A stretch of DNA of 64,000 nucleotides from Dasania sp. GY-MA-18. Its GTDB lineage: Bacteria; Pseudomonadota; Gammaproteobacteria; Pseudomonadales; Dasaniaceae. The notes beneath the pieces were generated by a model that had not been told where the DNA came from, did no database searches, and was given only the letters and a program-made list of their open reading frames with translations. The stretch spans positions 124,001 through 188,000 of the forward strand of contig NZ_JANHAP010000007.1 in NCBI RefSeq assembly GCF_024734385.1, in the 5' to 3' direction. Of this stretch, positions 1 through 64,000 are shown one piece after another. The translations under genes were made by a program, and so were the position numbers. Each line of letters starts with the position of its first letter. Position 1 is the stretch's first letter.

Positions 1-2
1 GC

Positions 3-1217
3 GATGATAAGCCCGGCTTAACGGCGTCTATTACCCAAATACTCTCTGCCTATGAGGTTAATATACTGGACATAGGCCAGTCGGTTATTCACGACACGCT
101 CTCGCTGGGGATCTTGGTAGAGGTGCCAGCAGCGGCGGAATCCTCGCCCATATTAAAAGATGTTTTATTTAAGGTGCATGAGCTGGGTTTTTCGGTGCGC
201 TTCTCCCCTATAGATATAGAAGATTACGAACACTGGGTGCAGGGCCAAGGTAAGGCCCGCCATATTATTACGCTGTTATCGCGGCAAATTACGGCGCTGC
301 ATTTATCGGCGCTTACCGACATCGTGGCCAAGCATGGTCTCAACATAGATCGCATAGAGCGCCTATCGGGGCGGGTGTCACTCACCCATGAAAACAGCGA
401 AAAGAGTAAGGCCTGTGTAGAATTTTCGGTGCGCGGCAGTTTGGCAGATATGGCCAGCTTTCGCAGCGAGCTGATGCAATTGGCCAACCAGCACGATGTG
501 GATGTGGCCATACAAGAAGATAATATGTTCCGCCGCAACCGTCGCTTGGTGGTATTTGATATGGACTCTACCTTGATAGAGGCCGAGGTCATAGACGAGT
601 TAGCCAAAGCGGCCGGTGTTGGCGAGCAGGTAGCAGAAATTACCGAGCGCGCGATGCAGGGCGAGCTGGATTTTCAAGCTAGCTTTAGAGAGCGGGTAGC
701 CTTATTAAAAGGTTTAGATGAAAGCGTGCTAGCAGGCATCGCTAAAAATCTACCGGTTACTGAGGGCGCGGAAAAGCTGGTTAGCACGTTAAAGCAGTTA
801 GGCTATAAGACCGCTATCTTAAGCGGCGGCTTTAATTACTTTGGTCAATACCTGCAGAAAATGCTGGGTATAGATTATGTCTATGCCAATGACTTAGAGA
901 TAGTTGATGGCAAGGTGACCGGCAATGTTAACAGCACTATAGTTGATGGTGCCCGCAAGGCTGAGTTGCTGCGTGAAATTGCTCAGCGCGAAGGTATTAG
1001 CCTAGATCAAGCCATAGCCGTAGGTGATGGCGCCAACGACTTGCCTATGTTGAGCATAGCGGGTTTGGGTATAGCTTTTAGAGCCAAGCCCTTAGTCAAA
1101 GAATCGGCTAAACAATCTATCTCGACTTTAGGTTTAGATGGGATTTTGTATTTGCTGGGTATAGGGGATCGCTACGCTATAAAGGAGCAGTCGCAAGTAG
1201 AAAGCGGCAAGCTGTAA
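3..1217 (+). CDS. serB: Phosphoserine phosphatase SerB (5' end outside window)
   Basis: Last step of serine synthesis: hydrolyses O-phosphoserine to serine in the cytoplasm. The frame is open from base 3, and the upstream residues (DDKPGLTASI, then ILDIGQSVIHDTLSLGIL) match the start of the N-terminal ACT region of long gammaproteobacterial SerB, so the true start lies left of the window. The HAD phosphatase part carries the nucleophile motif VVFDMDSTLIEAEVIDELA, the Ser/Gly motif ILSGGFNYF and the Mg-binding GDGANDLPML. It converges on the FimX-like gene, the same pairing I recall from Pseudomonas. Function is secure; only the extreme N-terminus is missing. Confidence 0.96.
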   Translation, partial: DDKPGLTASITQILSAYEVNILDIGQSVIHDTLSLGILVEVPAAAESSPILKDVLFKVHELGFSVRFSPIDIEDYEHWVQGQGKARHIITLLSRQITALHLSALTDIVAKHGLNIDRIERLSGRVSLTHENSEKSKACVEFSVRGSLADMASFRSELMQLANQHDVDVAIQEDNMFRRNRRLVVFDMDSTLIEAEVIDELAKAAGVGEQVAEITERAMQGELDFQASFRERVALLKGLDESVLAGIAKNLPVTEGAEKLVSTLKQLGYKTAILSGGFNYFGQYLQKMLGIDYVYANDLEIVDGKVTGNVNSTIVDGARKAELLREIAQREGISLDQAIAVGDGANDLPMLSIAGLGIAFRAKPLVKESAKQSISTLGLDGILYLLGIGDRYAIKEQSQVESGKL

Positions 1218-1221
1218 GAAA

Positions 1222-1295
1222 AAGCTGGGCTCCGGTTTTCACCGGAGTGGCTATTAATTTGTCTCTTGTCTCTTTAGCGCCCTACGGGCGCTAAG
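1222..1295. terminator. Two hairpins between convergent serB and fimX-like gene
   Basis: Two inverted repeats lie between the convergent genes: CTCCGGT/ACCGGAG around 1230-1247, and TTAGCGCCC-TAC-GGGCGCTAA at 1274-1294, which runs into the stop codon of the minus-strand gene. Neither has a long T-run, so termination in either direction is only suggested by position and stem strength. Confidence 0.4.
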
Positions 1296-3372
1296 CTATA
1301 TCCGTAAACTCATGGTCCATGGTTTTGCTGGGGCCTGCTAGATAATCCCCTTGGATAAAGTCCGCGCCTATTTGCCATAGCACCGCTAGGGCGGAGGCGT
1401 TTTGTATGTCGGGGATTATGGCTTTACTGTTGTTTTCGTTGATGCTGCCAACCAGGGCTTTTAGCGCCTCGGTGTCATTGCTGTTTTGTAGTTGTTCGGT
1501 GTAGCCGTTGCTGAGCCGTACGTAATTGGCTTTAACATGCTTTAGTAGTTTGACGGGTTCATCGGCCATACCAAAGTTGGTAATTGAAAAGCGGCAGCCA
1601 GATTTTTGTAGTGCCTCGGCAAAGTTGATGGCGGCGGTGAGATTGTTATTTAAATCCTGTTCACTAAATTGAAAGGCTATGGTATCTGCCGGTAGGCCAC
1701 CAGCTTTTAAGGCTACGCTTAGCCAGGGGATTAGGCCTTCATCATGTAACGCGTTAGCGGTTAAATTAATAAGCAGGTTAATATTTTGGCCTTTGTCGCG
1801 TTCGGCGGAAAGTAGCTTGGTGGCCTCTAAAATAATCCAGCGGTCCAGGCGAGTATTAACCGCTTGAAAATTAAGCTGGCCAATAAACTCATTAGCCGAT
1901 AGCAGTTGCTCGTTTTCATCGCTGTAGTTAACTAATACTTCGTAATGGTCGCCACTGCTGCCGCGCAGGCTGACGATGGGGTGGAAGAGTAGCGAAAATA
2001 ATTGATCTTCTAATGCTTCTTCTAAAACTTGGTCTAGCTCAGCATCGCCACTGGCATCCCCTAAGGATTTACGTTCACGTTCTGGAATATGAATTTGCGC
2101 GCTATTGCCTATGTGTTTGTTATCGGCGGCGATGCGGATTTGTTCGCAGGTTTCATAGGCGCCATCAATAATGCGATAGGGGTCGGTTACTTTCCCGTCC
2201 AGTGCCACCACACCTATGCTTACGGTGCATTGCAGTGATTGCTTGTGTACTTCAACTATGTGTGACTCTATGCTTTTGCACAGCTCTTGAGCTAGCTCTA
2301 GCGCTTTTTGGGCGCCGGTATCAGATAGTAGTATGGTGTAGCCATCGTCACAGTAATGGGCTAGGCAGCTATCTTGTTGCGTGTGGCTTTGTATATGTTT
2401 GGCAATGTCTGCAATGACCGCCTCTATACTGCTAATGCCTATGCGGCGACGCAGCGAGCCGAACTGATCGATGCTAATAAACATCACGGTGCTAATAGTG
2501 GTGCCTGCTGCAGCTTGTTTAATATGCGAGTCTAGTTGGGCAATAAAATAATCATGGCTGTATAAGCCAGTAGCCGGGTCGTGATCCATGCTGGCGACGC
2601 TTTCGCCGCCATTGCTGCGTTGGCTGATGGTAAGTTGCACGCATTGTTCGTCGTCATAGGTAGCACAGCTGAGTTGCACATGGCTGTCAAACTGCTCGCC
2701 GTTTTCTTTGCGGCCAGAAAAATTAAACTGGGTGCTGTCATCGCTGGTTAATTGATTTTTTAATAGGCCTTTAAATTTATCCTGATCTTCATCGGCTATC
2801 ATATCGACGATGGGGAAGCAGTCTAGGTCTTCGGCAGCGCTATAGCCAAAGGTTTCGGCAAACAGTTGGTTGCTGCCTATAATCATGCCGTCAGAAATGT
2901 AGGCTATGGCATCTTGTGATTGGTCTAGCAACATTTCGCAGCGCTGTTCGGCTTCGCTTAGTTGCTCGTTAAGCAGGCGGTTTTTGCGAATGATATTGTA
3001 TTTGTCCACCTCTCTAAAGGCGGCGTGGCAGAGCCTGGCCTGGTCGGCAGGGTCTATAACATCGCTGGCTCCTGCCTCAAATAATTTGGCTAGGCTATTG
3101 CAATTTTCACGTATGACTATGACCGGTAGTTGTAGTTTGGATTTTTTGCGTTGCTCCAAACATTGCTCAGGCTTGATTTCGGGATGGAAGTCATCGGCGA
3201 TGAGTAAGTCCCAGTCGTCGTCATTTTTAAAGGCAGTAAACAGCTCTTCAGCGGAAGCGACTCTATGCGCTCTGGCGACGCGTCCTGCGTTGCGAAAAAT
3301 GCTGACTAAGTGTTCGCCGGCATTGTCAGACTCGTTAACCAGTAGCAGCTTGATTGTGCTTTTTCTTGCCAT
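1291..3372 (-). CDS. fimX: FimX-like REC-PAS-GGDEF-EAL protein with degenerate catalytic motifs
   Basis: 693 residues: an N-terminal receiver-like domain (about 1-130), PAS (about 140-255), GGDEF-like (about 265-430) and EAL-like (about 445-690). The GGDEF signature is replaced by HYCDDGYTILL. The EAL signature reads YEVLVNYSDE, and the metal-binding DDFGT loop has become ITNFGM, so neither synthesis nor hydrolysis of c-di-GMP is expected. This is the pattern of FimX, a c-di-GMP receptor controlling type IV pilus twitching in Pseudomonas, and the position beside serB also matches fimX there. It probably acts as a c-di-GMP sensor. No pilus genes lie in the window, so the target is inferred from the family. 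Confidence 0.82.
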   Translation of the reverse strand: MARKSTIKLLLVNESDNAGEHLVSIFRNAGRVARAHRVASAEELFTAFKNDDDWDLLIADDFHPEIKPEQCLEQRKKSKLQLPVIVIRENCNSLAKLFEAGASDVIDPADQARLCHAAFREVDKYNIIRKNRLLNEQLSEAEQRCEMLLDQSQDAIAYISDGMIIGSNQLFAETFGYSAAEDLDCFPIVDMIADEDQDKFKGLLKNQLTSDDSTQFNFSGRKENGEQFDSHVQLSCATYDDEQCVQLTISQRSNGGESVASMDHDPATGLYSHDYFIAQLDSHIKQAAAGTTISTVMFISIDQFGSLRRRIGISSIEAVIADIAKHIQSHTQQDSCLAHYCDDGYTILLSDTGAQKALELAQELCKSIESHIVEVHKQSLQCTVSIGVVALDGKVTDPYRIIDGAYETCEQIRIAADNKHIGNSAQIHIPERERKSLGDASGDAELDQVLEEALEDQLFSLLFHPIVSLRGSSGDHYEVLVNYSDENEQLLSANEFIGQLNFQAVNTRLDRWIILEATKLLSAERDKGQNINLLINLTANALHDEGLIPWLSVALKAGGLPADTIAFQFSEQDLNNNLTAAINFAEALQKSGCRFSITNFGMADEPVKLLKHVKANYVRLSNGYTEQLQNSNDTEALKALVGSINENNSKAIIPDIQNASALAVLWQIGADFIQGDYLAGPSKTMDHEFTDIA

Positions 3373-3457
3373 AATTTCTAATAACCACCGTTAAAAAACA
3401 TTATCCGTTAAGCCTTGCTTCTTTGTAGAAGCGCTTAAAAGTTTTTTGATGCTGTGT

Positions 3458-5254
3458 TTATAAATTTTTCCATAAAGAGTCAAAGCCGTCATCAATATCG
3501 GGGCTAGGCGTCGTTTTTTTACTGTTGTCACTATCCATTACTGAGCCAATTTTTCTAAATTCAAAGCGGTTGTAGGCCCCGGTTTCATTTAGTTTTTTAG
3601 TGAGCTGGATTTGCACCTCTTTGCCTTGTTGGTTCAAGGTTACCTTTTGCCCTTCCTTGAAGGGTACTCTGGGGGTAATCAAAGTAACAGGTATATTTAA
3701 GCTGGACATTTCAGGCAGTACCAAGGCGCGCAGATATTCATTGGGGCTGCCAGTTTTTTGTACTATGCGTGCGCCATAGGGCGAGGCGGTAGGGCTAATC
3801 AGTTCTAGGCCTAGCTGAGTACTTTGGTCGTGCTGATGATCTATCCAGCGTATCACGCCTATGCTCCAGTTGTGGCCGTGCGGTTCCTGAATGCCAACAA
3901 TTTCACCTGCCTTAATGGTAATGGGGTCATCGTCGGGCCATTTGATGCAATAGCCCTGCGGGCTAGAGTTAAGGGCGCTAACCTGATGATTGCGATACTT
4001 GGAGGTTTCCTTATCGTCTTGCAAGCTTTTGCTGATGTGAAAATCGATAGACTCCATGGCGATATTGGTTTGCCCTACATTGGATTCGTAGGGGCTGTCC
4101 CAAACGTCTTTTTGCCTGGCTTCTATAGTGGGGGGGCGCATAAAGCGGTTGGACTTTTCCATCACTATAGAGCCCGAGTTGCTATCTGACAGTAGCGCCT
4201 CAAAGCTCATTTCGCCAGAGGCAAAATGGTGGGTGGAACTTAGGCCCATGCTGATATTGAGTTCGTCATTGCTCTCTAGGCGCATAAAGGTGCGCTTGCT
4301 CATTTCACTCCAGGCCAAAAATAAATGGCCTAGCAGGTCGTTAGAGATAATAAACTGGCCGTCAGTAAACATCAGATTATTTTCTTGTTGCTGCCGTAAG
4401 GCTTCAAAGTGATGTATTAACCGGCTGGTATCCAAGCTTAACCAGCTGCTGTCTATGGCTGACTCATAGGCTTCGCGATACAGCGGGGGGGAGTCTGATA
4501 GCGGGTTGATTACAAATAAGCTGTCTTGATCGGCGTGTTCAATTTGGCAGTACTGGCTCCAGCTGGTGAGTGGCGCCAGTAGTTGTTTAAAATCTTCCTG
4601 TCGCAACTGTTTGGGTTTGGATGCACCTAATAGCAGCACCCTGATATAGGCCGATAGCACTGTGCCATCGCCTATTTCTTTATCGTTGACGTCTATGCTA
4701 AGCGCGTTGTGTTGTTGGCCTAGCAAATAAAATTGATGCAGTTGTTGCCATAAATGCTTGTCAGATGACTCGTATAATTGAAAGTTACGGATAAGATTGA
4801 CCGTGCTCTCAGTAATAGCGCGGTACAGCGCTTTGGCAATAAGCTGATCGGGTTTGCCACCCACTATGCGCTTACCCAGCGCCGAGGCGTGGCTGGCGAC
4901 TATGGTGTAGCCGGTAATCATTTGCTGGTGCAAGGTTTGGCTGAGGTTGGCCACCTGCTTGGCTTGTTTGGGCAGGATAATAGGCTGATTTAAATAATGC
5001 TTGCTTAACGAGCGGCTGACAAAGTGGATCTGCGCCCGCAATTGCTCCAATATTTTATAGCGCTCTTCAGGTAGCAGGCGCACCCGATTAAGCTCGCTAA
5101 TGGCTTGAAATAGCTGACGGGTGGTTTGCCCTATATTGGCTTTGGGCAGCTGGTCTACCCATTCGATCACCGCATTTTCTTTGCATGCAAAGAAACTGGA
5201 TCCGTCCAGGTCCTGACGCGGGATTCTGATTCTTATTTGTCCTTCACTACTCAT
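3458..5254 (-). CDS. Uncharacterised 598-aa protein with PilZ-like signatures (PA4958-like)
   Basis: Cytoplasmic protein with no signal peptide or membrane segment. The middle region has an RxxxR motif (RTFMR, 321-325) followed by a NISMGLSSTHHF segment. Further on, NSSPQG at 429-434 fits the NxSxxG half of a PilZ signature and is followed by a beta-rich stretch (GVIRWIDH, LGLELISP). It lies directly upstream of the FimX-like gene on the same strand with an 85-bp gap, the arrangement I recall for PA4958-fimX in Pseudomonas. I infer a c-di-GMP-linked partner of the FimX-like protein. The two PilZ half-motifs are about 100 residues apart, so classical c-di-GMP binding is uncertain. Confidence 0.6.
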   Translation of the reverse strand: MSSEGQIRIRIPRQDLDGSSFFACKENAVIEWVDQLPKANIGQTTRQLFQAISELNRVRLLPEERYKILEQLRAQIHFVSRSLSKHYLNQPIILPKQAKQVANLSQTLHQQMITGYTIVASHASALGKRIVGGKPDQLIAKALYRAITESTVNLIRNFQLYESSDKHLWQQLHQFYLLGQQHNALSIDVNDKEIGDGTVLSAYIRVLLLGASKPKQLRQEDFKQLLAPLTSWSQYCQIEHADQDSLFVINPLSDSPPLYREAYESAIDSSWLSLDTSRLIHHFEALRQQQENNLMFTDGQFIISNDLLGHLFLAWSEMSKRTFMRLESNDELNISMGLSSTHHFASGEMSFEALLSDSNSGSIVMEKSNRFMRPPTIEARQKDVWDSPYESNVGQTNIAMESIDFHISKSLQDDKETSKYRNHQVSALNSSPQGYCIKWPDDDPITIKAGEIVGIQEPHGHNWSIGVIRWIDHQHDQSTQLGLELISPTASPYGARIVQKTGSPNEYLRALVLPEMSSLNIPVTLITPRVPFKEGQKVTLNQQGKEVQIQLTKKLNETGAYNRFEFRKIGSVMDSDNSKKTTPSPDIDDGFDSLWKNL

Positions 5255-5368
5255 AGGGCGGTTGTAATAACATCTAGTGATTATTGGTTAAGCAACAAGT
5301 GTAGCAGAGTTCGCTAACTTGTTGATATTTCGATAGAAGAATCCTCTTTTTCTAGCTTATATACAAGC

Positions 5369-6412
5369 TTAAAAGGCGGGGATGGGGGTTTTTGAGCCAT
5401 AGTTGGGCAATTCGCGTACCAGTTTGGGCACTAGGTAGCCGGGCAGCCGGTCGCGCAGCGCTGCCAGTAGTGCAATGGCGCGCTCTTCAGCCACATCAAA
5501 ATGCGCAGCCCCTTGTACCTTATCTAGCACATGCAGGTAGTAGGGCAGCACGCCTTGGGCAAAAAGTTTTTCGCTCAGTGCCTGCAGGGTGGCGCTGTCG
5601 TCGTTGATGTGGGCCAGCAGCACGGATTGGTTGAGTAGGGTGACGCCTGCAGCTTTGAGTTTGGCCATGGCCTGCTGTACGCGCTCGTCCAGTTCATTGG
5701 GGTGGTTGCAGTGAATCACAAACACTGTTTGCAGGCGGCTGCCGGTTAACAGGGCTACCAGTTCATCGCTGATGCGTTCGGGTATAACCAGAGGCAGGCG
5801 GCTGTGTACGCGCAAGGTGTGTACATGGGGTATGGCGGCTATGCGCTGTACTAATTCGGCTAGTTGTTTATCGCTGGCTACCAGCGGGTCGCCGCCGCTG
5901 AGTATCACTTCGCTAATGCTGTTGTCGGCGGCGATATAGTCCAGTGCGTTTTGCCATTCTTGGCGGCTGGGGTTGTTATCCTCATAGGGGAAATGGCGCC
6001 TAAAGCAATAGCGGCAGTTTATGGCGCAGCCGCCGCTGACTACCAGCAGCACCCGGCCGTGATATTTATGGATTAAACCAGGGTGAGGGTTACTGCTTTG
6101 CTCCTCTAACGGGTCGGCAACAAAGCCTGTTTGCGCTAATAGCTCAGCCCCTTGCGGTAACACTTGCAGTAGCAGAGGGTCATTCCAGTCGCCGCGCTGC
6201 ATTTTATCCACAAAGGCGCTGGGCACTCGCAGGGCAAAATCTTGGCAGGCCGCAAGGTGCGCGGGCATGTCTTCGGCTTGCAGGTCTAGGCGGGCAAATA
6301 GCTCAGCGGGCTCGCGTATTAGCGTTTTAAGCTGTTGCTGCCAGCTGGCGGTGGCCGGGGTTTTGCTCTGCCAAATTAGGTCGGTAGGGGCTGTCATAGG
6401 TGTACTGCTCAT
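5369..6412 (-). CDS. epmB: EF-P beta-lysylation protein EpmB (lysine 2,3-aminomutase family)
   Basis: Radical-SAM, PLP-dependent enzyme that converts (S)-alpha-lysine to (R)-beta-lysine for attachment to elongation factor P. 347 residues, normal for EpmB and shorter than catabolic KamA. The iron-sulfur triad is CxxxCxxC at C129, C133 and C136 (GGCAINCRYCFRRHFPY). A C-terminal GSKTPI carries the lysine likely to bind PLP. Its partners efp and epmA are in the window but about 9.5 kb away, separated by the amine island; in many gammaproteobacteria epmB and efp are divergent neighbours. The start ATG has an in-frame ATG six codons on; the longer form is kept. Confidence 0.94.
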   Translation of the reverse strand: MSSTPMTAPTDLIWQSKTPATASWQQQLKTLIREPAELFARLDLQAEDMPAHLAACQDFALRVPSAFVDKMQRGDWNDPLLLQVLPQGAELLAQTGFVADPLEEQSSNPHPGLIHKYHGRVLLVVSGGCAINCRYCFRRHFPYEDNNPSRQEWQNALDYIAADNSISEVILSGGDPLVASDKQLAELVQRIAAIPHVHTLRVHSRLPLVIPERISDELVALLTGSRLQTVFVIHCNHPNELDERVQQAMAKLKAAGVTLLNQSVLLAHINDDSATLQALSEKLFAQGVLPYYLHVLDKVQGAAHFDVAEERAIALLAALRDRLPGYLVPKLVRELPNYGSKTPIPAF

Positions 6413-6710
6413 GGCCAGCGGTGGCCAGGGTTAGGGCTTAAACGCTGGTCATTATACCAAGATTAGCGCAGGGACTAGTAGCGGCTAGAAAAAGCAGGGG
6501 CTGGTATGGGGATTATTAATGATACGCCATAATTCCAATGCCGTCTGGTTTTGTGTCGTTTGCTCTGTTATTGTCGCTGACACGGTTGGCAGGTTTAAGC
6601 ATAGACATGTTATAGGCCTGGGTTGAGCTTAGTGGTTTACTGGCAGCCGGTTAGGGAATGAGGATAAGGGCCGTTATTGCTTTGTTATCAGCTTTCAGGA
6701 GCCGCATGCC

Positions 6711-7664
6711 ATGATTATAGTTAGCCCCTCTAGTGCCGACAGCACGCAACAGCAGTTTGAGTCTTGGAGCCATGCGGTAAATCAGACCTTTAGCGCGGTT
6801 GCCTGTGAGAGAACTGGGGTGCTGACTAGTAATTTTGACGGCCATTTAGCGTCTACCCAGCTTGAGCGTACCCACTTAGCGCAGGTGCAAAGTGCGCCTT
6901 TGGATATTTACAGGCGCAAACCCCATATTGCTGAAGTGAGTGATGATTACTATTTGGTTAAGTTTCAAGTCGAAGGTGTAGGTGTTTTTAGCCAGCTGGG
7001 GCGCGAGGCTGTGCTAATGCCTGGGGACTTTGTGCTGGCCAGCACGGTCGAGCCCTATGAGTTGCATTTTCCCCAGCATTATCGCCAAGCGGTGTTAGCC
7101 ATTCCGCAAAATATTTTGCAAGACCAGTTAGCTGACCCCGAGCAGTACCTGGGTAGGCATATGGCCAGCAACCAAGGCACGAATGGCCTTTGCAGCCAGT
7201 TTGTGATGTCGTTGCTGCAGTCTATAGATAATTTTGAGACTGGATTGGTGCAGCGTTTAGAGGCAAATATGCTGGACTTGCTGGTGACCTCATTAACTTA
7301 TAGTAGGCCTAGCGCGCAGCGTGTGGATAGAGAGTTGCGCGCTGAGCATATCTATCGAGTGAAAAACTTTATTAATAAACACCTTAAAGATACCCGGCTA
7401 TCTCCCGAAATGATTGCGCAAGCACAGGGGATTAGCACCCGCTATTTGCACATGTTGTTTAAGCCTGAGGGGGTGTCGGTAGGCCGCTATATACAGCAGC
7501 AACGCTTGCAAGGCTGTAAAGCCTCTTTGGAAAACCCCGAGCTTAGCGCGCTCACCGCTACAGAAATTGCTTATCACTGGGGCTTTAATGATGCTTCGCA
7601 TTTTGGCCGTAGCTTTAAAGCAATGTTTGGAGTTTCGCCAGGTCAATACCGTAAATGCTTATAG
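6711..7664 (+). CDS. AraC-family transcriptional regulator, FeaR-like
   Basis: 317 residues. An N-terminal cupin-like sensing domain of the AraC_binding_2 type (about 20-190, with FQVEGVGVFSQLGREAVLMPGDFVL) precedes a C-terminal double helix-turn-helix (about 215-315, ending ATEIAYHWGFNDASHFGRSFKAMFGVSPGQYRKC, the classical AraC signature). E. coli FeaR has this architecture and controls tynA and feaB, the amine oxidase and phenylacetaldehyde dehydrogenase genes. Here the gene directly precedes a TonB receptor, an aldehyde dehydrogenase and the amine dehydrogenase genes on the same strand, so it is probably their activator responding to an aromatic amine or its aldehyde. AGGAG ahead of ATG 6711 supports the start. 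Confidence 0.85.
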   Translation: MIIVSPSSADSTQQQFESWSHAVNQTFSAVACERTGVLTSNFDGHLASTQLERTHLAQVQSAPLDIYRRKPHIAEVSDDYYLVKFQVEGVGVFSQLGREAVLMPGDFVLASTVEPYELHFPQHYRQAVLAIPQNILQDQLADPEQYLGRHMASNQGTNGLCSQFVMSLLQSIDNFETGLVQRLEANMLDLLVTSLTYSRPSAQRVDRELRAEHIYRVKNFINKHLKDTRLSPEMIAQAQGISTRYLHMLFKPEGVSVGRYIQQQRLQGCKASLENPELSALTATEIAYHWGFNDASHFGRSFKAMFGVSPGQYRKCL

Positions 7665-7704
7665 TTATTGATCTTTATTACTGCCACTAATTTTTTATTG
7701 ATCT
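7665..7704 (+). repeat. 10-bp direct repeat, candidate operator for the AraC-type regulator
   Basis: TTATTGATCT occurs at 7665-7674 and again at 7695-7704, exactly 30 bp apart, close to three helical turns. It lies in the 280-bp gap between the regulator and the TonB receptor gene. AraC-family proteins commonly bind direct repeats on one DNA face. Only the sequence is seen; its role as an operator is inferred. Confidence 0.35.
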
Positions 7705-7944
7705 ATGCGCAAGCTTTGTAATGCCTTTTAGCTTTGCATTTCATCAGGGCCTGTGTATTTCGCTTTCAGTCAATTTTTCTTTTCTCTCTAGTGCCATCGC
7801 TGTTGGCTTTTGTTTGCTTTACTAGCTTTACTAAAGTGAAACAGCTTTGGTTGATTTGGGCCGCGCCCAAATAAATCATAACAAAAATAATATGCACCCT
7901 ATTCATGCCAACGCTATGAGTATCAAAGGGTAAAGGAGAGATCG

Positions 7945-10128
7945 ATGCCAAATGTAAAAGGTCAAAAAAAATTTTTAAGTTGCAGTATCGCAGGGCTATT
8001 GTCTACCGCTATGACCTTGCCCGTATCTGCAGCGGTACTGGAAGAAGTCATGGTAACCGCTCAGAAGCGCGAACAAAGCCTGCAAGATGTAGGTATATCC
8101 GTTTCTGCATTCAGCGGCGACCAGCTAAAAGATTTGGGTGTGACTAACAGCACTGAAATCGTGCAACAAATACCAGGCATGCAACTGCAAACTTTTACCC
8201 CCGCTTTCACCATTATCAACTTACGGGGTATCTCCCAAAATAATTTTCAAGACAACTTAGAAGCGCCGGTGGCGGTTTATGTTGATGGTGCCTATGTGCC
8301 CAGCATGAATGCCATTAACGGCCAGCTGTTTGATGTGGGGCGGGTAGAAGTTTTGCGTGGTCCGCAGGGCACCTTATTTGGTCGTAACAGTACCGGTGGC
8401 TTAGTGCATTACCTTACCCGCGGTGCCGACGCGCAAGAGCTAAATGGCTATATGGAAGTGACGGCGGGTGAATTTGATATGCGCGCCGTAGAAGGTGCAG
8501 TCGGTGGCGCTATCAGTGACTCGGTGCGCGCGCGTGTTGCCGGGCGCTGGATGGAGCACGATGGCTATGTGGAGTCACAAACACCGGGTATACGCGATGC
8601 CCACGGTGCCAATGGTTACAGCCTACGCGGTGCTTTTGAAATTGATATTACTGACAACTTGCTAGCTGATTTACGATTAGGCGTGGCAGAAGACAGCGAT
8701 GTGCCTTCGGGCACTTACTCAATAAATTTTGCCAGCGCGGATCCTAACACGGGTTTGGGGGTGCAGGCACCGGGCCGTTTAACGGATGGCTTAGAACATG
8801 CTTCCAGCATAGAGGGCAGCTTCGATCGTGATATGACTAACTTTACCGGCACCTTAACCTGGTCGCTGGCTGATGATATGGAGTTGGTGTCTATTACGAA
8901 TTACCTGGAGCTAGAAAAAGATTATTTAGAAGATGCCGGCGGCGGTTTGTTTTTCTTTCCTTATACCGTCAACACCGAGTTTGATAGTTTTTCACAAGAG
9001 CTACGTTTATCGGGCAGCGATGAGGGCATACGCTGGCAAACCGGGCTCTATTATTTGGACATGACTACAGATAATTTTCAGCGGGTTGCTGGTGCGGCCA
9101 TATTGGGGGCTGCAACGGAAACAGCGCTACAAGATAGCATTGCCAGCTTGGATTCCAAAAACTGGTCGGTGTTTGGGCAGGTGGAATTCGACCTTAGCGA
9201 TCAGCTGACATTGATTGCCGGTTTGCGCTGGTCGGAAGATGACAAAAGCATAGACTTCGCACAATTTTACGAAGAGCTGGGGGCAGGCACGCCTCGCACG
9301 CAGCTATTTGATATCGCCGCCGTGCCAATTAACGATATCGATAACATAGATTACCAAGACTATGCCGCCCGCTTACAGTTGAACTACACCACCGAAGAGG
9401 GCGCTTTATTTTATGGCTCTATTAATCGCGGTATTAAAGGCGGCAACTGGTCGGTAGACCCTGTGGGCGGTGTGGCTGCAGGCGACCCCGCAAACTTAAA
9501 ACATGATGAAGAAGTGCTGCTGTCTTATGAGCTAGGTGTCAAAACAGACTTGAGCGATTGGGCGCGGTTGAATAGCTCCATTTATTACTACGATTACAAT
9601 GATTACCAGGCATTTTCTTTATTGAACCTAACGCCACAGGTAACTAATTCCGACGCTAGCTCTTATGGTGGTGAGATAGAGCTGACTATGTCGCCAATAG
9701 AAGGCATGGATCTGCTATTGGGCTTGGCCTATATAGATTCTGAAGTTGATGCCGTGCCCGATGTATTTGGCGGCACCGTAAAAACAGAGTTCCCCAATGC
9801 GCCCAAACTTAGCGTTAACTTATTAGCGCGCTATCAGTGGGAGGCACTGGGCGGCCGCGTGGCTGTACAGGCCGATGGTGTGTGGAACGATGATCAATAT
9901 ATAGAAGCCACCAACTCACAAATTTCCGAAGAAGATGCTCACCTAGTGTGGAATGCGCGCGTCTCTTATGCCTCTTTAGATGAAACCTGGAAAGTGACAG
10001 CCTGGGTGAAAAATGTAGGCGATGAAGAATACCGCATGTACAACTTGGATCTGGGCTTACTGGGTATTAGTGAAGAGGTTTATGCGCCACCGCGTTGGGC
10101 CGGTGTCACGGCTACCTACAATTTTTAA
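7945..10128 (+). CDS. TonB-dependent outer-membrane receptor of the amine island
   Basis: 727 residues with a signal peptide ending near VSAAVLEE, a TonB-box-like EEVMVTAQKRE, a plug domain (about 45-160, containing RVEVLRGPQGTLFGRNSTGGLV) and a beta-barrel ending ...GVTATYNF with the C-terminal Phe used for BAM-dependent insertion. It takes substrates across the outer membrane using TonB energy. It lies between the FeaR-like regulator and the aldehyde dehydrogenase, all on the plus strand, so it may take up an aromatic amine or an amine-bearing conjugate; that substrate is inferred. AAGGAG ahead of ATG 7945 fixes the start. It resembles the two receptors at the right edge only at the general family level. 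Confidence 0.9.
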   Translation: MPNVKGQKKFLSCSIAGLLSTAMTLPVSAAVLEEVMVTAQKREQSLQDVGISVSAFSGDQLKDLGVTNSTEIVQQIPGMQLQTFTPAFTIINLRGISQNNFQDNLEAPVAVYVDGAYVPSMNAINGQLFDVGRVEVLRGPQGTLFGRNSTGGLVHYLTRGADAQELNGYMEVTAGEFDMRAVEGAVGGAISDSVRARVAGRWMEHDGYVESQTPGIRDAHGANGYSLRGAFEIDITDNLLADLRLGVAEDSDVPSGTYSINFASADPNTGLGVQAPGRLTDGLEHASSIEGSFDRDMTNFTGTLTWSLADDMELVSITNYLELEKDYLEDAGGGLFFFPYTVNTEFDSFSQELRLSGSDEGIRWQTGLYYLDMTTDNFQRVAGAAILGAATETALQDSIASLDSKNWSVFGQVEFDLSDQLTLIAGLRWSEDDKSIDFAQFYEELGAGTPRTQLFDIAAVPINDIDNIDYQDYAARLQLNYTTEEGALFYGSINRGIKGGNWSVDPVGGVAAGDPANLKHDEEVLLSYELGVKTDLSDWARLNSSIYYYDYNDYQAFSLLNLTPQVTNSDASSYGGEIELTMSPIEGMDLLLGLAYIDSEVDAVPDVFGGTVKTEFPNAPKLSVNLLARYQWEALGGRVAVQADGVWNDDQYIEATNSQISEEDAHLVWNARVSYASLDETWKVTAWVKNVGDEEYRMYNLDLGLLGISEEVYAPPRWAGVTATYNF

Positions 10129-10213
10129 AGTAGCCAGTTAGCAGTGCTTGCTAACGAATAGAGCAAGCACTGCGTATTAAAAAGATGATGGCGCTGTTTT
10201 AGGAGTAAAAAAG

Positions 10214-11635
10214 ATGAGTGGCCTAGGATTGATTATTAACGGCAAACGGGTAGCTACAGCAGAGAGCTTTGATGTTATCAACCCCGCCACAGAACAAAGC
10301 GTTGCCCAGTGTCCGCAAGCTAGCCAGGCTCATGTAGATCAAGCGGTAGCTGCCGCAAGGGCGGCGTTTACGGATTGGAGTCAGGTTGATGATCAAGAGC
10401 GCAAAGCAGCCGTGCATAAAATTGCCGACTTGCTGGAGGAGCATGCTGTTGAACTAACACGCTTAATTACCCAAGAGCAGGGTAAACCGCTACAGGGCTT
10501 TGCCGGTTTGGGCTCAGAGTTTGAACTCGCTGGCGCAGTAGCTTGGTGTCGAACCACCGCCGAGTTAGATTTGCCGGTAAAAGTGTTGCAGGACGACGAG
10601 ACTCAGCGCGTTGAGTTGCACCGCAAACCGCTGGGAGTGGTGGGTTCTATCACGCCTTGGAACTGGCCTTTACTAATTGCCATTTGGCATGTAATCCCCG
10701 CCATACGCAGCGGTAATACCGTTGTGCTAAAACCTTCGCCGTTTACGCCTTTAGCGACACTGCGCTTTGTTGAGTTGGCTAATCAAGTACTGCCCGCCGG
10801 TGTATTAAATAGCGTGACGGGTGGTGGTGATATAGGCTCGTATATGAGTGCGCATGAGGGCATTAATAAAATGGTTTTTACTGGCTCTACCGCAACCGGC
10901 AAAAAAATCATGCAAGGTGCCGCCAGTAATTTAAAACGCTTAACCTTAGAGCTGGGTGGCAACGATGCCGGTATCGTATTGCCAGATGTTGATGTCGATG
11001 CTGTAGCCATGGGTATCTTTGCCACTGCTTTTATTAACGCTGGCCAAACTTGTGCGGCGTTAAAGCGCCTGTATGTGCACGAAGATGTTTACGAGCCTTT
11101 GTGTGCCGCATTAAAGGCAATTGCGGATAGCACGACACTGGGCAATGGCTTAGATACCGGTGTGGATTTTGGCCCTGTACAAAACCCTGCGCAGTTAAAA
11201 ATTGTAGAAAGCTTGGCGCGGGATGCCGAGCAGCAGGGCGGCCGTTTTCTCAGTGGCGGCCATGCTCCGCAAGGGCCCGGATTCTTTTTCCCCATTACAC
11301 TGGTGGCCGATGTGACGGACGGCTGTCGTTTAGTGGATGAAGAACCCTTTGGCCCAATCTTACCTATAATCAAGTATAGCGATATAGACGATGCCATACG
11401 CAGAGCCAATAACAACGCCTGTGGTTTAGGTGGCTCGATTTGGTCCAGCGATATCAAGCTGGCCGCGCAGCTGGCAAACCGTTTGGAATGTGGCACAGTG
11501 TGGATAAACAACCACGCGGCGGTACAGCCCAACGTGCCTTTTGGTGGGGTTAAACAGTCCGGCTTTGGGGTGGAGTTTGGCAGCGAGGGCTTAGAGGAAT
11601 ACACCTCTATACAGTCAGTTTTTATTCCCAAGTAA
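10214..11635 (+). CDS. NAD(P)-dependent aldehyde dehydrogenase
   Basis: 473 residues, full length for the ALDH superfamily. The catalytic cysteine is C280 in FINAGQTCAALKR and the general base is E246 in LTLELGGNDAG. The PWNWP and FTGSTATGK segments of the coenzyme fold are present. No signal peptide, so cytoplasmic. Lying 85 bp downstream of the TonB receptor and 63 bp upstream of the amine dehydrogenase heavy chain, it probably oxidises the aldehyde released by periplasmic amine oxidation, such as phenylacetaldehyde or 4-hydroxyphenylacetaldehyde, to the acid. This mirrors feaB in E. coli. The exact substrate cannot be read from the sequence. Confidence 0.92.
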   Translation: MSGLGLIINGKRVATAESFDVINPATEQSVAQCPQASQAHVDQAVAAARAAFTDWSQVDDQERKAAVHKIADLLEEHAVELTRLITQEQGKPLQGFAGLGSEFELAGAVAWCRTTAELDLPVKVLQDDETQRVELHRKPLGVVGSITPWNWPLLIAIWHVIPAIRSGNTVVLKPSPFTPLATLRFVELANQVLPAGVLNSVTGGGDIGSYMSAHEGINKMVFTGSTATGKKIMQGAASNLKRLTLELGGNDAGIVLPDVDVDAVAMGIFATAFINAGQTCAALKRLYVHEDVYEPLCAALKAIADSTTLGNGLDTGVDFGPVQNPAQLKIVESLARDAEQQGGRFLSGGHAPQGPGFFFPITLVADVTDGCRLVDEEPFGPILPIIKYSDIDDAIRRANNNACGLGGSIWSSDIKLAAQLANRLECGTVWINNHAAVQPNVPFGGVKQSGFGVEFGSEGLEEYTSIQSVFIPK

Positions 11636-11698
11636 ACCAGCGCTAGGCTTAATAGGATACAGGCCACTGTTGATCAAGACGGAAAAAGAGATAAAACC

Positions 11699-12892
11699 AT
11701 GTACCGTACAAAAACGTTTCATTTTTTAGCGCGAATAGTTGTCACTTGCTTGGCTTCAGTTGTGGCTGCTAGCAGCTATGCCGCTAAAGCAGAAATGCCG
11801 CCCTTGGCCATAGAAGAAATTGGCCGTATAGAAAAGCTGCCGGCCAGTTACCCAGAAGATTGGGTGCTTATCGATGAGTCCAGCTTTTTTAATATGTATG
11901 GCGGCAAGGTTATTATTTTAGATGTGGCTGAAAAAGATCACCCCAAACGCATGAAGGGCATGTTGAGTAAAAGCATGTTGGGCAATTTTACTCAATCTGC
12001 TAAGCGCGGTGAGTATTACATTATAGAGTCGTTTCACGAGCGCGGTTCACGCGGGAAAAAATTTGATGTGCTGGTTATTTATGACAAGCAAACCTTAAAT
12101 ATTAAAAAAGAAATCCTCTGGCCCACCGATCGTTTGCAATCTTTGCCTGAGCGTTACTCCATGTCGGTGTCTGCCGATGAGCGCTTGCTGTATGTGTCTA
12201 ATTTTAATCCCGCGGCTTCTTTTACTGTGGTGGATTTAGATAGCAGAGAAATTGTAGAAACTATAGGCACGCCGGGTTGTGTACTGACTTATCCCATGGG
12301 CAAGCGCAGGGTGGTGTCTATATGTAGTAATGGCGGCTTACTGACCACGGTGTTAAATGATGATGGTACGTTAAAGTCCCGCCATCGCATGGCGTCTTTT
12401 TTTGATACCGACGACAGCGCTGTTTTTGAATGGCCAGTGTTGGTGGGCGGCAAGGCCTATTTCCCCAGTTTTCACGGCGATTTACACGTAATAGATTTTA
12501 GCGGTGAGGTGGCTGAGTATCAGGGAAAGTGGAGCTTAACCAATAAGCAGGAGCGCGCAGCAAACTGGCGCCCAGGTGGCTTAGCCCTTACCGACAGGGA
12601 TGATGCCGGTCACCTCTATATTATTATGCAGCCCGATGGCCACGAAGGTACACAAACCCATGGGGGTAGCCAGGTATGGGTGTTTGATTTGAAAACAAAA
12701 AAACGCTTGCGCATTATTGAGGTGCCTAACTGGGCGGTGTCGCTGGCAGTGACTCGTGGCGATAATCCCAAATTGGTGATTACCAATGGTGAAATGAATC
12801 TGGACATCTTTAATGCAAAAGATGGCAGCTTTATACACACGGTTACGGACTTTAATAACATAACTCCCTTGTTAATACACAAGTCTTATTAA
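11699..12892 (+). CDS. aauB: Amine dehydrogenase heavy (alpha) chain, AauB/MauB family
   Basis: 397 residues. A Sec signal peptide (about 1-29, ending SSYAAKA) is followed by a seven-bladed beta-propeller chain typical of the TTQ amine dehydrogenase large subunit, with segments such as IIESFHERGSRGKKFDVLVIYD, SVSADERLLYVSNFNPAASFTVVDLD, LVGGKAYFPSFHGDLHVIDF and GGSQVWVFDLKTKKRLRIIEVPNWAVSLAVT. It forms the alpha2beta2 periplasmic enzyme with the light chain encoded at 14077. It is the first gene of a B-E-D-A run, the order known for both methylamine (mau) and aromatic amine (aau) dehydrogenases. The aldehyde dehydrogenase and FeaR-like regulator favour the aromatic type, hence the aau symbol; the substrate is inferred. 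Confidence 0.9.
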   Translation: MYRTKTFHFLARIVVTCLASVVAASSYAAKAEMPPLAIEEIGRIEKLPASYPEDWVLIDESSFFNMYGGKVIILDVAEKDHPKRMKGMLSKSMLGNFTQSAKRGEYYIIESFHERGSRGKKFDVLVIYDKQTLNIKKEILWPTDRLQSLPERYSMSVSADERLLYVSNFNPAASFTVVDLDSREIVETIGTPGCVLTYPMGKRRVVSICSNGGLLTTVLNDDGTLKSRHRMASFFDTDDSAVFEWPVLVGGKAYFPSFHGDLHVIDFSGEVAEYQGKWSLTNKQERAANWRPGGLALTDRDDAGHLYIIMQPDGHEGTQTHGGSQVWVFDLKTKKRLRIIEVPNWAVSLAVTRGDNPKLVITNGEMNLDIFNAKDGSFIHTVTDFNNITPLLIHKSY

Positions 12893-12913
12893 ACCGTGTT
12901 GGAGGTTGAGGGA

Positions 12914-13453
12914 ATGGAATTAGTTTCAGTACTAGTGAATGCCGCAGCGCTATTTTTATTATGGCTGTTTGTGGCTGCGGGCTCGCATAAGTTACAAAGC
13001 AATAATAGCGAATACTATGAAGTGATTTTTGCTGGCTACGGTATTCAATCCGCATTTTTAGCGCAGCAACTGCCTAAGCTAGTCGGTGTAATTGAAGTGG
13101 TAGTGGGGATGCTGTTATTGGTGCCGGCCTTGCGACCTTGGGGCGCTGCCGCTGCGGCTGTCATTTTGGCGGCTTATGCACTATTGATTTTATTACAGTT
13201 ATTGCAAGGTAAGTCAGGCATGGACTGTGGTTGTGCTGGGCCTGATGGCGAAATAAAAATTAGCCCAGCGTTATTGCTAAGAAATTTAGTGTTGTTGAGC
13301 CTGGCTGTGTTTTGTTGGCAGGCGGTAGTTACAGTTGGCGTGATGCCTTGGCTAATATCGGTATTAGCGGCCACTGTTTTAATACTGGTGTATTTAAGCG
13401 GCGAACAACTCATGGTAACGGCGCAAAGAATTCAATTAATACAAAGGGGTTAA
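12914..13453 (+). CDS. aauE: MauE-like membrane protein for amine dehydrogenase maturation
   Basis: Integral membrane protein of about 179 residues with four or five hydrophobic segments (for example LVNAAALFLLWLFVAAGSHKL, VVGMLLLVPALRPWGAAAAAVILAAYALLILL). The DCGCAG motif near the middle of the chain is typical of MauE and related DoxX-like partners of thiol oxidoreductases. MauE and MauD are required to form the disulfide-rich light chain. GGAGG at 12901-12905 lies 8 bases ahead of ATG 12914; an in-frame GTG at 12896 is the alternative. The gene follows the heavy-chain stop by 21 bp and is adjacent to mauD, as in mau and aau operons. Confidence 0.86.
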   Translation: MELVSVLVNAAALFLLWLFVAAGSHKLQSNNSEYYEVIFAGYGIQSAFLAQQLPKLVGVIEVVVGMLLLVPALRPWGAAAAAVILAAYALLILLQLLQGKSGMDCGCAGPDGEIKISPALLLRNLVLLSLAVFCWQAVVTVGVMPWLISVLAATVLILVYLSGEQLMVTAQRIQLIQRG

Positions 13454-13455
13454 GC

Positions 13456-14055
13456 TTGGACATACTTGTGATTTCAAATATTGTGTTGTGGATTGCCGTA
13501 GTGATTATGGCAGTTGTGATTTTTGCCCTAACCAGACAAATAGGGGTGCTCTTTGAAAGAGTGGCTCCGGCAGGGGCTTTGGCGGTTAATCAAAACTTGA
13601 AAGTGGGGCAGGTCGCGCCGGAGTTGTCGTTGCAGACTATGGATAATCAATTGCTTAATGTCGGCGGTGCATCTGAGGATGGACGTTCACAGTTACTGTT
13701 TTGGGTGTCGCCGGAATGCCCGGTGTGCAAAACCTTATTGCCCGCGTTAAAAAGCGCCGCCAAGGCCGAGTCCGATTGGCTTAAATTAGTACTGGCCAGT
13801 GATGGTATGGAGTTGGACCATCAGGCTTATGTAAAACAGTACGATTTACAAGGGCACCCTTATATTGTTTCTGAATTGCTAGGTAAAACCTATGGCGTGG
13901 CCAAACTGCCTTATGCGGTAGTGATAGATGAGCAGGGCAAGATAGCCTCTATGGGTATTATCAATTCACGCGAACATTTGGAGAGTTTGTTTGAAGCTAA
14001 GGAGCGCAAGGTTGCCTCCATACAAGATTATTTAAGCAATCGTGTTGGCCACTAG
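13456..14055 (+). CDS. aauD: MauD-like periplasmic thiol-disulfide protein for light-chain maturation
   Basis: About 199 residues from a TTG start two bases after the mauE stop, with AAAGGGG ahead of it. The start gives LDILVISNIVLWIAVVIMAV, matching the usual MauD N-terminal anchor; longer readings only run back through mauE. A thioredoxin-like domain carries the CPVC active site in WVSPECPVCKTLLP. It faces the periplasm and helps form or isomerise the disulfides of the light chain. The RQIGVLFERVAPAGAL segment after the anchor is characteristic of the family. Confidence 0.88.
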   Translation: MDILVISNIVLWIAVVIMAVVIFALTRQIGVLFERVAPAGALAVNQNLKVGQVAPELSLQTMDNQLLNVGGASEDGRSQLLFWVSPECPVCKTLLPALKSAAKAESDWLKLVLASDGMELDHQAYVKQYDLQGHPYIVSELLGKTYGVAKLPYAVVIDEQGKIASMGIINSREHLESLFEAKERKVASIQDYLSNRVGH

Positions 14056-14076
14056 AGATCACTAAGGTTTATAACA

Positions 14077-14592
14077 ATGAAAATACTGGATAAATTTTTT
14101 GAGCGCACGGCCAGATCGGTGGCGCAGCAATCTTCCCGGCGCGGTTTGTTAAAAAACTTAGGTGCAGCATTAGTGGGCGGTGCCAGCATACCCTTATTAC
14201 CGGTAGCCAGAGCCGCTGAGCCCGCACCGAAAATGCCTGCGGAAGAGGGCGATCCGGCCAGCTGTGAATATTGGCGTTATTGCGCGGTGGATGGTTTTCT
14301 CTGCCAGTGTTGTGGCGGCACTTATAACTCCTGCCCGCCGGGTACAGAGATGTCCACCATTACCTGGGTGGGCACTTGTCGCAACCCCGTGGATGGTCGC
14401 AGCTATGTGATTTCCTATAACGATTGCTGCGGCGTTAATCAATGTGGCACTTGCCTGTGTCAGCGCGATGAGCGCGACCGGCCCTTATATAGATCTGACA
14501 AATCCAACGATATTAATTGGTGTTTGGGCTCCAAGAGTTATGTTTATCACTGCTCTACCGCGATAGTGGTGGGCGTGGCGTTTGAGCAATGA
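14077..14592 (+). CDS. aauA: TTQ-containing amine dehydrogenase light (beta) chain, aromatic type
   Basis: 171 residues. A twin-arginine-type leader (SSRRGLLKNLG then a hydrophobic stretch ending ARAAEP) sends it folded to the periplasm. The two tryptophans that crosslink to tryptophan tryptophylquinone are conserved at W97 (STITWVGTC) and W148 (NDINWCLG), and the catalytic base corresponds to D116 in SYNDCCG. The mature chain has 14 cysteines (63, 69, 76, 78, 79, 86, 101, 117, 118, 123, 126, 128, 149, 159). Methylamine dehydrogenase has 12; the extra C79 and C123 match, from memory, aromatic amine dehydrogenase. It converts primary amines to aldehydes plus ammonia and passes electrons onward. 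Its stop overlaps the next start by 4 bp (ATGA). Confidence 0.93.
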   Translation: MKILDKFFERTARSVAQQSSRRGLLKNLGAALVGGASIPLLPVARAAEPAPKMPAEEGDPASCEYWRYCAVDGFLCQCCGGTYNSCPPGTEMSTITWVGTCRNPVDGRSYVISYNDCCGVNQCGTCLCQRDERDRPLYRSDKSNDINWCLGSKSYVYHCSTAIVVGVAFEQ

Positions 14593-15032
14593 TACGGGCA
14601 CTGCTGCTAATTGCGTTGCTATGGCCAGCCAGCCAGCTTATGGCTGAAGCGGTAAGCAATGAGCGTCGTGCCAAATTTAATTATCAAATGTTTTGCCAGG
14701 GCTGCCATACCCAAGATGGTATGGGGGGCAGGGGGGTACCGCAGCTAAAAGGTTTTATGGGGCATTTTCTTAGCTCGCAGGTGGGCCGTGAATATTTAGT
14801 GCGCGTACCCGGCTCGGCTAATTCGGTGTTGGATGATGAGCAGCTGGCTGAGGTATTAAACTGGATGCTGTTAAATTTTGCAGAAGATAGTTTGCAGGCA
14901 TCGTTTCAACCTTATCAGGCCAGCGAAGTGGCAGGCTACCGGCAACAGCCCTTGATGGAAGTCCTGGCTTATCGCAAAGCCTTGGTTGCAGCGTTGATGA
15001 AGCAAGAGGGCTTAGCGCTATCTTCACCCTAG
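14589..15032 (+). CDS. Periplasmic monohaem cytochrome c of the amine dehydrogenase operon
   Basis: 147 residues with a Sec signal peptide (about 1-19, ending SQLMA) and a single haem site CQGCH at C36, C39 and H40. The ATGA overlap with the light-chain gene indicates translational coupling. It probably takes electrons from the TTQ enzyme or passes them towards the terminal oxidase. From memory, the Alcaligenes faecalis aau cluster also carries cytochrome genes after aauA. It is far too small to be MauG, which is a dihaem protein of roughly 350-400 residues. No azurin or amicyanin gene is nearby, which strengthens the case for a cytochrome acceptor. Confidence 0.82.
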
Positions 15033-15072
15033 TGCGGCTACTAATGGGTATAAAGCTAAAAGGTTAATCACA

Positions 15073-15627
15073 ATGAAATACGTAACAATAATAATGCTGT
15101 TGAGTGCGCTGATAACCGCGAATAGCGCAACGGCAGATGCGGCGGATATGGCTAAAACCTGTGCCGCTTGCCACGGCGCTAATGGCATCGCCAGCAATAG
15201 CCAGTGGCCTAATTTGGCGGGTCAGAACAAAGACTATTTAATTGCGCAGCTACAGGCTTTTCGTGACGGCAGCAGAGTCGATCCATTGATGTCACCCAGC
15301 GCCAAGTCACTCAGCGATCAGGATATCGCCGCTCTGGCCACTCACTATGCCAGTTTGCAGCCTGCGGTCAATACTGCCCCAGCCAAACTAAACCTGGCGG
15401 GTATGAATATACGCGCCCGCTGTGTGTCCTGCCACGGCATGGAAGGCAAGCCGGTAAACTCGCAGTGGCCCAATATTAACGGCCAGCAACAGGCGTATTT
15501 AGCCAAGCAATTAACCGCCTTTCGCGATGGCAGCCGTCATAGCGAAATTATGAAGGTCATCGTTAAGGGTTTTAGTGATCAACAGATAGCCGATGTGGCG
15601 GAGTACTACAGCCAAATACCGCGTTAG
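15073..15627 (+). CDS. Dihaem cytochrome c4-like protein
   Basis: 184 residues with a Sec signal peptide (about 1-22) and two haem-binding sites, CAACH at 30-34 and CVSCH at 117-121. The two halves repeat each other (SQWPNLAGQ...[14 protein letters not shown] against SQWPNINGQ...[14 protein letters not shown]), the internal duplication typical of cytochrome c4. It is the last gene of the amine island, 40 bp after the monohaem cytochrome, and probably carries electrons from amine oxidation to a cytochrome oxidase. A role in TTQ formation in place of MauG cannot be excluded, but c4 proteins are normally electron shuttles. Confidence 0.86.
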
Positions 15628-15949
15628 CCTGCCCCTATATGCGTGAGAGCCACTCTTGCCCTTGCGCCTGTGTTTTTAGCCCCCGCCTTTAAATAAACCT
15701 ATGCTGCGTCCGCCTTGGTTAAATTCAAGGCAAGACTGCGGTATAATCGCCCGCAACTAGCTAGCCCCAGGGGTTTTTATCTCTTTGTATCTCCAGCCCG
15801 CTATGCCCAGGTTTTATAGTCGCTAAGTGTTTTTAGTGCCTGCCTGTGACAGCTTTGGGATTAGGGCTAATACCAGGATTTACCAATAAGCTGTTATAAA
15901 TCAACAGTTTATCTAAACTACAAATATATCTGTAAAGGCAGTATGTGAA
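15628..15949 (+). other. 322-bp gap between the amine island and efp
   Basis: No coding region was found here. It marks the right edge of the accessory island and holds the candidate efp promoter listed separately, followed by a leader of about 195 bases. No terminator with a convincing stem was seen directly after the dihaem cytochrome, and no inverted repeats, tRNA remnant or integrase that would mark an insertion boundary. Confidence 0.6.
15719..15747 (+). promoter_or_regulatory. Candidate sigma-70 promoter for efp
   Basis: A perfect -10 TATAAT at 15742-15747 is preceded, 17 bases upstream, by TTAAAT at 15719-15724, a weak -35. It would give efp a leader of roughly 195 bases. Confidence 0.5.
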
Positions 15950-16519
15950 ATGGCTACGTATTCAACTAATGAGTTTAAAAACGGTCTCAAGCTGATGTTA
16001 GAGGGCGACCCCTGCACCATACTTGAGAACGAGTTTGTGCGCCCAGGTAAAGGTCAGGCGTTTAACCGGGTTAAGTTTCGCAACTTAAAAACTGGCAGAG
16101 TGTGGGAGCGCTCCTTAAAGTCTGGCGAAAAGCTGGAAGGCGCTGATGTACTGGATATAGAGGCCGAGTACCTCTACAGCGACGGTGAGTTTTGGCACTT
16201 TATGGAGCCCAATACTTATGAGCAGTATCAGGCCGATGCCAATGCGGTAGCCGATGTTAAAGACTGGCTAAAAGAGCAAGATAAGTGCGTGGTTACTCTA
16301 TTTAATGGAGCGCCTCTAGCCGTACAAGTGCCCAACTTCGTAGACTTGGAAGTTACCGATACCGATCCCGGTGAAAAAGGCGATACCGCCCAAGGTGGCA
16401 GCAAGCCGGCGACCCTTAGCACGGGTGCGGTAGTACGCGTACCGCTATTTATTAATATTGGTGAAGTCTTGCGTATAGATACACGTACTGGCGAATATGT
16501 TAGCCGCGCTAAAGGCTAA
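15950..16519 (+). CDS. efp: Translation elongation factor P
   Basis: 189 residues, the full three-domain EF-P. It enters the ribosome between the P and E sites and rescues stalling at consecutive prolines. The modifiable lysine is K34 in the loop RPGKGQAF, the lysylated type rather than the rhamnosylated Arg32 type of Pseudomonas, consistent with epmA 70 bp downstream and epmB elsewhere in the window. The C-terminal [13 protein letters not shown] end is intact. It has its own candidate promoter and is followed by a terminator-like hairpin. Confidence 0.97.
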
Positions 16520-16530
16520 ACTCCCTCACA

Positions 16531-16565
16531 CGGCTCTGCTGATTTAGCAGGGCCGTTATTGTTTT
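16531..16565 (+). terminator. Terminator-like hairpin between efp and epmA
   Basis: CGGCTCTGCT (16531-16540) pairs with AGCAGGGCCG (16546-16555), including one G-U pair, around a 5-base loop. It is followed by TTATTGTTTTT. Termination may be partial, because epmA starts only about 25 bases later. Confidence 0.6.
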
Positions 16566-16589
16566 TATGTATTCATGTTAGTGCAGCCT

Positions 16590-17549
16590 ATGTCAGTTTG
16601 GCAACCCTCCGCGGCTATCTCACGACTACAGCATCGAGCGCAATTATTAGCGCAGACGCGGCAGTTTTTTGCTGAGCGCGGGGTATTGGAAGTGGAAACC
16701 CCGTTGCTATGCCAGCACGCAGTTACCGACCCCCATATGCCCATTTTGGCGGCTGATAACCCCTTATTGGGCGAGCAGCCCTATTATCTGCAAAGCTCCC
16801 CCGAATATGCCATGAAGCGTTTATTGGCAGCGGGCAGCGGCCCTATTTACCAATTGTGTAAAGCCTTTAGGGGCGGTGAGCAAAGCCGCCGTCACAACCC
16901 TGAGTTCAGCATGTTGGAGTGGTATAGGCCGGGCTTTGATCATTTCCAATTAATGGACGAAATATCGGATTTATTAATAGCGCTAATGGCTGTGCCTGCG
17001 GCGCAACAGATTTCTTATGGGGAATTATTTGAGCAGCACTTGGGTATCAACCCCCATACCGCAACCGCAACGCAATTAGAGCAATTGGCCCGTCAGCAGC
17101 TTGATATACAAATGCACAGTGATCAGCGTGACGATTGGTTAAATCTGTTAATAGCCGAAGTGATAGAGCCCAAGCTGGGCTTTGATACCCCGCTATTTAT
17201 CTACGATTACCCCGCCAGCCAGGCAGCCCTGGCAAGGCTCGCCACAGACGCTAACGGCCATGCTGTGGCGCAACGCTTTGAGCTGTATGTGCAGGGTATA
17301 GAGTTGGCCAATGGTTATTTTGAGTTAACCGACAGCGCTGAACAGGCGCGGCGTTTTCAGCAAGAGCAGCAACAGCGCCAGCAATTGAATCAGCCTGCGA
17401 TGGCTAGCGATGCTTATTTATTGGCGGCTCTAGAATCGGGCCTGCCTGAGTGTGCGGGTGTGGCTTTGGGCTTTGATCGCTTGGTGATGCTGGCCCTGCA
17501 GTGTGAGCGCATCGATGAGGTGTTGAGCTTTACTAGCGATAAGGCTTAA
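16590..17549 (+). CDS. epmA: EF-P lysyltransferase EpmA (GenX/PoxA)
   Basis: Class II lysyl-tRNA synthetase paralogue without an anticodon-binding domain. It adenylates beta-lysine and attaches it to K34 of EF-P. About 319 residues from ATG 16590 (MSVWQPSAAISRLQHRAQLL), which matches the E. coli protein start; an in-frame ATG at 16575 adds five residues. Class II motifs are visible: RGVLEVETPLL, FRGGEQSRRHNPEFSMLEWYRPG for motif 2, and GVALGFDRLVML for motif 3. It acts with EpmB (5369-6412, opposite strand) and EF-P directly upstream. Confidence 0.95.
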   Translation: MSVWQPSAAISRLQHRAQLLAQTRQFFAERGVLEVETPLLCQHAVTDPHMPILAADNPLLGEQPYYLQSSPEYAMKRLLAAGSGPIYQLCKAFRGGEQSRRHNPEFSMLEWYRPGFDHFQLMDEISDLLIALMAVPAAQQISYGELFEQHLGINPHTATATQLEQLARQQLDIQMHSDQRDDWLNLLIAEVIEPKLGFDTPLFIYDYPASQAALARLATDANGHAVAQRFELYVQGIELANGYFELTDSAEQARRFQQEQQQRQQLNQPAMASDAYLLAALESGLPECAGVALGFDRLVMLALQCERIDEVLSFTSDKA

Positions 17550-17556
17550 GTTTTTA

Positions 17557-17591
17557 GTTGCAAGTTGCAAGTTGCAAGTTGCAAGTTGAAA
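17557..17591 (+). repeat. 7-bp tandem repeat (GTTGCAA)n
   Basis: Four perfect GTTGCAA units at 17557-17584 and one imperfect unit (GTTGAAA) to 17591 lie between convergent epmA and the TauE/SafE gene. The core TTGCAAG also appears in the inverted repeat at 22683-22745, so both may belong to one intergenic repeat family. Confidence 0.85.
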
Positions 17592-17603
17592 GAAAAAGAA
17601 ATA

Positions 17604-18395
17604 TTAGGCGAACATGCGCCATAGGCCGATGAGGCTAATTAATAATAAGGCGCTGCCCACTAAGCGAAAAAACACTTGGCTTTCGGCCTGTAATAATTTT
17701 TTGTGTAACAGTAAACCCAGCCAGTGGCCCAAGCCTGCGCAAGGCAATAGCCAGAGTTGATGGATCAGCTGTAAGTCTACCCCTGCGTAAATAAACGCAG
17801 CCATTTTTATCGCTACTAAAATAAACCACAGCATAAACAGCGTGTTGCGCAGCTGCTCTTTGGCAACGTGATTCACAAAGGCGACAATAATTAAAGGCGC
17901 GCCTATTAACGAAGTGCCGCTGACATAGGCTCCCAAACATAAAAAGAATACATCCAGCCATTTATTTTTGCTGCTAAAAGGTTTGTTAATAATATAACTC
18001 AGCGCATAACAGGCCACGATAATAAAAATAATCCCACTGAGTATATTGGCGGGTAAGGTGATCAAGCCAAACACGCCTACCAGCTTGGGCACTATCATGA
18101 TCGCCATGGATTTTTTTAAATAGGCCCAGTCTATGGTGCTGGTATGCGTTGTGTTGGAAGGTGCGGCCTTGGCGCTGTGTTTAAGCTGGCGTTGATCCAG
18201 CCAAATACTTAAGGCAGAAAAAAATAATAAATGAACCGAAATTAGCGGCAAGTAAACCAGCGGATCATTGTGTATTAATAGCATAAAGGGCAGTGATAAC
18301 ACCGCCCCGCCAAAACCCAGGCCGGAGCGTACAAAACCGCTCCAAACAAAGCTTAGGGCGATAAGCCCGTATTGCAGATCACTGAGTTCTGCCAA
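17604..18395 (-). CDS. TauE/SafE-family membrane permease
   Basis: 263 residues with about eight hydrophobic segments and the N-terminal SGFVRSGLGFGGAVLSLPFMLL signature of the TauE/SafE (DUF81) family, which includes sulfite, sulfoacetate and other anion exporters. The start is a TTG at 18395 giving LAELSDLQYGLIALSF. It lies 25 bp from the psd gene on the same strand and may be cotranscribed with it. The transported anion cannot be inferred; no sulfur-metabolism gene is nearby. Confidence 0.85.
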   Translation of the reverse strand: MAELSDLQYGLIALSFVWSGFVRSGLGFGGAVLSLPFMLLIHNDPLVYLPLISVHLLFFSALSIWLDQRQLKHSAKAAPSNTTHTSTIDWAYLKKSMAIMIVPKLVGVFGLITLPANILSGIIFIIVACYALSYIINKPFSSKNKWLDVFFLCLGAYVSGTSLIGAPLIIVAFVNHVAKEQLRNTLFMLWFILVAIKMAAFIYAGVDLQLIHQLWLLPCAGLGHWLGLLLHKKLLQAESQVFFRLVGSALLLISLIGLWRMFA

Positions 18396-18420
18396 AATAA
18401 CAACCTAAGTTTACTGTTGT

Positions 18421-19308
18421 TTATGCAGAAGTGATTTCGCCGAATAGCTCACCCATTACCGTAGGGTAATCGGCCGAGAACTTGTCATCCCACTCCATTA
18501 CGCCTTTGGGGAAGATCACTATGGCAGTAGAGCCCAGCTTAAAGCGGCCCATCTCCTCACCTTTTTCTAGGCGTATGTTTTGCGGCGCTGCTTGGCCGTC
18601 TTGCTGGTAATGGTGGGTTTGAATTTGGCGTTTAATCGGTGCGACTTGGCCTGCCCAGGTAGTTTCTATGCCAGCCACTATCATGGCACCCACTAACACC
18701 ACGGCCATGGGGCCTATGTCAGTGTCAAAGATACACACGGCGCGTTCGTTGCGCGCAAACAGGCGCGGCACATTGTCGGCGGTAGTGCCGTTCACCGAGA
18801 ATAAGTCGCCAGGCACATAAGTCATGGACTTGAGAGTGCCCGCCATGGGCATATGCACGCGGTGGTAATCTTTTGGTGATAGGTAAACCGTGGCAAATTT
18901 ACCGCCCTCGAAAGGCTGCGCGGCTTCTACATCGCCGCCCAATAGCTCTAGCAGGCTGTAGCTTTGACCCTTGGCTTGAAAGATACGGCCATTTTCAATA
19001 TCGCCCAGCTGGCTAATCGCCCCATCGGCGGGGCAGGCTATAGTGTTATCACCTGCAACTATGGGCCTAGCATCGGGTGCTAAGGCGCGGGTAAAAAAGG
19101 CATTAAAGTTTTTATAGTTTAGCGGCTCGGGGTCGGCGGCCTCGCTCATATTGACGCCATAATGGCTGATAAAGCGGGTAATAAAGGTGTTTTTTACCCA
19201 GGGCCACTCACAGTCAGCGACCTTGCCCACTAGGCGGGATAGTAAATGCTGGGGGGTAAGGTATTGAGCGATAATAAAAAGTATTTTCACAAAGAGTCCT
19301 TGGGTCAT
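18421..19308 (-). CDS. psd: Phosphatidylserine decarboxylase proenzyme
   Basis: Converts phosphatidylserine to phosphatidylethanolamine at the inner membrane. 295 residues. The self-cleavage motif LGST lies near residues 258-261, with S260 becoming the pyruvoyl group. The conserved KDYHRVHMPMAG segment is present. ATG 19308 has a weak ribosome-binding site; a GTG at 19290 preceded by AAGGA is a plausible alternative that removes six residues. It lies close to rsgA and orn, as in Pseudomonas, although other genes intervene here. Confidence 0.96.
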   Translation of the reverse strand: MTQGLFVKILFIIAQYLTPQHLLSRLVGKVADCEWPWVKNTFITRFISHYGVNMSEAADPEPLNYKNFNAFFTRALAPDARPIVAGDNTIACPADGAISQLGDIENGRIFQAKGQSYSLLELLGGDVEAAQPFEGGKFATVYLSPKDYHRVHMPMAGTLKSMTYVPGDLFSVNGTTADNVPRLFARNERAVCIFDTDIGPMAVVLVGAMIVAGIETTWAGQVAPIKRQIQTHHYQQDGQAAPQNIRLEKGEEMGRFKLGSTAIVIFPKGVMEWDDKFSADYPTVMGELFGEITSA

Positions 19309-19458
19309 AGCGACGGGTAATAAGGAGGGGGATTGTACTAAATGTCACCCTAAAAGCACATGCAAAGGCGCTGGCGAATAGCTGGTGGTGGTTTATATTA
19401 CAGGGATGCAGTTAAGTTTTTGCAGCTTATGGTCACTAAGCAGGTAAAGGGAGAGTAC

Positions 19459-19959
19459 ATGAAAACGCCAGAGATACCGGAAAACGAAGCCCAACGGCTA
19501 TTAGATTTAGTCGCGCATAATATACTGGATACCAAGGCGGAGGAGCGCTTTGATCGCATCACACGCCTAGCCCAGCGCACCTTTAAGGTGCCTATCGCTT
19601 TGGTGAGCATAGTTGATAAAGATAGGCAGTGGTTTAAGTCGCGCTGCGGTTTGGATGCGGAGCAAACCCCTAGAGATATTTCATTTTGTGGTCACGCAAT
19701 CTTAGGCGACAGCGTTTTTGCGGTAGAAAATGCCTTAGAGGATGAGCGCTTTAGAGATAACCCGCTAGTGACAGGCCCCCCCAATATACGCTTTTATGCC
19801 GGTTGCCCTTTGAATTCCGCCCAAGGTTATAAGCTGGGCACCCTTTGTATTATTGACGACAAACCTCGCAGCTTTGATGTTGAAAACAAGGCCTTGTTAG
19901 CAAGTTTTGCCGAAATGGTGGAGTGCGAGTTGCATGAGTTATGCCATGAAGGCAATTAG
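19459..19959 (+). CDS. GAF-domain sensory protein
   Basis: About 166 residues, essentially one GAF domain (about 25-160): the N-terminal NEAQRLLDLVAHNILDTKAEERFDRITRLAQRTF and the core VSIVDKDRQWFKSRCGLDAEQTPRDISFCGHAI, RFYAGCPLNSAQGYKLGTLCIID are typical of GAF modules found ahead of GGDEF or kinase domains. No output domain follows in frame. The start is set by AAAGGGAGA ahead of ATG 19459; the frame is open further upstream without a better site. It may be a stand-alone ligand or redox sensor; its partner is unknown. Confidence 0.8.
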   Translation: MKTPEIPENEAQRLLDLVAHNILDTKAEERFDRITRLAQRTFKVPIALVSIVDKDRQWFKSRCGLDAEQTPRDISFCGHAILGDSVFAVENALEDERFRDNPLVTGPPNIRFYAGCPLNSAQGYKLGTLCIIDDKPRSFDVENKALLASFAEMVECELHELCHEGN

Positions 19960-20098
19960 CCGGCCCTATTTAGTAGTGGCTGTAAAGTGCTAATCGCCAA
20001 TAGTTTTGTGACATATTGCCAAAAATAATTGCTGAGTTGTTCGCTGCTATTCCGCTATTATCGTTCCCAATCTAGGACGCTTTTAGAAAGGAAGCAAT

Positions 20099-20986
20099 AT
20101 GAAGACTCTATTTTTATCTATCCCCCTATTGATAGTCGTAGCTGCCACCTCTGCTTGTGGCGGCGGCGGTGGCGGCGGTAGCTCTGAAGCTGCGGCTAGT
20201 GTTGCTATTGATTCTACGCCTGCAATTTATAAGCCTGATAATTATATAAATTCTGAAGTCTATGACGGTAGCCTGCAGGGTACTTGGGTATTAATAGAAA
20301 ACTCTACTTTGCAGTTTGACTTGGATGACTTTTCATCATTAGAAGGCTTTTTTGAGCTGCAGTATTATCGACGTACTTTGGTGTATTTATATGATGATGA
20401 GTATGGGGTTGATGCTTTTTATTGTATGGATGGCGGGCTTTATACAGAAGATTACGGTATTAATTTAAGTGCTGATGATGTCTCGTTTAATGTAGGTGCT
20501 TACACCTTTAATGGCACTGCCGTTAATAATAACCATATAGAAGGTAGTTTTACTGGCGTGAGTGATGGTGCTGAGTTTTTACGCAGTACAGTGACTTTAC
20601 ATAAGCTGGAATCTTATGATTCTGGGCCATGGGTCGATTTTGGCACTTTAGATTTTGAACCTAGCTCTGAAAGCTTTGCAGTGAGCTGTTATGAGCAAGT
20701 CAGCTTGTCGGGCGAGGACTATATAGACGGGACTTTAGTGCCGGTTAGCGCAGAGCTACTGTTTATTGATGGTTATGACGATTCTTTTGACCTTGCTTCG
20801 TTTACCGCTTTTGAGGTGGATGTCGATGGTGAGGCTGCAAGCTTAGTCGAAGTGGATACGCCGTTAAATTATTATCTTGATGACGAAAGCGTTGCAATTA
20901 CATTACAAAATAATACGGTCAACAGCATTAAAGGTACGGTTAGTTCCGCCAGTGGCACAGTCACTTTCGACGTTAATACGCACTAA
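20099..20986 (+). CDS. Predicted lipoprotein of unknown function
   Basis: 295 residues. A lipoprotein signal peptide ends in a TSAC lipobox (C20) followed by seven glycines, a flexible linker. The rest is acidic and rich in Asp, Ser, Tyr and beta-prone residues (for example DGSLQGTWVLIENSTLQFDLDDF, VSGE-like repeats), suggesting a secreted or surface-anchored beta-sandwich. No family was recognised. GAAAGGAAG ahead of ATG 20099 fixes the start. It converges on rsgA and appears to be a single-gene unit. Confidence 0.75.
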   Translation: MKTLFLSIPLLIVVAATSACGGGGGGGSSEAAASVAIDSTPAIYKPDNYINSEVYDGSLQGTWVLIENSTLQFDLDDFSSLEGFFELQYYRRTLVYLYDDEYGVDAFYCMDGGLYTEDYGINLSADDVSFNVGAYTFNGTAVNNNHIEGSFTGVSDGAEFLRSTVTLHKLESYDSGPWVDFGTLDFEPSSESFAVSCYEQVSLSGEDYIDGTLVPVSAELLFIDGYDDSFDLASFTAFEVDVDGEAASLVEVDTPLNYYLDDESVAITLQNNTVNSIKGTVSSASGTVTFDVNTH

Positions 20987-20995
20987 AGTTAGTGC
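20980..20995. terminator. Short hairpin between convergent lipoprotein gene and rsgA
   Basis: GCACTAA (20980-20986) and TTAGTGC (20989-20995) form a perfect inverted repeat with only two bases between the arms. It overlaps the lipoprotein stop codon and ends one base before the rsgA stop. Position suggests a shared terminator, but there is no long T-run. Confidence 0.35.
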
Positions 20996-22012
20996 TTATA
21001 ACTGCTCTAGAGAGTTAGCAATAGACGCATAACTCGCTATGCGCTCAGGGCTAATCTTCCCCTCTGCTATGGCTGCTTGCAACGAGCAGCCGGGCTCACC
21101 TTCGTGTTTACAGTCTCTAAACTTACAGTTGTTTAGATAGGGGCGAAACTCCACAAAGCCATCGGCCACTTGCTCGCGGCTCATATGCCATAGGCCAAAT
21201 TCCCGTATGCCCGGTGAGTCGATTAAGTCGCCGCCCTCGGGGAAGTGAAACAGTTTGGCGGTGGTGGTGGTGTGGGTGCCCTTGTTGCGAGCCTGTGATA
21301 GCTCTCCCACTTTAATATCCACGCCAGGTAGTAAAGCGTTGATTAAAGAGGATTTCCCTACACCCGATTGCCCTACAAATACGCTGGTGCGATCTTTAAG
21401 GGTGGATTTTAAAGCGCTGAGCCCATCCTGGCTTTTAGTAGAGGCCTCTAAAATCTTATAGCCTATTTGCGGGTAAATCTTGAGCAAGTCATCCATTTGT
21501 TGGCGACCTGCTTCATCTAATAAGTCGACTTTGTTGAGCAAAATTAACGGCTCTATATTGACCGCTTCGGCTGCGACTAAGTAGCGGTTGATTAAATTGG
21601 CATGGGGCTCGGGGTGCAGAGCCAGCACGATGACGATGTAATCTATATTGGCAGCAACTGGCCGCAGGTTGCCGTGGCTATCGGGGCGTGATAGCTCGCT
21701 GCTGCGTTCGCTGGTGGCCACCACCACGCCGGTGGGTTTGCCCTCGCGCCAAATGATTTTGTCGCCGGTGACTAACGAGCCTAGATTAGCCCGTAGGTGG
21801 CAGCGCTGTGCCGGGCCGGGCTGATCTAAGGGCTCTACATCTACTTGCTGGCCGTAGTGAGCGATTATTAAACCGTTTTGTTCTGGCCCTAACTCGCCTT
21901 CATTGATTTGCTCGTCTATGCGCTGGGCGCGTTTGTTGGCCCGCTCGCTGCGTTCATCTTGAATTTTTTGTATACGCCAGTTTTGGCGGCGATTGAGTTT
22001 GCGCTTAGACAT
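20996..22012 (-). CDS. rsgA: Small-ribosomal-subunit assembly GTPase RsgA
   Basis: Late 30S assembly GTPase. 338 residues with the circularly permuted G-motif order of the family: G4 NKVD at 160-163, then G1 GQSGVGKSS at 214-222, then G3 DSPG at 265-268. The C-terminal zinc site is C296, C301, H303, C309 (NCKFRDCKHEGEPGC). The N-terminus is basic (KRKLNRRQNWRIQKIQ), ahead of an OB fold. It is divergent from orn with about 108 bp between the starts, as in Pseudomonas. Confidence 0.97.
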   Translation of the reverse strand: MSKRKLNRRQNWRIQKIQDERSERANKRAQRIDEQINEGELGPEQNGLIIAHYGQQVDVEPLDQPGPAQRCHLRANLGSLVTGDKIIWREGKPTGVVVATSERSSELSRPDSHGNLRPVAANIDYIVIVLALHPEPHANLINRYLVAAEAVNIEPLILLNKVDLLDEAGRQQMDDLLKIYPQIGYKILEASTKSQDGLSALKSTLKDRTSVFVGQSGVGKSSLINALLPGVDIKVGELSQARNKGTHTTTTAKLFHFPEGGDLIDSPGIREFGLWHMSREQVADGFVEFRPYLNNCKFRDCKHEGEPGCSLQAAIAEGKISPERIASYASIANSLEQL

Positions 22013-22120
22013 AAGAGTTCATTGCAAAAATAGGTGGGGCTATTATTAATCCTCAAGCCGTGCTTTGCTACACTTAGGCCTGATTTAATTGCTTAAGCGT
22101 ACAATTACTGGGAAAGATGC

Positions 22121-22663
22121 ATGTCTGATAACTTAAATTTAATTTGGATAGACCTAGAAATGACCGGTTTAGAGCCCGATACCGATCATATTATTGAAAT
22201 TGCCACTATTGTGACCGATAGCAATTTAAATATTTTGGCCGAAGGCCCCGTGATGGCCATACATCAGCCCGACGAAGTGCTGGCGGCTATGGATGAGTGG
22301 AATACCAGCCACCATGGCGCCTCTGGCCTAACTGAGCGGGTGCGCAAAAGTACTATTACTGCTGCCGAGGCCGAGCAAAAAACCATAGCGTTTTTACAGC
22401 AATATGTGGCGCCTGGGGTGTCGCCTATGTGTGGCAACAGCGTGGGCCAAGATAGGCGTTTTATGGTGCGCGAAATGAAAGCCCTAGAGGCTTATTTTCA
22501 CTATCGCAATTTGGATGTCAGCACCCCTAAAGAGCTGATGCGACGCTGGCGCCCCGATTTAGAGGCGGGCTTCACCAAAAAAGGTGCTCACTTGGCCTTG
22601 GACGATATACGCGAATCTATCGCCGAGCTGCAATACTATCGTGAGCACTTTTTTAAATTATAA
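22121..22663 (+). CDS. orn: Oligoribonuclease
   Basis: 3'-5' exoribonuclease that degrades short RNAs, including the pGpG produced from c-di-GMP by EAL enzymes, relevant given the c-di-GMP proteins in this window. 180 residues, with DEDDh motifs: [20 protein letters not shown] at the N-terminus, [11 protein letters not shown] in the middle and [14 protein letters not shown] at the C-terminus. GGGAAAG ahead of ATG 22121. Followed by a large inverted repeat before the convergent aminotransferase. Confidence 0.97.
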
Positions 22664-22682
22664 AGGTTAAGCTTTAAGTGGC

Positions 22683-22745
22683 AAGCTGCAAGCGACAAGT
22701 GGTAAGGCTCAGGTGTTGTGGTTTCGCTCTTGAAGCTTGCAGCTT
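22683..22745. repeat. Long-range inverted repeat between convergent orn and aminotransferase genes
   Basis: AAGCTGCAAGC (22683-22693) and GCTTGCAGCTT (22735-22745) are perfect 11-bp inverted arms around a 41-bp centre, with a further AGCGA/TCGCT pair inside. The left flank carries related CAAG-type units (GGCAAGCTGCAAGCGACAAG). This looks like an intergenic REP-like element or bidirectional terminator. Confidence 0.7.
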
Positions 22746-22750
22746 TGATC

Positions 22751-23947
22751 TTATTTGATCACCGCTGCTATAGCGTCGGCAGCGTAATCTATATTGGCTG
22801 TTGTTAAACCGGTAAAGCTGATTCTTCCCGAGCCCACCATATAAATACTGTGCTGTTCACGCAGCGCGGTGATTTGTGCTGTATTTAAAGGCAAAAATGA
22901 AAACATACCGTGTTGCTTAAGTAAGTAGCTAAAATCTACTTGCTGCTGTTTTTGCTGTAGCTGCTCGGCTAGCTGGGTGCGCATAGCTAAAAGGCGCTGG
23001 CGCATGGTCTCAACCTCTGCCTGCCAGGCTAGGCGACTCGCTTCATCCATTAAAATAGTTTTAACAATGGCGGCGCCATTGGCGGGAGGGATGGAGTAGC
23101 AAGCGCGAGCAATGGCCAGCAGCTGGCTGACTATAGAGCGGTTTTGCTTGCTGTTGCTGCTTAACACGCTAATGCTGCCGGTGCGCTCGCGGTACAGGGT
23201 GAAGTTTTTAGAGCAGGAGGCACTGACTATAAGTTCAGGCAAATGCTCGGCCATATAGCGTATGCCGTAGGCGTCCTCTTCCAGACTGTGGGCAAAGCCT
23301 TGGTAGGCCTGGTCTATTACTGGCACTAGATCTTTTTCTAAAACTAAGGCCGTTAAATCACGCCATTGCTGTGGCGATAAATCGGCGCCGGAAGGGTTGT
23401 GGCAGCAGCCGTGCAGTAATACGGCATCCCCTGCTTTGGCTTCGTCCCTGAGCGTATTTAGCATTTGCTCAAAGTCTATAGTCTGTTGCCCTATACGGTA
23501 ATAGGGGTAGGCTGCCGTGGCTATGTTTGCGCTGGCAAAAATAGCGTAGTGGTTATCCCAGGTAGGTTGGCTTAACCATAGTTTGCTGTTGGGGTTGCTG
23601 CGGGCAATTAGCTGCGCAGCCAGGTATAAGCCGCCGCTACTGCCAGGGGTTTGTATAGTGCTGATGCGCTGTGCCTGCAATGCAGGGTGTTGCTGGCCAA
23701 AAATAAGCTGCTCTATGCAGTGGTTATATTCCATATCTCCCGCTATGCCGGTGTAGGTTTTGCTGGTTTGTTCGCTGAGGTACTTGTGTTCGGCCGCTTT
23801 TACGGTGGTTAAAATGGGCGCTATGCCGGTTTCATCTTTATAAACGCCAGCACCCAAATCGACTTTTAGTGGATTATTATCCTGCAAAAAAGCGCCGATC
23901 AAACTCAAAATAGGGTCATCAGGTAACAGGGCTAGTTGTTCAAACAT
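22751..23947 (-). CDS. tyrB: Aromatic amino acid aminotransferase (class I, TyrB/AspC family)
   Basis: PLP-dependent transaminase exchanging aromatic amino acids (and aspartate) with 2-oxoglutarate. 398 residues. The N-terminus LPDDPILSLIGAFLQDNNPLKVDLGAGVYKDETG is diagnostic of the family, HGCCHNPSGADLSPQQW binds PLP, and the Schiff-base lysine lies in VSASCSKNFTLYRERTG. It sits between orn and queG, genes that are adjacent in Pseudomonas. It may feed phenylpyruvate or hydroxyphenylpyruvate metabolism, but no link to the amine island is seen beyond chemistry. Confidence 0.92.
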   Translation of the reverse strand: MFEQLALLPDDPILSLIGAFLQDNNPLKVDLGAGVYKDETGIAPILTTVKAAEHKYLSEQTSKTYTGIAGDMEYNHCIEQLIFGQQHPALQAQRISTIQTPGSSGGLYLAAQLIARSNPNSKLWLSQPTWDNHYAIFASANIATAAYPYYRIGQQTIDFEQMLNTLRDEAKAGDAVLLHGCCHNPSGADLSPQQWRDLTALVLEKDLVPVIDQAYQGFAHSLEEDAYGIRYMAEHLPELIVSASCSKNFTLYRERTGSISVLSSNSKQNRSIVSQLLAIARACYSIPPANGAAIVKTILMDEASRLAWQAEVETMRQRLLAMRTQLAEQLQQKQQQVDFSYLLKQHGMFSFLPLNTAQITALREQHSIYMVGSGRISFTGLTTANIDYAADAIAAVIK

Positions 23948-24189
23948 GGTTTTATCCTAGCGAGGTGTGAAGGTAAGGAGCATATTATAGGAGAGCTGAT
24001 AGTGGAATAGAAAACAAAAATATTAGCTGTGGCTGTCTTTTTAATGTGGCGTGCATGAGGCAATTGGCAAGGCTAAATCCTTGTTTTAATTTAATTAAAA
24101 AGCCAGCAAGGCTATTCATAAGACGTAACCGCGTCTAAACTACAGCTCACTAAAATATACATTCATGCATTGCTAGTATTCATTTTTAT

Positions 24190-27100
24190 ATGGCTATTAC
24201 GACCACACCATCAGCTTTAGACGGCCTCTTAGATCCGCATTATTTAGCGACAGCAATCAAGGCCTGCCGTCAAAATAAAAGCTTAACCGTTGATGAGCTG
24301 GCCATTTTGGCCAATGTGCCCGCTGAGTTGGTTTATGCCTTGGAGGATGAGCAAACAATTGCAATAGAAGTGGCGAATGTTTTGCAGTTGCTAGAAGTGG
24401 TCTTTCCCGAGCAGTTTCATAAAAGCAACCTCGATCAATACAGCCAGAGAATTACCCGCATTAATCAACAGCAATTAGTTATTAATAGCTTGGTGAGTCA
24501 AAAGGCTATCTATGATAGCGACTTTAATGCAGCAGCGGCCATTATTGTAGCTGAGTTGGCTAAAACATTAGCGGCGGAATATGCCGGGATATGGTTGTTT
24601 GATGAGGGTAAGCAGTCGTTATTTTGCGCTGCTGCCTATAGTTTGTCAGCGGCGGCCGCTCCACCTGAAGCTTATAGTCTAAAAAACTTTCCCGATTATT
24701 TTAAACATGCTGGTAGCAAACGTACGCGGGTAGCAGATTTTACTAAACCTAACCCTGTTATTAGTGAGTTCTGTCAGCAAGAGCTTACATGTTGGGGGGC
24801 AAGCGCTGCTTTATGTACAAGCATTTATTTGCACGATGAGCCTTTGGGCATAGTGTTTACTGAGCACGTGGGTGACAAGCGGCTTTGGCACAGTGATGAA
24901 GTGTCTTTTCACGGAGAGGTCGCTAATATTATTACCTTGGCTTATATGAATGCCGAGAGCAAAGCCAGCAGACTTATATTGCTGGAAAAACAGCGTTTGT
25001 ATCACAGCACTATTTTCGAATTATCCCGTATGGATTCAATAATTAACGGCGATATCGCTACTGCTGTCCCGGTTATTACTGAAAGGGTTGCACAAGTTTT
25101 AAAAGTTGCCGTCGTTGATATTTGGTTGATGAATCCTAGTCAGGATACTTTGTTAGGTTTGGATGAATATCATAGCGATGACCAACAGCATCAGCGCCCG
25201 CAAAATTATAGTCGTAAAAAATTCCCTAGACTTTTTCAAGCCATAGAGCAGGAGCGGGTAGTTGTTGCTAATGATGTGCGCTCGGATATACGGGTAAATG
25301 AAGATATGGCTTTGTTTACCAGTGAGGGGATTTCATCGCTACTTTGTGTGGCAGTTAGAGCGCAGGGCAAAACCGTGGCCGTGCTGTCTATTGAACATGT
25401 GGGTGAGCCCAAAAACTGGCAACCAGATGAAATTGCCTTTGCCGGTGAGGTCTCTGAACAAGTTTCACAGCTGGTGATTAATTATAACCATGCTAAAAAA
25501 GATATCAGTAGCAAACGTCGTAAGACCATAGAAAAAAACTGCCAACAAGCAACTAAAAGCTTGTTAGTTAATAGTTTGTATGAGCAGGAGGATTATCGCA
25601 AAAGTATAGAGGAGGTGTGCCGTCTGTTGTCGGGGGTTTTAGAGGCTGAGTTTGTTAGTGCCTATCTCCTGGATGCCAAGAAAAACAATATCAATGGGCT
25701 GGCGTTGTATCAACTTTCTAAAAAAGATTTTTCCTACCCTAATAATTATCAGTGGCAAGAAGGCCAGCAATACTATCGCTTGCTAGCCAAAGAGAAGGCA
25801 ATGATTTGTCATGACTGCCAAAATGATAAGCGTTTTGCTGAGTTTGACGAATCGCACCGTGAACAAGACATTAGAGCTTTGATTGAAGTGGCCGTCTGTC
25901 AGGGGGATGACATGGTGGGCATGCTGACAGTTGAGCACATCAAAGAACCGCGGCAATGGCTAGATGAAGAGGTGGCGCTGTGTATCAGTGCGGCAGAAAA
26001 AATTAGCCATATATTAGCTAAAAATGAAAAGCATCAAGCAGAGCAACGATACCAACAGCAGCTACAGCGTGAAAAATTACAAAACCAGGCTGTTTTAACT
26101 CTGCTAAAAGGTAGGGCCTCTATTGATAACGATAGGCATAAAACCATAGAAGAAGTATGTAAGTTAACTGCGGAAGTGCTGCAGGTTGAGTACGCAGGCG
26201 TGTACTTATTCGATGATAAAAAAGAACATTTGTATTCCGAGTCGCTTTATAGTTTGTCTAGTCAGGTTTTTTGGACAGAAAAAGATATATATGCCATTAG
26301 TGAAGCGCAGGATTATTATCGTGAACTAGAAGAGCATAGAACCTTAACCTCTAGCGATTGTTTAAATGATGAAAGACTTAAGGGGCTTTCCTATATAGAG
26401 GAGGATGGCGTGCAGGCATCAGCCGATACCTTGATTAGAGTTAATGGTGTTTCGGTAGGGGTGTTAAATGTTGAGCATACCGAACAGCGTGAATGGCACA
26501 AAGATGAAATGGCCTATATGGGCACAGTGGCAGACCATATTGCCCAGGTGATGCTGGCCGATGAAATGCGTAGAGAAAGTGATGCCTATGCAAGCGTGGC
26601 TAAACGGCGCCAAGAACTGGAGCATATGGTTAATCACGGCCAGTTTGTGTTGATAGATTGGGTAGGTGAAAGCTGGAAGATTCGGTTTATTTCCAAAAGT
26701 ATTAGCCAGTTTGGCTATGAGGCAGATGATTTTTACCAGGGCCGTGTTAGTTTTTTTGATCGCATACACGCAGATGATGCCAGAGAGGTGGATCGCAGGC
26801 TAAAAGAGTTTGAAGTTGATAAAAATACAGACAAGCTCAGCTTTGAATACCGCCTATTAACCCAAGATGGCGAAGCGCGCTGGATAGAGGAATTGGCGCA
26901 AGTTGTGCGTGATGAAGATGACGGCGTGCTGCGTTACTACTCGGTGATACATGATATTACTTCTCGAAAAGTGATAGAAGAATCACTGCTAGAATCTAAA
27001 GAAAAAATGCAGCGCATGGCTTTTTACGATGCACTGACTGGTTTAGAAAATAGAGCCCTGTTTAAACAGCAGCTAGAGCACGCGATCAAAACCTCACATA

Positions 27101-28314
27101 GGCAACGTAAGCCTGTGGCTTTGCTTTACCTAGATGTTGATAATTTTAAAATGGTTAACGATACACTAGGGCACGACGCCGGTGACACCTTGTTAAAAAT
27201 CGTTGCTGATCGCTTACTGGGTTGTGTGCGTGAAGATGATACCGTTGCCCGTATAGGTGGCGATGAGTTTACCGTATTATTAACCGAGGTGAAGGGTAGG
27301 CCGGGTACTAAGCGGGCAGCAGAAAAAATTATTGATGTGTTTACTAAACCGATTAGGCTAAACGATCAAGAACTTATAATTAGTCCTAGCATAGGCATTA
27401 CTATGTGCCCCGAGGATGGGGTGGACAGTACATTGCTGATGAAAAATGCCGATTTGGCCATGTATAAAGCCAAAGCCTTGGGGCGCAATAACTTTCAATT
27501 TTATACCGAGGATTTAGACTCGGAAATTTCCAAGCGTGTGCAACTGGAGGCAGAGTTGCGACAGGCGTTGAGCCAAAAGCAGTTTGAGTTATATTTTCAG
27601 CCCATCATTGATTTAAGCAGTTTACGTTGCGTGAGTGTTGAAGCCTTGGTGCGCTGGCACCACCCCGAGCGAGGCTTGGTGCCGCCTGATGAGTTTATCC
27701 CCGTTGCTGAAGATACCGGTTTGATCATCCCGCTGGGTGAGCAGATTTTTGTGATGGCCTGCGAGCAGGCCGCTAAGCTTAAGCAGGCTGGCTTGGGCAA
27801 TATAAAAATAGCGGTGAATCTTTCGGCCAGGCAGTTTCACGACCCCGATTTACTGGCCATGGTGACGCAGTATCTACAAGATGCTGGTCTGGAGGCGGGG
27901 CAGTTAGGCCTGGAAGTTACCGAAAGTCTATTGATGGACAAGGTAGAAAACGCGATTGTGACGCTGAAAGGTTTAAAGGCCTTAGGTTTTTCATTGTCTA
28001 TAGATGATTTCGGTACGGGCTATTCTTCGTTAAGCTATCTTAAACGGCTGCCCATAGATACGGTTAAGGTTGATCGTTCTTTTGTGCGTGATATACCCGG
28101 CGATAGAAATGACATGGAGATCACCGCCGCGGTAATCGCTATGGCTCATAAACTTAATTTAAATGTTGTTGCTGAGGGTGTGGAAGAGTTAGCGCAGCAA
28201 AGTTTTTTGATTCAAAACGATTGTAATTTTGCCCAGGGTTATTATTACAGCCGGCCAGTGTCAGGTAGTGATTTAGTGGCGGTGATTAATGCCATGGAGT
28301 CTAAGCAAATTTAA
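24190..28314 (+). CDS. HTH-GAFx4-PAS-GGDEF-EAL c-di-GMP signalling protein
   Basis: 1374 residues. An XRE-like helix-turn-helix region (about 12-70, LTVDELAILANVPAELVYALED) is followed by four GAF-like repeats (about 95-262, 270-435, 460-630, 635-795), each ending in a related EHxxxxxxWxxDE motif, then PAS (about 815-935), GGDEF and EAL. The cyclase motif GGDEF at 1023-1027 is intact, with an RxxD inhibitory site (REDD) five residues ahead. The EAL domain has EALVRW from 1151, NLSARQF, EVTES, DDFGTGYSS and AEGVEE, so phosphodiesterase activity is expected. No membrane segment is visible. It is a cytoplasmic, multi-input bifunctional enzyme. A paralogue with fewer GAF repeats lies at 53061. 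No strong ribosome-binding site precedes ATG 24190. Confidence 0.9.
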   Translation: MAITTTPSALDGLLDPHYLATAIKACRQNKSLTVDELAILANVPAELVYALEDEQTIAIEVANVLQLLEVVFPEQFHKSNLDQYSQRITRINQQQLVINSLVSQKAIYDSDFNAAAAIIVAELAKTLAAEYAGIWLFDEGKQSLFCAAAYSLSAAAAPPEAYSLKNFPDYFKHAGSKRTRVADFTKPNPVISEFCQQELTCWGASAALCTSIYLHDEPLGIVFTEHVGDKRLWHSDEVSFHGEVANIITLAYMNAESKASRLILLEKQRLYHSTIFELSRMDSIINGDIATAVPVITERVAQVLKVAVVDIWLMNPSQDTLLGLDEYHSDDQQHQRPQNYSRKKFPRLFQAIEQERVVVANDVRSDIRVNEDMALFTSEGISSLLCVAVRAQGKTVAVLSIEHVGEPKNWQPDEIAFAGEVSEQVSQLVINYNHAKKDISSKRRKTIEKNCQQATKSLLVNSLYEQEDYRKSIEEVCRLLSGVLEAEFVSAYLLDAKKNNINGLALYQLSKKDFSYPNNYQWQEGQQYYRLLAKEKAMICHDCQNDKRFAEFDESHREQDIRALIEVAVCQGDDMVGMLTVEHIKEPRQWLDEEVALCISAAEKISHILAKNEKHQAEQRYQQQLQREKLQNQAVLTLLKGRASIDNDRHKTIEEVCKLTAEVLQVEYAGVYLFDDKKEHLYSESLYSLSSQVFWTEKDIYAISEAQDYYRELEEHRTLTSSDCLNDERLKGLSYIEEDGVQASADTLIRVNGVSVGVLNVEHTEQREWHKDEMAYMGTVADHIAQVMLADEMRRESDAYASVAKRRQELEHMVNHGQFVLIDWVGESWKIRFISKSISQFGYEADDFYQGRVSFFDRIHADDAREVDRRLKEFEVDKNTDKLSFEYRLLTQDGEARWIEELAQVVRDEDDGVLRYYSVIHDITSRKVIEESLLESKEKMQRMAFYDALTGLENRALFKQQLEHAIKTSHRQRKPVALLYLDVDNFKMVNDTLGHDAGDTLLKIVADRLLGCVREDDTVARIGGDEFTVLLTEVKGRPGTKRAAEKIIDVFTKPIRLNDQELIISPSIGITMCPEDGVDSTLLMKNADLAMYKAKALGRNNFQFYTEDLDSEISKRVQLEAELRQALSQKQFELYFQPIIDLSSLRCVSVEALVRWHHPERGLVPPDEFIPVAEDTGLIIPLGEQIFVMACEQAAKLKQAGLGNIKIAVNLSARQFHDPDLLAMVTQYLQDAGLEAGQLGLEVTESLLMDKVENAIVTLKGLKALGFSLSIDDFGTGYSSLSYLKRLPIDTVKVDRSFVRDIPGDRNDMEITAAVIAMAHKLNLNVVAEGVEELAQQSFLIQNDCNFAQGYYYSRPVSGSDLVAVINAMESKQI

Positions 28315-28466
28315 GTCTGGCAATTAATTGTCTCTCAGTGAACATAATTTGTTTTTTGCTTTCTTTTAAGTGAGACCGTAAAGTGATTGCTGCATAGCTA
28401 TAGCGGCTTAGCAACACACCTTTAGGCGATACTAATAAAACATTTAACAAGCTTGGGAGTTAATCA

Positions 28467-28892
28467 ATGAAGACGGTTGCTAAATTAACCTTGGATGATG
28501 CCCGCATAATGATGGCCGCGGCAGAAAAAAAAGCCTTGGCCATAGGTGTAGACATGGATATAGCCATAGTCGATGACGGCGGGAATTTATTGATGTTCCA
28601 ACGCATGGACGGTGCCCGCATTACCAGTATCCACATTGCTATAGATAAAGCCTTTACGGCTGCCGCTGCTCGTAAATCTACCCGAGCCTACGGCGAAACC
28701 AGTGGCCCCGGCCAGCCTACCTTTGGTTTGAATGTGTCACATCAAGGTCGCTTTATGATAGTGGCGGGTGGCCTGCCGGTGTTTGTTAATGGTGACATAG
28801 TAGCGGGTATAGGCTGCAGCTCGGGCAGCCCCGATCAGGATGAGGATGTGGCACAGGCAGGTATAGAGGCTCTAGAGGCCGCTATAGCCTAA
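28467..28892 (+). CDS. GlcG/HbpS-like (DUF336) small protein
   Basis: 141 residues covering the whole GlcG/HbpS domain: TLDDARIMMAAAEKKALAIGVDMDIAIVDDGGNLLMFQRMDGA, then AIDKAFTAAAARKSTRAYGE and GGLPVFVNGDIVAGIGCSSGSPDQDEDVAQAGIEAL. Members include the haem-binding HbpS of Streptomyces and GlcG of glycolate clusters. No signal peptide is present, so a cytoplasmic role is likely. It is a single gene followed by a strong terminator. TTGGGAGT precedes the ATG. Biochemical function unknown. Confidence 0.85.
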   Translation: MKTVAKLTLDDARIMMAAAEKKALAIGVDMDIAIVDDGGNLLMFQRMDGARITSIHIAIDKAFTAAAARKSTRAYGETSGPGQPTFGLNVSHQGRFMIVAGGLPVFVNGDIVAGIGCSSGSPDQDEDVAQAGIEALEAAIA

Positions 28893-28916
28893 TAACATTG
28901 CTGCTAGCTCAAGACC

Positions 28917-28947
28917 AGCCCAGTGCTGAATAGCGCTGGGCTTTTTT
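28917..28947 (+). terminator. Rho-independent terminator after the GlcG/HbpS-like gene
   Basis: An 11-bp stem, AGCCCAGTGCT (28917-28927) with AGCGCTGGGCT (28932-28942), one G-U pair and a 4-base loop, is followed by TTTTT. It lies between this gene and convergent queG. Confidence 0.9.
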
Positions 28948-28964
28948 ATGCTTGGGTGGGCGGT

Positions 28965-30044
28965 TTAATGGGCCTGATGTTGTTGCAAGGCCCACTCTAC
29001 ATGCTCGCGCACAATGGCCGAGGGGTGTTGTTGGCGGGCTTTTAAGCTTTCTATGGTGGGTATGCTGCTAGGCGCGTTGCCTAAGGCCACTGCTATATTG
29101 CGCAGCCAGCGCTCATAACCTATGCGGCGTATGGCCGAGCCTTCGGTGCGCTGTAAAAATTCTTGCTCGCTCCAGTTAAATAATTCTATCAGGCTGGCGC
29201 TATCCAAATTGTGGCGCGGCTGAAAATCATCTTGCTGGCTATGCTGGGCAAATTTATTCCAAGGGCAGACCAGTTGGCAGTCGTCACAGCCATAGATGCG
29301 GTTACCCATCAATGGGCGTAACTCCGTGGGGATGCTGCCTTTTAACTCTATGGTTAAGTAAGATATACAGCGCCGGGCGTCCACCTGATGAGGCGCTACT
29401 ATGGCGCCGGTGGGGCAGTCGTCTAAGCAGGCGGTGCAGCTGCCGCAGTGCATGGTTTCTTGTTCGGGGTCGGCGGCCAGCGGCAGGTTAGTGTAGATCT
29501 CCCCTAAAAAAAACCAAGAGCCCGCGCTGGCATTAATCAGCATGGTGTTTTTGCCTATCCAACCCAGCCCCGCTTTTTCTGCTAGGCCGCGCTCTAATAC
29601 TGGCGCGCTGTCTACAAAGGCACGGCATTGATGTTGTTCGGCAACGGCGGAAATTTTGTCGGCCAGCTTAGCGAGTTTTTTGCGCATCAACTTGTGATAG
29701 TCGCGGCCTAGGGCGTAGCGCGAAATATAGGCTTGGTCGGGATTGTCTAGCTGGGCCTGTAGTTGATCTTCGTTGGGTAGGTAGTCTAAGCGTACACTAA
29801 TAACTCTTAGCGTGCCGGGCAGTAATTGTTCGGGGTGGTAGCGTTTACTGCCATGCTTGGCCATAAAATCCATTTCGCCGTGAAAGTTTTTGGCCAGCCA
29901 ATCATCCAGGTGTTGGCCGTGTTGGCTTAAATCCACATCGCTAATGCCAGTTTGCTCAAAGCCCAGTTCACCGCTCCACTGCCGTATAAGCGCGGGTAAT
30001 TGCTGCAAGGTTGTGGGGGCATTTTCGCTCACGGTATGACTCAT
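28965..30044 (-). CDS. queG: Epoxyqueuosine reductase QueG
   Basis: Cobalamin-dependent, two-[4Fe-4S] enzyme for the last step of queuosine tRNA modification. 359 residues. Ferredoxin-like cysteine motifs CGSCTACLDDCPTGAI and CDDCQLVCPWNKF are both complete. The RYALGRDYHKLMRKKL segment and the FVDSAPVLERGLAEKAGLGWIGKN motif are diagnostic. Divergent from nnr with about 175 bp between the starts, as in the Pseudomonas order. Confidence 0.96.
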   Translation of the reverse strand: MSHTVSENAPTTLQQLPALIRQWSGELGFEQTGISDVDLSQHGQHLDDWLAKNFHGEMDFMAKHGSKRYHPEQLLPGTLRVISVRLDYLPNEDQLQAQLDNPDQAYISRYALGRDYHKLMRKKLAKLADKISAVAEQHQCRAFVDSAPVLERGLAEKAGLGWIGKNTMLINASAGSWFFLGEIYTNLPLAADPEQETMHCGSCTACLDDCPTGAIVAPHQVDARRCISYLTIELKGSIPTELRPLMGNRIYGCDDCQLVCPWNKFAQHSQQDDFQPRHNLDSASLIELFNWSEQEFLQRTEGSAIRRIGYERWLRNIAVALGNAPSSIPTIESLKARQQHPSAIVREHVEWALQQHQAH

Positions 30045-30219
30045 TAAGGTTGCTTATGGCGGTCTAAAATTTGCGGGCATCAGCCTAAGGCGTGGTAGCT
30101 TAGTGTTGGCCAGCCTATAATTTAAAATCAGTAGGCTGCTTGGCCGCATAATAACACGGCCTAGCTTATTATTAGCATGGCAACATAGGCTATGCCCGGC
30201 AATTAATAACAGGAACCCT

Positions 30220-31755
30220 ATGAATACTACTAAGCCTTTACGCTGCGGCGATGATTTACCCACTGCGTTATACACCGCAGCTCAGGTGCGCGAGTTGGAC
30301 CGCCTAGCTATGGCGCAGCAAGGTATTGCCGGTTTTACCTTAATGCGGCGTGCTGGGCGGGCGGCTTTTGAGCAGTTATTGCGTTGTTGGCCTGAGGCGG
30401 GTCGGCGGCAGCCCATAGTCATTGTATGTGGCTGTGGCAATAATGCGGGTGATGGTTATGTTATGGCCAGCCTTGCCAAACAATACGGCTTAGCGGTATC
30501 AGTGCTGCAGGTAGGCGATGCCAGTCGTTTGCAGGGTGATGCTTTATTGGCTAGGCAGCGTGCCCTGCAGGATGCGGTGAGCGTGCAAGCTTTTACCCCC
30601 GGGATAGTACTAGAGGATGCGGTAGTCGTAGATGCGATCTTGGGTACGGGCTTAAATGGCCCGGTGCGCGCGCCGCAGCTTGAGGCCATAAACTGGCTTA
30701 ATCAGCTGTCATTACCGGTGCTGGCGGTGGATGTTCCCTCAGGCCTGTGCAGCGATACCGGCCAAATTTTGGGTGAGGCCGTCAATGCGGATATCACGGT
30801 CAGTTTTATAGGCTTAAAGCAGGGCTTGCTGACAGCGGCTGGCCCAGATGTGGCCGGCGATGTTTACTTTGATGGCCTGGGTACGATGACGCCTACCTAT
30901 GCCGCTGTCGATCATCAATGTGAGCGCTTACTGTTGTCAAAGTGCTTGTCTATTCTGCCTGGGCGCAGGCTATCCTCCCATAAGGGTAGCCACGGCCATG
31001 TGCTGGTTATAGGCGGCGATACCGGCATGGGCGGGGCGGCAATTATGGCTGCCGAGGCCTCAGCCCGGTGCGGTGCTGGCCTGGTTTCTTGTGCGACTCA
31101 GCCCAACCATACGGCGGCTTTTATTAGCCGCAGCCCTGAAATTATGGCCAACGGGGTAGTCTCGGGTCAGGAGCTAGAGCCCTTATTAGTACACCCCAGT
31201 GTACTGGTGCTGGGCCCGGGCTTAGGTAAGCGCCCCTGGGGCGAGCAGTTGCTACAGCAAGCTTATAATAGTGGCAAACCCATGGTGGTCGATGCCGATG
31301 CCCTGAATATGATCAGCGCGGGCAGGGTGTTGAAAAAACCTTATCGTAGTGATTGGTTACTAACTCCTCACCCGGCAGAAGCTGCTAGATTGCTGGGTTG
31401 TAGCACCGAGCAGGTGCAGGCCAACCGCTTTGCCGCCGTGCGCGAGTTACAGCAGCGCTATGGCGGTGCCGTGATACTAAAAGGCGCGGGCTCTTTAGTA
31501 GCCAGTGACGAAGCGGCGCTGAGCTTATGCAGCTATGGCAATCCAGGTATGGCTACAGGGGGCATGGGTGATGTGCTTAGCGGCGTGTTAGGTGCTTTAT
31601 TGGCGCAGGGCTTAACGGTGGCTGAGGCGGCAAAATTGGGTGTTTGCCTACATGCTTATGCTGGAGATATTGCCGCACAGCAGGGCATGTGTGGCACAAT
31701 GGCCAGCGATTTAATACCAGTGCTCAGGCGCATCATTAACGGAGGTATACAGTAA
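30220..31755 (+). CDS. nnr: Bifunctional NAD(P)H-hydrate epimerase / ADP-dependent dehydratase
   Basis: Repairs hydrated NAD(P)H. 511 residues: N-terminal epimerase (about 1-220; CGCGNNAGDGYVMA, DAILGTGLNGPV) and C-terminal ribokinase-like dehydratase (about 230-510; SSHKGSHGHVLVIGGDTGMGGAA, and NPGMATGGMGDVLSGVLGALL with the catalytic Asp). AGGAA at 30211 precedes ATG 30220. Its stop abuts the tsaE start directly (TAAATG), so the two are translationally close. Confidence 0.96.
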   Translation: MNTTKPLRCGDDLPTALYTAAQVRELDRLAMAQQGIAGFTLMRRAGRAAFEQLLRCWPEAGRRQPIVIVCGCGNNAGDGYVMASLAKQYGLAVSVLQVGDASRLQGDALLARQRALQDAVSVQAFTPGIVLEDAVVVDAILGTGLNGPVRAPQLEAINWLNQLSLPVLAVDVPSGLCSDTGQILGEAVNADITVSFIGLKQGLLTAAGPDVAGDVYFDGLGTMTPTYAAVDHQCERLLLSKCLSILPGRRLSSHKGSHGHVLVIGGDTGMGGAAIMAAEASARCGAGLVSCATQPNHTAAFISRSPEIMANGVVSGQELEPLLVHPSVLVLGPGLGKRPWGEQLLQQAYNSGKPMVVDADALNMISAGRVLKKPYRSDWLLTPHPAEAARLLGCSTEQVQANRFAAVRELQQRYGGAVILKGAGSLVASDEAALSLCSYGNPGMATGGMGDVLSGVLGALLAQGLTVAEAAKLGVCLHAYAGDIAAQQGMCGTMASDLIPVLRRIINGGIQ

Positions 31756-32232
31756 ATGGCAGTAGAGAGCTTGCAGCAAACCTTAGTAGGCGAACAGGCT
31801 ATGGTGGATTTTGGTCGTCAGCTTGCGCAAGCTTGCGAGGGGGGCGCGGTGATCTTTTTAGAGGGTGATTTGGGTATGGGTAAAACCACCTTTAGCCGCG
31901 GCATATTACAGGGCTTGGGTCACCAAGGGGCGGTCAAAAGCCCCACCTATACCTTGGTTGAGCCTTATCTATTGGGCGAGCGCGAGGCCTATCACTTCGA
32001 CCTCTACCGTTTAGCTGACCCCGAAGAGTTGGAATATATGGGCATACGCGATTATTTTGGCGATCAAAAACTGTGCTTGGTAGAGTGGCCCGAAAAAGGG
32101 CAGGGAGTTTTGCCCCCGGCAGATTTAATCGTTAGGATAGCTTTACACCAAGGTGGTCAGGATGGCCGTCAGCTACAACTGAACGCGCACAGCGATAAGG
32201 GCCGCAGTATCATTGCCAAACTGGTCGCGTAA
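31756..32232 (+). CDS. tsaE: tRNA t6A biosynthesis ATPase TsaE
   Basis: 158 residues. Walker A motif [20 protein letters not shown], followed by [12 protein letters not shown] and [21 protein letters not shown], the family signature. It works with TsaB and TsaD in making N6-threonylcarbamoyladenosine on tRNAs. It starts on the base after the nnr stop and is followed by amiB, the usual order in gammaproteobacteria. Confidence 0.95.
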
Positions 32233-32355
32233 TGGGTACTTGCAATAACAATAAGTTGGCGCAGTGCTATGATGCTTGCCAGCAGATTCAGCCCTAAGCA
32301 TTAAGTTAAAATAATTTAGTGAAACTATTCAATAAAGTAATAGGCCTTATAAAAC

Positions 32356-33672
32356 ATGTTGTACCGGTTATTGCCGCAGACGCTACTTATCGCCAGCCTA
32401 TTATTGTCGCTAGCGGTTCAAGCCGCCAGTGTGAACGATGTGCGCGTATGGCGAGCGCCCGATCACACCCGCGTGGTATTGGATTTGTCCAAGCCGGTAG
32501 AGCACAAGGTGATGTTGCTCAGTAAGCCCGACCGCATAGTGGTGGATATAGACAATACAGCGTTAAAATCACAAACCCAACTCTCGACTATAGATTTAGC
32601 CAATACCCCTATTACCCGTGTGCGCAGCGGCGTGCAAGACAAAACCAATCTGCGGGTAGTGTTGGATGTTAATCGTGCGGTAAAGCCGCGCAGTTTTATG
32701 CTTAAAGCCAGTGGCGAGTATGGCGACCGCTTGGTTATCGATTTAATGGATAGTCAGCAGCCAGCAGCGGTTAAACGCGTGAATAACAGTGGCAAAAAAC
32801 GCGATATTATTATTGCCATAGATGCCGGACATGGCGGTGAAGACCCCGGTGCTACCGGCCCCACTAAGGTGCGCGAAAAACATGTAGTGCTAGCTATCGC
32901 CAAAGAGCTTAATGCCCTGTTTGAAAAAGAGTTGGGCTATGAGCCGGTGATGATACGCAGCGGTGATTATTATGTGGGCTTAGAAAAACGCCGCAAGCTA
33001 GCCCGCAGCGCCCAGGCTGATTTATTTGTTTCTATACATGCCGATGCTTTTAAAAACCATCGTGCCAAGGGTGCCTCGGTGTACGCCTTGTCCAGCCGTG
33101 GAGCCTCCAGTGCTACGGCAAAATTTTTAGCCAATGAGGCCAATAGCTCCGACTTGGTGGGTGGCGTTAATCTGGGTGAAAAAGATGAGTTGTTGGCAGG
33201 GGTGCTGGCCGACCTTTCTATGACCGCTACCTTGGATTCCAGCCTGCAAGTAGGCAGTAAAGTGGTGGGGCAAATGGGGCGCATAGCACATCTGCATAGC
33301 AAGCGGGTGGAGCAGGCGGCCTTTGCGGTATTAAAGTCGCCAGATATTCCTTCCATTTTGGTAGAGACGGGCTTTATTTCTAATCCCACTGAAGAGCGCA
33401 ACTTAAAAAGCAGCGCTTATCAACGTAAAATGGCTGCGGCTATTTTTAATGGTATAAAAACATTTTTCGCGGCCAGCCCGCCTTCAGAAACCTTGATCGC
33501 CTGGCAAAAAAATCAGCGCAATAAAACAGTGGCCTATACCATTAGCCGCGGTGATACCTTATCCGGCATTGCCAAGCGCTTTAGTGTGAGCGTCGCCGAT
33601 ATACAAAAAACCAATGGTTTAGCCTCCTCCTCTATACGAGTAGGGCAAAAAATTATTATCCCATCCTCATAG
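32356..33672 (+). CDS. amiB: N-acetylmuramoyl-L-alanine amidase AmiB with AMIN and LysM domains
   Basis: Periplasmic cell-wall amidase that splits septal peptidoglycan during division. 438 residues: Sec signal peptide (about 1-23, ending AVQA), AMIN domain (about 25-130) for septal targeting, zinc-dependent Amidase_3 domain (about 150-370; AIDAGHGGEDPGATG, VREKHVVLAIAKEL, SIHADAF, LVETGFISNP) and a C-terminal LysM (about 390-437; YTISRGDTLSGIAKRFSVSVADIQKTNGL). The insert between zinc ligands is consistent with EnvC/NlpD-type activation. It precedes mutL by 13 bp. Confidence 0.95.
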   Translation: MLYRLLPQTLLIASLLLSLAVQAASVNDVRVWRAPDHTRVVLDLSKPVEHKVMLLSKPDRIVVDIDNTALKSQTQLSTIDLANTPITRVRSGVQDKTNLRVVLDVNRAVKPRSFMLKASGEYGDRLVIDLMDSQQPAAVKRVNNSGKKRDIIIAIDAGHGGEDPGATGPTKVREKHVVLAIAKELNALFEKELGYEPVMIRSGDYYVGLEKRRKLARSAQADLFVSIHADAFKNHRAKGASVYALSSRGASSATAKFLANEANSSDLVGGVNLGEKDELLAGVLADLSMTATLDSSLQVGSKVVGQMGRIAHLHSKRVEQAAFAVLKSPDIPSILVETGFISNPTEERNLKSSAYQRKMAAAIFNGIKTFFAASPPSETLIAWQKNQRNKTVAYTISRGDTLSGIAKRFSVSVADIQKTNGLASSSIRVGQKIIIPSS

Positions 33673-33685
33673 CATAGAAAATTGA

Positions 33686-35578
33686 ATGTCACGTATAAAA
33701 TTATTAAGCCCGCGACTGGCTAACCAAATTGCCGCCGGTGAGGTGGTCGAGCGCCCCGCTTCCGTTATCAAAGAGTTGGTAGAAAACAGTTTGGATGCCG
33801 GTGCCAGCCGTATCGATGTGGATGTAGAAAGCGGCGGCGTAAAACTCATGCGGGTGCGCGATAACGGCGGCGGCATAGCCCAAGAAGATATGCCATTGGC
33901 TTTAAGCCGCCACGCTACCAGCAAAATTTATGAGCTGGACGATTTGGAAAAAGTGGTAAGCATGGGCTTCAGAGGCGAGGCCCTGGCTTCTATCAGTTCA
34001 GTATCGCGGCTGTGTATTTTATCCAACACCCAAGAGCAGGGTGCGGGCTGGAAAGCTGAAACCGAAGGCCGCGATATGCAGGTAGAGGTAGGCCCTGCGC
34101 CGCATCCCAAAGGCTCCACCGTAGAAGTACGCGACTTGTTTTTTAATACTCCAGCAAGGCGTAAATTTTTACGTACCGAAAAAACCGAATTTAATCATTT
34201 GGAAGAAGTGATTAAGCGGCAGGCGTTAGGGCGCTTTGATGTGGGCTTTCACCTGCGCCACAACGGCAAAGTGATACACGCCTTAAAAAACTGTGATAGC
34301 CAGTTAGAGCAAGAGCGCAGAGTCGCTTCGGTATGTGGCCCTGCCTTTATGCAAAATGCTCTACACATAGACACCGAAGCCATGGGCTTGCGGCTGTGGG
34401 GCTGGGTGGCGCTACCGACTTTTTCACGCAGCCAGGCCGACCTGCAGCACTTTTATGTTAATGGCCGGGTAATACGCGATAAGTTAGTCACCCATGCGGT
34501 GAGGCAAGCCTACCGCGATGTATTGTTTCACGGCCGCCATCCGGCCTTTGTTTTATATTTGGAGTGCGACCCCGCCATAGTCGACGTCAATGTGCACCCT
34601 ACCAAGCACGAAGTGCGTTTTAGAGATGGCCGCACCGTACACGACTTTTTATTTCGCAGTTTGCATCGCTTATTAGCCGACGTGCGCCCCGATGCCCAGC
34701 ATATGCCCACCGGTGACAATAACGCCCAGCCCGCGGTGAGCGGCATAGCTGCTGGCGAGTTTGCTGGCCAGTCGGCTATGTCTTTGCGCGATGATGCTCG
34801 TCCCAGTATGGGGCAGGTGCAAGAGCAGTTGGCAGGTTATGGCGAGCTGTATAGTCGCAATACTGCCGACGCCAGTAACCTGCAGTCAGCGCCGCCTAGT
34901 GCAGGCGATAGAGGTGCTTATTCGCCCACAACTTTTACCACGGCTAACAGCAACGCATCGCCAATCAATTTAAGTGATTTAGAAACTGACGAAATCCCGC
35001 CCTTAGGTTTTGCCATTGCCCAGTTAAAAGGTATTTATATCCTCGCCGAAAATGCTAACGGTTTGGTATTGGTGGATATGCATGCCGCCCACGAACGCAT
35101 CACTTATGAGCGCATGAAACAAGCGCGCGCCGGTGAGGGCATTAAAGCCCAGCCTTTATTAGTGCCCGAAAGCGTGGCAGTGAGCCAGCGCGAGGCCGAT
35201 TATGCCGAACAAAACACGGAGCTATTTACTCAGCTGGGTTTAAGTGTTGAACGCGCTGGCCCCGAAACCATAATGATTCGGCAGGTGCCTATTATTTTGC
35301 AAAACGGCAACGTGGAGCAGTTGGTGCGTGACGTGCTGGCTGATCTTATAGAGCACGGCAGCAGCGATAGAATCGAAGCGCATATCAACGAAATTCTCGG
35401 CACCATGGCCTGCCATGGCTCGGTACGCGCCAATCGCCGTTTAAGCATTCCAGAAATGAATGCACTATTGCGCGACATGGAAGAAACCGAACGCAGCGGC
35501 CAGTGCAACCACGGTAGACCTACGTGGACGCAAATGAGTTTGGATGAGTTGGATAAATTGTTTTTAAGAGGGCAGTGA
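33686..35578 (+). CDS. mutL: DNA mismatch repair protein MutL
   Basis: 630 residues. The GHKL ATPase N-terminus has [39 protein letters not shown] and [14 protein letters not shown] low-complexity linker spans about 345-440, then the dimerisation domain. The C-terminal [12 protein letters not shown] motif beginning at D464 resembles the DQHA(x)2E(x)4E endonuclease signature with Met for Gln. This suggests a nicking MutL used in MutH-independent repair, unlike that of E. coli. Starts 13 bp after amiB and ends at a terminator before a convergent GST gene. Confidence 0.97.
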
Positions 35579-35624
35579 TTGTCAGTCGCTAGTGTTTTGA
35601 GGGCGACGATAGCAACCTAGTCTT

Positions 35625-35652
35625 GCCGGGCCTAGCCCGGCTTCAGTCTTTT
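35625..35652 (+). terminator. Terminator after mutL
   Basis: GCCGGGC (35625-35631) and GCCCGGC (35635-35641) form a 7-bp GC stem with a CTA loop, followed by TTCAGTCTTTTT. It lies between convergent mutL and the GST gene. Confidence 0.75.
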
Positions 35653-36272
35653 TACAGGGCCACGCCGTGCTCAACAAACACTTTATTCGCCACTGGATGT
35701 GTCGTTACTTTTTCAAACAACAGCTGCAGCCGCGGCAGGCGTGTAAATAAAGCTTCTCTATCTTCCTGCCAGCTAATCAGTGTGGCCAAGTATAAATCAC
35801 AAGCTTGTATGGTTTCGCCCAGGCAATAGGGGCCGGGTTCTAGCCAGCTATTAACTATGTCGTAGTGTTTGTCTATGGCTTGCTTGGCCATTTCGCGTAC
35901 TTCATCGCAGGCTTGTTTGGATACCGCGTATTTATTGGGGTAGTACACGCGTAAATAGGCTTCGTGCATGGAGGAGTTTAAAAAGTGCATCCACTTTAAA
36001 TAATGGCCGCGCTGTGGCGAATCCAGGGCTGGGGTCATATTAAGCTGGGGCCATTTGTCGGCCAAGTAGGTAGTGATGCCCACACACTGGGTGAAGACTT
36101 GCTCGTCCTCTACTAAGGTAGGGACTTGGCCGGTGGGGTTGAGGCTGAGATAGTGTTCGGGCAGGCCTTGGTCAAAACTGAGGTATACGTTTTCATAAGG
36201 CTGGCCGCTCATTTCTAAAATAATTTGAGCGGGTATGCTGCACGAGTCTTTCGCGCCGTAATAGGTCAACAT
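35652..36272 (-). CDS. Glutathione S-transferase family protein
   Basis: About 206 residues from ATG 36272 (MLTYYGAKDSCSIPAQIILEMSG), with GGGAG ahead of it on the minus strand; a longer reading to 36335 has no such site. An N-terminal thioredoxin-fold GST domain with the SLNPTGQVPTLVEDEQVFTQ glutathione-binding loop is followed by an all-helical C-terminal domain. The cysteine in KDSCSIPA is typical of bacterial beta-like GSTs. Substrate unknown. It is inserted on the opposite strand between mutL and miaA, which are usually adjacent. Confidence 0.88.
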   Translation of the reverse strand: MLTYYGAKDSCSIPAQIILEMSGQPYENVYLSFDQGLPEHYLSLNPTGQVPTLVEDEQVFTQCVGITTYLADKWPQLNMTPALDSPQRGHYLKWMHFLNSSMHEAYLRVYYPNKYAVSKQACDEVREMAKQAIDKHYDIVNSWLEPGPYCLGETIQACDLYLATLISWQEDREALFTRLPRLQLLFEKVTTHPVANKVFVEHGVAL

Positions 36273-36423
36273 TGTGTTTGCTCCCGGAAAAACAGTTTTT
36301 ATTGTTGCTGTTAGTGTGCAGGCCAGTCTAGGCAATTGGCTGCGGTTTTATAGACTCTACAGCATAGCCTAAGTTCATAGAGGCTTGCGTACTTTATGGC
36401 TGGCGATGAGTTACAATGCGCCC

Positions 36424-37437
36424 ATGAGTGATAGCCAATTACCCCCCGCCATTTTTTTAATGGGCCCTACCGCATCGGGTAAAACCGATTTGGCCATAGC
36501 CCTGTGTCAGCAGTTGCCCTGCGAGATTATCAGTGTCGATTCCGCATTGGTGTACAAGGGTTTAGATATAGGCAGCGCCAAGCCCAGCGCTCAAGAGCAA
36601 GCTCTGGCGCCGCATAGGCTAATCGATGTGCGCGACCCCGCACAGGCCTATTCCGCGGCGGAATTCCGGGCCGATGCTCTGGGTGAAATGCAGGCGATTA
36701 GCCGCCGCGGCCGCATCCCTTTATTGGTGGGTGGCACTATGCTGTATTTTAAAACCTTGTTAGAGGGCATAGCTGATATGCCTGAAACCGACTTGGCTTT
36801 GCGGGCGCAAATAGAGGCCGAGGCCGAGCTAAAGGGCTGGCCAGCTCTGCATGCCGAGCTGGCAGAGGTAGACCCGGCTTCGGCGGCGCGTATACATCCC
36901 AATCACTCGCAGCGTATAGAGCGGGCGTTAAATATTTATAGAAGCTGTGGCCAAACCATGACCGAGCTGCATCAGCAGCAGGCTAGCGAGGCGCAGCAGC
37001 AGTTCCCTTATGAGCTTATCCAATTGGCGATAGCGCCTTTAGATAGAGCGGTGTTGCATAGGCGTATAGCGCAACGTTTTCAAAAAATGATGGAACAAGG
37101 CTTTATTGATGAGGTCAGAGCTTTGCGCGCGCGGGGGGATTTGCACTTGGATTTACCTTCCATGCGGGCAGTAGGGTATAGGCAGGCCTGGGAGTATTTG
37201 GATGGCCTATGGACCGAAGAGGAGATGGTGGAGCGGGGCATTATTGCCACTCGGCAGCTGGCAAAACGTCAGTTTACGTGGTTGCGTAACTGGCCTGATC
37301 TTAACTGGATACATACCGATGCTGAAAATCGCCTGCTACTTAGCCCTGAAACGGCTATGGCGGCGGCCGGCTTAGAGGGCCAAAAGCCCATAGCCTTGGC
37401 GATAAAATATCTAGACAAAATATCTCACTCACGGTGA
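36424..37437 (+). CDS. miaA: tRNA dimethylallyltransferase MiaA
   Basis: Adds dimethylallyl to A37 of tRNAs reading UNN codons. About 337 residues from ATG 36424 ([24 protein letters not shown]), which fits family start points; an upstream ATG at 36406 and TTG at 36385 are in frame but unlikely. The P-loop [11 protein letters not shown], the [16 protein letters not shown] segment and [16 protein letters not shown] are diagnostic. Upstream of hfq as in most gammaproteobacteria. Confidence 0.96.
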
Positions 37438-37459
37438 ATTGAGTTATACTTAGCTTCGT

Positions 37460-37493
37460 CTGGTACTTGTGGCCGCGCTTTGAGCCACACCAG
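37460..37493 (+). promoter_or_regulatory. Hairpin in the miaA-hfq gap
   Basis: CTGG-TACT-TGTGGC (37460-37473) pairs with GCCACA-CCAG (37484-37493), a 10-bp stem with a 4-base bulge and a 10-base loop. There is no T-run, so this is not a simple terminator. It could be a leader structure for hfq, which is autoregulated in other bacteria; that role is inferred. Confidence 0.35.
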
Positions 37494-37620
37494 GCTGCGA
37501 TATTCGGGTCGCCATATTGGCAAGCCCAACAATAATAGTTATGCACAATAATATTCTGGATAACTATAAGGTCTCACACATTATATTTATGGCCCGAGTT
37601 GGGCTTAGAAGGAGAGTCAC

Positions 37621-37857
37621 ATGTCAAAAGGGCATACGCTACAAGACCCTTATCTAAATGTTTTGCGCAAAGAGCGCATTCCAGTATCAATTTACTTGGT
37701 GAATGGCATTAAGCTACAAGGCCAAGTTGAATCATTTGACCAATTTGTTATTTTGCTAAAAAACACTGTTAGCCAAATGGTTTATAAGCACGCTATTTCT
37801 ACTGTTGTTCCCTCTCGTGTTGTGCGCATGCCACAGCCGGGTCCGGATGAAGAATAA
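37621..37857 (+). CDS. hfq: RNA chaperone Hfq
   Basis: 78 residues, the hexameric Sm-like RNA chaperone. Complete Sm1 motif ([20 protein letters not shown]) and Sm2 motif ([13 protein letters not shown]), with a short C-terminal tail ending PGPDEE, much shorter than in E. coli. The distal-face and rim residues near the N-terminus ([23 protein letters not shown]) are standard. AAGGAGAG precedes ATG 37621. hflX follows after 14 bp. Confidence 0.98.
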
Positions 37858-37871
37858 ACTGAGGTATTTAA

Positions 37872-39176
37872 TTGTTATTTGAGCGTCCAGATTCCGGTGA
37901 ACGGGCCGTTTTAGTTCATTTAGATTTGAGACGGGAAGATGAACGAGAAAACCTCAGCGAATTTCAAGAGTTAGTTCTATCGGCAGGCGGTGACCCAGTG
38001 GCATATGTCAGTGGTCACCGTGATGCACCTCATTCCAAATTTTTTGTGGGTACAGGCAAGTTAGAAGAAATACGTCAGCAAATCATCGATCACGATGCCG
38101 AGCTGGTGTTGTTTAATCACGCCCTGTCCCCCAGCCAAGAGCGCAATATAGAGGCGGCACTAGAGTGTCGAGTATTGGACCGCACCGGCCTAATACTGGA
38201 TATTTTTGCCCAGCGCGCCCGCACCCACGAGGGTAAGCTGCAAGTTGAGCTGGCCCAGTTGCACCATATGTCTACTCGCTTAATACGGGGCTGGACCCAC
38301 CTGGAGCGGCAAAAAGGGGGTATAGGCTTGCGCGGCCCGGGTGAAACTCAGCTAGAGTCCGACCGCCGTTTACTGCGTGCGCGTATTAAGTCCATTACCA
38401 AGCGTTTGGCCAAAGTACGCGGCCAGCGCGAGCAGGGCCGCCGCAGCCGCAGCCGCAATGAAATAGCCACCGTGTCATTGGTGGGCTATACCAATGCGGG
38501 CAAATCGACGCTGTTTAATAATATGACCAACTCTGAGGTGTACGCCGCCGATCAGCTGTTTGCCACCCTAGACCCTACACTTAGGCGCTTAAAAGTGCCT
38601 GACCTAGGCCCCATAGTGCTGGCCGATACCGTGGGCTTTATTCGTCACTTACCTCATAAGCTAGTAGAAGCCTTTAGGGCTACCCTAGAAGAGGCGGCGC
38701 AGGCCGACTTTTTGGTGCATGTCATAGATTGTGCCGATGAGGACAGGGCCGCCAATATAGAGCAGGTGGAGTTAGTACTCAAAGAGATCGGTGCCCATAA
38801 AATTCCACGCCTGGAAGTGTATAACAAGGTCGACCTGGTTATCGCCCAGCCCCGTATAGATTACAACGATGTGGGCGAACCACAGCGGGTTTGGCTATCC
38901 GCGCAATCGGGCGAAGGTATAGACTTATTGCTAGAGGCCTTGGCTCAGCGCTTAGGCGAAGAGTTGGTGGCGGGCACTTTAGCGTTAACCGCGCAGCAGG
39001 GGCGCTTGCGGGCAGCTTTGTATGAATTAGATGTAGTCTCAGCCGAGCACTATAACGAGCAGGGCTTATGCGAGTTGGAAATTCGCTTACCAAAAAGCGA
39101 TTTCAACCGCTTGGCCGCTGCCGAAAATCTCAACGCCGCCGAGTTAATAGCGACGCAACAACTAAAAGTTTGTTAG
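37872..39176 (+). CDS. hflX: Ribosome-associated GTPase HflX
   Basis: 434 residues starting at a TTG with GAGG upstream. The HflX N-terminal region (about 1-190, containing FVGTGKLEEIRQQI and GPGETQLESDRRLLRARI) precedes the G domain, with GYTNAGKST (G1), DTVGFIRHLPHKLVEAF (G3) and YNKVDLV (G4). It splits stalled or hibernating ribosomes. Lies between hfq and hflK, the standard order. Confidence 0.96.
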   Translation: MLFERPDSGERAVLVHLDLRREDERENLSEFQELVLSAGGDPVAYVSGHRDAPHSKFFVGTGKLEEIRQQIIDHDAELVLFNHALSPSQERNIEAALECRVLDRTGLILDIFAQRARTHEGKLQVELAQLHHMSTRLIRGWTHLERQKGGIGLRGPGETQLESDRRLLRARIKSITKRLAKVRGQREQGRRSRSRNEIATVSLVGYTNAGKSTLFNNMTNSEVYAADQLFATLDPTLRRLKVPDLGPIVLADTVGFIRHLPHKLVEAFRATLEEAAQADFLVHVIDCADEDRAANIEQVELVLKEIGAHKIPRLEVYNKVDLVIAQPRIDYNDVGEPQRVWLSAQSGEGIDLLLEALAQRLGEELVAGTLALTAQQGRLRAALYELDVVSAEHYNEQGLCELEIRLPKSDFNRLAAAENLNAAELIATQQLKVC

Positions 39177-39245
39177 ACTTCGCGGCAATCATTGATGTAT
39201 GACTCATGCCGTCCATTACGGGCGCAGGTAACATAGGAGAGAATA

Positions 39246-40421
39246 ATGGCCTGGAATGAACCGGGTGGTGGCAACAATAAAGATCCGTGGGGCAGTGGTG
39301 GCAATAAAAACCAAGGTCCTCCTGATTTAGATGAAGCCCTACGTAAGCTACAAGAAAAACTCAGCGGCATTTTTGGCGGTAAGCCTAGCGGCAATGGTGG
39401 CGGCTCATCGCCCAGCATTAGCGGTGGTTTTCTTGCTGCCCTTGCAGGTATTGCGGTTATTATTTGGGCGCTGTTTGGTATCTACCAGGTCAATGAACAA
39501 GAGCGCGCCGTGGTGTTGCGCTTTGGTTTGTACCACTCCGTGGTGCAGCCTGGCCTGCACTGGAACCCGCCTTTAATTGATGACGTGATTATAGAAAATA
39601 CTACGCGTCTACGTTTGTATTCCACCAAAGGTCGTATGCTAACCGAAGACCTCAATATTATAGAGGTTGAGTTGTCGGTGCAGTACAGCATAGACGATAT
39701 CAAACTGTTCTTGCTGGCGGTGGTTAACCCCGAGCGCAGCTTGGAGCAGGCCGCCGATTCGGCACTGCGCCATGTCGTAGGCTCCAGTATTATGAACAGC
39801 GTGTTAACCGAAGGTCGTAGCCAGGTGGCTATAGAAGTGCAGCGTCGTTTGCAGGATTACTTAGATAGCTATAGAACCGGCATACGTTTAACCACGGTTA
39901 ACATAGAGAAAACCTCGCCTCCACCAGAAGTGCAGGACGCCTTTGATGATGTGAACAAGGCCCGTGAAGATGAGGAGCGCTATCGCAACCAGGCCGAAAC
40001 CTACGCCAACGGCATTATTCCAGAGGCACGCGGTAAGGCTAAGCGGGTACTGGAAGAAGCCAGCGCTTATCACGACCAAGTGATAGCCCGAGCTGAAGGT
40101 GAAGCCCAGCGTTTTGAAAACTTACTGGCCGAGTATAAAAAGGCACCCAGGGTAACTAGAGAGCGTTTGTATCTAGATGCCGTACAAGAGGTGATGACTA
40201 ACGGCTCTAAAATTTTGGTCGATGTTGAAGGCGGCAATAACATGATGTATTTGCCCTTGGACAAAATCATGCAGTCTACAGCGGGCGCTAGCTCTGCTAT
40301 TGGTAGCAGCGGTGGCGGCCAGTCTATTTCCTCTGACTCTATACGTGAAATTAGCGAGCAAGTTGTTAGCCAATTGCGTAGGGAAGCCTCAACTAACAGT
40401 CGTCGTAGGGAGACCAGATAA
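39246..40421 (+). CDS. hflK: FtsH modulator HflK
   Basis: 391 residues. A Gly/Asn-rich cytoplasmic N-terminus (about 1-55) precedes one transmembrane segment (about 60-80, FLAALAGIAVIIWALFGIY), then an SPFH/prohibitin domain facing the periplasm (EQERAVVLRFGLYHSVVQPGLHWNPP). With HflC it cages the FtsH protease. AGGAGAGA ahead of ATG 39246. Two bases separate it from hflC. Confidence 0.96.
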   Translation: MAWNEPGGGNNKDPWGSGGNKNQGPPDLDEALRKLQEKLSGIFGGKPSGNGGGSSPSISGGFLAALAGIAVIIWALFGIYQVNEQERAVVLRFGLYHSVVQPGLHWNPPLIDDVIIENTTRLRLYSTKGRMLTEDLNIIEVELSVQYSIDDIKLFLLAVVNPERSLEQAADSALRHVVGSSIMNSVLTEGRSQVAIEVQRRLQDYLDSYRTGIRLTTVNIEKTSPPPEVQDAFDDVNKAREDEERYRNQAETYANGIIPEARGKAKRVLEEASAYHDQVIARAEGEAQRFENLLAEYKKAPRVTRERLYLDAVQEVMTNGSKILVDVEGGNNMMYLPLDKIMQSTAGASSAIGSSGGGQSISSDSIREISEQVVSQLRREASTNSRRRETR

Positions 40422-40423
40422 TC

Positions 40424-41296
40424 ATGTCTAATCGATCTATAGTCGTATTGGCCATTATAGGCTTGGTGTTGATAGTGCTATCCAACACGCTTTATATCAT
40501 TAAAGAAACCGAGCGTGCGGTATTGTTAGAGTTTGGCCGCTTGGTGGAGTCCGATATTAAGCCGGGCTTGCATATTAAAAAGCCTTTAATCAATGAAGTA
40601 CGTAAGTTTGATGCGCGTATCTTAACCGTTGATGCGGCCCCAGAAGAGTTTCTGAATGCCGAGAAAAAAGGCATGAGCGTAGACTCCTTTGTTAAATGGC
40701 GCATTATCGATGTGGGTAAGTATTACACCGCTACCAATGGTGAGGAGGTGCGTGCTGCGCGTCTGATTGCCCAGCGTGCTAATGAAGGCCTGCGCAACCA
40801 GTTTGGTAAGCGTACCCTGCATGAAGTGGTTAGCGGTGAGCGCGACCAATTGATGCATGAGTTGGTAGATACCCTCAATAAACTGACGCAAGGTGAGCTA
40901 GGTGTAGAGATCATCGATGTGCGGGTTAAGCGCATAGACCTGCCCGACCGGGTGAGTGGCGCGGTATTTGACCGTATGCGCACCGGCCGTGAGCGCGAGG
41001 CTCGCGAGCATCGCTCTAAAGGTATAGAGCAGGCCGAGGTGATACGCGCCGATGCCGATCGCAAGCGTACCGTTATCGAGGCTGAGGCTTATAGAGACTC
41101 TGAGAAAATACGCGGTGAAGGTGATGCCAAAGCAACGGCTATCTACTCCAGCGCCTATAATCGTGACCCAGAGTTTTACTCCTTTGTGCGCAGCTTAACG
41201 GCTTATAAGGCCGCATTTAAGGATAAGGGCGACATGATGATAGTCGACCCTGAAAGTGACTTCTTCAAATACCTAAAGAGCAGCACTGCCAAGTAA
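40424..41296 (+). CDS. hflC: FtsH modulator HflC
   Basis: 290 residues, one N-terminal membrane anchor (about 5-25, IVVLAIIGLVLIVLSNTLYII) and an SPFH domain (KETERAVLLEFGRLVESDIKPGLHIKKP), ending YNRDPEFYSFVRSLTAYK. Partner of HflK. Start two bases after the hflK stop shows cotranscription. Confidence 0.96.
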   Translation: MSNRSIVVLAIIGLVLIVLSNTLYIIKETERAVLLEFGRLVESDIKPGLHIKKPLINEVRKFDARILTVDAAPEEFLNAEKKGMSVDSFVKWRIIDVGKYYTATNGEEVRAARLIAQRANEGLRNQFGKRTLHEVVSGERDQLMHELVDTLNKLTQGELGVEIIDVRVKRIDLPDRVSGAVFDRMRTGREREAREHRSKGIEQAEVIRADADRKRTVIEAEAYRDSEKIRGEGDAKATAIYSSAYNRDPEFYSFVRSLTAYKAAFKDKGDMMIVDPESDFFKYLKSSTAK

Positions 41297-41305
41297 GCTG
41301 TATAG

Positions 41306-41348
41306 CCCCGGCCTAGCTGCTCATAGCCACTAGGTTTACGGGGTTTTT
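41306..41348 (+). terminator. Candidate terminator after hflC
   Basis: CCCCG (41306-41310) pairs with CGGGG (41339-41343), with an inner CCTAG/CTAGG pair (41312-41316 and 41330-41334), followed by TTTTT. The stem is interrupted, so efficiency is uncertain. Confidence 0.5.
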
Positions 41349-41351
41349 CTA

Positions 41352-41360
41352 TGGTAGAAT
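41352..41360 (+). promoter_or_regulatory. Candidate extended -10 promoter ahead of the DUF2065-hisZ-purA genes
   Basis: TGGTAGAAT at 41352-41360 fits an extended -10 element (TGn plus TAGAAT). No good -35 at 17-18 bp was found. A transcript from here would start at the next hairpin. Confidence 0.4.
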
Positions 41361-41367
41361 GCGCTAA

Positions 41368-41410
41368 CCGGGCAACATTATGCGAGAGCATAGGGTTGCG
41401 CGGTTTTTTT
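41368..41410 (+). terminator. Strong hairpin with T-run in the DUF2065-hisZ leader
   Basis: A 16-position stem (41368-41383 with 41388-41403) with 14 pairs, a GAGA loop and a run of seven T (41404-41410). It lies after the candidate promoter and before the DUF2065 start, so it could attenuate that transcript or be a second terminator for hflC. Confidence 0.75.
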
Positions 41411-41460
41411 ATGTGTAAACATTGGGGCACTAGGCCTCAAGCATACCGATAGAGGTGACT

Positions 41461-41646
41461 ATGTGGCAGGATCTGGCCATCGCACTAAGCTTGGTGTTGG
41501 TGATCGAGGGGATACTGCCATTTTTAAGCCCTCGCTCATGGCGTGACATGATTATGCAAGTAGCTCAGCTCAGTGAGCGGCAGCTACGTATCATGGGCTT
41601 GGCGAGTATGCTGGCGGGGTTATTCCTGCTAACACTATTGAAATAG
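41461..41646 (+). CDS. DUF2065 small membrane protein
   Basis: 61 residues from ATG 41461 with AGAGG ahead; a GTG two codons upstream is less likely. Two hydrophobic segments (DLAIALSLVLVIEGILPFL and LASMLAGLFLLTLL) flank a short basic loop with SPRSWRDM, the DUF2065 signature. It is commonly found between hflC and hisZ or purA in gammaproteobacteria. Function unknown. Confidence 0.85.
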   Translation: MWQDLAIALSLVLVIEGILPFLSPRSWRDMIMQVAQLSERQLRIMGLASMLAGLFLLTLLK

Positions 41647-41676
41647 AATCTAATTTTACTATCAAAGGCGTTATTC

Positions 41677-42852
41677 ATGACCATAGCTGATCGCTGGCTG
41701 TTGCCCGATGGTGTCGAAGAGCTGTTGCCCGAACAGGCAGAACAGGTCGAGGCCCTACGTCGAAAATTATTAGATTTATACCACACCTGGGGTTACGAGC
41801 TGGTAATGCCGCCACTGCTAGAGTTTACCGACTCCTTATTAGTGGGCCTAGGCAAAGACGTAGACCTGCAAACCTTTAAAGTGGTGGACCAACTCAGCGG
41901 TCGCACCATGGGCATACGCCCCGATATGACCACCCAAATTGCCCGCATCGATGCCCATTGCCTTAAGCGCGATGGTGCAGTGCGCCTTTGTTATGCCGGC
42001 AGTGTATTACACACCCGCCCCAAAACACTGATGGCCTCACGCTCGCCCATACAATTAGGGGCAGAGCTCTATGGCGATAGCAGCATAGACAGCGATATAG
42101 AAATTATCAGCCTAATGCTAGAGACCCTGCGCGCCAGCGGTATAGCAAACATCACCTTGGATTTAGGTCACGTTAGCATCTACCGCGCGCTACTGGCCGA
42201 GGCTGGCCTAGAGGAAGAGGCCAAGCAAGCCTTGTTTGATGCCTTGCAGCGCAAGTCAGGCACAGAAATTAACGCCCTGATCGCCGCTCATGTCTGCCAG
42301 CCACAAGTGGCCAGCATGATGCAGGCGCTAACTCAGCTTAACGGTGGCCGTGAAGTGTTAAGCGAAGCCGCCACTGTGTTGGCTGCTGCCGGCGAGCAAG
42401 TACAGCTGGCACTGGCCGAGCTGGGTAAAGTGGCTGATAGCATCGCCGCCAGAATGCCCGATGTGAACATTTATTTTGATTTAAGTGAGCTGCGTGGCTA
42501 CCACTACCACACCGGATTAGTGTTTGCCGCTCTGGCGCCAGGCTTGGGCCAGGCGGTTGCCAACGGTGGCCGCTACGATGATGTGGGCAAGGTTTTTGGC
42601 CGCGCCCGTCCGGCAACTGGTTTTAGTACCGACCTAAAAGCGCTGCTGCAATTATTACCAGCGACCGCAGCGCAAAGCCATAAAGCAATAGCAGCACCCA
42701 ATAGCGATGATCTTGCCCTATGGCAGGCCATACAGCAGTTGCGTGCCCAAGGTGAGCGCGTGCTGCAAACCTTATCCGAGCAAACCGCGGTTGCAGCCTG
42801 TGACCGTCAATTAGTGTTAGAGCAGGGTACATGGGTTGTAAAGCCGCTATAG
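41677..42852 (+). CDS. hisZ: ATP phosphoribosyltransferase regulatory subunit HisZ
   Basis: 391 residues, a histidyl-tRNA synthetase paralogue that pairs with short-form HisG in the first step of histidine synthesis. Class II core: LPDGVEELLPEQAEQVEALRRKLLDLYHTWGYELVMPPLLEF, GIRPDMTTQIARIDA, and GYHYHTGLVFAA with NGGRYDDVGKVFGRARPATGFS. It lacks an anticodon-binding domain. Positioned directly before purA, as in Pseudomonas. Confidence 0.94.
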   Translation: MTIADRWLLPDGVEELLPEQAEQVEALRRKLLDLYHTWGYELVMPPLLEFTDSLLVGLGKDVDLQTFKVVDQLSGRTMGIRPDMTTQIARIDAHCLKRDGAVRLCYAGSVLHTRPKTLMASRSPIQLGAELYGDSSIDSDIEIISLMLETLRASGIANITLDLGHVSIYRALLAEAGLEEEAKQALFDALQRKSGTEINALIAAHVCQPQVASMMQALTQLNGGREVLSEAATVLAAAGEQVQLALAELGKVADSIAARMPDVNIYFDLSELRGYHYHTGLVFAALAPGLGQAVANGGRYDDVGKVFGRARPATGFSTDLKALLQLLPATAAQSHKAIAAPNSDDLALWQAIQQLRAQGERVLQTLSEQTAVAACDRQLVLEQGTWVVKPL

Positions 42853-42886
42853 TGCTGCGCAACTGCCTGTGAATTTGAAAACTTGA

Positions 42887-44188
<1,302 letters not shown>

Positions 44189-44208
44189 GCCTTAGCGTAA
44201 TTGATTGT

Positions 44209-44240
44209 AAAAAAAGCCCCGCAATGCGGGGCTTTTTTTT
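44209..44240 (+). terminator. Rho-independent terminator after purA
   Basis: AGCCCCGC (44215-44222) and GCGGGGCT (44226-44233) form a perfect 8-bp stem with an AAT loop, flanked by an A-run and eight T. It can work in both directions, also serving the convergent diguanylate cyclase gene. Confidence 0.95.
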
Positions 44241-44277
44241 AAGGCTAAGTTTTAGACTTAGATTCTTAGCTTTGTGC

Positions 44278-45306
44278 TTAATAGCTAGACAAATCGCTAT
44301 CGCTTATTACCCGGTTGCGGCCGCTGTGCTTGGCCTTGTACATGTACTTATCGCCGCGGTCTAGTAATGTCTCGGCGTTCTCCTGCGGACGATGCTGAGT
44401 CACCCCTGCCGAGATGGTAAGGCGGCCAATAATCTGGCCGTTTCTGCCAGTAGATAGCTGCTTAGCGGATATGGCTTTGCGTAGATGGTCGGCAACTTTA
44501 ACCGCACTTTTTAAGTTGGTGTTAGGTAATATAACCGTGAACTCTTCGCCACCATAACGCGCTAAAAAATCACTGCTGCGCAGGTTTTTCTTCATAATAG
44601 AGGCAGCCAGTTTTAGGACTTTGTCCCCGGTATTATGGCCAAAACTATCGTTGATGGTTTTGAAATGGTCTAAATCTATCATGATCAGCGACAGGTCGCT
44701 GTGCTGGTTTTGGGCCTCAGCTATGGCGTTGCGCAAGCGCTCATCTAAACCGCGTCTATTACTAACGCCGGTTAAACTGTCGGTGACAGCTTCGCTGCCA
44801 GCCTGTTCTAAATCTTTACGCAGCTGTTTTACTTCGTTGTTTAGCGAGCCCAGCACTGAGTTAATATCGTTGCTGGCGTCTGCCATGCTCTTAGCTTCTT
44901 GGGTGAGGTCGGTAATAATGTCTTTGATTTCGCTGATGCTGGGGTCGCTGTTGAGCTTTTGGGTGCATTTTTCTAAGGCTTGGCAAAAGCTGCCGTGGTT
45001 ACTGCTCCAGTTAGAGATTTGGCTAATAACAACATTGAGCAGGTGGCTAAAGGCCAGCCGGGCTGCATCGAAGTCTTTTTGCTCGTTACTCACAAAATAT
45101 TTTTTTAACAGCTTATGACAAATTTCTTCGCTAATCGCCGTTTGCTGGGCCATTAGCGCATCAATTTCCTCATTAAGCTCAGTATTACTGGTGCAGGTGT
45201 ACTCGTACCATACCTTGTAGTTTTCGGGGATGGGGTGCAGCTTGTGTTTTTTAAGGTGCTCTAGGGTGGTGTTGAGAAAACTCTGCATTTGGTAGTGGTT
45301 ATACAT
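44278..45306 (-). CDS. Diguanylate cyclase with N-terminal helical region
   Basis: 342 residues. The first 165 are helical with no membrane segment (a DUF-like region with [22 protein letters not shown], seen in many cytoplasmic cyclases). A GGDEF domain follows: [34 protein letters not shown] and an intact active site GGEEF at 252-256. The inhibitory RxxD site is present (RSSD, 243-246). Expected to make c-di-GMP with product feedback. It is divergent from purE, and the signal sensed is unknown. Confidence 0.92.
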
Positions 45307-45573
45307 GCTGGCGTTAGCCTTACTCGCTGCTGGGGAATAAAGCTAATGATAGCTTATAACGAATGTGGATTTTGCTGCATGGCGCAAATATTTTCTTTTT
45401 ATATCGCCATGCGTGCTGGTGAAAAAATAGGCTACATTATCAGCGGTCTGGGGGTTATTCACAGGCAGCCCGTGACTCTGTTACAATTGGCCGCTTTTCT
45501 GAGCCCCCCTGATCATAGTGTTTGGGGCCACACTATCGAGGGTTATCCTCGGTGCTTATTGAGAGAAGCAATT

Positions 45574-46071
45574 ATGACTGATGCAGTCGTCGCCGTAGTT
45601 ATGGGGTCGCGCAGTGACTGGGAAACCATGTCTGCAGCCTGTGAAATGTTAGATACCTTTGGTGTGTCTTATACCGTTGATGTGGTATCGGCTCACCGCA
45701 CGCCTGAAAAACTATTTTCTTTTGCCAATGGCGCTAAAGATAACGGCCTAAAAGTGATTATTGCCGGTGCCGGTGGCGCCGCTCATTTGCCGGGCATGAT
45801 AGCGGCCAGCACCGCATTGCCGGTATTAGGCGTACCCGTGCAAAGCAAGGCCTTAAACGGTATGGACAGCTTATTGTCTATTGCGCAAATGCCCAAAGGC
45901 GTTGCGGTAGGTACCTTGGCTATAGGTGCCAGCGGTGCGGCCAATGCCGGGCTATTAGCCTCGCAAATTATTGCCTTGGGTGATGCTGATGTGGCGGCTA
46001 AAATCGATGCCTTCCGCCAGCAGCAAACCGATACTGTATTAGCCAACGCCGATCCGCGTTTACCTGCATAA
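45574..46071 (+). CDS. purE: N5-carboxyaminoimidazole ribonucleotide mutase PurE
   Basis: 165 residues from ATG 45574 ([26 protein letters not shown]), preceded by GAGAGAAG; a longer open frame to 45289 is not conserved. Class I PurE motifs: [39 protein letters not shown]. It works with PurK directly downstream (13 bp). Confidence 0.96.
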
Positions 46072-46084
46072 ATAGAGTTTTAAG

Positions 46085-47212
46085 ATGAAGTCACTGCTGA
46101 TATTAGGCCACGGCCAACTGGGTTTAATGATGGCTGCCGAAGCCGCTCGTTTAGGCTTAGTGGTTGATAGGCTAGATATGCAAACCGGTGAGTTGCTGCG
46201 TGGTACTACCGCACAACGGCTAAACATAGATGCTGATGCGTTAATCGCCAGCTACGATGTGATTACCGCCGAAATAGAGCATCTGCCCCATAGCGAGTGG
46301 TTGGATCGTATTTATGCTTCCGATAAGTGGGCTAACCGCCTAGCTTTTGAGTTGCTGCCCAACCGTTTTAGCCAAAAAACCTTACTGGATCAGCTACAGG
46401 TGCCCACCGCGCCTTGGTGCTTATTGGCAGAGCGTGCAGATGTGGCGCAAGCTCATCAGCAATTAGGTGATGCCCTAATCGTTAAGTCCACTACCGGTGG
46501 CTATGATGGCAAAGGCCAGTGGCGGGTTAACCCCGATAACGGCGAGCAATTACCCGAAGCTATGTTTGGGCAATTAATTGCCGAGCAAAAAATCCCCTTT
46601 CAGCGCGAAGTGTCAGTGATTGGTGCTAGAGATGCCAGCGGCCACTGTTACTTTTTGCCCATGGCTGAAAACGTACACAAAGAAGGCATCTTGCGTTATA
46701 GCCTGGCCAATATAGCAGTGGATGAGGCACTGCAGCAGCAGGCCGAAGCAGCTTTAGCCAGCATACTGGGGCATCTAAACTTTGTGGGTATTATGGCCAT
46801 GGAGTGTTTTGTCACCGAGCAGGGCTTATTAGTCAATGAGCTGGCCCCGCGGGTACACAACACTGGTCACTGGACTCAAATGGGTGCGGTGACCAACCAG
46901 TTCGCCATGCAGGTATTACCTTTAGTTGGTTTGCCCCTGCCGCAAAGCCAAAGTTGCAGGGCAACATTAATGCTGAATTTAATTGGCTGCGAATTTTCCC
47001 CCGCCTGTATCAGCCTGCCCGGAGTAAGCTACCACTGGTATGGCAAAGAGGTGCGTCCTGGCCGCAAGCTGGGCCATATCAATATTGATGCCACTTGCTC
47101 TGCCGCCTTGAAAAAAGCGGTAAGCGTACTCAGCCCCCATCTTGATGAGGAGCATAGAGGCCTGCTGGCCGAAGCGGTAGAGCTGCACAGGCAGCGCAGC
47201 ATTAACGAGTAA
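46085..47212 (+). CDS. purK: 5-(carboxyamino)imidazole ribonucleotide synthase PurK
   Basis: 375 residues, ATP-grasp enzyme that carboxylates AIR at N5. N-terminal LILGHGQLGLMMAAEAARLG, KSTTGGYDGKGQW for ATP binding, and VNELAPRVHNTGHWTQMGAVTNQF at the catalytic site. Forms the purEK operon and ends at a strong terminator. Confidence 0.96.
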   Translation: MKSLLILGHGQLGLMMAAEAARLGLVVDRLDMQTGELLRGTTAQRLNIDADALIASYDVITAEIEHLPHSEWLDRIYASDKWANRLAFELLPNRFSQKTLLDQLQVPTAPWCLLAERADVAQAHQQLGDALIVKSTTGGYDGKGQWRVNPDNGEQLPEAMFGQLIAEQKIPFQREVSVIGARDASGHCYFLPMAENVHKEGILRYSLANIAVDEALQQQAEAALASILGHLNFVGIMAMECFVTEQGLLVNELAPRVHNTGHWTQMGAVTNQFAMQVLPLVGLPLPQSQSCRATLMLNLIGCEFSPACISLPGVSYHWYGKEVRPGRKLGHINIDATCSAALKKAVSVLSPHLDEEHRGLLAEAVELHRQRSINE

Positions 47213-47217
47213 GCACT

Positions 47218-47242
47218 AAGGCCGGTAACACCGGCCTTTTTT
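47218..47242 (+). terminator. Rho-independent terminator after purK
   Basis: AAGGCCGGT (47218-47226) pairs with ACCGGCCTT (47230-47238) around an AAC loop, followed by further T. Confidence 0.92.
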
Positions 47243-47265
47243 ATGGAATTAGTTATTGCCAAATT

Positions 47266-47285
47266 AACTGTATTTATATACAGTT
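47266..47285 (+). promoter_or_regulatory. LexA (SOS) box upstream of the yebG homologue
   Basis: AACTGTATTTATATACAGTT fits the gammaproteobacterial LexA consensus CTGT-N8-ACAG (CTGT 47268-47271, ACAG 47280-47283) with symmetrical flanks. It lies about 70 bases ahead of a YebG-family gene, itself SOS-induced in E. coli. Confidence 0.9.
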
Positions 47286-47356
47286 ATTGGCGTTTTTATA
47301 AAAGAATAAATACCGCGTTTTATTGACGACTAACTATAAACATAGAAGGTGAGCTT

Positions 47357-47650
47357 ATGGCCGTTGTGGCAATGTGGAAATGTGACCGGGATGACAGTAT
47401 GTTTGATAACAAAAAAGACGCCGATGCCTACGATAAAATGCTGGAGCTGGCCGAAAGCTTTACCCAGTTTTTAGAAAAGCATGCCGCAGGTATTAGCGAG
47501 CAAGATGCTGAAACCATAGGCCTATTACTATCCAAAAACAAAGAGCAATTAATTGCTGCTTGTAAAGGCAAGCCTGAGGTACTGCTCAGCTTAGGTGAGG
47601 GTGACAGTGAGGCTGATAGCAACGTAACCGAGTTGTCGGCTGCCGGCTAA
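47357..47650 (+). CDS. yebG: YebG-family DNA damage-inducible protein
   Basis: 97 residues. MAVVAMWKCDRDDSMFDNKKDADAYDKMLELAESF aligns with the E. coli YebG start (MAVEIKYVV then FTSKKEADAYDKMLDTADLL), and the acidic C-terminal tail is shared. The cellular role is unknown, but the E. coli gene belongs to the LexA regulon, matching the SOS box here. AAGGTGAG precedes the ATG. It is a single-gene unit between two terminators. Confidence 0.88.
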   Translation: MAVVAMWKCDRDDSMFDNKKDADAYDKMLELAESFTQFLEKHAAGISEQDAETIGLLLSKNKEQLIAACKGKPEVLLSLGEGDSEADSNVTELSAAG

Positions 47651-47676
47651 GTTTTCGCCGTCTAATATATTGTTGA

Positions 47677-47703
47677 AAAATGCCGGGCTTGCACCGGCAT
47701 TTT
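47677..47703 (+). terminator. Terminator after the yebG homologue
   Basis: AAAATGCCGG (47677-47686) pairs with CCGGCATTTT (47694-47703) around a 7-base loop. Its position argues that the next gene starts downstream, at 47778. Confidence 0.88.
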
Positions 47704-47777
47704 CGTTTTTACTAATCATTAAAGGCGGACTGTGCTTAAATACGCTTTTATTTATCCCAAGGCTAATTTGCAACACT

Positions 47778-48938
47778 ATGGATGCACAAGCTCAGCAACG
47801 TCGGCAAGAAATTCAAAAAGTCACCCTTATAGGCGCAGTGTTAGATGCCGTGCTGGGTGTGGCTAAAGTCATAGTCGGTGTGTTGGCTAACTCTCATGCC
47901 TTGATAGCCGATGGCATACACTCTTTTTCAGATTTGCTCACCGATGCCATGGTGATAGTGGTGGCCAAGTTTTCACACCACGGCCCCGATGAAGATCACC
48001 CCTATGGCCACGGCCGCTTTGAAACCTTTGCTACCGTAGTCTTGGGCGCGCTATTGATAGCAGTGGCTGGCGCTATGGCTTACGACAGTATTTATAGGTT
48101 GCTCTATAGCGAGCAATTACCAGTGCCTGCTTGGCCGGCTTTAGTCGTGGCGGGGCTGTCCATTGTTAGTAAAGAGTGGATATATCGTTATACCAAAGCC
48201 GTGGGCGAAAAATATAATTCCAAAATGCTTATTGCCAATGCCTGGCACAGCCGCAGCGATGCTATCTCCTCCATAGTGGTTTTGGTGGGCGTGGCTGGCG
48301 CCATGCTGGGTATTAGTTGGTTGGATAGTGTCGCCGCCTTAGTGGTGGCCATTATGATAGCCAAAATAGGTTGGGACTTAGCCTGGGAGAGTGTACAGGA
48401 GCTAGTAGACACCGCCTTATCGGCTGAAGAAGTGGCCGAGATGAAAGATATAATTATGCAAATTGAAGGTGTGGTAGGCGTGCATGAGCTGCGCAGTCGC
48501 AAAATGGGTGCCGATGCCTTGCTGGATATACATATACAAGTGGGCTCTAAAGTCAGCGTATCCGAGGGCCATAATATAGGCGTGTGGGTTACCGATAGCT
48601 TGTTAAAAAATGTCAAGAGTATTACCGATGTCACCTTTCATATAGACCCAGAAGACGACGACAACGACGACACCCGCATAGAGGGCAAGGTGGTGTTGTT
48701 ACCCCTGCGCGGTGATGTAATGGCCGCCCTTAATGAAACCTGGGATGGCATAGCCTACACCGAAAATATTAAAAAAATTAATCTGCACTACCTGCGCGAC
48801 AGCGTACAGGCAGAGGTGTTTATGCCCGCCGAGGTGTTAACTGATCAGGGCTTTGATAGGGTAGAGTTTCAAGAAAGCCTGCAACAAGGTACTGGGCATT
48901 TACCCTGGCTTAGCCATGTGAGTGTGTGGTTTGGCTAG
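47778..48938 (+). CDS. Cation diffusion facilitator transporter
   Basis: About 386 residues from ATG 47778 (MDAQAQQRRQEIQKVTLIGA); the frame is open further back only through a terminator. Six membrane segments with the metal-site motifs HSFSDLLTDA (TM2) and WHSRSDAISS (TM5), and DEDHPYGHGRFE in between, typical of FieF/MMT-type Zn2+/Fe2+ exporters working as H+ antiporters. The C-terminal cytoplasmic domain is long (about 170 residues), extending beyond the usual ferredoxin-like fold with an acidic stretch DPEDDDNDDTRIEGK and a second segment of unknown function. Metal specificity cannot be told. Confidence 0.93.
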   Translation: MDAQAQQRRQEIQKVTLIGAVLDAVLGVAKVIVGVLANSHALIADGIHSFSDLLTDAMVIVVAKFSHHGPDEDHPYGHGRFETFATVVLGALLIAVAGAMAYDSIYRLLYSEQLPVPAWPALVVAGLSIVSKEWIYRYTKAVGEKYNSKMLIANAWHSRSDAISSIVVLVGVAGAMLGISWLDSVAALVVAIMIAKIGWDLAWESVQELVDTALSAEEVAEMKDIIMQIEGVVGVHELRSRKMGADALLDIHIQVGSKVSVSEGHNIGVWVTDSLLKNVKSITDVTFHIDPEDDDNDDTRIEGKVVLLPLRGDVMAALNETWDGIAYTENIKKINLHYLRDSVQAEVFMPAEVLTDQGFDRVEFQESLQQGTGHLPWLSHVSVWFG

Positions 48939-49070
48939 GGCTTAATCTTGCGACAGTCGTTTTGCGAGTCGCTCTATAGATGTGCTGATTTCCTTTTTTC
49001 TAGGGCGCTAAAACCAAATCGAATAGGGCGGGGCAGTGGCTTTACTCTCGCAGTGATACTTTTGGCTGGT

Positions 49071-49851
49071 TCATTGGCTTATGTTAAAAATAGCCCTGCA
49101 TTTTGGGTAGTCTGTGCATCCCCAGAACTTACTGCCTATATGAGCGCCTTTTTTAGCGGTTCTTATTACCATATCAGAACCACACTTGGGGCAGGGGTTA
49201 GCGGTATTTTTTACGCTGATAATGTCTTTAACGTGGTTCACATGTTCACGATTAGTTTTTAGGCCTGGCTTGAGTCGACCGTGCGCTATGGCCATGATGG
49301 CTGCTTGTACTTGTTGCTGGCTCAAGGTTTCAGTGTTTTTGGACTTGATATATTTAATGCAGCCTCCTGCATAAGTGACATTGCTAGGCATTGCTGTTTT
49401 AAAGCTGCTGTCGCCAATAAATACCACGATTGAAAAAATACTGTCAGTAGGAATGTTTAAAAGATGGTCTAGAGCTTTTAGGTGTTTATAGTTTTGATGA
49501 ATCGGGTTTTGAAACTTATATGAACGCTTATATATTTTCTGAGTCCATTGTTTTTTTATAGGCAGAGCCGAATATCCAGCCTTTCATGTTTTTTGTTTCT
49601 ATAACAAAGACACCGTATTTTGAAATCAAAAGATGGTCAATTTGCGTGCTTCCATCCTCCGAAGCTAAGGTGACATTGTTAAAAAGATGATATTTATTTT
49701 TGGATAAAAAGAGCTTAAGCAATAAGTTGATCTGTAACTCGCCAAAAAGGCCTTTAAACCACGGCGACTGTAATATCCCCGCTGTTATTGCCAGTGGGAT
49801 GAGGTACCACAGCGTACTGAATAATTGCTGAGTTATTGGCGTGATCTCCAT
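49071..49851 (-). pseudogene. NERD-domain / topoisomerase-type zinc finger protein, broken by a frameshift
   Basis: Two minus-strand frames together make one protein of about 259 residues. The first (49851 to about 49550) has a membrane segment (LWYLIPLAITAGILQSPW) and a NERD core (QIDHLLISKYGVFVIETKNMKGWIFG). The second (about 49550 to 49071) continues the NERD domain (QKIYKRSYKFQNPIHQNYKHLKAL, FSIVVFIGDSSFK) and ends in a C4 zinc finger CPKCGSDMVIRTAKKG...FWGCTDYPKC, a common NERD fusion. They join if one A is removed from the A7 run that reads as T at 49551-49557; as written the first frame ends at codon 108. This may be a real mutation, a phase-variable tract or a sequencing error. NERD proteins are linked to DNA processing; the role here is unknown. 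Confidence 0.85.
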
Positions 49852-49871
49852 ATCTGCCTAGCTCTTACTAC

Positions 49872-50594
49872 TTAGTCTTTATTCATCTTTGCCAAAGTCC
49901 GTAAGGTCACCAAGGGCTTAGAGTGAAACTCGCGGTGATAGAGCACCGCCACAACCAGCGCGGTAGCGCCCACAAATAACCACTGGCTGATAAACCAGGG
50001 GAATATGGCCATGGCAAAATAATAGGCACGCAAACCGTAGTTATAAGTGTGGCTGGCTTGGTCTATCATTTTGGCGGTATAGCGTGCGTATTGATTGCGC
50101 TGTTTTTGCGAGCTGCCTTCATCTTTACGTAGTGGCGCGGCGCCCATCAGTACGCTAGAAAAACCAAACTGGCGCATGGCCCAGGTAAAAGTAAAAAAGG
50201 CGTATACAAAAATACAGCACAGCACCATCACGCGCAGCTGTATTTCGGACTCGCTAGTTTTTTCAAAAAAAGGTATCTCAGTCAGCAGTAGGTTAATAGT
50301 GCCGATATTGGGGATAACTGCCAATAAACCCGCCAGCACCAGTATGGTGGTGGAGGCAAAAAAACTTACCTGCCGTTCAATATTGGAAATTAATGCCGCA
50401 TCAGCCACCAAAGCTTCGCGGTTTAATAATGCCTTCATCCAGTTTACCCGGTGATCGTGTAATACCGACGATAAGCTATGGGTACGCTTAGCCATATAGT
50501 GGGCAAAATAGCTGTAGCCCACCCAGCATAATAAAAACCAGCCCAAGCTTAGGGCGTTACTCCAATGGAAGGTTTGTAAAAAAGCTAAAGTCAT
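49872..50594 (-). CDS. DUF599 family membrane protein
   Basis: 240 residues with about four membrane segments (WFLLCWVGYSYFAHYM, FFASTTILVLAGLLAVI, LCCIFVYAFFTFTWAMRQF, AIFPWFISQWLFVGATALVVAVLY). The conserved stretches HDHRVNWMKALLNREALVADAALISNIERQVSFFAS and RNQYARYTAKMIDQASHTYNYGLRAYYFA define DUF599. Function unknown. Lies 20 bp upstream of the broken NERD gene on the same strand and may be cotranscribed with it. Confidence 0.87.
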   Translation of the reverse strand: MTLAFLQTFHWSNALSLGWFLLCWVGYSYFAHYMAKRTHSLSSVLHDHRVNWMKALLNREALVADAALISNIERQVSFFASTTILVLAGLLAVIPNIGTINLLLTEIPFFEKTSESEIQLRVMVLCCIFVYAFFTFTWAMRQFGFSSVLMGAAPLRKDEGSSQKQRNQYARYTAKMIDQASHTYNYGLRAYYFAMAIFPWFISQWLFVGATALVVAVLYHREFHSKPLVTLRTLAKMNKD

Positions 50595-50688
50595 TTTGCA
50601 CCCTGTGGTTGTGTGGCGTTAGTGTATCAGGTTCATTTAGTATGCCAATAGACTGTTAAATCTTTATGAATAGGGCGAGAGGAAAGTA

Positions 50689-51555
50689 TCAAAAATAATC
50701 TTTTAGCGGGTCTACCCCTAATTGTTTTTCGCCTGAGGCCAGTGAGCCTATAAATAAAGAAAATAATTCTGGCTGCGAGCTAATATCCAGCTTTTGATAC
50801 AGGTGGCGTCTGTGTACCTTTACGGTTTCCATAGATATTTGTAATTTGTTGGCCATGGCCTTAGTGGAGTAGCCATGCAGTATGTGCTGGGCAATTTCAC
50901 ATTCCCTGGCGGTAAGCACGCTGCTGCCAAAGTGAGTAAATGCCGAGGCAATATTTTGATGAAAACCGGGTTTGCCCTGGGGTTGTGGTTGGGCGCTAAA
51001 GTGCTGTGCTATTACGCTAGTTACCCAAGGGGCGATGATGTGCAGTATCTCTGCCTGCTCGTCACTAAAAGGGGTTTTGCTGGCCAGCGACAGCGAAGCG
51101 GTTTGCTGCTGTGGCAGTTGCACTAGGTAATTAAACTCATCCACTAATTGGCAGTGCTGATAATAATTAAAATAATATTCACTCTTATGAAATAAGTCAG
51201 GCACTACCTCACTCAAACGATACAGCTTAGTGGCGCAGCCGTTACAACTGGCTTGGTAAAACGGGTCTAGCAAATAAGCCCCTTCATAATAATTAGCTAA
51301 GCTGGCGGCTGGCGCCCAGGGGCCATCGTTATCGGGCAGGTAAACCGTGCTGGGTGCACTATTATGGGGGTAGATGATAAGCACCGGCGCATCGACTGCC
51401 ACCAAAAAGCCTATGGCATCTAGCAATTGTTTGCCCCACTGGGCGCTGCCTATAGCCTGGGTGGTGTTGGCTATATGTTGATACCATTGGGGGCTGCAGA
51501 GCTGGTCGCGTATCAGTTGGCTCATGGTCTGGGGCTCGTAGGGTGATAGCGGCAT
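50689..51555 (-). CDS. LuxR-family transcriptional regulator
   Basis: 288 residues. The C-terminal GerE/LuxR helix-turn-helix (about 215-280; LTARECEIAQHILHGYSTKAMANKLQISMETVKVHRRHLYQKLDI) is complete. The N-terminal 200 residues look GAF-like (VDAPVLIIYPHNSAPSTVYLPDNDG, LANYYEGAYLLDPFY, FSDEQAEILHIIAPWVTSVIAQHF) and lack the conserved autoinducer-binding residues I would expect, so the ligand is unknown. Divergent from an MFS transporter gene with about 135 bp between them, which is probably its target. Confidence 0.88.
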   Translation of the reverse strand: MPLSPYEPQTMSQLIRDQLCSPQWYQHIANTTQAIGSAQWGKQLLDAIGFLVAVDAPVLIIYPHNSAPSTVYLPDNDGPWAPAASLANYYEGAYLLDPFYQASCNGCATKLYRLSEVVPDLFHKSEYYFNYYQHCQLVDEFNYLVQLPQQQTASLSLASKTPFSDEQAEILHIIAPWVTSVIAQHFSAQPQPQGKPGFHQNIASAFTHFGSSVLTARECEIAQHILHGYSTKAMANKLQISMETVKVHRRHLYQKLDISSQPELFSLFIGSLASGEKQLGVDPLKDYF

Positions 51556-51690
51556 GATAGCACTGGCCTATGGCTGCACTAAAGCCTGGGATGTCACCCT
51601 AAGGGGTTATACCCGCGGGCTGGCCCTGGCTTTACATTGTCTGGCTACTGGTTATAGCGCGCCGCCTCGCTTTAGATGTTGAGTTTAATA

Positions 51691-52872
51691 ATGAAGAATA
51701 ATACCGCTGAGTTTGATACTGCCAAGGCCATTACTGCTGCCATAGTCTTTAGCTTTATCGGCAATGCCGTATTTATGGGTATGCCTATGCTGGTAGGGGC
51801 GCTATCCGATAATTTGGGCTTTACTGAGCAGCAGGTGGGCTGGCTGGCCTCAGCAGATTTAGGCGGTATGTGTGCCTCTTCCATACTGACTTCACTGCTG
51901 GTGGCTAGGGTTAATCGCCGCTATTTAGTGGCGTTGGGGGTGGTGATAGCGGTATTGGCTAACTATGCCGCTAGCCTGTTTCACGATTTTGAGAGTTTGG
52001 TTTCATTGCGGGTGTTGGCGGGCTTTGGCAGTGGTATTTGTTATGCCACCGGGGTGGCCAGCTTGGCGGGTAGCCATAACACCGGCCGCAATTTCAGTAT
52101 TTTAATGTTTGCCTTGGTGGCAATTAATGCCCTAGAGCTCTATTCCTTCCCTATATTGTCGGCGCACTGGGGGGTGAATGGCATATTCCTGGCTTTTGCT
52201 GGCTCCTTTATATTGGCGCTGTGCTTTATTGGGTGGTTACCGGCACGTGCTGCCGAGCAATCTTTGGCTGCGGTGGGCGATAAGCAAGGCCCAGTGGTGC
52301 CGGTTTATTTGCCTTGGCTATGCCTATTAGCGGTAGCTTGTTTTTATATCACCATAGGTTCTTATTGGTCGTTTATAGAGCGGGCGGGGGTAGATGCTGG
52401 CTTGAGTGATAGTTTTATCGCCAATGTGTTAACCGCAGGTACGGTGTGCACCTTATTAGGCTGTTTTGCCGCTACTGCCCTAAGCACTAGGCTGGGGCAA
52501 TCCAAGCCCTTAATTGCAGCGTTGTTGGGTATGACGCTAACACTGCTAATGTTAGCTACAGGGATAAATGCGCTAAGTTATATAGCTGGCACCATGTTGT
52601 TTAATTTTATGTGGCTGTTTACCGATATCTACCAATTGGGCACTTTGAGTAATATCGATCACAGTGGTCGCTATGTGGCCTTAGTGCCTGCCGCGCAAGG
52701 CTTTGCCCAAACCTTAGGCCCCAGTATGGCGGGGGGCATGTTGGCCGCCAATATGGGCTACGGTTCGGTGATGATCATGGGAGCTTTGGGGAGTTTCGCC
52801 GCATTTATACTGTATTTGTTGGTGTATTCCATCTTAAAACGCTCTGCTCCTGCTATTGCCAATGCGCAGTAA
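51691..52872 (+). CDS. Major facilitator superfamily transporter
   Basis: About 393 residues from ATG 51691 (MKNNTAEFDTAKAITAAIVFSFIGNAVFMGMP), with GAG 7 bases upstream; an ATG at 51676 is in frame. Twelve hydrophobic segments; the second-loop region is LASADLGGMCASSILTSLLVARVNRRYLVALG. It looks like a sugar- or metabolite-type MFS permease of the inner membrane. Divergent from the LuxR-type regulator. Substrate unknown; the nearby class III aminotransferase hints at an amino compound, but that is weak. Confidence 0.87.
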   Translation: MKNNTAEFDTAKAITAAIVFSFIGNAVFMGMPMLVGALSDNLGFTEQQVGWLASADLGGMCASSILTSLLVARVNRRYLVALGVVIAVLANYAASLFHDFESLVSLRVLAGFGSGICYATGVASLAGSHNTGRNFSILMFALVAINALELYSFPILSAHWGVNGIFLAFAGSFILALCFIGWLPARAAEQSLAAVGDKQGPVVPVYLPWLCLLAVACFYITIGSYWSFIERAGVDAGLSDSFIANVLTAGTVCTLLGCFAATALSTRLGQSKPLIAALLGMTLTLLMLATGINALSYIAGTMLFNFMWLFTDIYQLGTLSNIDHSGRYVALVPAAQGFAQTLGPSMAGGMLAANMGYGSVMIMGALGSFAAFILYLLVYSILKRSAPAIANAQ

Positions 52873-53060
52873 TAGACTGCTTTTAGCGGTTTAAATAAAC
52901 GCTGTATAAGTTTTGAGCTGCCTGTGATGGCGTGTGTTAATTTTGTTTAGCTCGCACAGTTATTTCTAATTACCTCATAGCGAGTTTCTAAGCTAAGATA
53001 GAAACAACAGCTTTCTATACTATTATTAGCCATTTTTATAGGGATAGAGTGGCTCATTGA

Positions 53061-56000
53061 TTGAGCACCTCCAGTACATTCCATATGTCGAAATCAGATT
53101 CTGTCTATGTTGATTGTTTAAGCCATGCCCTGCGTGCTTTACGTTTGTCGGTGCCCCTAAGCATTGCTGAGTTATCTGGGTTTATTGATGTGGCTGAAGT
53201 TAAAATTAAAGACTTTGAGAAGGGTAAAGACTCTCTTAGTGAGGATGAAGTAAAAAGAATGAGCCGCTTTTTGGAGTCGCAACGTCATAGCAAACTACCT
53301 ACCAGTAATAATGAAAATCATGAGCTATTACAAAAAAGAATTGTTAAACAAAACGAGGCTATGCGTTTTTTATCCAAACATGATGCTATTAACCAAGGCG
53401 ATCTCAAAAATGCCATAGAGCTAATCTGTGAAACTGCAGCCAAAACCATGCAAAACGAATTTACCGGAGTGTGGTTGTTAAATGATAAGCGGGATTTTTT
53501 AGAGGCTATAGATGAGTATGTGCTCAGTAGAAATAGCCATGAGCCAGAGGATCATTACAACAAAGATCAATTCCCTGAGTGGTTTAAAAGCTTTAATGGC
53601 CAGCGCAATGTAATTACAGACTCCACGATTAACAACTACGAAGATGATGAGTTTGACGAAGAGCGCGAGAAGTGGGGCATAGAAGCTACCATAGAGACCA
53701 ATATTTTTTTTGAAGGTGAAATCGTTGGAATTATAGCCAATGAAGATAATAAGCCTAGGCAATGGCATGGTGATGAAATTAGCTTTCATACCCAGCTGTC
53801 CGATTTGGTTTCACGGGTGCTTACAAATAAGAAAAGCCGAGAGTTAAGCCAGCAATTAAATGATCAGCGCGAAAGAGTCAGTAAGCAGCAGCATCTGGTC
53901 ATGGATATTATTCGCCACCCTGCGGTGGTGGCTGGCGATATAGATAAGGCCTTTGATTATATTTGTATTAACGTATCTCGTTTATTGCAAAGCAGTGTCT
54001 CTATAGGTTTGATAGATAAAGCAAGCAATGTTTTAGTTACGCGATCTGCCTATGATCATAATGGCCAGGGTTTATTGCCGAAAAAACAGTGCTATGACCT
54101 GCCATTAGCTGATGTGCCCGTGTATAAAAATGCGTTAATAAATGATCGATTTATTACCGCCAGCAATGTTAATGATGACCCGCGCTATGCTGAATTGGCC
54201 CATATAGAAATGATAGATAAAAATATTATTTCCTCAGTAGATGCCGGTGTGCGTGAGGGCGGTGAGTTAGTTGGCGTGTTAACGGTGGACTCCTATGTGC
54301 AAAAATCTTGGCATAGTGATGAGCAAACTTTTATTGGCGAAGTAACAGAGCAAATTTCACAGTGTTTGGCTAATCAAAAAAGTCGTCAGGCCGAGCATCA
54401 GTTGTACCGCCTATCCCGCGCGGTAGAAAGCTCAACTTCGGCATTGGTAGTGGTAAACGATGCCTTGGCCGTGATTTATGGCAATAGCAAGGCGCAGGAG
54501 CTGTTGGATAGGCAGGGTGTAAGTTTAGTAGGGTTAAGTTTACGCGATATTGCCGTGTCTAAAGACTCTGCTTCTGAACATTTTCACCTATTAAACGCGA
54601 TTGCTAAAAAGAAAAACTGGCGCGGTGAATTAGAGTTAATGAGCAAGGACGGTGAAAGCAGGTGGTTATTAGCCACGCTATCGCCTATGAACAGCAAGGC
54701 CGATACAGTTAATGAGTTTGTGTTGGTCTGTGATGATGTTAGCGAGTTGAAGGCCGCCCATAAAGAAATGGAGCGCATGGCTTTTTATGACTCTTTAACA
54801 GGCTTGGTTAATCGCCGCCTTTATAAAGAGCGTTTATCACAAAGTATATTGTCAGCTCAGCGCTATCAAACAGAGTTGGCGGTACTGTTTTTAGACTTGG
54901 ATAGATTTAAGTTAATTAACGATACCCTGGGGCATGAGGTGGGTGATCAACTATTAAAAGAGGTGGCGAGCTGCTTAGAGTCTTGTGTGGGTGAGGGCGA
55001 TACCGTCGCCAGATTAGGTGGCGACGAGTTTACCATATTGCTGAATGATGTGGCCGGTAGAGATGCAGTCATAGAAACCGCCAAAAAAATTATTGCGGCG
55101 GTGCGCTCGCCTATAGTTATAGGGCAAGAAACCATTAGCGTCACCACTAGCATAGGCATTAGCCTGTTTCCCGAAAATTGTGAGGAAGGCTCGCAGTTAA
55201 TGAAAATGGCTGACATGGCCATGTATAACGCTAAAACCAAAGGTAGAAACTCCTTTGATTTTTACCACAAAAATTTAGATATATTCAGCAAAGAGCGCTT
55301 GGGTTTAGAGCATGACTTGAGGCAGGCTTTAGACAATAAAGAATTTATTATTCACTACCAGCCTATTATTAATTCTAAAACCCAGCGTATTACCTCGGTA
55401 GAGGCCTTAATACGCTGGCAGCATCCTAGCAAGGGCCTAATTCAGCCCTTAGATTTTATCCCTATAGCCGAAGACATAGGCATTATTAATGATATTGGTG
55501 CCTGGGTATTGCTAAAGGCCTGTACTGATTTAAAAGCAATGCAGCAATTACAGCCGCAACTGAAAATGTCGGTTAATTTGGCGGCCAGTCAGTTTAATGC
55601 GGTAAATTTTGTAGAGAAAATTGCTGAGGCTTTATTGGCTGCCGAGGTCTCGGGTGAATCGCTGATTTTAGAAATTACCGAAAGCATGTTGATACAGGAT
55701 ATAGAACACTCCGTAGAAGTGCTGCACAATATCCGCGCGCAGGGGGTGTCTATATCTATAGATGATTTTGGTACGGGTTATTCATCGCTGGGTTATTTAA
55801 AGCGCCTGCCTATAGATAATATAAAAATAGATAAAACCTTTGTTGAGCATATACACACCGATAAGCATGACTGTGATTTAACCACAGCAGTTATCGATAT
55901 GGCCCATAGCTTAAAGCTTAATGTAATCGCCGAAGGGGTAGAGCAACAGGCGCAGGAAGATATATTAAGCCAGCACGGCTGTGAATATTATCAGGGCTTT

Positions 56001-56102
56001 TTGTATGCTCACCCCTGCGGTGTTGATGATATGAATAGCTTGCTACAAGGCCGCATAGAGGGTGAGCTAAGTATCAACCCTGGCAATGTCAGCAATTTGT
56101 AA
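53061..56102 (+). CDS. HTH-GAFx2-PAS-GGDEF-EAL c-di-GMP signalling protein
   Basis: 1013 residues from a TTG at 53061, or 1005 from ATG 53085; neither has a strong ribosome-binding site. An XRE-like N-terminus (about 25-85; PLSIAELSGFIDVAEVKIKDFEKGKDSLSEDEVKRM) precedes two GAF repeats (about 105-260 and 285-445) with the same W-H-x-DE ending as the paralogue at 24190, then PAS (about 455-565), GGDEF and EAL. GGDEF at 653-657 is intact, but the inhibitory RxxD site reads GEGD, so product feedback is probably lost. The EAL motifs are intact (EALIRW from 781, NLAASQF, EITES, DDFGTGYSS, AEGVEQ). Two bases separate it from the convergent LysR gene. Confidence 0.9.
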   Translation: MSTSSTFHMSKSDSVYVDCLSHALRALRLSVPLSIAELSGFIDVAEVKIKDFEKGKDSLSEDEVKRMSRFLESQRHSKLPTSNNENHELLQKRIVKQNEAMRFLSKHDAINQGDLKNAIELICETAAKTMQNEFTGVWLLNDKRDFLEAIDEYVLSRNSHEPEDHYNKDQFPEWFKSFNGQRNVITDSTINNYEDDEFDEEREKWGIEATIETNIFFEGEIVGIIANEDNKPRQWHGDEISFHTQLSDLVSRVLTNKKSRELSQQLNDQRERVSKQQHLVMDIIRHPAVVAGDIDKAFDYICINVSRLLQSSVSIGLIDKASNVLVTRSAYDHNGQGLLPKKQCYDLPLADVPVYKNALINDRFITASNVNDDPRYAELAHIEMIDKNIISSVDAGVREGGELVGVLTVDSYVQKSWHSDEQTFIGEVTEQISQCLANQKSRQAEHQLYRLSRAVESSTSALVVVNDALAVIYGNSKAQELLDRQGVSLVGLSLRDIAVSKDSASEHFHLLNAIAKKKNWRGELELMSKDGESRWLLATLSPMNSKADTVNEFVLVCDDVSELKAAHKEMERMAFYDSLTGLVNRRLYKERLSQSILSAQRYQTELAVLFLDLDRFKLINDTLGHEVGDQLLKEVASCLESCVGEGDTVARLGGDEFTILLNDVAGRDAVIETAKKIIAAVRSPIVIGQETISVTTSIGISLFPENCEEGSQLMKMADMAMYNAKTKGRNSFDFYHKNLDIFSKERLGLEHDLRQALDNKEFIIHYQPIINSKTQRITSVEALIRWQHPSKGLIQPLDFIPIAEDIGIINDIGAWVLLKACTDLKAMQQLQPQLKMSVNLAASQFNAVNFVEKIAEALLAAEVSGESLILEITESMLIQDIEHSVEVLHNIRAQGVSISIDDFGTGYSSLGYLKRLPIDNIKIDKTFVEHIHTDKHDCDLTTAVIDMAHSLKLNVIAEGVEQQAQEDILSQHGCEYYQGFLYAHPCGVDDMNSLLQGRIEGELSINPGNVSNL

Positions 56103-56104
56103 GG

Positions 56105-57001
56105 CTAGGCGTGAAAGTTTTCCTTACAAAATTCCAGAAAAACTTCCGAGCGCTTGGGTAGGCGCACATTGGCAGCCCTAGCGACTACCAGTGATAAGGG
56201 CCTGGCATTTTCGGCCAGAGGTATAGCGACGATGCTGGAGCCGTCGTAGCATATATTGGTTTGCGGCGATAAATTCACTATAGAGTAACCATAGCCATTG
56301 CCCACTAAGCTGCGCACTAACTCATAGCTGCCGGTGCGGTGGCGAATTTGCGGCTTAAAGCCGTGGCCATCAAACAGCGATTGGAAATACTCTCGGCTAT
56401 GGGGTAAATCGAGTAGCACCATGGTTTCGTGCTCTAAGTCTTTAAACTTCAAGCTTTTCTTTTTCGCTAGCTCATGGTCGGCGGGTAGTAATACCTTGGG
56501 GGTGAGCTGCGCCAGCTCATGTATTTTAATTCTATCGCCTAGGCCCAAATCATACACAAAGGCCAGCTCGGTTTTACCCGAGAGTAGCGATTGGCTGATC
56601 TCTTCTATATTGCCTTCATTCAGTACAAAGCTAACGTCGGGGTAGAGTTCATTAAACTGGTTTATGAGCTTGGGTATGTATAACGGGGCTAAAGTCACAA
56701 AGCAGCCTAGGTTAATCTCCCCCGATAGCGACTGGCTATGCTCTTTAATATGGGTTTGCACGTCTTCCGCATGGCGCAGTAGCTGGGTGGCTTCAGTGAG
56801 CAAATCGCTGCCGGCCTGGGTTAGCGATACCCCTTTGGCGTGATGGCGTATAAGTAGCTGTACACCAAAGTATTCTTCCAGTTGATTGATGGCATTGGAG
56901 ATGGCCGGCTGGGATACAAACAGGTGTTCGCTGGCAGTCGTGACATTGCCGTATTCCGCCACGGCGAGGAAATAACGTAGTTGTTTGAGGGTAAATTTCA
57001 T
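56105..57001 (-). CDS. LysR-family transcriptional regulator
   Basis: 298 residues. N-terminal winged helix (MKFTLKQLRYFLAVAEYGNVTTASEHLFVSQPAISNAINQLEEYFGVQLLIRH) and a periplasmic-binding-type effector domain (about 92-295). Divergent from the class III aminotransferase with 205 bp between them, the usual layout for a LysR regulator and its target. It probably responds to the amine, keto acid or amino acid handled by that enzyme. Confidence 0.92.
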   Translation of the reverse strand: MKFTLKQLRYFLAVAEYGNVTTASEHLFVSQPAISNAINQLEEYFGVQLLIRHHAKGVSLTQAGSDLLTEATQLLRHAEDVQTHIKEHSQSLSGEINLGCFVTLAPLYIPKLINQFNELYPDVSFVLNEGNIEEISQSLLSGKTELAFVYDLGLGDRIKIHELAQLTPKVLLPADHELAKKKSLKFKDLEHETMVLLDLPHSREYFQSLFDGHGFKPQIRHRTGSYELVRSLVGNGYGYSIVNLSPQTNICYDGSSIVAIPLAENARPLSLVVARAANVRLPKRSEVFLEFCKENFHA

Positions 57002-57086
57002 AATAATTAGTTATTTCTTGAACAGATATGATCAAAGAATATTATCTATCAAGGGATTTAGCTAGCCAGATTTGCATAATAAAAAC

Positions 57087-57107
57087 TTATTTAAGGTAGA
57101 TAAATAA
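57087..57107. promoter_or_regulatory. Candidate LysR operator in the divergent gap
   Basis: TTATTTA (57087-57093) and TAAATAA (57101-57107) are perfect inverted 7-bp arms around 7 bases, giving the dyad and T-N11-A spacing typical of LysR-type sites. It lies between the LysR gene and the aminotransferase gene. Function is inferred; the region is AT-rich, so chance is possible. Confidence 0.4.
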
Positions 57108-57206
57108 AATATTTTACAGATTTAGTCACAGTATTCACACTCGGTTACAGATTTTGATTTCATCCTGTGAACTAAGGGGTGATAGATGATGATTAACCAA
57201 TATTAG

Positions 57207-58619
57207 GTGACACAAGTGAAAGACTTTTCTAAGTATCAAACCCAAGAGCTGCATGCCAAAGACCTAAAACACAATATGCACCCCTTTACCGATTTTGCCA
57301 CTTTTAAAGAGGAAGGCTCTTTGATTATGGCTGAGTCTGAAGGTGCCTATGTGTATGACACCGAAGGTAATAAGTACCTGGATGGTATCGCTGGGCTCTG
57401 GTGTGTAAACATAGGCTACGCTAACGAAGAAATGGGCGAGGCCATGGCCGAGCAAACACGCCGTATCCCCTATTACTCTAGCTTTGGTCACCTAACTACC
57501 CCACCTGCGGTAGAGTTGTCAGAAAAGCTGGTATCACTAGCGCCTAGTAATTTAAACCATGTGTTTTATGGCACTGGCGGCTCCATGTCTAATGACACCG
57601 CCGTACGTATGATACATTTTTACTTTAACCGCCTAGGTAAAAAAGATAAAAAACAAATCATTACTCGCACCGACGGTTACCACGGCAGCACTTACTTGGC
57701 CATGAGCTTAACGGGTGTTGAATACGACCATATCGGTTTTGATTTGGCCCCGGACTTAGTACACCGCGTATCGGCCCCCAATGTTTACCGCCGCCCAGAT
57801 GGTATGACCGAAGCTGAGTTTTGTGACTTTTTAGTAGACGAGCTAGAGCAAAAAATCTTAGCCATAGGCCCAGAGCGGGTAGCGGCTTTCTTTGCTGAGC
57901 CTATAGCGGGTGCCGGTGGTGTGTTAGTTCCACCTGCGGGCTACCACAAGCGCATTGCCGACGTCTGTAAAAAATACGAAGTATTTTTGGTGTCGGATGA
58001 AGTGGTTACCGCTTTTGGCCGCTTAGGTGAAATGTTTAGCTCTGAAAGCGTGTTTGGTTTTCAGCCTGATATCATCACCTGTGCCAAGGGTTTGACTTCA
58101 GGTTATATTCCACTGTCGGCTAATTTAATCTCCGATGAAATTTACGATGTTATCAGTGTGCCGCAGGCTAAGGGCGCTATGTTTACTCATGGTTTCACTT
58201 ACTCGGGCCACCCGGTTAGCTGTGCAGTAGGTTTAAAAAATATAGAGATTATGGAACGCATGGATTTATGTAACCATGTTAAAAAAGTGGGTAAGTATTT
58301 TGAAAACCAACTTAAAGAAAAAATCTCTAGCTTGCCTATAGTGGGCGATGTTCGCGGTAGTCACTTTATGATGTGCGTAGAAAACGTAGCCAATAAAGAA
58401 ACTAAAGAGCTGCTACCTGCAGAAGCTGAAATTGGTAACCGCATAGCTGCCAAGTGTGAAGAGGCAGGTGTGTTGATACGCCCCTTAGCGCACAAAAACA
58501 TTATGTCTCCGCCATTAATTTTAAATGTGCAAGAGGTGGATACTATCGTAGAAACCCTACACAAAGGTATTTGCGATGTGCAGGATGAGTTGATTCGCGA
58601 AGGCTTGTGGAAAGGCTAG
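57207..58619 (+). CDS. Class III omega-aminotransferase
   Basis: 470 residues starting at a GTG; a second GTG nine bases on is possible. PLP-dependent, type I fold. Conserved stretches include LDGIAGLWCVNIGYANEEMGEAMAEQ, FYGTGGSMSNDTAVRMI, the PLP-contact motif SDEVVTAFGRLG and the Schiff-base lysine in TCAKGLTSGYIPLSANL. Similar enzymes use pyruvate or 2-oxoglutarate as acceptor with putrescine, beta-alanine, taurine or other omega-amines as donor. The donor here cannot be told. It is a one-gene unit controlled by the divergent LysR gene and closed by a strong terminator. Confidence 0.92.
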   Translation: MTQVKDFSKYQTQELHAKDLKHNMHPFTDFATFKEEGSLIMAESEGAYVYDTEGNKYLDGIAGLWCVNIGYANEEMGEAMAEQTRRIPYYSSFGHLTTPPAVELSEKLVSLAPSNLNHVFYGTGGSMSNDTAVRMIHFYFNRLGKKDKKQIITRTDGYHGSTYLAMSLTGVEYDHIGFDLAPDLVHRVSAPNVYRRPDGMTEAEFCDFLVDELEQKILAIGPERVAAFFAEPIAGAGGVLVPPAGYHKRIADVCKKYEVFLVSDEVVTAFGRLGEMFSSESVFGFQPDIITCAKGLTSGYIPLSANLISDEIYDVISVPQAKGAMFTHGFTYSGHPVSCAVGLKNIEIMERMDLCNHVKKVGKYFENQLKEKISSLPIVGDVRGSHFMMCVENVANKETKELLPAEAEIGNRIAAKCEEAGVLIRPLAHKNIMSPPLILNVQEVDTIVETLHKGICDVQDELIREGLWKG

Positions 58620-58636
58620 TATAGCTTCTGTTCGTC

Positions 58637-58670
58637 AGGCCCATAGGTGTTGCACTTATGGGCCTTTTTT
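58637..58670 (+). terminator. Rho-independent terminator after the aminotransferase
   Basis: A 13-bp stem, 58637-58649 with 58653-58665 (core AGGCCCATA/TATGGGCCT with one G-U pair), a 3-base loop and a T-run to 58670. Confidence 0.95.
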
Positions 58671-58710
58671 ATACCGCTTTAAATATTTTGCTTGGTGAGT
58701 TAGCGGGTGC

Positions 58711-60279
58711 TTATTGCTCAAATAACTTCACTAAGGGCGCTAGCTCTGTTTCGTAATGTCGCCAGTGCTGTTGGCTGCTGCGGTAAATTTTTTGTTTTAC
58801 CTGTGCCGCACTGGGGGTAGAGACTGCGTGTTTGGATTGGTGGAAGTCCAGTAGTTGTGGCTGCCAGTCTAAGTTTAAAAAACGCATTAGCGCTTGGCTT
58901 TGGGCAATGGGGTCGCTAACCAACTCATCATAGTGCAGGGTATAAAACCGCTGAGGTAGGCACTGCTGCCAGTGGTCAGTAAGCTCTTTGTAGCCTTGGT
59001 AGTAATGCCCTAGGTCTGTTAGTGAATAGCTGTAGTTGGCCGAGTTAAAGCGAAACAGGTGCTTATAGTTGCTAAAGCAGGCATCCATAGGGTTGCGCCT
59101 AATATGCACAAACTTGGCCTGTGGTATGGCCTTGGCAATTGCGCCTACTAATATAAAGTTAAAAGGGTATTTGTCTATAAAATAAGGGGTGTTGCCCGCT
59201 AGGGGGATGCAGCTTTGTAAGTAGAGCTTGCCCAGTAGTGCGTGATTCACATTTGCAAGATTTTGGTAGCGCTCTATGCCGCTATGTTGTGGATTAAGCT
59301 GGCTGCAGGCGGCTTCAAAAAAACGATTAAAGTGTAGTAGCTCGCCAGCAGTACTAAGCTGTGGGCTGCCATTGATAATTTGTTCTACCAAGGTGGTGCC
59401 GGTGCGAGGCAGGCCTACAATAAAAATGGGCTGGGCCGGATGGCTGTGGTTAGTTGCGGGCTGCTGTAAAAACGCTTGTGTATAGCTGCTGGCGAGGTGT
59501 TTAAAAAGAGCTAAGTCATCCTCTACCTCATAAGGGTGTAGTTGTTGATAGGCCAGGCTGCCTTGCTGCAAGTGTTGAAAGCTGCTGCGGTAGTCCTGTT
59601 GTTTTTCTTTGATTCTAGCTAGGGCGTAATGTAGGTAAATCTGTGCATTGGCATTGTTGCTATTATCGCTTAGCTTTTTTTCTAACTGTTTAATAGTCAG
59701 TTCTGGTGTGTCTAGCGTTAATTGGCTGAGCTGCCAGCAGGCCATATAGTCTTGGGGATTATGCTCTATGGCTAGGTTTAAATGCTTAAGCGCTTTTTTG
59801 TTTTGGTTATAAAGCTGGTATATCACCCCTAAGTCATTGTGAATATTGGCAGGGGCTTGATGCTTGCTGCTAAGGCTGGCGGCTTTGCTATAAAACGCTA
59901 AGGCCTGCTTAAAATCTTTGAGTTTTCTATAGGTGGTGGCAATAAGTATTAGGGTTTCAGTGGTGTTTATGCTGTTTATATCTAAATCATCGACAATTTC
60001 TTTAGCCATGCTCAGGGCGTGGCATGAAATATTAACGATGGCATTGCCATGGCTAAGCAGCTTGGCTTGGTAGGCTAGGTAGTGCTTGTTATTGGCTGCT
60101 AGTTTTATCGCTGACTCTAGGCAGAAATAGGCTTTGCCTAAATTATTAAGGCGTTCGTACACTATAGCGGTTAAAAACCAGCTGGGGGCATGCCTGGGGT
60201 GTTTTTGTAACTCGCTTTGCAGCTGTGACAAGGCAGCTTCTAGTTCGCCATTATCAATTAGCTTTAATACATCACTCAT
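58711..60279 (-). CDS. TPR-repeat sulfotransferase
   Basis: 522 residues. The N-terminal half (about 1-250) consists of tetratricopeptide repeats (for example ALAFYSKAASLSSKHQAPANIHNDLGVIYQLYNQNKKALKHLNLAIEHNP). The C-terminal half is a Sulfotransfer_3-type domain: PAPS 5'-phosphosulfate loop FIVGLPRTGTTLVEQII (PRTGTT at 291-296) and 3'-phosphate site FVHIRRNPMDACFSNYKHLF. It should move sulfuryl groups from PAPS to an unknown acceptor. No signal peptide, so cytoplasmic. It is divergent from two tandem TonB-dependent receptors (283-bp gap). TPR-sulfotransferases near TonB receptors recur in marine proteobacteria, as I recall, without an established role. Confidence 0.9.
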   Translation of the reverse strand: MSDVLKLIDNGELEAALSQLQSELQKHPRHAPSWFLTAIVYERLNNLGKAYFCLESAIKLAANNKHYLAYQAKLLSHGNAIVNISCHALSMAKEIVDDLDINSINTTETLILIATTYRKLKDFKQALAFYSKAASLSSKHQAPANIHNDLGVIYQLYNQNKKALKHLNLAIEHNPQDYMACWQLSQLTLDTPELTIKQLEKKLSDNSNNANAQIYLHYALARIKEKQQDYRSSFQHLQQGSLAYQQLHPYEVEDDLALFKHLASSYTQAFLQQPATNHSHPAQPIFIVGLPRTGTTLVEQIINGSPQLSTAGELLHFNRFFEAACSQLNPQHSGIERYQNLANVNHALLGKLYLQSCIPLAGNTPYFIDKYPFNFILVGAIAKAIPQAKFVHIRRNPMDACFSNYKHLFRFNSANYSYSLTDLGHYYQGYKELTDHWQQCLPQRFYTLHYDELVSDPIAQSQALMRFLNLDWQPQLLDFHQSKHAVSTPSAAQVKQKIYRSSQQHWRHYETELAPLVKLFEQ

Positions 60280-60562
60280 GCTCTGATCTTTTTGTTAGGG
60301 GCTATGCCGCAGTATAAACACACTCTAAGCTTTTCTGACAAGCCGCTGTTATGTAAAAAGATGCATACATAAGTTTAATGTATCTAGTCTTAAATAAAAT
60401 AGTATTTTAAATAATCGTTATCCATCCGTAGTCTGAAATGATTGCAAAGCAAGGTGCAGTTTACTTTTAGGTTTGTTTTGCATCGTGTTAAAGGTGTTTT
60501 ATAAAAGCTGTAATCATCTTTTATGACAAGAGTTATAAATAAAAAATAATGTGGGATAGATA

Positions 60563-62956
60563 ATGAAAAATACAGTGAATTTAAAAAAACTGTCGCTGGC
60601 AGTTTCTATGGCCGTTGCAGCACAAGCCGCGATAACGCCGCTGGCTCATGCCTTGCAAATGGAAGAAGTGGCGGTTACTGCCCGTAAACAAACTGAGTCA
60701 GCGCAAGATGTGCCTATTGCGATTAGCGCTTTCTCTGGCGACTTAATGACCGACTTAGGGGTTTCTGAGTCCGGCGATATAGCTTTGTTTACCCCTAACT
60801 TTACTTGGCATACCGAGTTTGGCCGCGCTTCACCACAGCCTTATATGCGCGGCATAGGTACCAATAACTTCTCCCCTATTAACAACGGCCCTATCGCTAT
60901 TTATCAAGATAACGTGTTTATAGGCCCCAATGTGGCGCAGGGTTTTGCTACCTTTGATGTAGAGCGTGTAGAGGTGCTAAAAGGCCCGCAGGGCACGTTA
61001 TATGGCCGTAACTCTACTGGTGGTTTAATTAATTTTATTTCCGTGAAACCAGAGATAGGCGCGGGTGTCACCGGTTATGTTAACGCCGAGATAGGTAGCC
61101 ATAACACCCGCAATATTGAGGGTGCGGTTGGTTTTGACTTGGGCGATTCTGCTGCTGGCCGTGTCTCGTTTTTACGTGCTGAAAATGACGGTTACACGAA
61201 AAACATTAACCCTGAAAGCAGCGGCGATGCTGGCATAGTCGATGATATAGCGCTGCGTGCCCAGTTATTGGTTGATGCGGCCGATGGCTTGAGCATATTA
61301 ACCAATGTGCATTACGGTAAGGCTGACCCCGATACTGCGCCGTTTAAAAATGTAGGCCTGCAAGACCCTAACAGCTATAACCCGGCTACCTATTCTTTTG
61401 AAGATCCCTGCGCCAATCCCGGACTGGGTAGCGGTTGTACGGATTTGTACACCGGCTTTGTAGACAACAAAGACCTGTACAAAACTTCTAAGGCTGATGA
61501 CTCTGAAGAAGTTAAAACGGTAGGTATATTTGTTAACGTTGATTACGATATCGATGGTGAAAAATCGCTGCACTCTATCACCTCTTATGACGAGGCCGAG
61601 CTGCGTCGCTTTGATGATGTTGATGATGGTGCTATAGGCTTAGAGAACGATTACTACGCTGATGATTTTACTTGGTACAGCCAAGAGTTGCGTTTATCCA
61701 GCAACACTGATGAGAGCATTTGGCATGCCGGTGCTTACTATTACCACGAAACCGCCGAAGGTACTCAAATTTGGACCAACCCCATTTTTGGTGCCGGTGA
61801 AGGTAATGAGCACGAGATTGAAACTACCAGCTATGCCTTTTTTGGCCAGTACGGTACCGACCTAAGCGAGCGCTGGAGCTTTACCGGTGGCCTGCGTTGG
61901 ACTTACGAAGAAAAAGACATCAAAAAATACAATGGCTTTATGCCGTTAATTAGCAACCCCGGTAACTACGGTGACGGTGTTTTATATTCTTTAGCTGAAG
62001 CTAGAGCCGCTGGTGGCATAGATGAGTCTTACGGTATTACTGTAGGTACCCCGCGCGCCAAAGACTGGGACGAAATTACCGGCCGTATCTCGTTTGATTA
62101 CCGCACCGATAACGACAACCTGGTTTATATTTCGCTATCGCGCGGCTTTAAAGGTGGCGATGTAAATGGCGCGGCCTTCTTAGATGATTATATTCCCACT
62201 ACAGCTGGCGATAATGGTCTTAACCCCGGCTGTGAGTTGGCGGCAGGTTCTACCCGCTGTGCCGATTCGGTAGCGGCTTTCCAAGCCAAGCTAGAGCCGG
62301 TAGACCCGGAGCTATTGGATGCCTTTGAAATCGGTTTTAAAGGTGATTTCTTAGATGGCAACCTGCGTGTTAACGGTGCGGTGTTTTACTACGATTATCA
62401 AGATCAGCAAAACACCATACTGTTTCAGGTACCTGGCGTAACGGGGCCTCAGGGCAGCACCACGGTATTGGCTAATGCGGCCAGCACCGAGATGCCCGGC
62501 CTGGAATTTGAAATTATCGCCACTCCCACAGAGAATTGGTACTTGCAGTTTAACGGTGGTTGGTTAGATGCCGAATACGATGATTTTGGCGACAACACCG
62601 GCAACCAGATTTCATTAACGCCTAAAACACAGTTCTCTGGTTTGGTGCGCTATGACTTTAATCTGGAGAGCGGTGCCATAATTGCTGTGCAAACCGATGT
62701 GTCATGGCAGAGCAAAACCTACTTCCAGCCCACTAATAAAGAGCACTTAGAGCAAGACGCTTATGCCCTGTGGGGTGCGCGTTTCTCTTATACCTCTTCG
62801 GATGATCGCTGGACTACAGCGCTGTTTGCCAAAAACCTGGGTGATAAAGAGTACTTCGGTTCTGGCTTTGATGTTAGCTCACTGGGCTACCTTGCTCTTA
62901 AACCCGGCGCTCCTCGCTATATAGGTTTAAGTGTGGACTATAAATTTGGGGGCTAA
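60563..62956 (+). CDS. TonB-dependent outer-membrane receptor (first of tandem pair)
   Basis: 797 residues. Signal peptide ending near PLAHALQ, TonB-box-like MEEVAVTARKQ, plug domain (about 45-165; VERVEVLKGPQGTLYGRNSTGGLINFISVKPE) and beta-barrel. The chain ends GLSVDYKFGG, so the usual terminal Phe is third from the end, which is mildly unusual. GGGATAG precedes ATG 60563. Plug residues are nearly identical to those of the partial receptor at 63289. Substrate unknown; large receptors of this kind in marine bacteria take up siderophores, oligosaccharides, lipids or vitamins. Confidence 0.92.
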   Translation: MKNTVNLKKLSLAVSMAVAAQAAITPLAHALQMEEVAVTARKQTESAQDVPIAISAFSGDLMTDLGVSESGDIALFTPNFTWHTEFGRASPQPYMRGIGTNNFSPINNGPIAIYQDNVFIGPNVAQGFATFDVERVEVLKGPQGTLYGRNSTGGLINFISVKPEIGAGVTGYVNAEIGSHNTRNIEGAVGFDLGDSAAGRVSFLRAENDGYTKNINPESSGDAGIVDDIALRAQLLVDAADGLSILTNVHYGKADPDTAPFKNVGLQDPNSYNPATYSFEDPCANPGLGSGCTDLYTGFVDNKDLYKTSKADDSEEVKTVGIFVNVDYDIDGEKSLHSITSYDEAELRRFDDVDDGAIGLENDYYADDFTWYSQELRLSSNTDESIWHAGAYYYHETAEGTQIWTNPIFGAGEGNEHEIETTSYAFFGQYGTDLSERWSFTGGLRWTYEEKDIKKYNGFMPLISNPGNYGDGVLYSLAEARAAGGIDESYGITVGTPRAKDWDEITGRISFDYRTDNDNLVYISLSRGFKGGDVNGAAFLDDYIPTTAGDNGLNPGCELAAGSTRCADSVAAFQAKLEPVDPELLDAFEIGFKGDFLDGNLRVNGAVFYYDYQDQQNTILFQVPGVTGPQGSTTVLANAASTEMPGLEFEIIATPTENWYLQFNGGWLDAEYDDFGDNTGNQISLTPKTQFSGLVRYDFNLESGAIIAVQTDVSWQSKTYFQPTNKEHLEQDAYALWGARFSYTSSDDRWTTALFAKNLGDKEYFGSGFDVSSLGYLALKPGAPRYIGLSVDYKFGG

Positions 62957-63288
62957 TACTGAGCAGCCGTATTAGCTGATTAGATAGTCGACAATAAAGA
63001 GTAAGGTGTTTGGGTTAGGGTAGTTGCTGTGAGGGCGTCAACCCTAGCCCCTTTTTTTATAAGTGATAGCTGGTGTTTGAGCGGCTACTCATGTTCACAG
63101 CCGCTAGCAATAGCGGTCAATATTAAGATAAATTTAAGTTATCTTATACCTATCTATTTTGTATTTTAACTATCCCCCCATCTCATGCACTCTCAGGTAG
63201 TACACATGGGTTAAGCGCATTCCTTAGCGTTAAAGCTTTCCTAAGGTATCGCTATAAGCCACTGCATAATAATTAAAAGGGTGGGGAT
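62957..63288 (+). other. 332-bp gap between the tandem TonB receptors
   Basis: Holds the terminator of the first receptor (listed separately) and the upstream region of the second; no coding region was seen. The terminator suggests that the two receptors are transcribed separately. Nothing palindromic enough to be called an operator stands out. Confidence 0.6.
63012..63058 (+). terminator. Rho-independent terminator after the first tandem TonB receptor
   Basis: GGGTTAGGGT (63012-63021) pairs with ACCCTAGCCC (63041-63050) in a 10-bp stem with one G-U pair and a 19-base loop, followed by seven T. Confidence 0.85.
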
Positions 63289-64000
63289 ATGATAAATAAA
63301 GTACTCAATAAAAAATTACCGCTAGCCGTTGCCGTGGGCCTAGGCGCGCAGGCGCTATTGGCACCACTGGCCCATTCATTAGCGCTAGAAGAGTTAATCG
63401 TTTCTGCCCGTAAACAGGCCGAAACAGCGCAAGATGTACCCATAGCCGTTACCGCCATTTCCGGCGATATGATGACCAGCTTAGGGGTGAGTGAGGCAGG
63501 CGACATCGCCTTATATACGCCCAACTTTACTTGGCATACCGAGTTTGGCCGCGCCTCGCCGCAGCCCTATATGCGCGGCATAGGCACCAATAATTTTGCC
63601 CCTATTAACAACGGCCCCATCGCCATTTATCAAGACGGTGTGTTTATAGGCCCTAATATTGCGCAAGGTTTTGCCACCTTTGATGTAGAGCGGGTAGAGG
63701 TGTTAAAAGGCCCGCAAGGTACTTTATATGGCCGTAACTCTACCGGTGGTTTAATTAATTTTATCTCTGTTAAGCCTGAGATAGGTCAAGAGCCTTCAGG
63801 TTATATCAATGTAGAAGTCGGCAGCCACGACACCAAAAACTTTGAAGGTGCTTTTGGTTTTAGTATGGGTGATCAGTTTGCTGGTCGCGTATCGGTGCTG
63901 CGCGCCACCAGTGATGGCCCTTTCGATAATATCAACCCTGAAAGCAATGGCGAGGCGGGCCAGATAGATGATTTTGCCGCCCGCGCTCAGTTGCTATTTG
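63289..64000 (+). CDS. TonB-dependent outer-membrane receptor (second of tandem pair, 3' end outside window)
   Basis: Open from ATG 63289 (MINKVLNKKLPLAVAVGLGAQ, preceded by GGGTGGGG) to the window edge, 237 codons with no stop. Signal peptide ends near LAHSLA, TonB-box-like LEELIVSARKQ, complete plug (NGPIAIYQDGVFIGPNIAQGF, RVEVLKGPQGTLYGRN) and the start of the barrel. From QDVPIA to FISVKPEIG it differs from the upstream receptor at few positions, and over about 90 plug residues I count roughly three differences. It is a recent tandem duplicate; the barrel begins to diverge after KPEIG. Confidence 0.92.
   Translation, partial: MINKVLNKKLPLAVAVGLGAQALLAPLAHSLALEELIVSARKQAETAQDVPIAVTAISGDMMTSLGVSEAGDIALYTPNFTWHTEFGRASPQPYMRGIGTNNFAPINNGPIAIYQDGVFIGPNIAQGFATFDVERVEVLKGPQGTLYGRNSTGGLINFISVKPEIGQEPSGYINVEVGSHDTKNFEGAFGFSMGDQFAGRVSVLRATSDGPFDNINPESNGEAGQIDDFAARAQLLF

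Follow-up and report, generated by a model that had tools for sequence, protein, structure and literature searches.

The window analysed here, a stretch of 64,000 nucleotides from Dasania sp. GY-MA-18, contains a block of nine genes between epmB and efp, all of them on the plus strand. Pfam and NCBIfam profile matches bear out every gene that a preliminary description of this DNA had named, from the regulator to the two cytochromes, at the coordinates given in Table 1, with epmB divergent on the left of the block and efp and epmA on its right. We also agree with that description on the absence of an integrase, none being found among the nine block proteins and EpmB, and of flanking repeats, with no common 9-mer or longer between window positions 6413-6760 and 15601-15960.

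Table 1. Features of the epmB-efp region, in window positions
Feature	Coordinates	Strand	Evidence
epmB, EF-P beta-lysylation radical SAM protein, left flank	5369..6412	-	TIGR03821 490 bits (cut-off 369)
Inserted stretch	6482..15685	.	bounds are the ends of DNA homology with congener G001 (blastn)
AraC-family regulator, FeaR-like	6711..7664	+	PF14525, PF12833; NF007243 FeaR 191.9 bits (cut-off 199)
TonB-dependent outer-membrane receptor	7945..10128	+	PF00593, PF07715
Aldehyde dehydrogenase, putatively of aryl-acetaldehyde type	10214..11635	+	PF00171 495 bits
auB, amine dehydrogenase large subunit	11699..12892	+	PF06433 (Me-amine-dh_H)
auE, MauE-like membrane protein	12896..13453	+	PF07291 75.9 bits
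auD, MauD thiol-redox protein, start codon uncertain	13462..14055	+	TIGR02661 183.1 bits (cut-off 188.6)
auA, TTQ-bearing light chain, twin-Arg leader SRRGLLK	14077..14592	+	PF02975 (Me-amine-dh_L) 173.5 bits
Small monohaem c-type cytochrome, shortened distal loop, candidate TTQ maturation factor	14589..15032	+	CxGCH at residues 36-40
Two-haem c-type cytochrome, c4-like by eye	15073..15627	+	two PF00034 stretches; two CxxCH
efp, right flank	15950..16519	+	PF01132 73.4 bits; 96% identity to congener's EFP
epmA, right flank	16575..17549	+	86% identity to congener copy beside efp; name from context

FeaR is the best NCBIfam match of the regulator and falls short of its cut-off. The aldehyde dehydrogenase likewise stays under the cut-offs for aminobutyraldehyde dehydrogenase (433.8 bits, cut-off 615) and StyD (417.3 bits, cut-off 850). 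The auD reading frame is open from 13312, and since the TIGR02661 match begins at residue 51 of the ORF, its 5' end is too long and the gene probably starts near 13450-13462. The ATG of the small cytochrome overlaps the auA stop by 4 nt, and the two-haem cytochrome that follows is the probable electron acceptor of the amine dehydrogenase. No tRNA was found within window positions 1-30000, and promoter and terminator scans of 6300-16100 gave counts near the shuffle level (12 compared to 13.6 and 14 compared to 11.9, respectively).

The insertion upstream of efp and the origin of the block

To place the locus among its relatives, we located EpmB and EFP matches in 95 genomes and found EFP-family matches in all 95, paralogue matches counted in, and EpmB in 86. 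Among the family genomes outside the genus, seven have both, and in six of these the two matches lie at most about 360 bp apart (about 25, 355, 100, 245, 245 and 60 bp in G002, G004, G005, G006, G007 and G008), while the gap is 7.3 kb in G003, 6.7 kb in the congener G001 and 9.5 kb in the window. An eighth genome (G009, 64% complete), with no EpmB match and no close EFP, is outside this count. The preliminary description had proposed an insertion between epmB and efp, to be confirmed by their proximity in relatives lacking the block; family genomes without the block do have the two close together, and the short gaps in six of seven genomes support the insertion well.

Comparison with G001, the one congener examined, defines the ends of the inserted stretch. 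On the epmB side the DNA homology stops at 6481 (69 nt upstream of that gene), and on the efp side it returns at 15686 (264 nt upstream of efp), with blastn identities of 81.6% over 5300-6481 and 79.6% over 15686-17587. At the same breakpoints G001 carries an unrelated 6.3 kb block with an AraC regulator, an S58 peptidase, another TonB receptor and an MFS transporter. G003 has yet another content between EpmB and EFP, consisting of a phage-type integrase, a resolvase, a C5 DNA methylase and an MscS-type channel. There a 31-nt stretch over the efp start codon recurs (29/31) about 5 kb away, past the integrase, resolvase and methylase, and looks like the attL/attR pair of an element targeting the efp 5' end. 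No remnant of the efp 5' end was detected in the window block, where the best candidate has 19/31 matches compared to 17-21 in 20 shuffles. With three different cargoes in the family, the region upstream of efp is a recurrent insertion site, a result of lesser and local interest.

The foreign composition that one might expect of a transferred block was not borne out. The GC content of the block genes (0.455-0.529) falls within the range of nine flanking genes (0.452-0.568), and GC3 overlaps too. An integrative element or classical genomic island was considered and rejected, the block having no integrase, att repeats, tRNA or deviating composition.

The congener has an aau operon of its own on another contig, with the regulator last where the window has it first. 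Identity between the two operons is highest for AuA (83%) and declines through AuD (74%), AuB (64%), aldehyde dehydrogenase (62%), two-haem cytochrome (55%), small cytochrome (53%), regulator (45%) and AuE (41%) to the TonB receptor (34%). For comparison, EpmB, EFP and SerB are 88%, 96% and 93% identical. In Pseudomaricurvus alcaniphilus (L066/G098) AuA likewise reaches 83% identity to that of the window, although EpmB stands at 56%. The order regulator, TonB receptor, aldehyde dehydrogenase, B-E-D-A and two cytochromes is also found in Kineobactrum (L071) and Haliea (L073), whose TonB receptors, at the same operon position, are 69-72% identical to that of the window compared to 41-42% for AuB.

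Gene trees (FastTree, midpoint-rooted) place the parts of the block with different partners. The window TonB receptor (support 1.0) and regulator (0.99) cluster with Haliea and Kineobactrum, AuA clusters with P. alcaniphilus (0.92), and AuB belongs to a clade of ten (0.91) that includes P. alcaniphilus, Pseudoteredinibacter and Colwellia among others, the congener lying just outside it. The trees of the aldehyde dehydrogenase and of both cytochromes are poorly resolved near the window. On these sequence comparisons a horizontal history with mosaic assembly of the block fits better than vertical descent. The proposal of one transferred catabolic module is too simple, the gene trees being mosaic.

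An old vertical arrangement, in which the ancestor of the genus had the aau block between epmB and efp and the congener replaced it, would accord with the occupation of both congeners at the same breakpoints, with the aau genes that both possess, and with the branch lengths, by which the congener AuB is the nearest to that of the window (0.64, next 0.68). We nevertheless regard such a history as quite improbable. Within the genus, AuB and the TonB receptor are far less conserved than EpmB, the congener operon carries its regulator last, the congener AuB stands outside the clade of ten, and epmB, efp or epmA occur in none of the 80 named aau loci within the fetched flanks. The preliminary description had itself pointed to the same block in all close relatives, together with a gene phylogeny that matches the species tree, as the sign of vertical inheritance, and the data go against this, G001 having other cargo here and its aau operon elsewhere.

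Type of the amine dehydrogenase and the search for MauG

The heavy chain AuB scores 177 bits (phmmer) against aromatic amine dehydrogenase (AADH) and 74 against methylamine dehydrogenase (MADH). For the light chain AuA the scores are closer: mature AADH gives 154 bits and mature MADH 135, and one MADH chain with its leader still attached gives 156. Both subunits fail the curated MADH cut-offs (TIGR02659, 162.3 bits for 196.85; TIGR02658, 103.9 bits for 454.45). Residues W97, W148 and D116 of AuA, aligned to AADH 2agl (chain D), are invariant in 14/14 light chains; we take the two tryptophans to be those that form TTQ and D116 to be the catalytic aspartate. The gene order is B-E-D-A followed by the small monohaem cytochrome, with no mauG in the cluster. 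Judged by these similarities, the operon is of the aromatic amine dehydrogenase (aau) type and not of the methylamine dehydrogenase (mau) type. Among 398 genomes of the phylum none passes the TIGR02659 cut-off for true MADH, and the mau controls used below were for this reason drawn from plasmid records.

In E. coli, FeaR controls the use of aromatic amines. The regulator and the homology of the enzyme suggest phenylethylamine, tyramine and the like as candidate substrates. In the own genome two strong PaaA_PaaC matches (322 and 313 bits) lie next to one another, which makes phenylacetate a plausible product.

The operon is a member of the known aau kind. The aau cluster of Alcaligenes faecalis (Chistoserdov, 2001) reportedly has no mauF, mauG, mauL, mauM or mauN and a small monohaem cytochrome gene nearby. 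The window block shares with that cluster this lack of mau genes and the small cytochrome, as well as the B-E-D-A order and the AADH-like subunits. It differs in adding a FeaR-like regulator, a TonB receptor, an aldehyde dehydrogenase and a two-haem cytochrome, in its position between epmB and efp, and in that MauG was here searched for genome-wide. With the mau cluster of Paracoccus denitrificans PD1222 the block has in common a TTQ light chain, a heavy chain, MauE and MauD, whereas PD1222 also has mauF, amicyanin, mauJ, mauG and NapG/NapH-type genes and lacks a small cytochrome belonging to this family. The pairing of a FeaR-type regulator with an aldehyde dehydrogenase for aromatic amines is also that of the E. 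coli FeaR-TynA-FeaB system, in which the amine is oxidised by a copper/TPQ amine oxidase and not, as here, a TTQ dehydrogenase.

The TTQ of methylamine dehydrogenase is completed by MauG, a di-haem enzyme (PMC7876137, PMC6405878). We scanned the own genome (100% complete) with the MauG family profile PF03150 (CCP_MauG) at E 0.001 and found no match, while the same profile matched in 2 of 14 control genomes, E. coli among them. A PF03150 match is also absent in 15 of 54 other genomes with an aau light chain (12/44 and 3/10), including G001 (99% complete), G088, G181, G306 and G374 (100%) and Novosphingobium nitrogenifigens DSM 19370 (G109). The remaining 39 have one to six CCP_MauG matches each, which are family members and not necessarily true MauG. 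The 44-genome set comprises 10 relatives and the 34 genomes to which 35 of the 80 named loci belong. Since L062 and L068 repeat contigs of G056 and G012, which G119 and G121 also repeat, the 44 genomes represent 42 distinct ones and the 54 represent 52, both repeats having MauG-family matches.

At the level of the locus, no two-haem ORF of MauG size was found within 7 kb of the light chain, or up to the locus end, in any of 85 aau loci. The same filter recovers a MauG-type gene in 3/3 mau loci and catches a CCP_MauG protein beside the aau operon of G053; locus L013, with its adjacent CCP, is outside the 85. We consider the absence of MauG, which the preliminary description had not noticed, the most interesting point of the locus, and the genomes without a MauG-family match make the question of TTQ biogenesis in AADH a clean one. 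To our knowledge, how AADH forms TTQ without MauG has had no answer since the aau cluster was described. In mainly open-access literature we found no paper that deals with how aromatic amine dehydrogenase assembles its TTQ or with the epmB-efp site. The genome-wide lack of MauG-family matches, and the copy-for-copy linkage and shortened Met loop described below, were likewise not found in open-access literature and may be in print nonetheless.

Linkage and structure of the small cytochrome

The small-cytochrome profile (A2) was built from 69 sequences including those of the window and two relatives, so the result in the 95 relatives is not wholly independent. Strong matches (at least 85 bits, rounded) number 14 among the 95 relatives, spread over 11 genomes, and 13 among the 398 phylum genomes, again spread over 11, the own genome being counted in both sets. 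In both sets the small cytochrome and a credible light chain are found in identical genomes and in identical copy numbers. This comparison leaves out light-chain rows in G029 (20 bits, with stops) and in G379 and G410 (22 bits), as well as cytochrome rows of at most 39 bits in G028, G291, G459, G383 and G203 and extra weak ones in G264 and G403. Such linkage to the light chain fits the role of an electron acceptor equally well.

By locus, a small cytochrome of at least 85 bits is present in 13/13 loci of relatives, 75/80 named loci and 89/94 loci examined by profile. One of the cytochrome-less loci among the 94 (L123) stops just beyond the light chain. The other four (L099, L114, L125 and L126) have a light chain with no small cytochrome nearby and also no auD or auE, and in two of these four cases the assembly contains another light-chain locus that does have a small cytochrome. 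The mau controls behave differently: among 31 plasmid records with a light chain, the small cytochrome matches (E 1e-5) in 0/15 that are annotated as mauA and in 15/16 others, with Thermomicrobium roseum the sole exception and records H13 and H14 near-identical.

In related cytochromes the distal loop bears the sixth haem ligand, a methionine. The spacing from R67 to N91 is exactly 23 residues in all 86 unique small cytochromes (counted from the alignment) and in a further 16/16, 15 of them outside the 86; L160 and L149 are not among the 16, and a short loop is visible in both. The sister cytochromes from this set of loci have 40-42 residues with a Met in the loop, often as GVMPAQ, in 29/29 sequences, and this Met is the expected iron ligand. 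The two families were separated by profile score, and because the profile used for this was seeded with 71 sequences chosen by a short-loop pattern, the split into short and long loops is partly by construction. The empty range of scores between the two groups, from 68.6 to 80 bits, and the short-loop copy in 89/94 loci are not by construction.

The small cytochromes have no conserved Met, His or Lys except the haem His of CxGCH. By position, the axial Met in the distal loop that marks a class I c-type carrier is lost with the shortening (86/86 and 16/16), some members having a Met in the short loop. This is the case in 6/86 sequences and in 10/16 of the additional or more distant ones, the position of the Met varying (70, 71, 76, 77, 78 and 81), and the window protein has none. 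In L141, L143 and L144 the loop Met directly follows VPG and might ligate the haem iron, as could Tyr32, present in 75/86. N91 is common to the sisters and thus not a special ligand. A short loop is also compatible with six-coordination, in which another residue or a partner would ligate the iron. Y32, G38 (of CxGCH), G75, W92 and R129 near the C-terminus are different or missing in the sisters, 27/29 of which have no C-terminal stretch at R129.

The AF2 model of the small cytochrome (pLDDT 92.6) is nearest to Thermus thermophilus cytochrome c552 (Z 11.6, 2.7 A and 36% identity over 108 residues). It shares the fold of that protein and lacks its long loop, seen as an alignment gap, which we take to bear the axial Met. 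It has one CxxCH, and Pfam assigns Cytochrom_C to 62/69 members and Cytochrome_CBB3 to 31/69, while no NCBIfam model matches the window protein. A di-haem enzyme of the MauG/CCP kind was rejected for it, with a single CxxCH and no CCP_MauG domain in the 69 members. As a maturase, a monohaem protein would do alone what MauG does with two haems.

Possible roles of the small cytochrome

The loss of the sixth ligand, the near-exclusive linkage to aau operons and the missing MauG are together best read as pointing to a part in TTQ formation, as haem enzyme or as partner. Our preferred reading, which we hold tentatively, is that an aau module sits at a recurrent site upstream of efp and builds its TTQ without MauG, with the small cytochrome as maturase. 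Aromatic amines, acting on the FeaR-like regulator, would induce the block. In the periplasm, the TTQ amine dehydrogenase AuA/AuB would then convert the amine to aldehyde and ammonia and pass its electrons to the neighbouring two-haem cytochrome, while the aldehyde dehydrogenase would yield the aryl-acetate that enters the phenylacetyl-CoA route. AuD and AuE may serve export-stage folding and the disulphides of AuA. The c-haem of the short-loop cytochrome would be open and probably five-coordinate; it would activate peroxide or oxygen, or else pass on oxidising equivalents, and thereby cross-link and oxidise W97 and W148 of AuA.

With the same insertion and the same dehydrogenase, the small cytochrome may alternatively accept or relay the electrons of the enzyme through an unusually ligated haem, with TTQ made by AuD/AuE and a general oxidant or by autocatalysis. 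Cytochromes downstream of dehydrogenases usually take the electrons of those enzymes, and the protein has the fold of an electron carrier (Thermus c552); the linkage to the light chain and the Met available in the short loop of some members fit as well. Many of the same operons, however, hold a second suitable cytochrome, such as the 29 unique long-loop Met sisters or the two-haem protein here. The acceptor therefore seems to be the other cytochrome, which varies by operon while the short-loop one is nearly constant, and we consider an acceptor role for the latter rather doubtful. A role in chaperoning or docking the light chain, with a structural or regulatory haem, would account for the conservation of Y32, G38, W92 and R129, which differ or are absent in the sisters together with the C-terminal stretch. 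We think it unlikely, the haem motif being kept in 86/86 small cytochromes; this is a weak counterpoint, since CxxCH was required for picking the sequences.

For the TTQ question, the near-constant short-loop partner offers one gene and one protein to target. It is further conceivable, if far from assured, that there is a second TTQ route in which a small c-haem protein, a carrier minus its Met loop, replaces MauG at hundreds of loci, and that B-E-D-A and the two cytochromes form a self-contained mobile kit of enzyme plus cofactor. A long-range haem catalyst of Trp oxidation could in that case be much smaller than MauG. A Pseudomonas aeruginosa plasmid has B-E-D-A with two cytochromes, and recombinase and Tn3-family transposase genes on either side, which suggests that the six genes move as a set.

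The epmB-efp site in related genomes

At the same epmB-efp site, a congener (G001) carries a block unlike that of the window; the gene content of the congener's block (Table) would perhaps serve the uptake and cleavage of small peptides. An element that seems to be one integrating into the 5' end of efp is found in a genome of another genus of the family (G003), where a 31-nt repeat that covers the start codon of efp encloses a segment with an integrase, a resolvase and a DNA methylase. In a further genome of the family (G005) the epmB match consists of two overlapping pieces in different frames, so that the gene may be frameshifted or misassembled.

Features in the window and at the compared loci
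Locus	Positions	Feature
L048 (G001)	6609-12590	MFS transporter, TonB receptor, S58 peptidase, AraC regulator
L050 (G003)	5938-5968 and 10908-10938	31-nt repeat
L059 (G005)	5009-6038	epmB match
L162 (Thermomicrobium roseum plasmid)	3696-11113	light-chain homologues and adjoining genes
L163 (Pseudomonas aeruginosa plasmid NZ_CP115216.1)	6647-10416	B-E-D-A and two cytochromes
Window	7945-10128	TonB-dependent receptor

Plasmid-borne loci and TonB-dependent receptors

On the P. aeruginosa plasmid, recombinase and Tn3-family transposase genes enclose the listed genes, which suggests a compact mobile aau unit. The T. roseum plasmid possibly encodes another TTQ-like system: the light-chain homologues have a number of unnamed proteins as neighbours, together with a long protein that contains a MauE domain, no mauG is annotated at this locus and the search for the small cytochrome gave no match there. 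Many loci in gamma- and alphaproteobacteria have TonB-dependent receptors near the aau genes.

Variants of the small cytochrome

The small cytochrome of the aau operon, proposed to replace MauG in TTQ maturation, adjoins a CCP_MauG-type two-haem protein in one genome (G053, locus L013), an arrangement that differs from the 85 other loci examined. In the small cytochromes of L141, L143 and L144 (genomes G306, G181 and G264 respectively) a Met directly follows the VPG of the short loop, and this Met might be a haem ligand in this subgroup.
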